Part shown: positions 1 to 37,646 of the stretch, in pieces
Numbering within the stretch: the first letter of the stretch is position 1
Layout: each line of letters begins with the position of its first letter
Origin: Euzebyales bacterium
Lineage (GTDB): Bacteria; Actinomycetota; Nitriliruptoria; Euzebyales; JAHELV01
Direction of reading: 5' to 3'
Length of the DNA: 37,646 nucleotides
Assembly: GCA_036374135.1 (NCBI GenBank)
Contig: DASUUK010000062.1
Location: 1-37,646, forward strand
Notes under the pieces: model-generated
The model's database searches: none
Told to the model about the DNA's origin: nothing
What the model saw: only the letters and a program-made list of their open reading frames with translations
Program-made: the position numbers and the translations under genes

Positions 1-430
1 GCAGTGCCATCGCCACGACGAGCGTCACGAACGCGCCGATCGACGCGAGGCTGTGGATCGTCTCGTCGACGCTGTCGGGCGCGCCCGGCAACCCCACCTC
101 GAACGCTCCCGCGAGGACCATGCCGACCCCGGCCGCGATCAACAACGCCGGCATCGCCGCGGTCACGGCATGCCACCGCAGGGCCGTCCGAAGCCGCCAA
201 CCCAGTGCCATGCACGCCACACCGACCGCGTAGAACACCGCGGTCATCACCACTCCGAACGGGCCGTTCGCGTACTCGCTGAGCACGTGGCGCAGCGGGT
301 CGAGGTCCGGTCTGCGCAGGTGCAGCACGACCACGCCGCCGACGCACGCCACGGCGAGGACCAGCGCGCCCAGCGACGCCCCGTACGGCGGTCGGATCAG
401 CCGTTGCACGCGCTTGCGCACGAGGCTCAC
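1..430 (-). CDS. DUF998-type integral membrane protein, 3' end cut by window edge
   Basis: The reverse strand is open from a GTG at 430 to the left edge, about 143 codons, so the C-terminus is missing. The start forms a GTGA overlap with the stop of the upstream ATPase gene, which implies translational coupling. The protein opens with a basic stretch and a hydrophobic helix, followed by a loop with DPLRHVLSEYANGPFG and further hydrophobic segments. The 'lSeYanGpfG' loop between first and second helices, and a later IHSLAS segment, are features I associate with the DUF998 family of multi-pass membrane proteins. That family has no settled function. The stop-start overlap suggests co-expression with the ATPase; any functional link is inference. 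Confidence 0.6.
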   Translation of the reverse strand, partial: MSLVRKRVQRLIRPPYGASLGALVLAVACVGGVVVLHLRRPDLDPLRHVLSEYANGPFGVVMTAVFYAVGVACMALGWRLRTALRWHAVTAAMPALLIAAGVGMVLAGAFEVGLPGAPDSVDETIHSLASIGAFVTLVVAMAL

Positions 431-2841
431 AGCCCCGCCCCCTCCGGTGCCGGCGGACGCACGTCGCCCCGCGGCGGGTGCGCGTCGTCGGCTGGCGGCC
501 GGCGCCGCAGCGCGATGCTGTCCCCGAGGTGCAACAGGCGCTCGCTCATCGCGACGACGCCGATCGCGGCCAGAACGACGATCGGTGGCGGCGGGTCGAG
601 CGCGAAGAAGGCACGCAGCCCGGGCACCACCGTCGCGAGGACCATCGCGACGGTCATCGCCCCGATCAGCATCCTGCGCGCAGTCGTCAGCGGCCGGGCG
701 AGGCGGGCGAGCACGAGCAGACCCACCGACAGCAGCACCAGCGTCGCGGTCGTCCGCGCCTCGTCGAGGTTCACGTCGGGCAGCAGCCGGGTCACGTAGT
801 ACCCGGCGAAGGTCGCGGCAGCCGCCACCGACCCTGCCGGGACGGCGAACCGCAGCACGTCCCCCACCATGCCGGGCCGGGCGCGGCGGGTGTTGGGCGC
901 CATGGCCAGGAACACCCCAGGGATCCCGATCGTCAGTGCGCCGATGAGGCTCAGGTGGCGGGGAAGGAACGGGAACGGCAGGACCGCGACACCGACCGCC
1001 AACGCGAGCAGCAACGAGTACACCGACTTCGTCACGAACAGGCGGGCGACCCTGTCGACGTTGCCGATGACCCGCCGACCTTCGCCGAGCGCCCGGGGAA
1101 GTGCTGCGAACTCGTCGTCCAGGAGGACCAACTGGGCGACGGCGCACGTCGCCGGGCTGCCCGATCCCATGGCGACGCCGAGGTCGGCACGCTTCAGGGC
1201 GAGCACGTCGTTGACCCCGTCGCCGGTCATGGCGACCACGTGCCCAGCCGACTGCAGGGCCGCGACCATCGCCTCCTTCTGCTGTGGGCGGACGCGACCG
1301 AACACGGTGCCGCTCTCGACGGCCGCGCGCAGCTGTGGACCCTCGTCCGGCAGCGCGCGGGCGTCGACGACGCGCACATCGACGATCCCCGCACGCCGCG
1401 CGATCGCGCCGACGGTGCGTGGATCGTCGCCGGAGATCACCTTGATGACGACGCCATCACGATGAAACGTGCGGAGCACCGCGGCCGCGTCGGGTCGCAG
1501 CTCGTCGGACAGCACCACGAGCGCACGGGGCCGTAGGTCGCGGGGGAGCTCGGACAGTGCTTCCGCGCCATCCGCAGATGCGATCAGGAGCACACGCGCA
1601 CCGTCCTCGGCGAGCGCGGCGACGCGCGCCTCGATGGAGGGATCGGCGTCGATCACGGCGAACAACACCTCCGGGGCACCGAGCACCCACACGCCGTGAT
1701 GCTCGAACGCGGCGGCCATGTACTTGCGGGCCGACGAGAACGGAACGACCCCCGTCGCCACCCACCCGTCGGGTGCGTGGAAGTGCGTCGCGACCGCCCG
1801 GAGGGTTGCATTGGGGTTGGGGTCCGCGGCCGCGACCGCACCGATCGCCGACTCGACGTCTCCAGGTACGTCGACGAGCTCGAGGTCGGTGAACGCGATC
1901 GCACCACGCGTCAGCGTGCCGGTCTTGTCGAGACACAACACGTCGGCACGCGCGAGACCCTCCACGGCCGGCAGCTCCTGCACCAGGGTTCGATGCCGCG
2001 CCAGCCGCACCACGGCGACGGCGAACGCGGTGCTCGTGAGCAGCACGAGTCCTTCGGGCACCATCGCGACGACACCGCCGACCGAGGCGGCGACGGCCTG
2101 CTCGACGGTCGCCTGCGTGCGCAGCTGGCTGACAATGAGGATGGCCGCGGTCGGAAGCAGCGCCCATGTGGCCAGGCGCAGGAACGTGTCGATGTCGTGG
2201 CGCAGCTGCGAGTCGAAGAGGGTGAAGCTGCGAGCCCGTGCGGCGATGTCCCTCGCGTACGCGTCACCGCCGACACGGGTCGCCTTGTACCGGCCGCTGC
2301 CGGCGGCGGCGAAGCTGCCCGACAACGCGTCGTCGCCGGCGGCCTTCGCCACGGGGTCGGACTCCCCTGTCAGGAGGCTCTCGTCCAGCTCGAGACCATC
2401 GGACGTGAGCACGGTCCCGTCGACGACGACCTGGTCACCCGGCCGCAGTTCGATGACGTCGTCGATCACGATGTCCGACGCTCCCACCTCGCGCACGGTG
2501 CCCGCGCGGATCACCCGGACTGCGGGTGCCGTGACCACGACCAGGCGGTCCAACGTCCGCTTCGCGCGCAACTCCTGCCAGATGCCGATGGCGCTGTTGG
2601 CGACGAGGATGACGCCGAAGAGGGCGTCCCGCAGGTCACCGACGACCAGGATGACGAGCAACAGCGCGCCGAGGATCGCGTTGAACCGCGTGAGGACGTT
2701 GGCCCGCACGATCTGCCGGACGCTGCGCGTCGGCACGACCGGCACGTCATTGGTCGCGCCGCGGGCCACGCGCGCACGGACGGCGCTGTCCGACAGGCCG
2801 TCGCGACTGAGGTCGGCGACATCGGGTGGACCGCTCGTCAT
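427..2841 (-). CDS. ctpE: P-type cation-transporting ATPase, CtpE-like
   Basis: This 804-residue protein is a P-type ATPase of the inner membrane. It carries the dephosphorylation motif LLTGESDP (about residue 148), the M4 motif VPEGL, the phosphorylation motif DKTGTLT with Asp305, and the hinge motif MTGDGVNDVLALKRADLGVAMGSGSPA. Length and wording follow mycobacterial CtpE along the whole chain (QIVRANVLTRFNAILG near the start, FGRVRPQQK and IGNVDRVARLF later). CtpE of mycobacteria has been linked to calcium uptake, so Ca2+ is the best substrate guess; there is no CPC metal motif of copper exporters. The ATG at 2841 has GGAG seven bases upstream. The stop overlaps the DUF998-type gene. The family is sure, the ion is inferred. 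Confidence 0.9.
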   Translation of the reverse strand: MTSGPPDVADLSRDGLSDSAVRARVARGATNDVPVVPTRSVRQIVRANVLTRFNAILGALLLVILVVGDLRDALFGVILVANSAIGIWQELRAKRTLDRLVVVTAPAVRVIRAGTVREVGASDIVIDDVIELRPGDQVVVDGTVLTSDGLELDESLLTGESDPVAKAAGDDALSGSFAAAGSGRYKATRVGGDAYARDIAARARSFTLFDSQLRHDIDTFLRLATWALLPTAAILIVSQLRTQATVEQAVAASVGGVVAMVPEGLVLLTSTAFAVAVVRLARHRTLVQELPAVEGLARADVLCLDKTGTLTRGAIAFTDLELVDVPGDVESAIGAVAAADPNPNATLRAVATHFHAPDGWVATGVVPFSSARKYMAAAFEHHGVWVLGAPEVLFAVIDADPSIEARVAALAEDGARVLLIASADGAEALSELPRDLRPRALVVLSDELRPDAAAVLRTFHRDGVVIKVISGDDPRTVGAIARRAGIVDVRVVDARALPDEGPQLRAAVESGTVFGRVRPQQKEAMVAALQSAGHVVAMTGDGVNDVLALKRADLGVAMGSGSPATCAVAQLVLLDDEFAALPRALGEGRRVIGNVDRVARLFVTKSVYSLLLALAVGVAVLPFPFLPRHLSLIGALTIGIPGVFLAMAPNTRRARPGMVGDVLRFAVPAGSVAAAATFAGYYVTRLLPDVNLDEARTTATLVLLSVGLLVLARLARPLTTARRMLIGAMTVAMVLATVVPGLRAFFALDPPPPIVVLAAIGVVAMSERLLHLGDSIALRRRPPADDAHPPRGDVRPPAPEGAGL

Positions 2842-2948
2842 CGGCGCGCTCCGCTGTCGGCTGGCTCCTCCACGATCCTGTCGAGCTCAGCCTGGGCGGC
2901 GTCACGCCCTGCGCGCAACGGTGGGATCACCGGTCCGCGCATACGACG

Positions 2949-5729
2949 TCATCCGCGCCACCGGTCAGGAGCGTCTGTGGTCTGCGCGATCAGCTCCGTC
3001 CGCGACGACACGCCGAGCTTCACGAAGACCTTGCGCAAGTGGTAGTCGACGGTACGGGGGCTCAGGTACAGCTGCGCGGCGATCTGCTTGTTCGTCGCCC
3101 CGGTGCGCACGAAGTGCACGACCTGCACCTCCTGCGGGGTCAGCGTGTCCAGGCCGATCGATGCCGCGCGGCCGACGGTCTCGCCACTGGCGCGCAGCTC
3201 CCGGCGCGCGCGATCCTCCCAGTCGGTCGCACCCACCCGCTCGAAGATGTGCAGGGCCGCCCGCAGGTGCGCGCGCGCGTCGATGCGCCGACGGCGCCGT
3301 CGTAGCCACCCGCCGTACGCGAGCAGCGTGCGACCGTGCTCGAACGGGCGGCTTCCGTCCGCGTGATGGCGCAGCGCCGCCGCGAACTGCCGCTCGCCGC
3401 CGGTGGGGCACGTCCATGCCCGGCACCGGGCCAAGACCGCGCACGCCCACGGCTGTCCGGTGCCGACGGCAAGGGGTTCGAGTGCGGCCATGGCGGACGC
3501 CGCGGTCTCCTCGTCGCCGACCGCGACGGCGGCCTCGACGATGTCGCCCGTCGCCGCAACGGCGACCATCGGGTGGCTGCTGCGGATGTGTCGGCGCACG
3601 AGCTCGCTGAGATGCACGTGGGCCTCGTCGGGGCGGCCTTCGCCGAGCGCCGCCAGGCCGCGCGACCAGCCGGCGATCGCCACCGCCGGCGCGAACTCCT
3701 GTTCGAGGCCACGCCGGGCGGCTCGCACGGCGAGGCGCGCACACTCGTCGTGGTCGCCGGAGACCGCGGCGATCCACGCAAGGATGGCCTCGTAGAGCGA
3801 CCCGTAGGCGCTGTGTCCTGTCTGCGTCGCCAGCAGCAGGCCCTCGGTGGCATGAGCGCGAGCCGAACGCAGATGACTGGTCCACGCCTCGGCGACCGCG
3901 AGTGCCGACAACATGTTGGTCAGGACCGCGATCGCGCCTTCGGAGCGAGCATCCGCTGCCGCGCGACGCAGCAGCCGGAGACTGGTCGCGTCATCGCCGA
4001 TGGACATGGCGGCGGCACCGGTCATGGACAGATCGTCGGGGCGGCCGCTGCGCTCCGCCAACGTGACGGCGTGACGGGTCCAACGCGCGGCGGCTTCGAC
4101 GTCGTCGTCGAAGGCGCTGGCGCACGCGAGCAGTGCCTGCGTGGTCGCGGGCGCCCCGGCGGTGTCGTCGCCCGTGAGCGCGACGACACGGTCGACCGCC
4201 TCGGCCAGGTGTGGGGCGTCGCTGCGCCCCCATGCCGCCGTGCCCGCAGCTGTCGCCATCGCCAGCGCGCGGTGCCGGTCGCAGCCCGCCATCCGGTCGC
4301 TCGCCTCCGCCAGGATCTCGTACGCGCGCCCCGTGGTTCCGACCGCCCGCTCGCAGTGGGCGCGCAGCAACTCGATGTCCGCCATGACCGTTGCGTCATC
4401 GCACCGGGGAGTCGCACGGTCCAGCAGCGCGCCGACGCGCTCGATGTCACCTGCCGCCCACGCGGCCGCCGCTGCCGCGACGAGTCGACGCACGACATCG
4501 GCAGGCCGTGGTGAGCGCTCCGCCGCAAGCTCCAGGATCATCGCTGCGGTCGCGTGGCCGCTCCGCCGCAGGGCGCGGTCGGCCGATCGCTCGAGCTCGT
4601 CGGCGATCTCCTGATCGCGTCCGATGCTGGCGGCTGCCCGGTGCCACGACCGCCGGTCGCGGTCAGCGGCCCCGCCGAGCCCGTCCGCCAACGCAGCGTG
4701 CACCGCCTGGCGCCGGTGGCGGCTCGCACTCCGGTAGAGTGCGGACCGCACGAGCGGATGCTGGAACCGCAGTTCGTTGCCGACGACGATGACCAGGCCG
4801 GCAGCCTCGGCCTCGGCGAGCGCCGCCGCGTCACATCCCAGCGTCCGGCCCGCGCGCAGGACGAGACCGACGTCCCCGAGGCGCTCGGCCGCTGCGAGGA
4901 GCAGCAACGTGCGCGCGGACGGGGACACACCGCTGACACGATGCACGAACGCGTGCTCGATCGTCGACGTGACCGGCACCGGGTCGGGCAGCATGGCGCG
5001 TCCTGCCAACTGCGCCTGTGACAGCGCAGCAGGCAGTTCGCACAGGGCGAGCGGATTGCCGGCGGCCAGCCCCAGCAGCCGGCGCCGTACGTGGGGCGGG
5101 ACACGCGGCGGCAGGCCACGGTCGAGCACGGCGGCAGCGGCGTCCGGTGGCAGTCCACCCAGGCGCAGCTGCGGCAACTGCGCGCCGTGCTCCATCGCGG
5201 CGCGGTCGGCATGCGCTCTCGTTGCGAACAGCAACGCGACGCGCTCCGCATGGAGCCGACGGGCGGCGAACGACAGCGCGCTCGCCGATGCCCGGTCGAG
5301 CCAGTGGAGGTCGTCGACGACGACGAGCAGCGGTCGCATCTCGGCGACGGCTCCCATGAGCGACAGCAGCGCGGCGTTCACCATGAAGGGCTCGTACGTT
5401 CCATCGTCCCGGCCCAGCGCAGCACCGAGCGCCCGCGCCTGCGGGGCCGGCAGCACGTCGATGCGGTCGAGCACCGGACGGACGAGCTGGTGCACGCCCG
5501 CGTACGCCAGATCGAGCTCGGCCTCGACCCCCGTGGCGCGCAGGACGATCATGCCGGTCGCCCGGGCGACCGCGTGGTCCAGCAGCGTCGACTTTCCCAC
5601 GCCCGGATCACCGCGGATGACGAGCGTGGCGCTGGCCTGCACGCGCGCGTCGTCGAGCACCCGGCACACGGCGGCGCACTCCGCCTCACGCCCCGGCAGT
5701 GCGGCGACGTGATCGCCGTCGACCCCCAC
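2949..5729 (-). CDS. LAL-type ATP-binding transcriptional regulator with LuxR C-terminal HTH
   Basis: This is a large STAND-type regulator (926 residues from the chosen start). It has an N-terminal AAA ATPase domain with Walker A GDPGVGKST (Lys46), Walker B LLVVVDDLHWLD (about residue 138), a long alpha-helical middle of repeat character, and a LuxR/FixJ helix-turn-helix in the last 65 residues (LTPQEVQVVHFV, TNKQIAAQLYLSPRTVDYHL). LAL proteins bind DNA through the HTH after a ligand is sensed by the helical repeats; the ligand cannot be told here. The frame stays open to a GTG at 5990, but residues coded by 5730-5990 look non-coding and a palindrome lies inside. I prefer the GTG at 5729, with GGCGGG eight bases upstream, just before the conserved ATPase domain. 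It follows a two-component system on the same strand. Confidence 0.85.
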   Translation of the reverse strand: MGVDGDHVAALPGREAECAAVCRVLDDARVQASATLVIRGDPGVGKSTLLDHAVARATGMIVLRATGVEAELDLAYAGVHQLVRPVLDRIDVLPAPQARALGAALGRDDGTYEPFMVNAALLSLMGAVAEMRPLLVVVDDLHWLDRASASALSFAARRLHAERVALLFATRAHADRAAMEHGAQLPQLRLGGLPPDAAAAVLDRGLPPRVPPHVRRRLLGLAAGNPLALCELPAALSQAQLAGRAMLPDPVPVTSTIEHAFVHRVSGVSPSARTLLLLAAAERLGDVGLVLRAGRTLGCDAAALAEAEAAGLVIVVGNELRFQHPLVRSALYRSASRHRRQAVHAALADGLGGAADRDRRSWHRAAASIGRDQEIADELERSADRALRRSGHATAAMILELAAERSPRPADVVRRLVAAAAAAWAAGDIERVGALLDRATPRCDDATVMADIELLRAHCERAVGTTGRAYEILAEASDRMAGCDRHRALAMATAAGTAAWGRSDAPHLAEAVDRVVALTGDDTAGAPATTQALLACASAFDDDVEAAARWTRHAVTLAERSGRPDDLSMTGAAAMSIGDDATSLRLLRRAAADARSEGAIAVLTNMLSALAVAEAWTSHLRSARAHATEGLLLATQTGHSAYGSLYEAILAWIAAVSGDHDECARLAVRAARRGLEQEFAPAVAIAGWSRGLAALGEGRPDEAHVHLSELVRRHIRSSHPMVAVAATGDIVEAAVAVGDEETAASAMAALEPLAVGTGQPWACAVLARCRAWTCPTGGERQFAAALRHHADGSRPFEHGRTLLAYGGWLRRRRRRIDARAHLRAALHIFERVGATDWEDRARRELRASGETVGRAASIGLDTLTPQEVQVVHFVRTGATNKQIAAQLYLSPRTVDYHLRKVFVKLGVSSRTELIAQTTDAPDRWRG

Positions 5730-5802
5730 AAGGTGATCCCGCCGTGCGCGGCGGTGGCCGGCGATCGGCGGCAGCGCCTGCGCGGTAGTGGCCGGCACGA
5801 TG

Positions 5803-5847
5803 TCAGACCGGTGGCGGCGACGTGTCACGTGGGACGGGACAACGCAC
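5803..5847 (-). other. Possible leader ORF upstream of the LAL regulator
   Basis: A GTG at 5847 opens a 14-codon frame ending at a TGA at 5803. It sits six bases after GGAGGAAGG, the best Shine-Dalgarno sequence in this gap, yet no start of the LAL frame is suitably spaced from it. The peptide would read MRCPVPRDTSPPPV. It may be a leader peptide or chance. Confidence 0.2.
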
Positions 5848-5966
5848 GACGAACCTTCCTCCGTTCCGACAAGCGTGTCGGAGGCTGGACCGACTGTGGC
5901 CGACGAGACAGCTGGGGGCAACCCGGTACACCCGCGTCCCGTTGGACGGTTTACTGGTGTGCTCAG

Positions 5967-5980
5967 CGGCGGCGCCGCCG
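5967..5980 (-). terminator. GC-rich palindrome after the response regulator gene
   Basis: The 14-base perfect palindrome CGGCGGCGCCGCCG lies seven bases beyond the response regulator stop. There is no T run after it on the minus strand. A hairpin here would separate the two-component operon from the LAL gene and argues against the LAL gene starting at 5990. Confidence 0.35.
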
Positions 5981-5986
5981 GCACCT

Positions 5987-6631
5987 TCACCCGCGCAGGT
6001 ACAACAGGACAGCGAGCACCCGCTTGGAGTCGCTGCCGGTAGATGGGAGGTCGAGCTTCGTGAAGATGCTGGAGACGTACTTCTCGACCGCCCGCAGCGT
6101 GATGACGAACTCGTCCGCGATTCCCTGGTTGGACCTCCCCTCGGCCATCAGCGCAAGGACTTCGCGCTCCCGCGGCGTCAGGCCTGACAGCGGGTCGGCC
6201 GTGCGCTGTTTGGCGATCAACGCCGAGACGATCGTCGGGTCGATGGCCGACCCGCCGTTGGCGACCCGTCGGACCGAGTCGATGAAGTCCGCGACGTTGC
6301 TCACGCGGTCCTTCAGCAGGTAGCCGACGCCCTCGGCGTCGTCCCCGAGCAGCCGCATCGCGAGGCCGACCTCGACGTACTGGGACAGCACGAGCACACT
6401 CACGCGGGGATGTTGCGCGCGGATCGCCAGCGCGCCCCGCATGCCTTCGTCGGTGTGCGTCGGGGGCAGCCGGATGTCGACGATCGCAGCATCGGGTTGG
6501 TCGCGGTCGACGAGCGCCTGCAGCTTCTCAGCGGTGTCGCAGGTGCCGGTGACCTCGACACCGTGCTCGGTGAGCAGGCGAACCAGACCCTCGCGCAGGA
6601 GCACGGAGTCCTCGGCGATCACGGTGCGCAC
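5987..6631 (-). CDS. NarL/LuxR-family response regulator
   Basis: This 214-residue protein has a receiver domain with acidic pocket Glu7-Asp8, phosphoacceptor Asp52 (AIVDIRLPP), and Lys107 (YLLKDRV). A LuxR-type HTH follows (LTPREREVLALMAEGRSNQGIADEF, then AVEKYVSSIFTKLDL), about residues 149-210. It is the output partner of the adjoining histidine kinase: the GTG start at 6631 overlaps the kinase 3' end by 13 bases and has GGAG five bases upstream. NarL/DosR/DesR-type regulators of this layout respond to membrane, redox or gas signals; the signal here is unknown. A palindrome follows the stop. Confidence 0.93.
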   Translation of the reverse strand: MRTVIAEDSVLLREGLVRLLTEHGVEVTGTCDTAEKLQALVDRDQPDAAIVDIRLPPTHTDEGMRGALAIRAQHPRVSVLVLSQYVEVGLAMRLLGDDAEGVGYLLKDRVSNVADFIDSVRRVANGGSAIDPTIVSALIAKQRTADPLSGLTPREREVLALMAEGRSNQGIADEFVITLRAVEKYVSSIFTKLDLPSTGSDSKRVLAVLLYLRG

Positions 6632-8403
6632 GGGATCTCCGCACGCATACGCGTGCCGTGATCGCGGGTGCTCCAGACCCGCAGTCGTCCTCCGAGCGCC
6701 TCCATCCGGTCGGCGAGGCCTCGGAGCCCCGTGCCGTGGTCCGTGGTGGCACCGCCCACGCCGTCGTCGGACACCTCCACGCGCAGCACGCCCGGGCCGC
6801 GGTCCAGCCTGACGACCGCGGCGGACGCACCGGCGTGCTTGGCGATGTTCGCCAGCGCCTCGGACACCATGAAGAACGCCGCCAGCTCCACCGGTTCCGG
6901 CAGGCGCCCGTTGACCGAACCGTCGATGCGCACGGGCACCGTGGCATGCGTGGCGAGCGACTCCAGCGCCACCATCAGCCCGTGGTCGCTGACCAGCGCC
7001 GGATGGATGCCATGCGCGAGATCGCGGAGGTCGGCGAGGCTGGCCGAGACCTCGGCGCGGGCGTCGTCGATCCGCCTGCGCAGATCCCGGTCGACCACGA
7101 CCTCCGCCATCTCGCCGAGCTCGAGCGCCAGCGCTACCAACCGCTGCTGCGCGCCGTCGTGCAGATCGCGTTCCAGTCGGCGCCGCTCCAGCCGCTCGGC
7201 CTGGAGAATGCGTGCACGGGATCCGCGCAGCTCCTCGAGGCGCGCACGCAGCTCGACCTGCAGCTGGGCATTGTGGATCGTCATGCCGATCGCGGCTGCC
7301 ACGGACGACAGCACCTCGGGTTCGTCGTCGAGGGCGGCGTCGTGGAACAGCATCGCCACCGGCGTGCCGTCGCGGACGATCGGCATCGCCGACCGGCCGG
7401 GCGACGGTTCGACGTCAACCTCGTGGCCGTCGATGTCGGCGTACGCGTCGAACTCCTCGACCCGGTATGCAAGCGTGGCCGACGGGTCCCGCAGCGCTCT
7501 GGCCACCGCGTGCTGCAACTCCGCCGGACCCGGGTTGACGCCGAGGTCCACGAAGAGATCAGCGACCGACGCACGGCCGAGGTGGGACGCCAGCAGGCCG
7601 ACGAGGAACACGATCGGCGCGATCCCGATCACGGCGAACGTCATCTGGCGGACCGTGTCCTGGATCGCGTGCCACTGGAAGAAGCCGGCCAGCAGCAGCA
7701 GCGCGATCATCAGCAGGCCGAGGGAGAACGCGTCGACCAGCAGCCCGAGGGCCGTCCGCGACGGTCGGCCCGTGCGGCGGCGGCGCGCGAGCACAGCGAT
7801 GCCGGCCAACGAGAGGGTGCTTATGATCAGGAGCTGCGCCCGCTGGAGGACCTGAGCGATCGCCGGCGCCGCGATGACCGCGACGACGTTGCGGGGGGAT
7901 TCCTGAGCGAGCGCGAGCGCGGGGATCGTGAGCGCGGCCGCGCCGTAGGCCGCCGCGACGACGACCCGCTCCGGCCGGGACACCAGCCGACCGGTCGGGA
8001 AGGCCAGGAACACGTGGAGGAACAGCACGGGGGGCAGGAACTGGGCCGCGACGCCGAGCGTGAACAGCCCGTCGTTGTTGGACCAGACCAGGAAGCCGAG
8101 GAAGCTGGCGAACCCGGCCGCGACCATCAGCATCCCGAGCCGGCTGTCGGGCCGCCTCCGCCACGCGACGAGTCCCGCCACGATGTACGGGATGGTGATC
8201 CAGTACGCCAGCGCGGCGTGCAGTCCCGGCTGCGGCAACTCGGTGTTGGCGTCGGCGAGCACCAGCAGCACGACGCCGGACAGCGCGCCGGCGGCGGCGA
8301 GCACGACGACGGTCCACCGGCCCGGCGCGGCGCCGGTCCAGTGCTCAGATGCAACAGACGACGCAAGCGTGCCCATGGGCGCATCCGATCTCGCCAAGCC
8401 CAT
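6619..8403 (-). CDS. Membrane sensor histidine kinase, HisKA_3 type
   Basis: The N-terminal 250 or so residues form about seven to eight hydrophobic helices (for example WTVVVLAAAGALSGVVLLVL and IAPIVFLVGLLASHLG). A GAF-like linker follows, then a HisKA_3 dimerisation helix with ERDLHDGAQQRLVAL, phosphoacceptor His415, and an HATPase_c domain with N-box EALANIAKHA and G-boxes DDGVGG and GTGLRGLADRM. Kinases of this type pair with NarL-type regulators, and the next gene is one, with a 13-base overlap. The start is uncertain: the frame opens at 8427, ATGs lie at 8403 and 8376, and none has a clear ribosome site. I chose 8403. The sensing part is probably the membrane domain, as in DesK-like kinases. 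Confidence 0.88.
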   Translation of the reverse strand: MGLARSDAPMGTLASSVASEHWTGAAPGRWTVVVLAAAGALSGVVLLVLADANTELPQPGLHAALAYWITIPYIVAGLVAWRRRPDSRLGMLMVAAGFASFLGFLVWSNNDGLFTLGVAAQFLPPVLFLHVFLAFPTGRLVSRPERVVVAAAYGAAALTIPALALAQESPRNVVAVIAAPAIAQVLQRAQLLIISTLSLAGIAVLARRRRTGRPSRTALGLLVDAFSLGLLMIALLLLAGFFQWHAIQDTVRQMTFAVIGIAPIVFLVGLLASHLGRASVADLFVDLGVNPGPAELQHAVARALRDPSATLAYRVEEFDAYADIDGHEVDVEPSPGRSAMPIVRDGTPVAMLFHDAALDDEPEVLSSVAAAIGMTIHNAQLQVELRARLEELRGSRARILQAERLERRRLERDLHDGAQQRLVALALELGEMAEVVVDRDLRRRIDDARAEVSASLADLRDLAHGIHPALVSDHGLMVALESLATHATVPVRIDGSVNGRLPEPVELAAFFMVSEALANIAKHAGASAAVVRLDRGPGVLRVEVSDDGVGGATTDHGTGLRGLADRMEALGGRLRVWSTRDHGTRMRAEIPCAP

Positions 8404-8503
8404 GTACCGGCGATCCCGACGGCACACGTGGAGCGATCGGGAAACGCCGCATCCCCAGCGTGATCGGTTCGGGGCCGCGGCGCAAGGCCGACGTTCGGGC
8501 CAT

Positions 8504-8556
8504 CACGTGCAGTCACGTGTCCGGCGGTGACGTGCGCGACCGGCACCGGGCACGTG
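8504..8556 (-). promoter_or_regulatory. Cluster of three CACGTG palindromes upstream of the histidine kinase
   Basis: CACGTG occurs at 8504, 8514 and 8551. The first two are ten bases apart, one helical turn, and lie about 100 bases upstream of the kinase start. A fourth copy, in the same TCACGTG context, lies at 5826 in the gap upstream of the LAL gene. CACGTG is common in GC-rich DNA, so only the clustering is notable. A shared operator is inferred. Confidence 0.3.
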
Positions 8557-8591
8557 TCAGAGCTCAGCGTGCTCCAGCGTTCGATCGTCCC

Positions 8592-9566
8592 TCATCCTCC
8601 ACCAGCAGGAGAAAGCACCTCCTCGAGGCTCGTCCGCCGGCGGCCGAACGCCACGACCACGTCGCCCCCGGCGAGAACGGCGGGCAGCACCGCGTCGGCC
8701 ACGTCCCGGTCATCGACCCGGACGCTCACGACAGCCGAACCGCCCGTCTGGGTGCGGTGCACCTCGCGGACGCCACCGAGCATCCGGAGCCGGCGCGCTG
8801 CGGCGACGCCGTCGCCCCGGACCGTGATCTCGTAGGTGCCGGAGTCACCGTCGAGCAGACTGATGGTGGGCGCATCCTCGACCAGCCGGCCGCGCTGCAG
8901 GATCGCCACCCGGTCGCTGACCCGCTGGACGTCGTCGAGGACGTGGGTCGAGTAGAACACGGTGGTGTGCGCGCGCAGCCGCGTCATGATCTCCAGCACG
9001 TCGCGGCGTCCTCGCGGATCCAGATCAGCCGCAGGTTCGTCGAGGATCAGCAGGTCCGGGCGGCTGACCTGCGCCTGTGCGATGCCGAGACGCTGCCGCT
9101 CACCGCCTGACAGGCCGCCAACCGGGCGGTCCGCGCGGTCGGCGAGGTCGACGAGCTCGAGGATCTCGTCGATGCGCGCGACGATGGCGGCCCGTGGTCC
9201 GCGGTAGAAGAAGCGCGCGGTGAACTTCAGGGTCTCGCGCACGGTGAGGTGCGGGTAGAAGCGCGGGTCCTGCGCGAGGTAGCCGACACGCGCACGGATG
9301 GCGAGGCTGTCACGCACGCTGTCGAGGCCGAAGACGGACGCCGTGCCTGCGGTCGGATGCACGAGCCCGAGCAACAGCTTGAGCGTCGTCGTCTTGCCGG
9401 CTCCGTTCGGGCCGAGGAACCCGACGACGCTGTTGCGGTGCACGTCGAGATCCAGCGACACGAGCGCCTGGACGTCGCCATAGCGCTTGCCCAGCCCGAC
9501 GGTGCGGATGACGCAGTCGGCGTCGGCCCCACCGCGTACGTCGTCCTGCACAACCTTGGTCTTCAT
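8592..9566 (-). CDS. ABC transporter ATP-binding protein without adjacent permease
   Basis: This 324-residue protein is a complete ABC ATPase: Walker A GPNGAGKTTT, Q-loop region LAQDPRFY, signature LSGGERQR, Walker B LLILDEPAADLDP, and H-loop STHVLDD. A C-terminal domain of about 95 residues follows (YEITVRGDG onward), as in CcmA-type exporters. The ATG at 9566 has GGGGTGA four bases upstream. No permease gene is next to it: downstream is the kinase, upstream a bactofilin-like protein 79 bases away on the same strand. Its closest relative here is the N-terminally truncated ATPase at 30051-30578; by eye about 70% of 84 residues around Walker B are identical. It may serve the permease at 30575 in trans; that is inference. 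Confidence 0.9.
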   Translation of the reverse strand: MKTKVVQDDVRGGADADCVIRTVGLGKRYGDVQALVSLDLDVHRNSVVGFLGPNGAGKTTTLKLLLGLVHPTAGTASVFGLDSVRDSLAIRARVGYLAQDPRFYPHLTVRETLKFTARFFYRGPRAAIVARIDEILELVDLADRADRPVGGLSGGERQRLGIAQAQVSRPDLLILDEPAADLDPRGRRDVLEIMTRLRAHTTVFYSTHVLDDVQRVSDRVAILQRGRLVEDAPTISLLDGDSGTYEITVRGDGVAAARRLRMLGGVREVHRTQTGGSAVVSVRVDDRDVADAVLPAVLAGGDVVVAFGRRRTSLEEVLSPAGGG

Positions 9567-9645
9567 CGATCACCCCGAACGCGTCAACCGGACGACGGGG
9601 AACGGTCACGGCGCGACCCTCCACGCACGTGCGCCGTCCGGCGGG

Positions 9646-10587
9646 TCACGCCGGAGCTCCCGCGGCCGGCAGCGTCGGTGGCGCGGGCGCCGACGACGGT
9701 CGGCGGGCGCGCCACGCCGCCGCGCCGAGCACCCCGAGTCCGACGGCGGCACCGGGGAACCAGAGCAACCCCTCGATGATCGGCACCAGGGCCGCCACGC
9801 GCAGGATCACCCACCCCACCGCGAACGCCGACAGCTCAGATCCCGGACCGGGCCGGATCACGCGGCCTGCCAGCCACGCCAGCGCCACGTAGCCCACGGC
9901 GTAGAGCAGCGCGAACGCAAGCAGCAGACCGACGCCGAACGGGATCCCGATGACCGTGATGATCGCGAGGACCGCGACGGCGGGCAGACCGACCATCGCC
10001 ACCGCGACGCCGGCGAGCACGCCGCCGGGTCGGGTGCGGACGGTGGTCAGGGCGGCGTCCACGGCCTGCGGCGCGAGCAGCGTCAACAGCGCCCCGAGCG
10101 CGAGCGTCGACACCGACACGGCGAGCCACGACCAGAACCACGGCACCGCGACGCTGCGCAGGCCCCAGTCGGTCCGCACACGATGGACCGTCCCGTCGAT
10201 CGTCGCTCCCCGCGCGATCCGTGGTGACCGTGGTGACACGAGGTCGTGCCCGATGTGACCGCCATCCTCGACGACGACCGTGCCGTTGACCGCGACGACG
10301 TCGCGGGTGACGGTCCCACGTACCGCGACTGGCCCGTCGAGGACGACCACCGAGCCGTCGACGACGCCGTCGACGTTGACCGCGCCGTGCAGCACGATCA
10401 GGTCACGGACCGTCTCGCCCCGCGCCACGTCCACCGTGCCCGACAGCACCACGCGGGCCTCGTCCGTGACCACCGCCGCGTCGGCTGCCTGTGCGCCACC
10501 GCCGAGCGCGACGAGCAGCGCCGTGGCCATCAGCCACACCGTCAGGATCGGTCGGACGCGCCGACGGTCCACGCCGATGATCTGCAT
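9646..10587 (-). CDS. Secreted/membrane protein with bactofilin-like polymer-forming repeats
   Basis: From the ATG at 10587 (GGAG six bases upstream; the frame extends to 10617) the protein is 313 residues. It has a signal-type helix ending GGGAQAADA, then about 100 residues of short valine/glycine-rich repeats (VLHGAVNVDGVVDGSVVVLDG, split here as VLHGAV and VDGSVVVLDG) that read like a right-handed beta-helix of the bactofilin/polymer-forming kind. The C-terminal half holds four or five membrane helices (VAMVGLPAVAVLAIITVIG, LLLAFALLYAVGYVALAWL). Its role is unknown; such proteins may scaffold the envelope. It precedes the ABC ATPase on the same strand. A shorter protein of similar layout is at 21285-22142. 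Confidence 0.75.
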   Translation of the reverse strand: MQIIGVDRRRVRPILTVWLMATALLVALGGGAQAADAAVVTDEARVVLSGTVDVARGETVRDLIVLHGAVNVDGVVDGSVVVLDGPVAVRGTVTRDVVAVNGTVVVEDGGHIGHDLVSPRSPRIARGATIDGTVHRVRTDWGLRSVAVPWFWSWLAVSVSTLALGALLTLLAPQAVDAALTTVRTRPGGVLAGVAVAMVGLPAVAVLAIITVIGIPFGVGLLLAFALLYAVGYVALAWLAGRVIRPGPGSELSAFAVGWVILRVAALVPIIEGLLWFPGAAVGLGVLGAAAWRARRPSSAPAPPTLPAAGAPA

Positions 10588-10880
10588 GTCGGCTCCGATC
10601 GCCACCTCGGGTCTCAACGTCCGAGATGACGCTAGGCGGTCGGCTCGGCGCCCGGAACAGTGAAGTCGCCGGTCTCACGGTCCGTCGCAGCCGATGTGGG
10701 GCCAGCTGTGCGTGTGAGGGCGCGGACCGCGCAGACGAACAGCGCAGCTCGGCGATGCGCATGGTCTCCACGACGACCCGACTCTTGTGGCGCGTGCACA
10801 GTCCGGCCGCGCGTCGGGCGGCCGATGAGTTCGGGGGGCTCCACACGTCTGTGTGTGCGAACCAGCAAAGGAGACGCGGC

Positions 10881-12545
10881 ATGACCGTGGCAGCAGAGAC
10901 GGACGACGCAGGACCCACCCGCGCGGGCGTGCGCGAGTGGCTCGGCCTCGCGGTGCTGGCGCTCGCGTGTGTGCTGTACGTCATGGACCTCACCGTGCTG
11001 CACCTGGCCGTGCCCACATTGAGCGCCGACCTGCAGCCCAGCAGCGCAGAGCTGCTGTGGATCGTGGACATCTACGGCTTCATGGTCGCCGGGTTCCTGA
11101 TCACCATGGGAACGCTCGGGGACAGGATCGGCCGTCGCCGTCTGATGCTGACAGGGGCGGCCGCGTTCGGCGCGGTCTCGGTGGTCGCCGCCTGGTCCAC
11201 GAGCCCGGAGATGCTCATCGCCAGCCGCGGACTGCTGGGCATCGCCGGCGCGACGCTGGCACCGTCGACGCTGTCGCTGATCTTCAGCATGTTCACCGAC
11301 CCCCGACAGCGCGCGACCGCGGTCGCCGTGTGGGTGTCGGCGTTCTCGGCCGGCAGCGCCGTCGGTCCGGTGCTCGGCGGGGTCGTGTTGGAGCACTTCT
11401 GGTGGGGATCGGTGTTCCTGCTCGCGCTGCCCGTCATCGCGGCGCTGCTGCTGCTCGGACCGCTGCTGCTGCCGGAGTATCGGGACCCGGACGCCGGACG
11501 GATGGATCTGACGAGCGTCGTGCTGTCACTGACCGCCGTGCTCGGCGTGATCTTCGGCTGCAAGCAGATCGCGCAGGATGGCCCGTCCATCACCGCGGTG
11601 GTCACGATCGTCGGGGGTGTCGCGTTCGCGTGGGCCTTCGTGCGCAGGCAGGCACGGCTGTCCGACCCGATGATCGATCTCGCGCTGTTCCGCAACCGCC
11701 GCTTCTCGGCCGCACTGGTCGTGAACCTGACGAGCATCTTCGTGGCGGTCGGCTACTTCCTGTACATCGCGCAGTACCTGCAGCTCGTGATCGGCCTGTC
11801 GCCGCTGCAGGCGGGCCTGTGGTCGGTTCCCTCGGCGGCCGGCTTCGTCGCGGGCTCCCAGGCCGCACCGTTCATCGCGCGACGGTTCGCTCCAGGCCGG
11901 ATCATCGCGACGGGCGTGTTGATCGCCACGGTTGGTCTGGTGCTGCTCACACAGCTGGGCGGCACCATCGACCTGGCACTGATCGTGACGGCCTCGGTCG
12001 TGATCTCGCTCGGTCTCGCACCCGTGCTGACGCTGACCACCGAGCTGATCGTCGGATCCGCGCCAGCCGAACGCGCCGGGGCGGCGTCGGGCATCTCCGA
12101 GACGGCCGCCGAGCTGGGTGGCGCGCTGGGCCTGTCGATCCTGGGCAGCATCGGCGTCGCGGTGTACCGCGGTGTGCTCGCCACCGGTCTGCCGTCGGCA
12201 CTGCCCGACGAGCCCGCCGCGGCTGTCCGCGACACGCTCGGCGCGGCGGTCGCCGTTGCCGGTCAGCTGCCCGACCAGCTCGGCGCGACCGTCGTGGCCG
12301 CGGTCACGGACGCGTTCGTCGCCGGGGTCCGTGTGACCGCGGCGATCGCTGCGATCCTCGCGACGGTCATCGCCGCGTATGCGCTCCACGTCTTCGGCGG
12401 TCACGACCTGTCGGACCGGGAGGGCGAGGACGACGCGGGAGACGCCGAGCCGCCACATGGTCTCGACCAGCCGTGGTCCACGGCCGCCGTGCCGACCGGG
12501 GGCGACGACCGGGTGTCCGCCGCGTGCGCGGACGGACGTTCGTGA
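10881..12545 (+). CDS. DHA2-family (EmrB/QacA) MFS drug exporter
   Basis: This is a 554-residue, 14-helix proton-coupled multidrug exporter of the major facilitator superfamily. Helix 1 carries the DHA2 hallmark LYVMDLTVLHLAVPTLSADL with Asp in the membrane. Motif A follows helix 2 (GTLGDRIGRRRLML), and motif C is visible as SAFSAGSAVGPVLGGVVLE. The frame opens 85 codons earlier, but the ATG at 10881 has AAAGGAG seven bases upstream and begins the conserved part. The C-terminal tail is charged and disordered. The 293 bases upstream, shared with the divergent gene ending its start at 10587, hold no other gene; no TetR or MarR regulator is adjacent, though such exporters usually have one. Confidence 0.92.
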   Translation: MTVAAETDDAGPTRAGVREWLGLAVLALACVLYVMDLTVLHLAVPTLSADLQPSSAELLWIVDIYGFMVAGFLITMGTLGDRIGRRRLMLTGAAAFGAVSVVAAWSTSPEMLIASRGLLGIAGATLAPSTLSLIFSMFTDPRQRATAVAVWVSAFSAGSAVGPVLGGVVLEHFWWGSVFLLALPVIAALLLLGPLLLPEYRDPDAGRMDLTSVVLSLTAVLGVIFGCKQIAQDGPSITAVVTIVGGVAFAWAFVRRQARLSDPMIDLALFRNRRFSAALVVNLTSIFVAVGYFLYIAQYLQLVIGLSPLQAGLWSVPSAAGFVAGSQAAPFIARRFAPGRIIATGVLIATVGLVLLTQLGGTIDLALIVTASVVISLGLAPVLTLTTELIVGSAPAERAGAASGISETAAELGGALGLSILGSIGVAVYRGVLATGLPSALPDEPAAAVRDTLGAAVAVAGQLPDQLGATVVAAVTDAFVAGVRVTAAIAAILATVIAAYALHVFGGHDLSDREGEDDAGDAEPPHGLDQPWSTAAVPTGGDDRVSAACADGRS

Positions 12546-12615
12546 CGCGCGCCACGCGACGTGAGAGATCGCTCCGCTCGTCACGACCGTGTGATCGCCC
12601 TCCCCCGACGACCGT

Positions 12616-12686
12616 CCGGAGGGCCGGCTCACGCGCTGGTCGCCATGTGTCCGCACGTGCTGCGGCACGCGCACGGCGCCCTCCGG
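12616..12686. terminator. Nested stem-loop between convergent genes
   Basis: CCGGAGGGC at 12616-12624 is the reverse complement of 12678-12686. Inside the loop, CCGCA at 12651 pairs with TGCGG at 12661. The structure sits between the converging MFS exporter and vapC stops, where a two-way terminator is expected. There is no T run. Confidence 0.35.
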
Positions 12687-12730
12687 CACCCGGCGTTCGC
12701 CCGCCGCCCGATCCGGGACGCCGGGGCCGG

Positions 12731-13159
12731 TCACGCTGGCGGCGGGGACCAGTGGACGCCGGAGAAGCGGCCGAAGTCGTTGTCGAACGAGACGATGCCG
12801 CACCGGTGCTCGATTGCGAGCGCGGCCAGGTGCGTGTCGTTGACGAGGTTGCCTCCCACGCCGGTGTCCCGGAGCAGGCGGCGCACGACCGTGGCGTGGT
12901 CGGCCGTCGGCTCCAGGACGACGGCCGCAGACGTCCCGAGCCATGCCTCGACACGATCCATCGCCGCATCGATCGACAGTGGACGCGGGAACAGACCTAC
13001 CTTGGTCGTCAGCCGGACGAACGCGAGCAACGCGATCCATGCGAATGCGACGGTGTCCCCACCCGAGAGGGCATCATCGAGCCACCGCCGCGACCGTTCG
13101 TGATGATCCGCGTCGCTGTTCACGGCGTACAGCAGCACGTTGGCGTCGACGAGCTTCAC
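12731..13159 (-). CDS. vapC: VapC-type PIN-domain toxin ribonuclease
   Basis: This 142-residue protein is a PIN-domain nuclease, the toxin of a type II toxin-antitoxin pair; VapC toxins cleave structured RNA such as tRNA or rRNA. Acidic metal-site residues are seen in LVDANVLLY (Asp5), NLVNDTHLAALAIEH and SFDNDF near the C-terminus. The usual second acidic position reads LLAFVRL, with Ala where many VapCs have Glu; I believe this is common in its subfamily. Its ATG overlaps the antitoxin stop by four bases (ATGA), so the pair is one transcript. The target RNA cannot be told from sequence. Confidence 0.9.
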   Translation of the reverse strand: MKLVDANVLLYAVNSDADHHERSRRWLDDALSGGDTVAFAWIALLAFVRLTTKVGLFPRPLSIDAAMDRVEAWLGTSAAVVLEPTADHATVVRRLLRDTGVGGNLVNDTHLAALAIEHRCGIVSFDNDFGRFSGVHWSPPPA

Positions 13160-13407
13160 GAGCCCGTCCGCATCCTCCGCAGAAGCTCGTCGTCCTCGAG
13201 GTCGGCGGCAACTTGCAGGGCACGGTCGAGGTTGACCGACGACCGGCCCATCGAGACGGCCTCCGTGCGGAACGGAACCGCGGACGTCTGTCGGACACCG
13301 GCTCGAATCGCCTCGTTGATCGCTTCCTTGAACGACACGCCGTGCTCGCGCATGCGCCGGCGGACGATCTGTTCGGTGTCTGCGTCAAGCGTGACGGTCG
13401 TCCTCAT
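13156..13407 (-). CDS. vapB: VapB-type ribbon-helix-helix antitoxin
   Basis: This 83-residue protein begins MRTTVTLDADTEQIVRRRM, a ribbon-helix-helix DNA-binding start, followed by the FKEAINEAIRAG helix. The acidic C-terminal tail (LEDDELLRRM) is the likely toxin-binding part. Antitoxins of this kind neutralise VapC and, with it, repress their own promoter. The gene lies first in the pair and overlaps vapC by four bases. No Shine-Dalgarno precedes the ATG at 13407; a TATGAT box lies only nine bases upstream, so the messenger may be leaderless. Confidence 0.88.
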   Translation of the reverse strand: MRTTVTLDADTEQIVRRRMREHGVSFKEAINEAIRAGVRQTSAVPFRTEAVSMGRSSVNLDRALQVAADLEDDELLRRMRTGS

Positions 13408-13416
13408 AGATTGGCC

Positions 13417-13441
13417 ATCATAGCATCAACGATCAAGATGC
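13417..13441 (-). promoter_or_regulatory. vapBC promoter and operator candidate
   Basis: On the minus strand a TATGAT -10 box (13422-13417) ends nine bases before the vapB ATG. Directly upstream lies an inverted repeat, GCATC / GATGC with a nine-base spacer (13423-13441). The AT-rich patch stands out from its surroundings. This is where VapBC autorepression would be expected. Confidence 0.45.
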
Positions 13442-13473
13442 GGTGATGCACCACTGGCGTCCACAGCGGCCCG

Positions 13474-16179
13474 TCACGTGCGCTCGGCGCCGCCCAGCGC
13501 GCGGACGACCGCCTTGCGCGCCTCCTCGACGACCAGGATGCTCACGGCGACACCGGCGGCCAGGCCCCACTGGGCGGGGGTCAACGCCGTCGTGTCGAAG
13601 ATCGCCTGCATGAACGGGACGTGCACGGCGGCGACCTGCAGAACCACCACCGCCGCCAGCGCCCACAGCAGCCGGTGGTTGGCCAGGCTGTGGCGGCGCA
13701 GCGCCGTCGTCACGTCATCACGTGAGTTGAACGCGTTCGCCACCTGGTACAGCACGAAGGTCGTGAAGGCCAGCGTCCCCGCGACCGTGTCGTCGCCAAC
13801 GGTCAGGCCGTACCGCAGCATGCCCAGCGTGCCGATCGCCATGGCCGCCCCGAGCAGCAGCAGGTGCGACACCCGCCGCACGTCGAGCACCCGCGCGTCG
13901 GGGTCCCGCGGCGGGCGTTCCATGACGTCCGGGTCCGGCGGATCGACACCCAGCGCCAGCGCGGGTGGGCCGTCCATGATCAGGTTGACCCACAGGATCT
14001 GGATCGCCGTGAACGGTGCGGGAAGCCCGATGACCTGCGCGAACAGGATCGTGATGATCGCACCGAAGTTCGTCGACAGCTGGAACCGGACGAAGTTGAC
14101 GATGTTGTCGTAGATGGCGCGGCCGCGTTCGACGGCGTTGACGATGGTCGCGAAGTTGTCGTCGGTCAGGACCATCTGACCGGCCTCCTTGGCGACGTCG
14201 GTGCCGCTGCGACCCATGGCCACGCCGATGTGCGCGGCGTGCATCGCCGCGGCGTCGTTGACGCCGTCCCCGGTCATCGCGACGATCTCACCCTCGTGGC
14301 GCAGCGCCTCGACGATGCGGACCTTGTGCTGCGGGCTGACCCGGGCGAACACGCCCGCCCGCTCGACCACCTCGTAGAGCTCCTCGTCGCCGAGACCGTC
14401 GATCTCACGACCCTCGACGGCCTCCGGCGGGATGCCGAGGTCGTCCGCGATCGCCGCCGCAGTGACCTTGTGGTCCCCCGTGATCATCTTGACGGCGATC
14501 CCCGCCGTCACACAGCGGTCGATCGCCTCGTCGGCCTCCCGACGGGCCGGGTCGACGATGCCGACGACCGCCTGCAGGTGCAGGTCGCGCACGTGGTCGA
14601 CAAGGTCGTCCTCCAGCGCGTCGGGGTCCACCGGGGCGTCGAGCGCGCGGGACGCCACGGCCAGCACACGGCGACCCTGTCGTGACAGTGCGTCGACCTG
14701 CTCGTCGATGCGCGCGCGGACCTCGTCGGACAGGTCCTCGCGACCGTCGGCGCCCCACCACGTGACGCACCAGTCCAGCAGCACGCTGGGCGCACCCTTG
14801 ACCAGCACGACCGGCTCGTCGTCGTCCAGCGTGTGAAACGTCGCCATGTACTTGCGGGACGAGTCGAAGGCGATGGCGTTGTCGCGTGGGTAGCGCTGGC
14901 GGGCATCGTCGGGGTCGATGCCGGCCTTCATACCGATGACCAGCAGCGCGCCCTCGGTCGGCTCGCCCTCCAGCTCGCCGTCGCCCGAGATCTCGGCGTC
15001 CGAGCACAGCACGACCGGCAGCAGCACGTCGCGCGCCTGCGGCAGTTGCTCACCGTCGTCGCCGATCGACCCCTCGGGCTCGTACCCCTCGCCCGAGACG
15101 TGCCAGGTGCGGCCGTGGGTCACCAGCTCCCGGGCGGTCATCTGGTTGAGCGTCAGCGTGCCGGTCTTGTCGGTGCAGATCACCGTCGTCGACCCGAGCG
15201 TCTCGACGCTGGCCAACCGCTTGACGATGGCGTTGCGGCGCGCCATCTGGTTCATCCCAACCGCCAGCGTGACGGTGACCACCGCCGGAAGTCCCTCCGG
15301 GATCGCCGCGACAGCCAACGCGATGGCCTCCAGCGCCGTTTCGCCGAGGTCGTCGCCCTGCACGATGCCGAGCACGAACACCAGGGCGCACGCCACGACG
15401 GCGACGATCGCGAGCACCGTCGTGACGCGGCTGAGCTGCTGCTGCAACGGCGTCTGCCCACCGTCGCCTTCGCGCAGCCGCGCTGCGATGCGCCCGACCT
15501 CGGTGCCCATGCCCGTCTCGGTGACGACCATCTCGGCCCGGCCACGGGCAACGGTCGTGTTCATGTACAGGCTGTTGGACCGATCGGCCAACGCGGCGTC
15601 GGCATCCACAGGATCGACCGCCTTGTCGACCGCGGTGGACTCCCCGGTGAGTGCCGACTCCTCCACGGACACGCCGCGCGCGGAGATCAGGCGACCGTCG
15701 GCGGGGACGCGATCGCCCGAGCTGAGGAGCACGACGTCACCCGGCACGAGGTCGGCGCCATCGACAGCCTGCTCCTGACCGTCACGCCGCACCTGCGCGT
15801 TGAACGTCAGCATCGAGCGCAACGAGGACATCGACGACTGCGCCTGCTGCTCCTGGTAGAAACCGATGCCCGCGTTGAGCAGCAGCACGACGCCGATGAC
15901 GATGGGATCCTTGACGTCTCCGACCAGGCCCGCGACCACCGCCGCGACCAGCAGGATCAGCACGAGCGGGTCCGCGAACTGCTGTGCGAGCAGCCTCCAC
16001 CACGGCGTGTCCTCGGACTTCTCGATCACGTTCGCGCCGTATTCGGCACGCCGCCGCTCGACGTCGTCGGCATCCAGGCCCGTCTGGGGGTCGACGTCGA
16101 GCCGCTCGACCGTGCCCGCGACGTCGAGCGCATGCCACGGGCCTGCCTCGCGGTCCTCGGTGGTGACAGCGTCGCTCAT
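13474..16179 (-). CDS. P-type cation ATPase, PacL/CtpF (calcium pump) type
   Basis: From the ATG at 16179 (AGAAGG ten bases upstream) this is a 901-residue P2-type ATPase. In order: N-terminal cation ATPase domain (GLDADDVERRRAEYGANVIE), ALTGEST, M4 PEGLPAVVTVTLAVG, phosphorylation motif DKTGTLTLNQM with Asp337, MTGDGVNDAAAMHAAHIGVAMG, and M6 NLIMDGPPALALGVD. The C-terminal four helices end near LVVEEARKAVVRAL. The PEGL and NLIMD segments form the Ca2+ site in SERCA/PMCA-type pumps, so calcium or a similar ion is likely. In mycobacteria the related ctpF is a DosR-regulated gene. It is 477 bases from nirK on the same strand, with a hairpin between them, so it is probably a separate unit. Confidence 0.9.
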   Translation of the reverse strand: MSDAVTTEDREAGPWHALDVAGTVERLDVDPQTGLDADDVERRRAEYGANVIEKSEDTPWWRLLAQQFADPLVLILLVAAVVAGLVGDVKDPIVIGVVLLLNAGIGFYQEQQAQSSMSSLRSMLTFNAQVRRDGQEQAVDGADLVPGDVVLLSSGDRVPADGRLISARGVSVEESALTGESTAVDKAVDPVDADAALADRSNSLYMNTTVARGRAEMVVTETGMGTEVGRIAARLREGDGGQTPLQQQLSRVTTVLAIVAVVACALVFVLGIVQGDDLGETALEAIALAVAAIPEGLPAVVTVTLAVGMNQMARRNAIVKRLASVETLGSTTVICTDKTGTLTLNQMTARELVTHGRTWHVSGEGYEPEGSIGDDGEQLPQARDVLLPVVLCSDAEISGDGELEGEPTEGALLVIGMKAGIDPDDARQRYPRDNAIAFDSSRKYMATFHTLDDDEPVVLVKGAPSVLLDWCVTWWGADGREDLSDEVRARIDEQVDALSRQGRRVLAVASRALDAPVDPDALEDDLVDHVRDLHLQAVVGIVDPARREADEAIDRCVTAGIAVKMITGDHKVTAAAIADDLGIPPEAVEGREIDGLGDEELYEVVERAGVFARVSPQHKVRIVEALRHEGEIVAMTGDGVNDAAAMHAAHIGVAMGRSGTDVAKEAGQMVLTDDNFATIVNAVERGRAIYDNIVNFVRFQLSTNFGAIITILFAQVIGLPAPFTAIQILWVNLIMDGPPALALGVDPPDPDVMERPPRDPDARVLDVRRVSHLLLLGAAMAIGTLGMLRYGLTVGDDTVAGTLAFTTFVLYQVANAFNSRDDVTTALRRHSLANHRLLWALAAVVVLQVAAVHVPFMQAIFDTTALTPAQWGLAAGVAVSILVVEEARKAVVRALGGAERT

Positions 16180-16656
16180 GTCGGGTGGGCCTTCTGGGCG
16201 CAGGGATGGGTCGCAGTTCACGATTCTGACGCCACGACGCGACTGCGCATCCGCGGCGCCCCCGTTCCTCACCCGCGACGGGGTTCGTCACACGCTCCCG
16301 CGACCACGCACCGTCACGGACGGCCGGCTCTACCCTTGGGTCATCGCACAGGGTCGGCTGACCCCTCGGCACGTTGCCGCCGCAGCCCTCGAGCTCGAAC
16401 CGGACGAGGATCGCAACGACCTGGCCTTCGCCGTGCGCGTGGGCGCATTCGACGGCAGGCGCCCGGACGCCTCGCCCACGCGGCCACGTGAGGTCTCCGA
16501 GGCCACCAACAGGCGACAGCACCTGCGCATGCGATGCGGGCGACCTCGGATCGACGGGGTCGTCGGCCCACCATGGGTCGCCGCTGACGGGCGGGGGCGA
16601 TGGTTCGAGCACCCTCGGTTCGTAGCCGGCGCCCAGGCCGTAGCTGGGCGCTTCTG
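16180..16656. other. Gene-free gap between nirK and the P-type ATPase
   Basis: No frame here looks like a protein on either strand. It holds the nirK hairpin at 16629-16651, an inverted repeat GGGTCA / TGACCC at 16338-16343 and 16359-16364, and a short CCCCGT / ACGGGG pair near 16265-16290. The promoter of the ATPase gene should lie here on the minus strand, but I cannot pick it out. Confidence 0.5.
16629..16651 (-). terminator. Hairpin downstream of nirK
   Basis: GCGCCCA (16629-16635) and TGGGCGC (16645-16651) are perfect seven-base complements around a nine-base loop. They start six bases after the nirK stop on the minus strand. No T run follows, as is common in GC-rich actinomycetes. Confidence 0.45.
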
Positions 16657-18279
16657 CTACTCGGTGACGATCACCTTGGCGCGCATCCATGGGTGGGGGG
16701 TGCAGAAGTACTCGAACTCCCCGGGCTCGGTGAACGTGTACGACCACGACTGCCCAGGACCCAGGAGGCCGGAGTTGAACGACTCGTCGGCGGCGGTGAC
16801 CGTGTGGACCACGCCGGCCTCGTCGTTGGTCCAGGTCACCGTGTCGCCGACAGAGACCTCGAGCACGTTGACCGAGTAATCGCCCGGATTCTCGGCGTCG
16901 GCGAACTCGTCTGTGGCGCCCTCTTCCTGGAAGGTGCTGGACCCGGCCACGATCGACACCTGCGCCGTGTCGCCCGCTGCGGCATCGGCCTCCGGTTGCG
17001 GCGATGGCTCGACCGGCGGAGCGCTCGCCCCGAGATCTCCAGCGTCGGCAGGTGTGACCTCCTCGAAGATCTCGGCGTCGTCGTCGCCGCTGATCACGAT
17101 CTGACCGATCGCGCCCTTGTCGAACGCCCGCGCCAGCGCGTGGTCGACGAGCACGACGGTCATCGGCACCTGGCCCTGGAGCTCGACGACGGTGCCCCCT
17201 CCCGCGGGAACCAGCGTCGTCTGCGAACCCCGCAACGGCGCGTTCAGCAGTGCGGCCTCGGGATAGACGGTGTCCCAGTGGGAGCCGATCGGGTGGAAGT
17301 TCGACGTCAGGTTCAGCCCCGCGTTGACGAAGTAGATGCGACCGCGCTCCCCCACGGCCATCTGGAGGGCGTTGTCGTCGGTCAGCGCGCCCACGGCGCC
17401 GTTGAACACCACGTGCGTGGGGTCTTCATCGGTCACGGCGGTGCGGTCGAGCTGTCTGGTGTCGTCGTCGGCCGTGTAGTACTCGGACTGCACGACGTAC
17501 CACTCGTGGTCCACGGCGGGCAGCGGCGTCGCAGGATCGACCAGGATCCCGCCGGACATGCCGTGGGCGATGTGCGCGGGGACGTCACCGTAGGCGCAGT
17601 GGTACATGAAGAACCCGGGGTACAGCAGGCGCGCCTCGATCGTGCGGGTCTCGCCGGGGTTGACGGTGGTCGCCTCCGCGCCGCCGCCCTGCCCGGTGAC
17701 CGCGTGGAAGTCGACGTTGTGGGGATTGCGGTTGCCGTCGGGGTTGATGATCGTGAACCGCAGCACGTCGCCGACCCGGGCCCGGACCGCCGGGCCGGGC
17801 GTGCCGACCACGAGACCGTCGGGGCCGTCGACGAGCCGGTACCCCCAGGTTTCGTGCCGCGTACCACCGGCCGGATCGATCGTCGAGACGTTCTCGACGA
17901 CCTCGAACGTCACGTCCACGATCGCCTGCTCGGTACGGTCCGCGCGCGGTGGCATCTCGGGTGCCACCGCGACGTTGGACTCGTCGTCGGGCACTGGCGA
18001 CAGATCCGCCTTGGGCGTCAGCTCCGGGATGACGCCGCCGGCGGACGTCGCCTCGCCGGTCTCCGCCGCGGTCGCGGGCTGCTGCGACTCGACTCGGGCG
18101 TCGCTGACGAGCTGTTGGTACTCATCGCGCAGGTCGCGGGCGATCAGCACGCCGCCGATCTGGTTGGCGACCACCAGGACGAGCAACCCGGCGACCGCGA
18201 CCATGATGAGCGCAAGACCTCGTGTCCAGGGACCGGGTTGCTGTCCGAGGGTCCCGCCCGTGTGTGTCTGCCCTGCCAT
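16657..18279 (-). CDS. nirK: Membrane-anchored copper nitrite reductase (AniA type) fused to a C-terminal cupredoxin
   Basis: This 540-residue enzyme should reduce nitrite to nitric oxide outside the membrane. A helix at about residues 22-48 anchors it, then comes a Pro/Glu-rich linker. The NirK core keeps HNVDFH (His187 type 1, catalytic Asp190, His192 type 2), YHCAYGDVPAHIAHGM (His227 type 2; Cys228, His236, Met241 type 1), SNFHPIG (His329, catalytic) and LVDHAL (His380, type 2). The Cys-to-His and Cys-to-Met spacings (8 and 13) match Neisseria AniA, not the classic one-residue-longer loop. A plastocyanin-like domain (about 450-540) adds its own site: His492, Cys526, His529, Met532; it could feed electrons to the core. 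The ATG at 18279 has GGAGG nine bases upstream. An NsrR-like gene precedes it by 18 bases. Confidence 0.9.
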   Translation of the reverse strand: MAGQTHTGGTLGQQPGPWTRGLALIMVAVAGLLVLVVANQIGGVLIARDLRDEYQQLVSDARVESQQPATAAETGEATSAGGVIPELTPKADLSPVPDDESNVAVAPEMPPRADRTEQAIVDVTFEVVENVSTIDPAGGTRHETWGYRLVDGPDGLVVGTPGPAVRARVGDVLRFTIINPDGNRNPHNVDFHAVTGQGGGAEATTVNPGETRTIEARLLYPGFFMYHCAYGDVPAHIAHGMSGGILVDPATPLPAVDHEWYVVQSEYYTADDDTRQLDRTAVTDEDPTHVVFNGAVGALTDDNALQMAVGERGRIYFVNAGLNLTSNFHPIGSHWDTVYPEAALLNAPLRGSQTTLVPAGGGTVVELQGQVPMTVVLVDHALARAFDKGAIGQIVISGDDDAEIFEEVTPADAGDLGASAPPVEPSPQPEADAAAGDTAQVSIVAGSSTFQEEGATDEFADAENPGDYSVNVLEVSVGDTVTWTNDEAGVVHTVTAADESFNSGLLGPGQSWSYTFTEPGEFEYFCTPHPWMRAKVIVTE

Positions 18280-18297
18280 TGTCATCACCCTCCGCGC

Positions 18298-18699
18298 TCA
18301 CTGGTGCACCGCCGACAGGACCGGCGTCGCGGCCAGGCGGCCCGTCAGCGCGTCACGCGCGGGAAGCCAGGCGTCGTGCACGGCGCACGGCAGTTCCGCC
18401 GGGCACGGCTGAGGTCGCAGCACACAACGGCCGGTCTCTACCGGCCCCTCCACGGCCTCGATCAATTCCAGCACCGATACGTCGACCGCGAACCCGGTCG
18501 CCTGGTAGCCACCGCGCGGACCCGGGACCGACCGCACCCATCCGGCACGCGACAGCGGTGCGATCACCTGACTGAGGAACGCCGTCGTCGTGTCGAGCGC
18601 GTCCGCCAGGTCACTGCCTTTGTGCAGCCCACCGCTGTCGACCAGCACACGCAGTGCCCGCAGCGCGAGGTCCGTCTTGCGCGTCAGCTCCAATCTCAT
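18298..18699 (-). CDS. nsrR: Rrf2-family regulator, NsrR-like nitric-oxide sensor
   Basis: This 133-residue protein has the Rrf2 winged helix: TRKTDLALRALRVL, then LADALDTTTAFLSQVIAPL (recognition helix) and the wing GPRGGYQ. Cysteines 92, 99 and 105 (C-x6-C-x5-C) sit where NsrR and IscR bind an iron-sulfur cluster. Asp10, in the TDLALR segment, lines up with Asp8 of Streptomyces NsrR, a known fourth cluster ligand. NsrR releases DNA when nitric oxide hits the cluster. The gene lies 18 bases upstream of nirK on the same strand, so it likely controls the enzyme that makes NO. An inverted repeat sits seven bases before its ATG. RsrR- or IscR-like sensing is the alternative. Confidence 0.85.
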   Translation of the reverse strand: MRLELTRKTDLALRALRVLVDSGGLHKGSDLADALDTTTAFLSQVIAPLSRAGWVRSVPGPRGGYQATGFAVDVSVLELIEAVEGPVETGRCVLRPQPCPAELPCAVHDAWLPARDALTGRLAATPVLSAVHQ

Positions 18700-18706
18700 A
18701 GTCGTA

Positions 18707-18719
18707 GAGTCATCGACTC
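18707..18719 (-). promoter_or_regulatory. Inverted repeat at the nsrR-nirK start, operator candidate
   Basis: GAGTC-ATC-GACTC is a perfect inverted repeat whose edge is seven bases upstream of the nsrR ATG. The position would cover the transcription start of a short-leader or leaderless message. Autorepression by the NsrR-like protein is inferred. Confidence 0.35.
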
Positions 18720-19230
18720 AACAACTGGGCGAACGAGGCGAACGTCCCGGAATCGCCGGGACCTTCCGCGAGGGCGACGCCGCCGGCCGGTGCCGGCGGC
18801 GTCGACCGCGGGTCGCGGTGTGGTGAACAGCGGCCCGTACAGGCGCACGGTCAGCCACCCGATCGCCCCGTGAAGCCGCAGAAGACCGCGTGAGCAGCAA
18901 CGGGAAGAACCGTTCGTTGTTGCCCGGCAGCTGTAGGTACTCCTGGCCGACGATCAGCTGGGCGTACATGTACACGGCCCACAGCGCCGGCGCGAGCGCG
19001 ACCACGGGTCCGGCGCGGTGCCCACGCCACAGCAGCACGCCGGCCGCGAGCGCGGTCGGCGCGACCACCACCAGCCCCGCCAGATCGCCGCCCATGACCT
19101 GGTTGAGCGTGGTGTCAGACGTGCGATAGCGCAGCACATCGAACACGAGCGGACCGAGCATGCTGGCGACCGCGACGCCCACACCGAGCGCCGCGACGAG
19201 CAGTGCAGTCGTCCTGCGGTATCCGGACAT
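18718..19230 (-). CDS. Small integral membrane protein with abnormal 3' end
   Basis: The first 113 or so residues look genuine: a helix (ALLVAALGVGVAVASMLG), TLNQVMGGDLAGLVVVAPTAL, LLWRGHRAGPVVALAPALWAVYMYAQLIV and LPGNNERFFPLLL, four-helix character in all. I have a general recollection of such proteins in actinomycetes but no function. The ATG at 19230 has GGGAGG five bases away. After LLL the frame turns into an arginine/serine-rich tail that runs through two strong hairpins (18775-18804, 18744-18762) to a TGA at 18718, inside the nsrR promoter. A one-residue frame change would stop at 18851, before the hairpins. I take the tail as a product of a frameshift near 18885; the true end is uncertain. 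Confidence 0.55.
   Translation of the reverse strand: MSGYRRTTALLVAALGVGVAVASMLGPLVFDVLRYRTSDTTLNQVMGGDLAGLVVVAPTALAAGVLLWRGHRAGPVVALAPALWAVYMYAQLIVGQEYLQLPGNNERFFPLLLTRSSAASRGDRVADRAPVRAAVHHTATRGRRRRHRPAASPSRKVPAIPGRSPRSPSC
18744..18762. promoter_or_regulatory. Inverted repeat GTCCCGG-N5-CCGGGAC upstream of nsrR
   Basis: Seven-base arms, 18744-18750 and 18756-18762, flank five bases, centred about 55 bases before the nsrR start. It may be an operator, or a second terminator arm after the hairpin at 18775-18804. Confidence 0.35.
18775..18804 (-). terminator. Thirteen-base-pair GC hairpin, probable terminator of the membrane-protein gene
   Basis: The stem 18775-18787 pairs perfectly with 18792-18804 (arms beginning CGACGCCGCC) around a CGGT loop. 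It is the strongest hairpin I see in the window. It lies on the minus strand after the conserved part of the membrane-protein gene and before the nsrR-nirK promoter. Confidence 0.5.
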
Positions 19231-19283
19231 GGCGACCTCCCCGGGTGACGGCCCGAACGTCGCCGCGGCCGCACCCGCGTGCC

Positions 19284-19320
19284 GGGCCTTTCGTCGCAGG
19301 CGTCAGCAGGCTGAAGGCCC
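19284..19320. promoter_or_regulatory. Inverted GGGCCTT repeats in the divergent promoter region
   Basis: GGGCCTT at 19284-19290 and AAGGCCC at 19314-19320 face each other in the gap between the membrane-protein gene and the flavodoxin gene. The first continues as GGGCCTTTCGTCGC, which resembles the DosR/DevR consensus (GGGACTTTNGTCCC-like). The match is by eye. Confidence 0.3.
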
Positions 19321-19463
19321 TCTCGCGGCCTCCGTGTGCCGTGGATAGTGGTGGCGAACGGCTCCGACGCTGGCGGCGGTCGGGGACGCCGACGAGGGCA
19401 GGGGACAGCTTCGGTGCGGCGCTGCGCAACGTCGCACGCACCGCGGGCACAGGAGGTGACAGC

Positions 19464-19994
19464 ATGACCACCAACGCGAGCCGTGTGCTGGTGGCCTCGG
19501 CATCCAAGCATGGCGCGACCGCGCAGATCGCGGAGCGCATCGGCCAGAAGTTGCGCGACCACGGGTGCGACGTCACGGTCGCCGACGCGGGTCGCGTCGA
19601 CACCGTCGACGGCTACGACGCCGTCGTGATGGGCAGCGCCGTGTACGCCGGCCACTGGTTGGACGACGCCAAGAGCCTGGCCGACCGTGTCGCCTCGCAG
19701 CGCCCGCGGCCGGCGGTGTGGCTGTTCTCGAGCGGACCGGTCGGCGACCCGCCCAAGCCCGAGGAGGATCCGGTCGATGTCGCCGCGATCGCCGAGGCGA
19801 CTTCACCGAACGACCATCAGGTGTTCGCCGGCAAGATCGACAAAGCCAAGCTGGGCTTCGCCGAACGCGCGATCATGATCGCCGTCCGCGCTCCAGAGGG
19901 AGACTTCCGCGACTGGGCCGCCATCGACAGCTGGGCCGGTGAGATCGCCGATGCCCTACGACCTGCGCAGAACCGGGCGACACCTGGGTCGTGA
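19464..19994 (+). CDS. Flavodoxin-domain protein, HemG-like
   Basis: This 176-residue protein has the FMN phosphate loop at its start (VLVASASKHGATAQIAERIG), then VVMGSAVYAGHWL and WLFSSGPVGDPPKP, as in flavodoxin-domain proteins related to HemG, the protoporphyrinogen oxidase. HemG itself is a likely relative, not a proven function; a general FMN electron carrier or reductase is equally possible. AGGAGGTGA precedes the ATG, a near-ideal ribosome site. The 3' end overlaps the next gene by 44 bases, so flavodoxin, the MFS-like protein and the bactofilin-like protein form one operon. Confidence 0.82.
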   Translation: MTTNASRVLVASASKHGATAQIAERIGQKLRDHGCDVTVADAGRVDTVDGYDAVVMGSAVYAGHWLDDAKSLADRVASQRPRPAVWLFSSGPVGDPPKPEEDPVDVAAIAEATSPNDHQVFAGKIDKAKLGFAERAIMIAVRAPEGDFRDWAAIDSWAGEIADALRPAQNRATPGS

Positions 19995-21288
19995 CCGGTC
20001 CGGTGCGGAGCAGGCCAGGCGTCGCCTGCGACTGCTGCATCTCATCACGCAGCGCCGGTGGGTGCCGGTCGCCGGGTACGTCGGCTACATCGCACTGCTG
20101 ACCGCCGGCTACTACTACAACCTCACGTTCGTCCAACTCGGCCTGATAGACCTCGGCTCGAACCGCCTCGGCATGCCCGCCCACAGCGTGTCGCACGTCA
20201 TGGCTGTGCTGGCCCTGGTCGCGCTCGCCGCGGCGATCGTCGCGGGCGTGCTCATGGATCGCCGTGGCTGGAGCAGCGACCTGCGGACCAAGCTGCGGCT
20301 GTTGACGGTCGTGATCGCGGTCCAGTTGACGCTGACGACGGCCGCGCCCCTGCTGGCCACGCCGGCGTGGTTCGTCGCGTGGGTGGTGGTGTGCGCGACC
20401 GCGATCGGGGTGGGCATGCCGGTGACGTTCAGTCTGATGGCCGACCTGATCCCGGTGCGCGACCGCGGGTTCGCGGCCGCGCTGCCGGCCGGGCTGGCCT
20501 TCTTCGTCGCATCGCTGTATCCGCAGCAGTGGCAGGTCGAACAGTTCAGCGCGGTGATGGCCACGGCGATGGCGCCGGCGGTCCTCGTGCTCGCGGTCCT
20601 GGCCTTCCGCCCGTCGCGACTCGTCGACCAGTTGGCGCAACAGGACTTCGGACCGGGCAGGTTCACGGTTCCACCGGCACCGACCGCGACCACACCGGCG
20701 TTCGCGGTGGCCGTGGCGGCGATGTTCGCGGCGTTCTTCATCGACAGCCTCGGGTTCCTGCGCATCATCGACACGCCCGCCTACATCTCCACGTCGTGGC
20801 AGTCGCCCGACCTCGGCGTCCGACTGTTCATCGCCGTCACCCACGTCGTCGGCGCGGCGATGGCCGGGGTGCTGTACACGACCTTCCACTGGCGCTGGCT
20901 GCTGGTGTGGGTGTACGGGCTGTTCGGCTTCACCCACCTGCTGTACACGTTCCACGTGTCGACCGCCGCCGACGCCGTACCACCGCTCGTGTTGCCCGGC
21001 ATGTACGTGCTGGCGGTGGCCTTCTACACCACGCTGAACTTCGCGCTGTGGCCCGACCTGTCCACGCGCGACACGATCGGCACCCGCTGCGCGGTCGGTG
21101 TCGGCGTCGCCGGGTGGCTGGCCTCGTTCCTGTCCACCTCGCTCGCACTGGCGTCCGGCGCCACGGGCATCACGCTGTTGACCCACCTGCGCTACGTCGA
21201 CGCCCTGGCGCTGCTCCTCCTCACCGTCGTCCCCGTGCTGTTCTACGCCGACCGCGTCTGGACGCTCGCCCGCCAGGAGCCGTCATGA
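19951..21288 (+). CDS. Twelve-helix MFS-like membrane protein of unknown function
   Basis: The protein (445 residues from the ATG at 19951; a GTG at 19939 is also possible) begins with a basic segment and then shows twelve hydrophobic helices, for example VPVAGYVGYIALLTAGYYY, HVMAVLALVALAAAIVAGVL and LLVWVYGLFGFTHLLYTFHV. The 6+6 arrangement with a middle loop rich in Pro/Thr suggests the MFS fold, but I see no clear family motif. Helices 9 and 10 hold several His and Tyr residues. It overlaps the flavodoxin gene by 44 bases and the next gene by four. Its substrate is unknown. The pairing with a flavodoxin may mean a redox or heme-related role, which is only a guess. Confidence 0.75.
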   Translation: MPYDLRRTGRHLGRDRSGAEQARRRLRLLHLITQRRWVPVAGYVGYIALLTAGYYYNLTFVQLGLIDLGSNRLGMPAHSVSHVMAVLALVALAAAIVAGVLMDRRGWSSDLRTKLRLLTVVIAVQLTLTTAAPLLATPAWFVAWVVVCATAIGVGMPVTFSLMADLIPVRDRGFAAALPAGLAFFVASLYPQQWQVEQFSAVMATAMAPAVLVLAVLAFRPSRLVDQLAQQDFGPGRFTVPPAPTATTPAFAVAVAAMFAAFFIDSLGFLRIIDTPAYISTSWQSPDLGVRLFIAVTHVVGAAMAGVLYTTFHWRWLLVWVYGLFGFTHLLYTFHVSTAADAVPPLVLPGMYVLAVAFYTTLNFALWPDLSTRDTIGTRCAVGVGVAGWLASFLSTSLALASGATGITLLTHLRYVDALALLLLTVVPVLFYADRVWTLARQEPS

Positions 21289-22142
21289 ACCCCGAGCTCA
21301 TCCCGATGCTGCTGCTCAGCCTGCTGCTGATGGCCTCCGACGGCGCCGACGCCGGCACCGCTCGCCTCGTGCTGTCAGGCGAGCACCGGCTCGACGACAC
21401 CGAAGAGACGGTGATCGTCGGCGACGCAATGGTCACCATCCCGGACGACACGACACTCACCGCGCCCGTCTACGTCATCGGCGGCACGACCCGCATCACC
21501 GGCTCGGTGCATGCCCGCGTCACTCAGCTCGCCGGCATCCTCCTCGTCGACGGCGACGCCGAGATCGACCGGCTGCACGTCATCGCCGGCATCAGACGGA
21601 TCGCCCCGACCGCCGACATCGCGCGCCGCACCGGGGTCGACCTCGCGACACGCACGCGCGATCCGTTGGCGATCGTCGTCCCCCCGGTCCTGGCAGCGGG
21701 AGCACTCGCGCTCGTCGGTGCGCGTCTCGCACGCACGCGACGGCGCAACCTCGACAACATCGCGGGGGCTCTGTCGGACCACCCCGTCGTCACCCTCACC
21801 GTCGGTCTCCTGCTCGTCCTCACCGCGCTCTCGCTGTTCGTGTTCATGGCCTTCACCCTCGTGCTCATCCCCGTCAGCGTCCTCGGGCTGACGGCCGGGA
21901 TCGCGGTGACGGCGCTCGGGATCATCGGATGGGGACATGGCGTGGGACGACGTCTGCCGCTGCAACAGCCCCGGGCCGCGACCGCCGTCGGAGCCGCCGC
22001 CGTCACCATCTCGCTTCAACTCGTCGGCGCGGTCCCGCTCGTCGGCGACGTGGTCGTCGGCTTCGTCGTGCTCAGCGGCCTCGGCGCGGTCGCCATCACC
22101 TACGTTGGGTTCACCGCCTTCCAGCCCGCGCCACTGCCCTGA
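21285..22142 (+). CDS. Membrane protein with short bactofilin-like repeat region
   Basis: The ATG at 21285 overlaps the upstream stop (ATGA). The 285-residue product has a short hydrophobic start (LIPMLLLSLLLMASDG), then about 100 residues of beta-repeat character (TVIVGDAMVTIPDDTTLTAP, VYVIGGTTRITGSVHARVTQ, LAGILLVDGDAEIDRLHVIA), and five or so C-terminal helices. The layout of a secreted repeat domain plus membrane domain matches the protein at 9646-10587, though direct sequence similarity looks low. It is the last gene of the flavodoxin operon. No function is known to me; an envelope scaffold or sensor is possible. A palindrome follows the stop. Confidence 0.72.
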   Translation: MNPELIPMLLLSLLLMASDGADAGTARLVLSGEHRLDDTEETVIVGDAMVTIPDDTTLTAPVYVIGGTTRITGSVHARVTQLAGILLVDGDAEIDRLHVIAGIRRIAPTADIARRTGVDLATRTRDPLAIVVPPVLAAGALALVGARLARTRRRNLDNIAGALSDHPVVTLTVGLLLVLTALSLFVFMAFTLVLIPVSVLGLTAGIAVTALGIIGWGHGVGRRLPLQQPRAATAVGAAAVTISLQLVGAVPLVGDVVVGFVVLSGLGAVAITYVGFTAFQPAPLP

Positions 22143-22147
22143 TGTGT

Positions 22148-22159
22148 CACCACGTGGTG
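22148..22159. terminator. Palindrome CACCACGTGGTG between convergent genes
   Basis: This perfect 12-base palindrome lies five bases after the bactofilin-like gene and 28 bases from the stop of the CBS gene on the other strand. It may act as a two-way terminator, but it has no loop of its own. Confidence 0.25.
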
Positions 22160-22186
22160 GGCGTTGCGCCCGGACCCGGCGTCCGG

Positions 22187-22633
22187 CTACATCCTCGGAC
22201 TGCCGCTGATGTAGCTCTGCATGCTCTCCTTCTCGAAGGTGAGCTCGTCGATCCGCGCCTTGACGACGTCGCCGATCGACACGATGCCCGCGAGCCGACC
22301 GTCGACGACGACGGGCAGGTGGCGGCCGCGGTGCCTGGTCATGGCTTCCATGACGGCGTCGCTCGTCTCGTCGGGTCCACACGTGCGGACATCGGCCGTC
22401 ATGACGGCCTTGACCGGCGCGTGCAACGTGGCCTCGCCTTCATCGGCCAGGCGGCGGACAATGTCGCGTTCGCTGATGATCCCGTCGACCGTGTCGCCGG
22501 CGGCCGAGACGACCAGCGCCCCGACATCGTGGTCGGCCAGCGCGCGCAGGGCGTCGATCACCGTGGCGTCGGGCGGGATCGTGGCGACGTCGGCACCCTT
22601 GCGGTCGAGGATGACCGAGACGCGGACACTCAT
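22187..22633 (-). CDS. Two-CBS-domain protein, Hrp1-like
   Basis: This 148-residue protein is little more than a pair of CBS domains (about residues 8-65 and 75-132), seen as DVGALVVSAAGDTVDGIISERDIVRRL and RHLPVVVDGRLAGIVSIGDVVKARID, written here as two separate motifs. CBS pairs bind adenine nucleotides or similar ligands. Size and domain make-up match mycobacterial Hrp1 (Rv2626c), a DosR-induced hypoxia protein, but many stand-alone CBS proteins are alike. The ATG at 22633 has GTGGAGG seven bases upstream. It faces the flavodoxin operon. About 155 bases upstream is a GGGACCTTC sequence resembling half of a DosR-type box. Confidence 0.88.
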   Translation of the reverse strand: MSVRVSVILDRKGADVATIPPDATVIDALRALADHDVGALVVSAAGDTVDGIISERDIVRRLADEGEATLHAPVKAVMTADVRTCGPDETSDAVMEAMTRHRGRHLPVVVDGRLAGIVSIGDVVKARIDELTFEKESMQSYISGSPRM

Positions 22634-22850
22634 GTTGCGGCCTCCACTTCACTTGCCTGTCTGCTGCACCATGCATCATCACCCCGCGGGTGCGCGAATG
22701 AAAGCCGCCGGTGCAAGTAACGGGCCGGTCCAACGCCGGAACGGGCATCACAACAGCGTGCGCCCAGGGCGACCGTCGCGCGTCCTGCTGATGAAGGTCC
22801 CTGCGTGCACAGCCGTCCGCCTCTTCGCGCACCGCGGCGTGGCACGACAC

Positions 22851-22880
22851 TTGACGTGACGGGGTGTGTGCCCCCTGGAT
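22851..22880 (+). promoter_or_regulatory. Promoter candidate for the ABC exporter operon
   Basis: TTGACG (22851-22856) is followed after 18 bases by CTGGAT (22875-22880), a loose match to actinomycete -35 and -10 boxes. It ends 24 bases before the GTG of the ABC ATPase. Confidence 0.35.
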
Positions 22881-22904
22881 CCCCTGCGGAGTGAGGTGAG
22901 CAGC

Positions 22905-23822
22905 GTGGCCGCGATCGAGGTCGATGGACTGCGAAAGACGTACGGGAGCGTCCGCGCCGTCGACGGGCTGAGCTTCACGGTCGCCCGGGGCGAGGTGTTC
23001 GCGTTGCTCGGACCCAACGGCGCCGGCAAGACGACGACGGTGGAGATCCTGGAGGGGCACCGCAGCCGCGACAGCGGCACGGTGTCGGTCCTCGGCTTCG
23101 ACCCGGAGGACGGCGGAGGCGCCTACCGGGAACGCATCGGCATCGTCCTCCAAGAGGCCGCGCTGGATGAGGAGTTCAGCGTCCGTGAGCTGGCGCGGCT
23201 GTACGCGGGCTTCTTTCCGGCACCGCGATCGGTCGACGAGGTGATCGGGCTCGTCGGACTGACCGACAAGGCCGACGTCCGGATCGGCACGCTGTCGGGC
23301 GGGCAGCGCCGACGGGCCGACCTCGCGCTCGGGTTGATCGGCGATCCCGAACTGCTGTACCTCGACGAGCCGACGACCGGCTTCGATCCGTCAGCCAGGC
23401 ACGCCGCCTGGGAGATGCTCGAGGGCCTTCGGGAACTGGGAAAGACGATCCTGCTGACGACCCACTACATGGACGAGGCGGAGCATCTCGCCGACCGCGT
23501 CGCGATGATCGCCGCGGGACGGCTGGTGGCGCTCGGCACACCCGACGAGCTCGCGGAGCAGCAGATGGCGAGCACGACCGTGATCACGTTCGTCGCGCCG
23601 GACGAGTACGGCTCGCTGCCGGCGTTGCACGGGCGTGCACAGCGCGACGGTCACCGTGTGGAGGTTCGCACCTCGGCGCCGACCGACGATCTGCACGAGC
23701 TGACCGCCTGGGCGCTCGCGCGCGGTGTGGAGCTGCGTTCACTGCGGCTCGCGCGGCCGACTCTCGAGCAGGTGTACCTCGACGTGGTCGGACGGGCGGA
23801 GCGGGAGCGCGCCGATGTCTGA
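22905..23822 (+). CDS. ABC exporter ATP-binding protein (DrrA-like)
   Basis: From the GTG at 22905 (GAGGTGA six bases upstream) the protein is 305 residues. It has Walker A GPNGAGKTTT, signature TLSGGQRRR, Walker B LLYLDEPTTGFDP and H-loop TTHYMDEAE. A C-terminal extension of about 90 residues ends LEQVYLDVVGR, as in DrrA/CcmA-type ATPases of drug or lipid exporters. It drives the fused permease encoded next, whose start overlaps it by eight bases. The exported substrate is unknown. The frame opens upstream at 22866, but that extension lacks a ribosome site. Confidence 0.9.
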   Translation: MAAIEVDGLRKTYGSVRAVDGLSFTVARGEVFALLGPNGAGKTTTVEILEGHRSRDSGTVSVLGFDPEDGGGAYRERIGIVLQEAALDEEFSVRELARLYAGFFPAPRSVDEVIGLVGLTDKADVRIGTLSGGQRRRADLALGLIGDPELLYLDEPTTGFDPSARHAAWEMLEGLRELGKTILLTTHYMDEAEHLADRVAMIAAGRLVALGTPDELAEQQMASTTVITFVAPDEYGSLPALHGRAQRDGHRVEVRTSAPTDDLHELTAWALARGVELRSLRLARPTLEQVYLDVVGRAERERADV

Positions 23823-25473
23823 CGCGATGGCCGCCCGGCAGGCACGGCGGACGTCCGGGCCCGCGCTCGTGGGCGCGCAGGTCGTGTACGCGGTCAGGGC
23901 GTTCCTGCGCAACCGTGCGTCGGTCGTGCTCGCCCTCGGGCTGCCGCTGACGTTCCTCGTGGTGTTCGGGCTGATGGTCGGCAACGAGACGATATCCGCT
24001 GAGAGCGACGTCCGGGTGGCGCAGTACCTCGCGCCTGTCGCCGTGGTGTTCGCGGTGGCGATGATCACGTTCTCGGCCCTGCCCACCGGGGTGGCGCGGG
24101 CGAGGGAGCGGGGCATCCTGAAGCGGCTGCACGGCACGCCGCTGCCGTGGTCGGACTTCCTCGTCGGGCGGGTCGGTGCGGCCGTCGTGATCTCGCTGGC
24201 CGGCGTCGCGGTGCTGTTGGCCGTGGGCGTCCTCGCCTACGACGTCCAGTTGTTCGGCCGCACCGCCGGGGCCCTCGTCGTGACGCTCGTCGTGGGCATC
24301 GCCTGCTTCGCCGCGTTGGGTCTCGCCGCCGTTGCGCTCCTGGGGCCGAGCACCGTCGTCGAGGCCGTCACAAGCGGCTGCATCGTGATCCTGGCGTTCA
24401 TCTCCGGGATCTTCGTCGTGGGCACCGACATGCCGCCGTGGCTCGACAGAGTCGGGTCGTTCTTCCCGTTGAAGCACTTCGTTGACGCGATGACCACCGC
24501 ATTCGACCCGTTCGGAACGGGTACCGGCCTCTCGCCCGACCACCTGGCGGTCATGGCGGCATGGGGCGTCGTCGGGCTCGTCGTCGCTGCGCGGTTCTTC
24601 CGGTGGGCGCCGCCGGTGGCTGTGGGTGGCCGCACCGGTCGCGGCACCGGCACCGACACGGTGGGCCCGCGGTCCATGCGCCACATCGTCGCAGGCCAGG
24701 TCCGCTACGCCGACGCGGCCCTGTGGCGCGACCCGGGCGGATGGTTCTTCGGCCTGGCGTTCCCCGTGCTGCTGCTCGTGCTCATGCCGCTGCTGTTCGG
24801 CGAAGAGGTGCGGATCGGGGGCCGCACGATGGCGGAGATCCTGGCCGCGGGCATGCCGGTCTACGCGATCGCGGTGGTCGCCTACGTCGTGCAGGCCTCG
24901 GCCGTGGCCAAGGCGCGAGACCGTGGCGTGCTCAAACGACTGGGTGGCACGCCGCTGCCGGGGTGGGCGTACGTCGCCGGGCGCATCGGTTCGACGCTGT
25001 GGATCAGTGCCGCCGACACCGTCGTGATCCTTGCGGTCGCCGCCGGTCTGCACGACGTGACGATCCACCCGGCCGCCGTCCCGGGGCTCGCACTCGCGGT
25101 CCTGGTCGGCGGCGTGAGCCTCGCTGCGTTGGGCCTCGCGCTCGCCGCGCTGGTGCCGCGATCGTCATCGGTCGACGCGATCGCGTTGGGGACCCTGCTG
25201 CCGGTGGCCCTGCTGTCAGGGCTCTTCCCGGTCGCGGCTGACTACCCGCCAGCCGTCCGGGACGCCATCGCGCTGCTGCCACTGAGCCCGTTCCGGCAGG
25301 CCGTCGCCGATGCGCTGGCATCGACGACGACACCGGAGATCGCGTGGACGTCGCTTTCCGTGATGGTGGCCTGGGGTGTCGTGGCTGCGCTCGTCGCGAC
25401 GCGACTGCTGCGGCGAGAACCCGCGGCCCGCCGTCGGGCGACGTCCGCCGCTGTGGATGGTGAGGCGGCCTGA
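23815..25473 (+). CDS. ABC-2 type permease, two permease halves fused in tandem
   Basis: This 552-residue membrane protein contains two ABC-2 permease units in one chain. Half one spans about residues 10-260 and half two about 285-540. Each has a first helix, a long loop, then the same cytoplasmic motif: RARERGILKRLHGTPLP in the first and KARDRGVLKRLGGTPLP in the second, followed by four more helices. Drug exporters of the DrrB kind usually use one such unit as a homodimer. Here one ATPase gene and one fused permease gene overlap by eight bases, so the complex would be two ATPases on a single permease chain. The start at 23815 is the first ATG near the upstream stop. A short inverted repeat follows the stop. 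Confidence 0.88.
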   Translation: MSDAMAARQARRTSGPALVGAQVVYAVRAFLRNRASVVLALGLPLTFLVVFGLMVGNETISAESDVRVAQYLAPVAVVFAVAMITFSALPTGVARARERGILKRLHGTPLPWSDFLVGRVGAAVVISLAGVAVLLAVGVLAYDVQLFGRTAGALVVTLVVGIACFAALGLAAVALLGPSTVVEAVTSGCIVILAFISGIFVVGTDMPPWLDRVGSFFPLKHFVDAMTTAFDPFGTGTGLSPDHLAVMAAWGVVGLVVAARFFRWAPPVAVGGRTGRGTGTDTVGPRSMRHIVAGQVRYADAALWRDPGGWFFGLAFPVLLLVLMPLLFGEEVRIGGRTMAEILAAGMPVYAIAVVAYVVQASAVAKARDRGVLKRLGGTPLPGWAYVAGRIGSTLWISAADTVVILAVAAGLHDVTIHPAAVPGLALAVLVGGVSLAALGLALAALVPRSSSVDAIALGTLLPVALLSGLFPVAADYPPAVRDAIALLPLSPFRQAVADALASTTTPEIAWTSLSVMVAWGVVAALVATRLLRREPAARRRATSAAVDGEAA

Positions 25474-25886
25474 TCGCCGAAGGCGGCCATGGCGATGCGT
25501 TCCACGACCGCAACCCGCGACCAGGCGACCGGCACTCCTGCTGCCGGCAGGCACGCAGGTGAGGAGATCCGGCGACCGCTGCCTCGATGGCCTCACCGCT
25601 CCGACGTAGCCATCGCGCATCAGCCTGACGTCCGGTCCCATGGTCAATGAGGGCGATGGTCAGGTGGCCTGACATGACCATTGACCTGACCCGGGTCACT
25701 GGCTGACAATCCGCGTCGACACGTACGCGAGGTTCCCGGTCACCTGGAGGATCTCGGGAGCGAAAGCGCGGAGCGGGCACGCGCACGGCCCGTCGGCGCT
25801 CTGCGTTCCCCGGTGGCCGCCGGCCTCACGCTGGCCCGCCATGGCCTGCCGTGGTATGGCCTGCCCACAGCGGAATGGGGAGCACC
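25474..25886. other. Gene-free gap upstream of the multicopper oxidase
   Basis: I see no convincing gene on either strand. It opens with small hairpins (CGCC-GAA-GGCG at 25475-25485) that may end the ABC operon. The middle holds the GGTCA repeat cluster at 25642-25698. The last 190 bases run to the oxidase start without a clear -35/-10 pair. Confidence 0.5.
25642..25698. promoter_or_regulatory. Cluster of GGTCA/TGACC inverted repeats upstream of the multicopper oxidase
   Basis: Three perfect inverted repeats fall in 57 bases. GGTCAATG (25642-25649) pairs with CATTGACC (25679-25686). ATGGTCA (25656-25662) pairs with TGACCAT (25675-25681), nested inside. TGACCCGGGTCA (25687-25698) is a 12-base palindrome. 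All share the GGTCA half-site. The cluster is about 190 bases before the oxidase start, a place for an operator; the regulator is unknown. Confidence 0.45.
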
Positions 25887-27962
25887 ATGCTGACTCGGCG
25901 GCAGTTCCTGCGATCAGGCGCGTACTCGACAGCGGCGGTGATGGTCGCGCCCGGGTTGATGATGAAGATCGGGCCCAGCGGGCCGGTGCTGTTCCAGATC
26001 CCCGGCGGGAGCCTGGCGCCCGGCGACGTGGCCAAGTATGCGCTGCCGCTCGTGAAGCCGCCGGCCATGCCGCTCAGCAAGGGCTCCAACAGGAACAGGG
26101 ACTTCTACCGGATCGGCGTGCGCCAGTTCCGGCAGCGGATCCTGTCTCCGCCGCATCCGGCGACCACCGTGTGGAGCTACGGGTCCGTGGACTTCCCCGG
26201 CCCGGCGGTCGACCCTGACACTGGTTCACTGACCGGCGGGACCTTCAACTACCCGGCCTTCACGATCGAGGCCACCGCCAACAAGCGCACGCAGGTGTTG
26301 TGGCGCAACGAGCTGGTCGACCAGAACAACAACTTCCTGCCACACCTGTTGCCGATCGACCAGACCCTGCACTGGGCCAACCCACCGGGCGGCCTTGACG
26401 GCCGCGACACGCGGCCGACGAACCCGAGCCAGGCGCCGTACATGGGCCCGGTGCCGCTCGTCACACACGTGCACGGCGCCCACACCGGCGAGGACAGTGA
26501 CGGCTACGCGGAAGCCTGGTACCTGCCGAACGCCGCGAACATCCCAGCCGGGTACGCGACGACGGGGTCATTCTACGACTACTACAACACGAAGTACGCC
26601 CACGACTGGGCACCGGGCACGGCATCGTTCATGTACCCGAACGACCAGCCGGCGGCGACACTGTGGTACCACGACCACACGCTGGGCATGACCCGCAACA
26701 ACGTGTATGCGGGGCCGGCAGGGTTCTGGTTGATCCGGGGCGGACCCTACGAGAAGGATCTGGGTTACGTCGCAGCGGGGGTCGGGGACAGCCCGCTCGG
26801 CAAGTACACCGAGATCCCGATCGCGATCCAGGACCGGTCGTTCAATGCCGACGGATCGCTGTTCTATCCGGACAACCGCGCGTTCTTCGAGGGGCTCAAC
26901 CCGGCGCAGCTGCAGATCCCGTTCATCCCTGACGAGGCCTGCGATGGACTGCCCAGCGACGTGTCGCCGATCTGGAACCCCGAGTTCTTCGGCAACATGA
27001 TCGTCGTCAACGGCTTCACGTGGCCGTTCCTCGAGGTGGAGCGACGGCGCTACCGGTTCCGCTTCCTCAACGGCTGCAACTCGCGGTTCCTCGTCCTGAA
27101 GCTGACGACCTCGCCTCGGACGGACAACGGCGGATTCAACACGCCCGAGTTCTCGTTCTGGCAGATCGGGGCGGAGCAGGGCTTCCTCCCAGCGCCGGTC
27201 GAGCTCGACCACCTGCTGATGGGGCCTGCCGAGCGTGCAGACGTGATCGTCGACTTCACCGACATTCCGGTGGGCACCGAGGTGTACCTGGTCAACGACG
27301 GACCCGATGCACCGTTCGGCGGCATCTCGCTCGAGGACCTGTCGGACTGGGAGTCGACCGGTCAGGTGATGAAGTTCATCGTCACGGCTGCGACAAGCAC
27401 GGACAACACCATGCCGCCCGGCCAACTGGTGCTCCCGGCGCAACCGGTGCTGCCGCCGAAGACCGCCACGCGGCAGTTGTCCCTCAATGAGGAGGAGTCG
27501 GCATCCGTCCGGGTCAGCGAGGACGATCAGGACAACATCGTGCTCGACTGCTCGAACGGCGAGGTCTTCGGGCCGACGGCGGCGCTGCTGGGGACACTGA
27601 ACCCCGATGGCAGCGGCAACCCGTTGCTGTGGAGCGATCTCATCACCGAGAACCCGGCGCTCGGCGCGGTCGAAGTGTGGGAGCTGCACAACTTCACCGT
27701 CGACGCCCATCCGATCCACATCCATCAGGTCAAGTTCAAGGTCCTCGGGCGTGGATCAGACGGCATGCAGGCCCCCGAGCGATCGGAGACCGGATTCAAG
27801 GACACGGTGATCGCCTACCCGGGCGAGGTCACGCGCGTGAAGGCGCAGTACGACCTGCCGGGCTTCTACGTGTGGCACTGCCACATCGTGGAGCACGAGG
27901 ACAACGAGATGATGCGCCCGTTCCACGTCGGACCGATCCCGCCGGACGCACCGGCGCAGTAG
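25887..27962 (+). CDS. Multicopper oxidase, CotA/bilirubin-oxidase-like, with Tat-type signal
   Basis: This 691-residue exported enzyme should oxidise phenols, bilirubin-like compounds or metals with four coppers. The start is MLTRRQFLRSG, a twin-arginine-type signal with a weak hydrophobic core. All four copper motifs are intact: HVH (His194, His196), YHDH (His262, His264), HPIHIH (His608, 611, 613) and WHCHIVEHEDNEMM (His664, Cys665, His666, then His and axial Met). The long insertions and the GFNTPEFSFWQIGAEQGFLP-type segment fit the CotA/phenoxazinone-synthase branch rather than small laccases. The ATG at 25887 follows GGGGAG. No neighbour reveals its substrate; GGTCA palindromes lie upstream. 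Confidence 0.92.
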   Translation: MLTRRQFLRSGAYSTAAVMVAPGLMMKIGPSGPVLFQIPGGSLAPGDVAKYALPLVKPPAMPLSKGSNRNRDFYRIGVRQFRQRILSPPHPATTVWSYGSVDFPGPAVDPDTGSLTGGTFNYPAFTIEATANKRTQVLWRNELVDQNNNFLPHLLPIDQTLHWANPPGGLDGRDTRPTNPSQAPYMGPVPLVTHVHGAHTGEDSDGYAEAWYLPNAANIPAGYATTGSFYDYYNTKYAHDWAPGTASFMYPNDQPAATLWYHDHTLGMTRNNVYAGPAGFWLIRGGPYEKDLGYVAAGVGDSPLGKYTEIPIAIQDRSFNADGSLFYPDNRAFFEGLNPAQLQIPFIPDEACDGLPSDVSPIWNPEFFGNMIVVNGFTWPFLEVERRRYRFRFLNGCNSRFLVLKLTTSPRTDNGGFNTPEFSFWQIGAEQGFLPAPVELDHLLMGPAERADVIVDFTDIPVGTEVYLVNDGPDAPFGGISLEDLSDWESTGQVMKFIVTAATSTDNTMPPGQLVLPAQPVLPPKTATRQLSLNEEESASVRVSEDDQDNIVLDCSNGEVFGPTAALLGTLNPDGSGNPLLWSDLITENPALGAVEVWELHNFTVDAHPIHIHQVKFKVLGRGSDGMQAPERSETGFKDTVIAYPGEVTRVKAQYDLPGFYVWHCHIVEHEDNEMMRPFHVGPIPPDAPAQ

Positions 27963-27979
27963 CGGGCGGTCGGCTGGCG

Positions 27980-28141
27980 TCAAGGGCCGCGCACCGAGCT
28001 GTACTCTGCGTTGTGCTTGCCGGCCATGAGCGCGATCACGCCCACCAGCGCCGTCGCGGCCGCCGTCACGAACATCGCCCGCGCCATCGCGGCCGATTCG
28101 AGGCGCGCCACGATGGCACCGCTGATTCCGATGGCGAGCAT
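27980..28141 (-). pseudogene. Remnant of a small membrane protein gene
   Basis: The 53-codon frame reads MLAIGISGAIVARLESAAMA, then a helix (FVTAAATALVGVIALMAG), and ends soon after. It resembles, from memory, the middle of a roughly 110-residue four-helix actinomycete protein in which 'IGIIGAIIARFQPRGMARALFATA' occurs (quoted in part, as IIARF and GMARALF). The first two helices and the last one are absent here, and there is no ribosome site. It sits between the oxidase and the prefix-domain membrane gene. I read it as a decayed gene, not an active one. Confidence 0.4.
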
Positions 28142-28211
28142 GTCGGGGGCGGTTCGCACGCTGCACGTGCGCAGGAGATCCCCACCGGTGTTCCTGTAGG
28201 GAACCGTGCGG

Positions 28212-29552
28212 TCAGGTGAACGCAAAGAGTGGGGGGAGGACGACCACGACCGTGGCGGCCCAGGCACCGAGCACGGGCAGGTAGCTCGTCTGCCACCGCT
28301 CCAGCCGGTTGAACGCGCCACGCCCCGCGATGAACCGCGCGGACAGCCAGGCCGTCCCCGCCAGGTTCACCAGCAGCACGAGGTTCAGCCCGAGTGCCGC
28401 CGTGCGGTTCGGGGTGAACCCGAGCTCGCCGATCCGGGTCAGCATCGCACCGACCACCATCAGGTCGAGCACGAGCGCGCTGCCGACGGCGACGAGTTGG
28501 ATGCGGTCCATCCAGCCCGGTGCCTGTGAAGGGTCGCGGGCGGACATCCCGTACAGGACGAGCCCGAGCACGACCACCATCAGGGCATCGAACACGGCGA
28601 GCAACTCGCGATCGAACGCGCCTCCGAGTCCGGTCAGGGCATAGACGACGGCGGCGATGATCAGCATGGCCGCGAACAGTGGGGTGAAGATCATCGTGAG
28701 CACCGGCGCCATGTTCTCGACGACCTGTTGCTTCGACTCGACCAGCCACGCGGCAACGATCACGGCGCCCGCGGCTCCCAGCGGCAGCACCCACTCTGCG
28801 ACCCGCTCAACATCGATGCCTGCGGGCTCGAGGATGGCGGCGGTCAGCCCCATCAGCACCCCGCCCCCGAGCGCGATCAGCACGTAGTAGATCAGCCACT
28901 CACCCGTGAAGCGGACGAAGTCCATGCGCCGCTCGTGAGACCGTACGGTGCCGTCCATGTAGGGGTAGGCGACCACGAACCACAGCGCGACCGGGAGGTG
29001 CGCGGCGACGAGCAGTTCGGTCGACGAGCCCTCGCTGTACGGGTAGACGTTGACCACGACGGCGGCGACCGCGACTGCGACAGCGACCCCGAGCCAGTCG
29101 CGCGACGTGAGCCGCCGCCGGCGGGCGAAGTAGCCGGCGAGGAACGGCAGCACGAGCATGCTCGCGTTGCGGAACAGCCACGGCGACTCCTGGCCCGGGA
29201 ACCCCGCCGCGAGGCGTGCGACCTGGACCGTCACGGCGACCGCGGTCGCGAACACCAGCGTTTCGACCCAGCGGGTGTCGGTCCGTTCCTGCCCGTCCCC
29301 GTCGGACAGGACGAGCTGCCTCCACAGCCTGCCGCTGTGCTCGCGGGCGAACTCGCGCGACACGTCGTCGAGTCGCCCCATCCGCTTGACCGCGACGAGG
29401 AAGGCCTCGTCGGGCGTGAGACCGGCGGCGTCGAACGCGGCGATCTGGTCCCGGAGGTGCGCCTCGAGCTCGTCGACGTCGTGGCCGTTGACCGCCGGGG
29501 ACGCCGCGACGTAGGCCCGCCACTCGGCGATCTCGGACTCCAGCTGCTCCAC
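28212..29552 (-). CDS. Prefix-domain membrane protein controlled by PadR
   Basis: The first 75 or so residues are soluble (EIAEWRAYV, VDELEAHLRDQIAAFDAAGL, EAFLVAVKRMGRLDDVSREFA), the 'permease prefix' type of helical domain that often accompanies PadR regulators. About ten membrane helices follow over residues 95-446, reminiscent of DUF4153-like proteins. The function is unknown. The GTG at 29552 lies three bases after the padR stop, with GGGAGGG upstream, so the two genes form one transcript. It has no ATPase partner. Membrane-stress or permease regulation is a guess from family association. Confidence 0.8.
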   Translation of the reverse strand: MEQLESEIAEWRAYVAASPAVNGHDVDELEAHLRDQIAAFDAAGLTPDEAFLVAVKRMGRLDDVSREFAREHSGRLWRQLVLSDGDGQERTDTRWVETLVFATAVAVTVQVARLAAGFPGQESPWLFRNASMLVLPFLAGYFARRRRLTSRDWLGVAVAVAVAAVVVNVYPYSEGSSTELLVAAHLPVALWFVVAYPYMDGTVRSHERRMDFVRFTGEWLIYYVLIALGGGVLMGLTAAILEPAGIDVERVAEWVLPLGAAGAVIVAAWLVESKQQVVENMAPVLTMIFTPLFAAMLIIAAVVYALTGLGGAFDRELLAVFDALMVVVLGLVLYGMSARDPSQAPGWMDRIQLVAVGSALVLDLMVVGAMLTRIGELGFTPNRTAALGLNLVLLVNLAGTAWLSARFIAGRGAFNRLERWQTSYLPVLGAWAATVVVVLPPLFAFT

Positions 29553-29555
29553 GGC

Positions 29556-29915
29556 TCAGGCCCTCCCCAGTACGAATGGCAGCACGTCGTCGCCTCCCCA
29601 CACGTCGCCCAACGCCCGCGCGACGGTGACCCACTGACGCTTGTGGTCCGCGAGCGCCGCACACCCCTCATCCGTGATCGCGTAGTACCTCCGGCGCCGC
29701 CCCTGCGCTGGTGTTCGCCACTCCCTGGTCACGTAGCCGAGCCGGTGCAGACGTTGCAGAAGCGGGTAGAGCATCCCGTCGGTCCACTCGAGCTCGCCGT
29801 CCGAGAGCTCCCGGACGCGCTTGAGGATCGCGTAGCCGTAGCTCTCGCCATCTGCGAGGATCGCCAGCACCAGCGGCGTCGCCGACGCCGCCACCAGGTC
29901 CTTGTCGATGTGCAC
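29556..29915 (-). CDS. PadR-family transcriptional regulator
   Basis: From the GTG at 29915 (AGAGGG upstream; the frame opens at 29936) this is a 119-residue protein with the PadR winged helix: TPLVLAILADGESYGYAILKR, quoted in part as LVLAILADGESYGY, then ELEWTDGMLYPLLQRLHRLGYV and the wing RRRRYYAITDEG. PadR proteins are repressors that respond to small molecules or to membrane stress and usually regulate the next gene. The membrane protein starts three bases after its stop. AT-rich repeats upstream (29939-29982) are the likely operator. Confidence 0.92.
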   Translation of the reverse strand: MHIDKDLVAASATPLVLAILADGESYGYAILKRVRELSDGELEWTDGMLYPLLQRLHRLGYVTREWRTPAQGRRRRYYAITDEGCAALADHKRQWVTVARALGDVWGGDDVLPFVLGRA

Positions 29916-29938
29916 GTGTCGCCCTCTCGAAGCCACGG

Positions 29939-29982
29939 TGCTTCATACATAGAAGCACAATGTGCATAGGGCTGCAATGTGC
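29939..29982 (-). promoter_or_regulatory. PadR promoter/operator candidate
   Basis: This AT-rich patch upstream of padR contains the inverted repeat TGCTTC / GAAGCA (29939-29944 and 29952-29957, seven-base spacer) and a direct repeat CAATGTGC at 29958-29965 and 29975-29982. ACAT and ATGT half-sites, typical of PadR boxes, occur in opposite orientation. A TATGTA box on the minus strand overlaps the repeat. Confidence 0.45.
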
Positions 29983-30050
29983 GCAGCGGGGTCGGCGCCC
30001 ACGAACGATGACGGACCGGCGACTTCACCGTTACCACGTGGTCGCGATCG

Positions 30051-30578
30051 GTGTATGCCTGGAGCGCGATGTTGGCGGCGGCGCAGGTCAACCACCCTGA
30101 TCTGTTGATCCTCGACGAACCAGCGGCGTCCCTCGATCCGTTGGGACGCCGTGACGTCCTCGACGTCATGGCCCGGCTGCGGACCCACGCCACGGTCTTC
30201 TCCACCACGCACATCCTCGACGACGTGCAACGCGTCAGCGACCACGTCGCCATCCTCGACGGCGGGCGACTGGTCGCCAACGCACCGACGCGGGAACTGC
30301 TCAATGGCGGCGCCAGAGCCTACGAGGTGACGGTACGCGGCGACGGCGCAGCAGCGTCCCGGACGCTGCACGCTGAGCCGTGGGTCACCGGCATCACCGC
30401 AGGCCCCCACGACGGCTCGACGACCCTGACCGTGACCGTCGCCGACGAACCCGCCGCGGAGTCGCGTCTGCTGCGGTCGGTGCTCGCCGACGGGAACACG
30501 ACCGTCACGTCGTTCGGCCGCAGACACCAGCACCTGGAAGATGTGTTTCTCCAACTCGTGGACGGCGATCACCAATGA
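30051..30578 (+). pseudogene. ABC transporter ATP-binding protein, N-terminal half missing
   Basis: The frame starts inside the family: after a few unrelated codons it reads AAAQVNHPDLLILDEPAASL, with Walker B, the D-loop and the H-loop STTHILDD, plus the full C-terminal domain. Walker A, the Q-loop and the signature motif, roughly 145 residues, are gone. A protein from here could not bind ATP normally. It is the closest relative of the intact ATPase at 8592-9566 (about 70% of 84 residues identical by eye around Walker B). It overlaps the intact permease gene by four bases (ATGA), which shows the original operon. The break lies within about 30 bases before 30070, next to the padR promoter. 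A shortened expressed product cannot be excluded. Confidence 0.75.
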
Positions 30579-31384
30579 GCACGATCACACCAGCCACTGG
30601 CCGATCCGGGGCGCTGGTACCTGTCACGCCGACCGGTCGGCTGGGCGGCTACGCCAATCTCGTCGGCAAGGAGCTCAGCCAGTGGTGGAGAACCCGCCTG
30701 TGGTGGAGCCAGGTGCTCGTCTGGGTCATCCTGCTCAACGGCGTCACGACGGTGGTCATGCTGACCGAGCCGGGAGTCCCTCGCGGCGACCTGCTGCGCG
30801 AGGTCACCAGCACGTTCCTGGCGATGGGGGCGATCGCGATCGGGATCGGCGTCGTGCTCACCGTCCAGGGGGCCATCGTCGGCGAGAAGGAGCTCGGCAC
30901 GGCCGCCTGGGTCATCTCCAAGCCGGTCTCACGCGCCTCGTTCATCGTTGCGAAGCTCGTCGGACACGGCGTCGGGTTCCTGGTGACGGCCCTGGTCGTC
31001 CCGGCCGTCGTGTTCACCGTCGAGGCATCCAGCCTGCTGTCGCGCACACCAACGCTCGGGTCGTTCACGGCGGGCCTCAGCGTCGTGGCTCTGGTGGTCC
31101 TCTTCTACCTCGCCCTGACCCTCGCCCTTGGGACCATGTTCGCCGGCCGCGGCCCGGTGGCGGGGATCGGCATCGGGGTCCTGCTCGCCGGCGTGTTCTT
31201 CAAGGGCATGCTGCCACCCGCGATCGTGTACGCCACGCCGTGGCTGCTCGGCGACATCGCCGGCGCCATCGCGACGAGCGGTCCACTCGACCCCAACTGG
31301 TACGTGCCGGTCGTCGTGACGGGCTTCGCGGCGATCGTCCTTGTACTCGTCGCCCTGTGGCGCTTCCAGCGCGAGGAGTTCTGA
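30575..31384 (+). CDS. ABC-2 type transporter permease
   Basis: This 269-residue membrane protein has a cytoplasmic start, then six helices: VLVWVILLNGVTTVVML, FLAMGAIAIGIGVVLTVQGA, FLVTALVVPAVVFTV, VVALVVLFYLALTLALGTMF, GIGIGVLLAGVFFKGML and VVVTGFAAIVLVLVALW. The loop GEKELGTAAWVISKPVSRASF after helix two (quoted in part: ELGTAAWVISKPVSR) is typical of NosY/CcmB-like ABC-2 permeases. It starts in the stop codon of the truncated ATPase, so it has lost its own energy source. The intact homologous ATPase at 8592 could serve it in trans. The substrate is unknown. Confidence 0.85.
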   Translation: MSTITPATGRSGALVPVTPTGRLGGYANLVGKELSQWWRTRLWWSQVLVWVILLNGVTTVVMLTEPGVPRGDLLREVTSTFLAMGAIAIGIGVVLTVQGAIVGEKELGTAAWVISKPVSRASFIVAKLVGHGVGFLVTALVVPAVVFTVEASSLLSRTPTLGSFTAGLSVVALVVLFYLALTLALGTMFAGRGPVAGIGIGVLLAGVFFKGMLPPAIVYATPWLLGDIAGAIATSGPLDPNWYVPVVVTGFAAIVLVLVALWRFQREEF

Positions 31385-31407
31385 CCCACCCTCCCACGGA
31401 GGCGGAC

Positions 31408-31639
31408 ATGCCGCAGTCACAGCTTGGCCGCTGCAGCGCTGATCGCGCTCGTCGCCGGCGCGCTCGTCATCGTCACCTGGGTCCGGCCATGGTGATGGCG
31501 GCGATCCCGCTGCGCTGCCCGAGACGGGGGTGCCCCCGGCCTACGCGATCAAAGCGTGGCCTCGGTCGTCGCCTTCGCGCTGATCTCCTGCGGCGTCGGC
31601 TTCGTCATCGGTGCACGCTTCGGTACGCCGACGGCGTGA
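31408..31639 (+). pseudogene. Small two-helix membrane protein gene, frame broken several times
   Basis: GGAGG at 31398 precedes an ATG at 31408, but that frame quickly turns into arginine-rich noise. Protein-like sequence continues across frames: HSLAAAALIALVAGALVIV at 31418-31489, then GDGGDPAALPETGVPPAYA at 31491-31556 one frame over, then ASVVAFALISCGVGFVIGAR back in the former frame to a TGA at 31639. Joined, they make a 75-residue protein with two helices and a proline-rich loop. It follows the ABC permease by 24 bases and was probably the third gene of that operon. Either the gene has decayed or the assembly has base errors here. It overlaps the araC gene end by 35 bases. Confidence 0.55.
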
Positions 31640-32429
31640 CGCCGGCGTGACGGACGAAGATCCGCCGGAAGTAGCGGACGTCACGGAATCCGGATGCGGC
31701 GGCGACGCGGTCGATCGACCCGTCGGTCGTGCGGAGCAGCGTACGTGCGTGGTCGACGCGTTCCTGGTGGATGTAGGTCGTGATCGGGACATTGGCGTCC
31801 TTGCGAAACGCGCGGCCGAGGTGGTCCGGGTGGTAGCCGAGCGCCGCTGCGATGGTGGCGGTCGTCAGGTCGGGATCGTCGAGATGCTCCGCGATGTGCT
31901 GTGCGGCCAGGCGCCGCAAGCGCTCGTCGTTCGACATCGATCGGCTGTCGGGTGCAGCGAGGCGGTGCAGGATGAGCGTGGTGTACGCGTCGGCCGCCTG
32001 TTGGGTGAGTCGGTCTTCGTCGCGGTCGGCGAGGTAGCGAGCGAAGACTGCTGCGATCTCTCGCCGGTCGTGGGCGACGCCTGTGGGCGTCGGGCCCTGA
32101 TCCATGGCGGTGGGTTCGCATGTGAAGCAGATCCAACGGAACCATGTGTGGTCGTCGAGATCACGCGTGCCGTAGTGCCGCATGCCCGCGCGGAGCAGAA
32201 TCCACTGGCCCTCGTGTACGTCGTGCCCAGTCGATGCTTCGGTGATCGGCAGGACGCCCGCCTCGACCAGGATGAGTTCGTGGACGGGCAACGTCCTGTC
32301 GGCGTGGCGGCGCACCGTCGCGGGCGCATGGATGCCCAGACCGACGCTGCGCACGGGCAACGCCGCGATCCCGGTGGCCGGAGGCGCGGCCGGATGTGGC
32401 CACGGCATCGGAATCGTCTCGGCCAACAT
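31605..32429 (-). CDS. AraC-family transcriptional regulator with cupin-type sensor domain
   Basis: This 274-residue protein has an N-terminal arabinose-binding-like cupin domain (LPVHELILVEAGVLPI, HEGQWILLRAGMRHYGT) and two C-terminal HTHs: LTTATIAAALGYHPDHLGRAFRKD and VAAASGFRDVRYFRRIFVRHAGVTPSAYR, cited in part. Such proteins activate or repress a nearby operon on binding a small molecule. It is divergent from the PhyH-type dioxygenase gene, with an 81-base gap, so it most likely controls that enzyme. The ATG at 32429 is the natural start. Its end overlaps the broken small gene on the other strand. Confidence 0.9.
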   Translation of the reverse strand: MLAETIPMPWPHPAAPPATGIAALPVRSVGLGIHAPATVRRHADRTLPVHELILVEAGVLPITEASTGHDVHEGQWILLRAGMRHYGTRDLDDHTWFRWICFTCEPTAMDQGPTPTGVAHDRREIAAVFARYLADRDEDRLTQQAADAYTTLILHRLAAPDSRSMSNDERLRRLAAQHIAEHLDDPDLTTATIAAALGYHPDHLGRAFRKDANVPITTYIHQERVDHARTLLRTTDGSIDRVAAASGFRDVRYFRRIFVRHAGVTPSAYRSVHR

Positions 32430-32440
32430 CGGAATCAGTC

Positions 32441-32448
32441 CTGATCAG
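32441..32448. promoter_or_regulatory. CTGATCAG palindrome in the araC/phyH divergent gap
   Basis: The eight-base palindrome lies twelve bases from the araC start and 63 bases from the dioxygenase start. It is the only symmetric element in this short gap. An AraC-type site usually is a direct repeat, so the link is weak. Confidence 0.2.
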
Positions 32449-32510
32449 ACAGCAACGCCGTAGATACGGTGGACATCTGCCTCGGAATCCTATCGACGAC
32501 GGAGCAGGCG

Positions 32511-33470
32511 ATGCTCGACCGGGACGCGATCGACCGGTTCCACCGCGACGGCTTCCTGGTCGTGCATGGCGTGCTCGACGAGACGGAGATCACGGTTCTG
32601 CGGTCCGCCGTGGACAGCACCGTGGCCAAGGGTGTCGCAGGCGTAGGGACGGGCCACAGCTACCGGAACGTCGACGGCGGCAACGCGTACTTCCGCACCG
32701 ACGGCGTCTGGAGCTACGACGGGGCGTTTCGCGACGTCACCGTGAAGCCGGAGATCCTGGCGATCGTCGGTCAGCTGCTCGGCCACCCCTTCGTCCCCGT
32801 CAACGACACCATCGTCGTCAAGTTGCCGCAGTCCGGCGTGGCGATCGATTGGCATCAGGATCCTCCGTACGCAGGCATCGGTGGGCGCGCAACCACATTC
32901 GGGGTGCCGAACTTCGACATCGACATCTACCTGGACCACGCGACGGTCGAGACGGGGTGTCTGTACGCGATCGCTGGGCACCACCTGGTCGGCCACGTCG
33001 AGCTCGAGCGTTTCACCGATGACGAGCTGTTCGATCGCGACGACGCGATGTCACTCGAACTGGGACCGGGCGACGTGCTGGTGCACGCGATCACGGCGCC
33101 GCACGGCAGCCGCGCCAACGTCACCAACGAGCTTCGGCGTGTCGTCTACCTGCACTACATGGCGCGGGAGGTCCTCGAGCAGCTCTACGGCCGCTGGGCG
33201 GACGTCGACAGCTTCGGACCCGAAGGCCTCGATCGCCTGCACGCCATGGTCGAGCAGGCCGGCGGCATCGACCGGCTGTCAGCGCGCGACGTGCTACTCG
33301 GCGACGACGGGTTCGTATTCGTCGGGTCACCTGCGACGCCGCGCTACCACTGGCAGGCCCTCGTCGACGCACTGTCCGCGAACGAGGCGATGGCCCGCAG
33401 GACCCTCGGTGCCGCTGACCCGGCCGTCGGTGGCACCGGGCGCAGCCACCGACCGCTGCCGCCACCGTGA
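32511..33470 (+). CDS. Phytanoyl-CoA dioxygenase (PhyH) family Fe(II)/2-oxoglutarate oxygenase
   Basis: This 319-residue protein carries the jelly-roll iron site: WHQD with His115 and Asp117, and the distal His198 in TAPHGSRANVTNELRRVVY (quoted in part), with a following arginine for 2-oxoglutarate. The start DRFHRDGFLVVHGVLDE is the common PhyH opening. PhyH enzymes hydroxylate a carbon next to an activated or polar group; the substrate here is unknown. The frame opens at a GTG at 32469, but the ATG at 32511 has GGAG six to eight bases upstream and starts the domain. The divergent AraC regulator suggests induction by the substrate. Confidence 0.9.
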   Translation: MLDRDAIDRFHRDGFLVVHGVLDETEITVLRSAVDSTVAKGVAGVGTGHSYRNVDGGNAYFRTDGVWSYDGAFRDVTVKPEILAIVGQLLGHPFVPVNDTIVVKLPQSGVAIDWHQDPPYAGIGGRATTFGVPNFDIDIYLDHATVETGCLYAIAGHHLVGHVELERFTDDELFDRDDAMSLELGPGDVLVHAITAPHGSRANVTNELRRVVYLHYMAREVLEQLYGRWADVDSFGPEGLDRLHAMVEQAGGIDRLSARDVLLGDDGFVFVGSPATPRYHWQALVDALSANEAMARRTLGAADPAVGGTGRSHRPLPPP

Positions 33471-34017
33471 TCCGTCATCAACCGTGGCGACGTGTGGATA
33501 TGCGCGCACGCTGGCGCGCTCTTCCGGCATCTGAGTTCCGAGGCTGAGGACGGCCCGCCGGTCCACCCGCTCTGCATCCGAACGCGCGAAACGGTGCGTC
33601 CGACGCGTGCTGCTTTCCGGCCAGCTCACGGTAGTCGCGCCGAACGCGGTCGCGTCGCTGCGACATCGCGGCATGGCCGGCCGCCGACCCTCGTCTGTGC
33701 GCCGCTGCCATGTAGATCACCCTGCCCTGCCCGTTCACTCATGACAGTGTCCGAGGGCAGTGGAAACGAAGTCAGGGGCGAACGGCACCCACACCCTGTT
33801 CCGATGGGCCTGATATCGCCACGGACATCCGGGCTCCCACTGCGGCCCCGTCGGACACCTCGCGGCTGCGGGCCGTCGGGGAGCACCTCTGTCCCGGTCG
33901 GCTCGCAGCCGGGCGCGGCCTCAGATCCGCTCGGCTCCGTCGTCGCGGTGTGGTCGAGGGACTCGGCGGATCGCGCACCGTTACCCTTGGCACCGGCCGG
34001 ACGGTGAGGAGCTCGAT
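33471..34017. other. Gene-free gap upstream of the GNAT/acyl-CoA ligase
   Basis: This 547-base stretch holds no frame with protein-like composition on either strand. Its base composition is a little lower in G+C in parts (33720-33790). Near the end, TACCCT at 33982-33987 may be a -10 box for the next gene, about 30 bases from the GTG. A small hairpin CGGCT-CGC-AGCCG is at 33899-33911. I see nothing else. Confidence 0.5.
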
Positions 34018-36705
34018 GTGACTGGATCGGCGACGCAGGGCGTCGAGGGGGTGCTGCGCGACGGCTCGACGGTGTGGATCCGCACGGTGGACGAGTCGGA
34101 CCTGGAACGACTCAAGGCGTTCCTGGATGGCCTGTCGATCGAGTCACGGTTGCTGCGGTTCTTCTCCGGCGGCATTGACATCGAGCGGACGGCACGGTGG
34201 GCGGTGGAACCGGAGCAGCACGACGGCTACGCACTGGTCGCGACGACCGGCGCCGACGAGCGGATCATCGCGCATGCCAGCTATGACCGGGACCGCCCGG
34301 GCGCCGACCGCGCCGAGGCGGCGCTGGCCGTAGCCGACACGTTTCAGGGCCGTGGCTTGGGCACGTTGCTCCTGGGTCAGCTCGCCGAGATCGCCGATGG
34401 TCGCGGGGTCGACGTGTTCACCGCACACGTGTTGCCGCAGAACCATCGCATGCTTGAAGTGCTGCGCGATGCCGGCTTCCCGTTGACGCGGCGGACGGTG
34501 CCTGGCGAGATTGAGATCGAGTTCCCGACCGCGCTGGACTCCGAGGGCCGCAGCCGATTCGAGCATCGCGAGCGGCTGGCGGCCGCGGCAGCGGTGCGCC
34601 GTGTGCTGGAGCCGACGGCGGTGGCGGTGATCGGCGCGTCGCGTCAGCGCGGGACACCCGGCGGCGAGGTGTTCCACAATCTGATCACCGGCGGCTTCGC
34701 GGGGCCCGTGTACCCGGTCAACACCCGCGCGTCGGTGGTGCAGTCGGTCGCTGCGTACCGCTCAATCGAAGACGTTCCGAGCACAGTCGACCTCGCGGTG
34801 ATCGCCGTCCCCGCCGCGCACGTCGTCGGTGTGGCCGAGCAGTGCGCCGCAGCTGGCGTGGGCGCCCTGGTCGTGCTGTCCGGCGGCTTCGCCGAGACCA
34901 ACGACGTGGGCCGCCAGCGCCAGCACGATCTGCTCGCGGTGTGCCGACGGTCTGGGATGCGTCTGGTCGGCCCGAACTGCCTTGGTGTGATCAACACCGA
35001 TCCGGCGGTGCGGCTGGACGGCCAGTTCGGTCCCACGCGGGCAGCGCCGGGTCGGGTCGGGTTCCTGTCGCAGAGCGGGGCGCTGGGCCTGGCGATCATC
35101 GACCAGGCGAACGTGCTCGGGTTGGGGCTGTCGTCGTTCGTCTCCGTCGGGAACAAGGCCGACCTGTCGGGCAACGATCTGTTGCAGTACTGGGAGAGCG
35201 ATCCGCGGACCGACGTGGTCCTGCTGTACCTCGAGTCGTTCGGCAATCCGCGGAAGTTCTCGCGCATCGCGCGCCGGCTGATGCGCACGACCCCTGTCGT
35301 CGCGGTGAAGAGCGGCCGGTCCTCTGCGGGCGCACGGGCCGCTTCGTCACACACCGGCGCGCTGCTCGCGGCGTCGGACCGCACCGTCGACGCGTTGTTC
35401 CGCCAGGCCGGCGTGATCCGCACCGACACGCTGTCGGAGCTGTTCGATGTCGCGAAGCTCCTGGTCAGCCAACCGGTGCCCGCGGGCCGCCGGGTCGGGA
35501 TCGTCACCAACGCCGGGGGTCCGGGAATCCTGTGTGCTGACACCTGCGCGGCCGAGGGCCTCGACGTCGTCGACCTGCGGGAGGCGACGCAACAGGCGCT
35601 GCGGGACGCGTTGCCGGCCGGGGCGTCCGTCGGCAATCCCGTCGACACCATCGCGGCGGTGACCCCGGACATCTACGAGCGCGCGGTCCGTACGGTCGGC
35701 GCGTCGGGCGACGTCGACGCGTTGATCGCCATCTACATCCCTCCGTTGGCCGGCGACCCGATGCGGTTCGTCGCGGCGTTGCGCCGGGCGGCTGACGAGT
35801 TGCCCAAGGGTGTGCCGTTGCTGTCGGTGTTCATGTCCTCGGTGACGACAGCGCCGATCGACGGTGTCACGCGGATTCCCGTGTACGCCTTCCCCGAGGA
35901 CGCCGTCCGTGCGCTGGCGAATGCGGCGCGGCTGGGTCGGTGGCGATGCATACCCGACGAGGCCGCCGGCGAGCCACCGGGTCTGCGACACGACGAGGCG
36001 TCGGCGCTGCTCGCGGCGGCCACCGGCGAAAGCCCCGACGGTCGATGGTTGTCCCCCGACGAGGTCGCGCGGCTGCTCGGCTGCTACGGCATCCCGCTGA
36101 TCGGCGGTCGCACCGTCACGACGATCGCCGACGCCGTGGCCGCGGCGCACGCCGTCGGCGGGTCCGTGGCGCTCAAGGCCGTCGCCGGCGGTCTGGTGCA
36201 CAAGAGCGACATCGGCGCCGTCCGCCTCGGGCTACGCACCTCCCAGGACGTCGCCGACGCCGCCCACGACATCCGACGGGCGGTCACAGGGGCCAGGTAC
36301 ACCCTCGACGGGTACCTGGTGCAGCCGATGGTCGATGCCGGTGTCGAGCTGCTGGTCGGGGTGACCGCGGAGCCCACCTTCGGCCCCGTCGTCGTGTGCG
36401 GAGCAGGCGGCACGACGGTCGAACTGCTCAATGACGTCGCGGTGCGCATCACCCCGCTGACCCGCCGTGAGGCGCACGACATGCTGCGCGAGCTGGCAAC
36501 CTTTCCACTGCTGGACGGCTACCGCGGGGCGCCCAGACGCAACGTCGCGGCTGTCGAGGACCTGTTGCTGCGGATCAGCGCGATCGCCGACCACCAGCCC
36601 ACAGTCGCCGAGTTCGACTGCAACCCGGTGGTCGTCAACGAACAGGGCGCGACCGTGCTGGATGCACGCGTACTCGCCCGCGGATCACGCGGTCTCCGCG
36701 TCTGA
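34018..36705 (+). CDS. GNAT acetyltransferase fused to ADP-forming acyl-CoA ligase (Pat-like)
   Basis: This 895-residue protein starts with a GNAT domain (about 1-170; acetyl-CoA loop FQGRGLGTLLLGQL). A CoA-binding Rossmann domain follows (about 190-300, VAVIGASRQRGTPGGEVFHN), then succinyl-CoA-ligase-like domains with SSHTGALLA, where His445 is the phosphohistidine position of ADP-forming acetyl-CoA synthetases, and a C-terminal ATP-grasp domain (about 670-890). Related proteins with the same parts are protein lysine acetyltransferases (Pat/SlPatA/YfiQ), often with the GNAT last and an inactive ligase. Here the GNAT comes first and His is present, so ligase activity is possible. The GTG at 34018 has GAGGAG seven bases upstream. 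It converges on the stress-protein gene with a 21-base overlap. Confidence 0.9.
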   Translation: MTGSATQGVEGVLRDGSTVWIRTVDESDLERLKAFLDGLSIESRLLRFFSGGIDIERTARWAVEPEQHDGYALVATTGADERIIAHASYDRDRPGADRAEAALAVADTFQGRGLGTLLLGQLAEIADGRGVDVFTAHVLPQNHRMLEVLRDAGFPLTRRTVPGEIEIEFPTALDSEGRSRFEHRERLAAAAAVRRVLEPTAVAVIGASRQRGTPGGEVFHNLITGGFAGPVYPVNTRASVVQSVAAYRSIEDVPSTVDLAVIAVPAAHVVGVAEQCAAAGVGALVVLSGGFAETNDVGRQRQHDLLAVCRRSGMRLVGPNCLGVINTDPAVRLDGQFGPTRAAPGRVGFLSQSGALGLAIIDQANVLGLGLSSFVSVGNKADLSGNDLLQYWESDPRTDVVLLYLESFGNPRKFSRIARRLMRTTPVVAVKSGRSSAGARAASSHTGALLAASDRTVDALFRQAGVIRTDTLSELFDVAKLLVSQPVPAGRRVGIVTNAGGPGILCADTCAAEGLDVVDLREATQQALRDALPAGASVGNPVDTIAAVTPDIYERAVRTVGASGDVDALIAIYIPPLAGDPMRFVAALRRAADELPKGVPLLSVFMSSVTTAPIDGVTRIPVYAFPEDAVRALANAARLGRWRCIPDEAAGEPPGLRHDEASALLAAATGESPDGRWLSPDEVARLLGCYGIPLIGGRTVTTIADAVAAAHAVGGSVALKAVAGGLVHKSDIGAVRLGLRTSQDVADAAHDIRRAVTGARYTLDGYLVQPMVDAGVELLVGVTAEPTFGPVVVCGAGGTTVELLNDVAVRITPLTRREAHDMLRELATFPLLDGYRGAPRRNVAAVEDLLLRISAIADHQPTVAEFDCNPVVVNEQGATVLDARVLARGSRGLRV

Positions 36706-37203
36706 CCGCGGTAGCCGCGCCACCAGCACAGGGCATGTGGCGTGGCGGACGCAGTGCTGGCTGATCGATCCCAACAGCACCCCTTTGAAGCCCCCGAGTC
36801 CCCGTGACCCGACCACCAGCAGGTCGGCGTCGTGTGACAGCCGTACGAGCGCGGCTGCCGGATGCTCCCCGCCAACGGCACTAAGCCGCACGTCAGCGCC
36901 GGACAGGTCGATGTCCTGCCGGTGCATGAACTGACGTAGCCACCCCTCAGCATGGCGCTGGGCCTCCGCACGGTCGGCGGCGTCCCGACGCTGCGCGGAC
37001 TCCAACACCGTGCCGGCCGTGTCCTGCGCGGTCCACATGTCGCCGGCCATGACCGACGCGGCCGCCGCCGCGTGCGACGTGCGAGCCGGTTCGTAGACGT
37101 ACACGACGTGAAGGTCGACCGAACGGCACCGCGCCTCCGTCACCGCCAGCTGCAACGCAGCCACAGAGTGCTGCGAACCGTCCACTCCAAGGATGACACT
37201 CAT
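36685..37203 (-). CDS. Universal stress protein (UspA family)
   Basis: From the ATG at 37203 this is a 172-residue USP: first strand SVILGVDGSQHSVAALQLAV, and the ATP-binding motif GSRGLGGFKGVLLGSISQHC (G-2x-G-9x-G-S) followed by CPVLVARL. The intact motif suggests that it binds ATP. The frame opens 13 codons earlier at 37242, but the conserved strand starts right after 37203. USPs help survival in stasis and hypoxia; several are DosR-regulated in mycobacteria. The 3' end overlaps the convergent GNAT/ligase gene by 21 bases, so the two messages can pair. No ribosome site stands out. Confidence 0.9.
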   Translation of the reverse strand: MSVILGVDGSQHSVAALQLAVTEARCRSVDLHVVYVYEPARTSHAAAAASVMAGDMWTAQDTAGTVLESAQRRDAADRAEAQRHAEGWLRQFMHRQDIDLSGADVRLSAVGGEHPAAALVRLSHDADLLVVGSRGLGGFKGVLLGSISQHCVRHATCPVLVARLPRSDAETA

Positions 37204-37234
37204 GGTCGCCTCGATTCCGGCGAGCCCGCCGCTG

Positions 37235-37646
37235 TCAGGCATCGCTGTTCGCGACCTTACCGCACCTCGAGCGTGTTCTTGGCGCCGAGCACTCCGGGGA
37301 ACTCGGCGTGGTAGGCGTCGATGGCCTCCTGCCCGTGAGGAATTGGATCACGTCGATCGTGATGGTGCGGTCCGCGACGTCGATGCCGTGGAGCCGGCCG
37401 TCGTCGAGCAGCGCCGGTGACGTCTCGGCGAGGTAGCTGGCGTTGACCCAGCCGGTGCCGTCGCCGGGCAGGACGATCTCACGCCACAGCACACCGTCGA
37501 CCTGTGCGATGCGCCCGGTGGACTCGAGCTCGACCATGTCGGGGGCAAGGGTGGCCATGACGGCGTTGTGCACCCCAGGTCCGCTGCGCACGTTGAGCCG
37601 GTCATCGGCGGACACGCCGGTCACGTCCCAGTTGGCCCGCAGCTCA
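37235..37646 (-). CDS. SH3-type domain protein, 5' end beyond window, probable one-base frameshift
   Basis: The minus-strand frame is open to the right edge (ELRANWD precedes VTGVSADDRLNVRSGPG), so the N-terminus is missing. DRLNVRSGPGVHNAVMATL and GTGWVNASYLAE are typical of bacterial SH3 (SH3_3) domains, which bind cell-wall material in exported proteins. After ITIDVIQFLTG the frame turns to Pro/Ser/Arg noise and ends at 37235. Shifting by one base at about 37329 gives EAIDAYHAEFPGVLGAKN and a TAA at 37257. I recall DVIQFLTG(Q/E)EA as a repeated phrase in actinomycete lipoproteins, so a C was probably lost (natural mutation or sequencing error). Confidence 0.65.
   Translation of the reverse strand, partial: ELRANWDVTGVSADDRLNVRSGPGVHNAVMATLAPDMVELESTGRIAQVDGVLWREIVLPGDGTGWVNASYLAETSPALLDDGRLHGIDVADRTITIDVIQFLTGRRPSTPTTPSSPECSAPRTRSRCGKVANSDA

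Follow-up and report, generated by a model that had tools for sequence, protein, structure and literature searches.

An rrf2-nirK operon encoding a predicted membrane-anchored copper nitrite reductase with a C-terminal cupredoxin

The DNA analysed here, a stretch of 37,646 nucleotides referred to as the window, contains a two-gene operon in which a gene for an Rrf2-family regulator precedes nirK, whose product combines an AniA-type copper nitrite reductase core with an N-terminal membrane anchor and a C-terminal cupredoxin. Two conserved DNA sites, a 27-bp palindrome and a box resembling those of DevR and OsdR, lie upstream of rrf2. It is fairly probable, taking the proposal as a whole, that this operon provides an anchored, self-fed nitrite reductase that is repressed by Rrf2 at the palindrome and receives an additional hypoxia input of the DevR/OsdR type. 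Each part of the unit is already of a known kind. The combination of the parts with the two conserved DNA sites appears to be undescribed, and no description of the fused architecture in Nitriliruptor or Acidimicrobiia was found in open-access papers.

The nitrite reductase and its added domains

The nirK gene (16657..18288, minus strand) encodes 543 amino acids when translated from GTG 18288, with ATG 18285 or ATG 18279 as alternative starts. Residue numbering in the initial annotation began at ATG 18279 and is three residues off, so that its positions 492, 526, 529 and 532 are H495, C529, H532 and M535 here. Residues 109-412 match the Cu_nitrite_red model TIGR02376 with 280.7 bits, the curated cut-off being slightly higher (296.3), and form a two-domain core (17053..17964, minus strand). 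The ligands of the type 1 (T1) copper, H190/C231/H239/M244, and of the type 2 (T2) copper, H195/H230/H383, can be read directly in this core as a complete set, as initially claimed, together with the catalytic residues AspCAT (D193) and HisCAT (H332). The T1 loop, CAYGDVPAH, has the C-x7-H spacing of AniA (CAVAPVGMH) and not the C-x8-H spacing of class I, in accord with the short Cys-to-His distance reported at first. The predicted core (AF2) superimposes on AniA (5UE6) with a Z score of 42.5 and an rmsd of 1.8 over 309 residues. In an alignment of 24 fused homologues, the ligands of all three copper sites and the catalytic residues are invariant, which argues that the architecture is not due to chance. 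Residues and fold agree in identifying the core as an AniA-type (class II) copper nitrite reductase, with nitrite reduction as its predicted activity.

The core is followed by a flexible linker of variable length in the alignment (16969..17040, minus strand; aa ~417-440) and by an amicyanin-type cupredoxin (16660..16968, minus strand). Residues 471-541 of the latter match PF00127 with 50.8 bits, and the domain reaches 64.5 bits with the amicyanin model TIGR02657, the cut-off of which is 110.2. A second complete T1 site had been assigned to this domain, and all four of its ligands (H495/C529/H532/M535) are indeed present on direct reading and invariant in the 24 homologues from two phyla. An AF2 model built from a 37-sequence alignment (pLDDT 89.8, pTM 0.72) supersedes an earlier, poor one built from 24 sequences (pLDDT 72.6, pTM 0.55). 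Its sole disordered part is the linker, where pLDDT falls under 50 (model residues 335-351, aa 420-436); in the cupredoxin, from aa ~471, pLDDT is mostly above 90. Two solved proteins, TsNirK (6HBE) and a Nitrosopumilus oxidase (9CCK), align to the model across three domains with an rmsd of 21 A, which means that the same domains are placed differently; any docking of the tail onto its core is putative. The initial annotation called the enzyme self-wired. Its C-terminal T1 site is present, but the linker is predicted to be disordered and the docking seen in TsNirK is not reproduced by the model; it is reasonable to suppose that the C-terminal copper feeds the core.

The N-terminus is predicted by AF2 to be one long helix (aa 20-68), of which aa 20-48 (18145..18231, minus strand) would serve as a membrane anchor, and a hydropathy peak begins at aa 19. 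Helix and peak bear out the anchor in the initial annotation. Its location on the 'cell surface' needs rewording, since relatives suggest a single-membrane actinobacterium, for which the outer face of the cytoplasmic membrane fits better. The anchor segment is 48-58% identical to that of N-terminally cupredoxin-fused NirKs in other members of the order, the cores of which belong to a different clade from the window core. Among 41 genomes a single further match was seen, weak (33%, E 4e-4) and situated within or immediately ahead of another NirK-like stretch of G005, and in relatives the homologous anchor is found only on NirK-type proteins. It has the character of a mobile module (window 18061-18234, minus strand; G013:C96, G026:C67, G009:C16, G010:C6) shared by C- and N-terminally cupredoxin-fused NirKs of the order. 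Other members of the window NirK family carry lipobox-like starts in place of the anchor helix, and membrane attachment is thus a common trait that is reached by different routes. Long open frames at two loci (L036 and L037) resemble N-terminal extensions, which were rejected as the likely starts yield a lipobox-like signal instead.

The Rrf2 regulator and its control region

The rrf2 gene (18298..18699, minus strand) encodes a 133-aa member of the Rrf2 family (PF02082, 82.7 bits). It is separated from nirK by 18 bases if the latter starts at ATG 18279, as in the initial description of a two-gene unit, and by 9 if it starts at GTG 18288; that the two genes form one operon is upheld. Three cysteines, C92, C99 and C105, are invariant in 19 homologues. 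His108, in an IscR-like C-x2-H arrangement, is found in 18 of them, and the three-cysteine-plus-histidine ligand set of IscR is thus present, whereas position 10 is less conserved (13 Asp, 5 Glu, 1 Ser). The fourth ligand, D10 or H108, would set the type of cluster. Streptomyces NsrR (5n07) shares an identical TDLALR and a similar cysteine spacing with the window protein. The NCBIfam models for NsrR (24.4 bits against a cut-off of 182) and IscR (48.6 against 207.55) are not reached, and the SUF-regulator model gives 48.9 bits, far under its cut-off. Of the original assignment to NsrR, the Rrf2 fold, the three cysteines and Asp10 stand; the low NsrR score, the better conservation of His108 than of Asp10 and a different operator speak against the name. 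The protein, the sole full-length Rrf2 match in the genome, is an Rrf2 regulator with a probable Fe-S cluster, best left without a subfamily name. Rrf2 genes of the same kind adjoin NirKs of another clade, with a Gln axial ligand, at four loci (L041, L042, L044, L047), where the 27-bp palindrome is absent from the rrf2 start. An Rrf2 gene (L061:1939-2364, minus strand) also lies ~3.5 kb from a TsNirK-like gene in the denitrification cluster of a Thermus plasmid.

The initial annotation had placed a control region within 18690-18770, and a conserved 27-bp palindrome, AGTN5AGTN5ACTN5ACT, does lie there (18700..18726), abutting the rrf2 start codon. It touches the start codon in the window and at six other loci (L033, L004, L019, L020, L010, L008) and is one base off in L011; weaker forms occur slightly farther upstream of rrf2 in L015 and L022. 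A weight matrix built from the eight sites scores 28-37 bits at those sites, against a background ceiling of ~13 bits in 532,504 positions, apart from the sites themselves, overlapping shifts, L015, L022 and L018. At the palindrome threshold, shuffled sequences give at most one region as compared with five real ones. L018, which was not used to train the matrix, keeps the palindrome (L018:7678-7704) upstream of nirK in a locus that lacks rrf2. An operator abutting nirK itself was considered for L018 and discarded, the nirK ATG being ~105 bases farther on, beyond a short out-of-frame stretch; a short frame after this operator, VKLRIIFHTDRAQR, resembles an rrf2 remnant and may be one. The palindrome was not found at the two Chloroflexi loci, although rrf2 is present there. 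Judging from position and conservation, it is a probable autoregulatory Rrf2 operator; it differs from the published NsrR consensus gATGyAT-N5-ATrCATc (PMC1274295).

The perfect palindrome occurs once in the genome, and no further perfect match was found. A site with one mismatch on C47 turned out to be an unrelated palindrome close to another regulator's gene. Lower-scoring matches are outnumbered by those of a reversed control, and accordingly no wider Rrf2 regulon was found in the genome. For an open frame of 170 aa upstream of rrf2 (18718-19230, minus strand), neither a Pfam match nor any clear counterpart among the relatives was obtained. Its hydrophobic segment possibly runs on in a different frame around 18890, which would point to a frameshift or to an end that overlaps the control region without coding. 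Scans for sigma-70 promoters and terminators found nothing.

Farther upstream, a 14-mer (18735..18748) at -49 from the rrf2 start, centred near -42, matches 7 of the 8 core bases of a DevR/OsdR-like box and is a degenerate copy. In the upstream regions of rrf2, the pattern GGGNCN4GNCCC gives the best match in all 12, with 10 of the matches falling between -48 and -53; eight regions have it within the tested stretch, compared with a mean of 0.7 and a maximum of 5 after shuffling. The same box directly precedes nirK at three loci (L005, L006, L024). A stricter pattern has 74 matches in 11 genomes as against 14 for the reversed-pattern control, and several of the sites precede genes for Usp, pyridoxamine-oxidase-like proteins and pyridine-nucleotide oxidoreductases. 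OsdR has a published 16-bp consensus, AGGGCCGATCGGCCCT, a site AGGGACCTTCGGCCCC at -53 of narG2, and targets that include Usp and pyridoxamine-oxidase genes, as given in PMC5069765; consensus, site and targets all agree closely with the box and the genes behind it. The window copy scores no better than the best chance matches in the window and stands out through the relatives alone. The box before rrf2 is thus read as DevR/OsdR-like from its sequence, clearly in relatives and more weakly in the window.

No DevR protein was identified in the window genome. A NarL-type response regulator and a HisKA_3 kinase with no recognised sensor domain are encoded ~8 kb from nirK (5987-8427, minus strand); they were rejected as a DevR/DevS pair, the response regulator being of the generic NarL type and the kinase giving no GAF hits. 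A calcium-type P-type ATPase gene adjoins nirK in the window (13474-16272, minus strand) and in two Acidimicrobiia (L005:9693-12521 and L006:9621-12419). The gene for a related transporter, ctpF, is part of the mycobacterial DosR regulon.

Occurrence, metabolic setting and proposed mechanism

A scan of one genome per species yielded 28 loci, and a search of relatives added more; the NirK core with a C-terminal cupredoxin recurs at ~25 loci. The 24 aligned fused proteins come from Nitriliruptorales, Acidimicrobiia, Ilumatobacter, Salsipaludibacter albus and two Chloroflexi. Matches spanning core and tail are found in 9 of 396 sampled Actinomycetota genomes, which makes the fused architecture uncommon but recurrent. 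Its only widely conserved neighbour is rrf2, present at 13 of 26 loci in two phyla. At 12 of these it lies directly upstream of nirK, and at one (L023) it is downstream and convergent; among the 13 loci with no adjacent rrf2, several end at a contig edge. In the core tree, the window family forms one clade (100/99). In a different family within the same class, an AniA-like NirK (L039:1072-2589), which has a two-domain neighbour (L038), ends in a cupredoxin of another, plastocyanin-like kind (CSIPGHRAMM). Placing this protein in one clade with the window family is rejected by the tree (p = 0.00016), and it thus represents a further independent C-terminal fusion.

The draft genome is 96% complete. 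It encodes three haem-copper oxidases, each of which carries the oxygen-reductase motif HPxVY, and flavodiiron-type matches are weak; no NO reductase, NarG, NosZ or globin was found in it. If this absence is correct, nitrite has an external source and the pathway ends with NO, in which case a purely product-induced loop would be potentially hazardous and a hypoxia input becomes more plausible. A 703-aa multicopper oxidase similar to O-aminophenol oxidase and CueO is encoded ~7 kb from nirK (25851-27962, plus strand).

In the mechanism proposed here, the N-terminal helix anchors NirK with the domains on the outer side of the cytoplasmic membrane, where the enzyme would reduce nitrite to NO. Provided that its sites are loaded with copper, an external donor would pass electrons to the C-terminal amicyanin-type copper and from there to the core T1 copper, which would reduce the T2 copper over the Cys231-His230 bridge, with Asp193 and His332 giving protons. 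Rrf2, with a probable Fe-S cluster on C92, C99 and C105 plus D10 or H108, would bind the palindrome at its own start codon and repress both rrf2 and nirK. Loss or change of the cluster would lift repression, the signal most likely being NO and possibly oxygen, iron or nitrite. The DevR/OsdR-type box ~42 bp upstream would add activation under low oxygen in relatives and, more weakly, in the window.

The part played by the tail can be seen otherwise. The cupredoxin might have a structural or gating role or serve for the docking of an external donor, with a soluble cupredoxin or cytochrome feeding the core T1 copper directly; the predicted flexibility of the linker and at least two separate small cupredoxins in the genome (C36, C42) are consistent with this, and tethered domains in RpNiR and HdNiR do more than simple donation (PMC13324648; PMC6400189). 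However, a purely structural domain would not need T1 ligands, and the invariance of all four in 24 homologues from two phyla counts against an exclusively structural role, so that we regard this alternative as unlikely. Equally, the tail need not be a separate acquisition if one ancient, C-terminally extended NirK lineage embraces Thermus, Crenothrix and Fraserbacteria, in which case the window protein would simply belong to the TsNirK group. An amicyanin-like T1 copper at the C-terminus is common to the two (PMC6400189), and the three-domain alignment of the model to 6HBE points the same way. On the other hand, Thermus NirK has a Gln axial ligand and SerCAT (PMC6400189), and in T. thermophilus NirK (L061) Gln and Ser likewise take the place of the Met (M244) and Asp (D193) of the window family. 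Two-domain and haem-fused NirKs fall between the two groups in the core tree, and a single clade is weakly rejected (p = 0.02), a test weakened by the long Thermus branch. A common lineage is accordingly quite improbable, and the C-terminal fusions of the two families are likely to be independent, as these residues and the tree suggest.

As for the regulator, Rrf2 could be a sensor of the IscR or iron/redox type that makes nirK responsive to Fe-S status or oxygen, in which case the enzyme's product would have no control over the repressor. The higher scores with the IscR (48.6) and SUF-regulator (48.9) models than with that of NsrR (24.4), the IscR-like C-x2-H with His108 in 18 of 19 homologues and an operator unlike the NsrR consensus (PMC1274295) favour such a sensor, whereas TDLALR with Asp10 as in Streptomyces NsrR, a position beside nirK that recalls the original NsrR case as cited in PMC1274295 and the lack of a second full-length Rrf2 in the genome argue for the NO-responsive repressor preferred here; we consider the IscR-type sensor possible but doubtful. 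It is also conceivable, if very improbable and frankly speculative, that the operon of the preferred mechanism acts as an NO-making switch. The anchored NirK would then belong to a low-oxygen dormancy regulon and be released by its own product via the Fe-S repressor, in a host in which neither NO reductase nor flavohaemoglobin was detected, with NO serving as a signal or for electron disposal rather than for denitrification.

The window NirK would be the second, apparently independent NirK with its own C-terminal copper carrier. Its core is of class II and has the usual catalytic residues, and together with TsNirK and RpNiR it would offer a test case for the role of tethered domains. Through this operon, copper nitrite reduction in Actinobacteria and Chloroflexi that have received little study is tied to an Rrf2 sensor, a candidate operator and a dormancy-type hypoxia box. 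Palindrome and box are short DNA targets and are directly testable.

Relation to known systems

The closest known architecture is that of TsNirK from Thermus scotoductus (6HBE), a three-copper NirK of known structure that ends in an amicyanin-like T1 domain, which contradicts the earlier statement that known NirK fusions carry cytochrome c or an N-terminal cupredoxin. In TsNirK 14 A separate the C-terminal T1 copper from that of the core, and the electron order T1CuC to T1CuN to T2Cu has been proposed by its authors (PMC6400189). The window NirK shares with it the succession of core and C-terminal T1 domain, and three coppers per subunit are expected. TsNirK has a Gln-ligated core T1 site, SerCAT and a tail docked on its own core (PMC6400189), whereas the window NirK has Met, AspCAT and a linker predicted to be disordered, begins with a membrane helix, is paired with rrf2 and branches separately in the tree.

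AniA, the class II NirK of Neisseria (1KBV, 5UE6), resembles the window core in fold (the Z score given above), sequence (~43% identity), C-x7-H spacing and catalytic residues, but has no cupredoxin at its C-terminus and has been assigned to the outer membrane (PMC4770552). In the class II-like RpNiR and PhNiR (3ZIY, 2ZOO), an AniA-like core also bears a C-terminally tethered electron carrier, which is haem c and not a T1 copper domain. An extra cupredoxin is found in HdNiR and in actinobacterial N-cupredoxin NirKs (2DV6; PMC4770552), although at the opposite end of the protein; the N-fused NirKs of the order have the homologous anchor, while actinobacterial N-fused cores belong to another clade. 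The Nitrosopumilus maritimus oxidase (9CCK) likewise consists of a copper core and a C-terminal cupredoxin and aligns over three domains, but is only 24% identical and is deposited as a multicopper oxidase.

With respect to regulation, NsrR was first described as the nirK repressor of Nitrosomonas europaea (cited in PMC1274295), so that the pairing of an Rrf2-type regulator with a copper nitrite reductase gene is not new as such. The window Rrf2 differs from this NsrR in its operator, in a score far under the cut-off of the NsrR model and in the possible His108 ligand. The dormancy regulons of OsdR in Streptomyces and DevR in Mycobacterium offer a similar box, with the near-identical site AGGGACCTTCGGCCCC and sites at Usp and pyridoxamine-oxidase genes; nirK is not among the OsdR targets considered here (PMC5069765).
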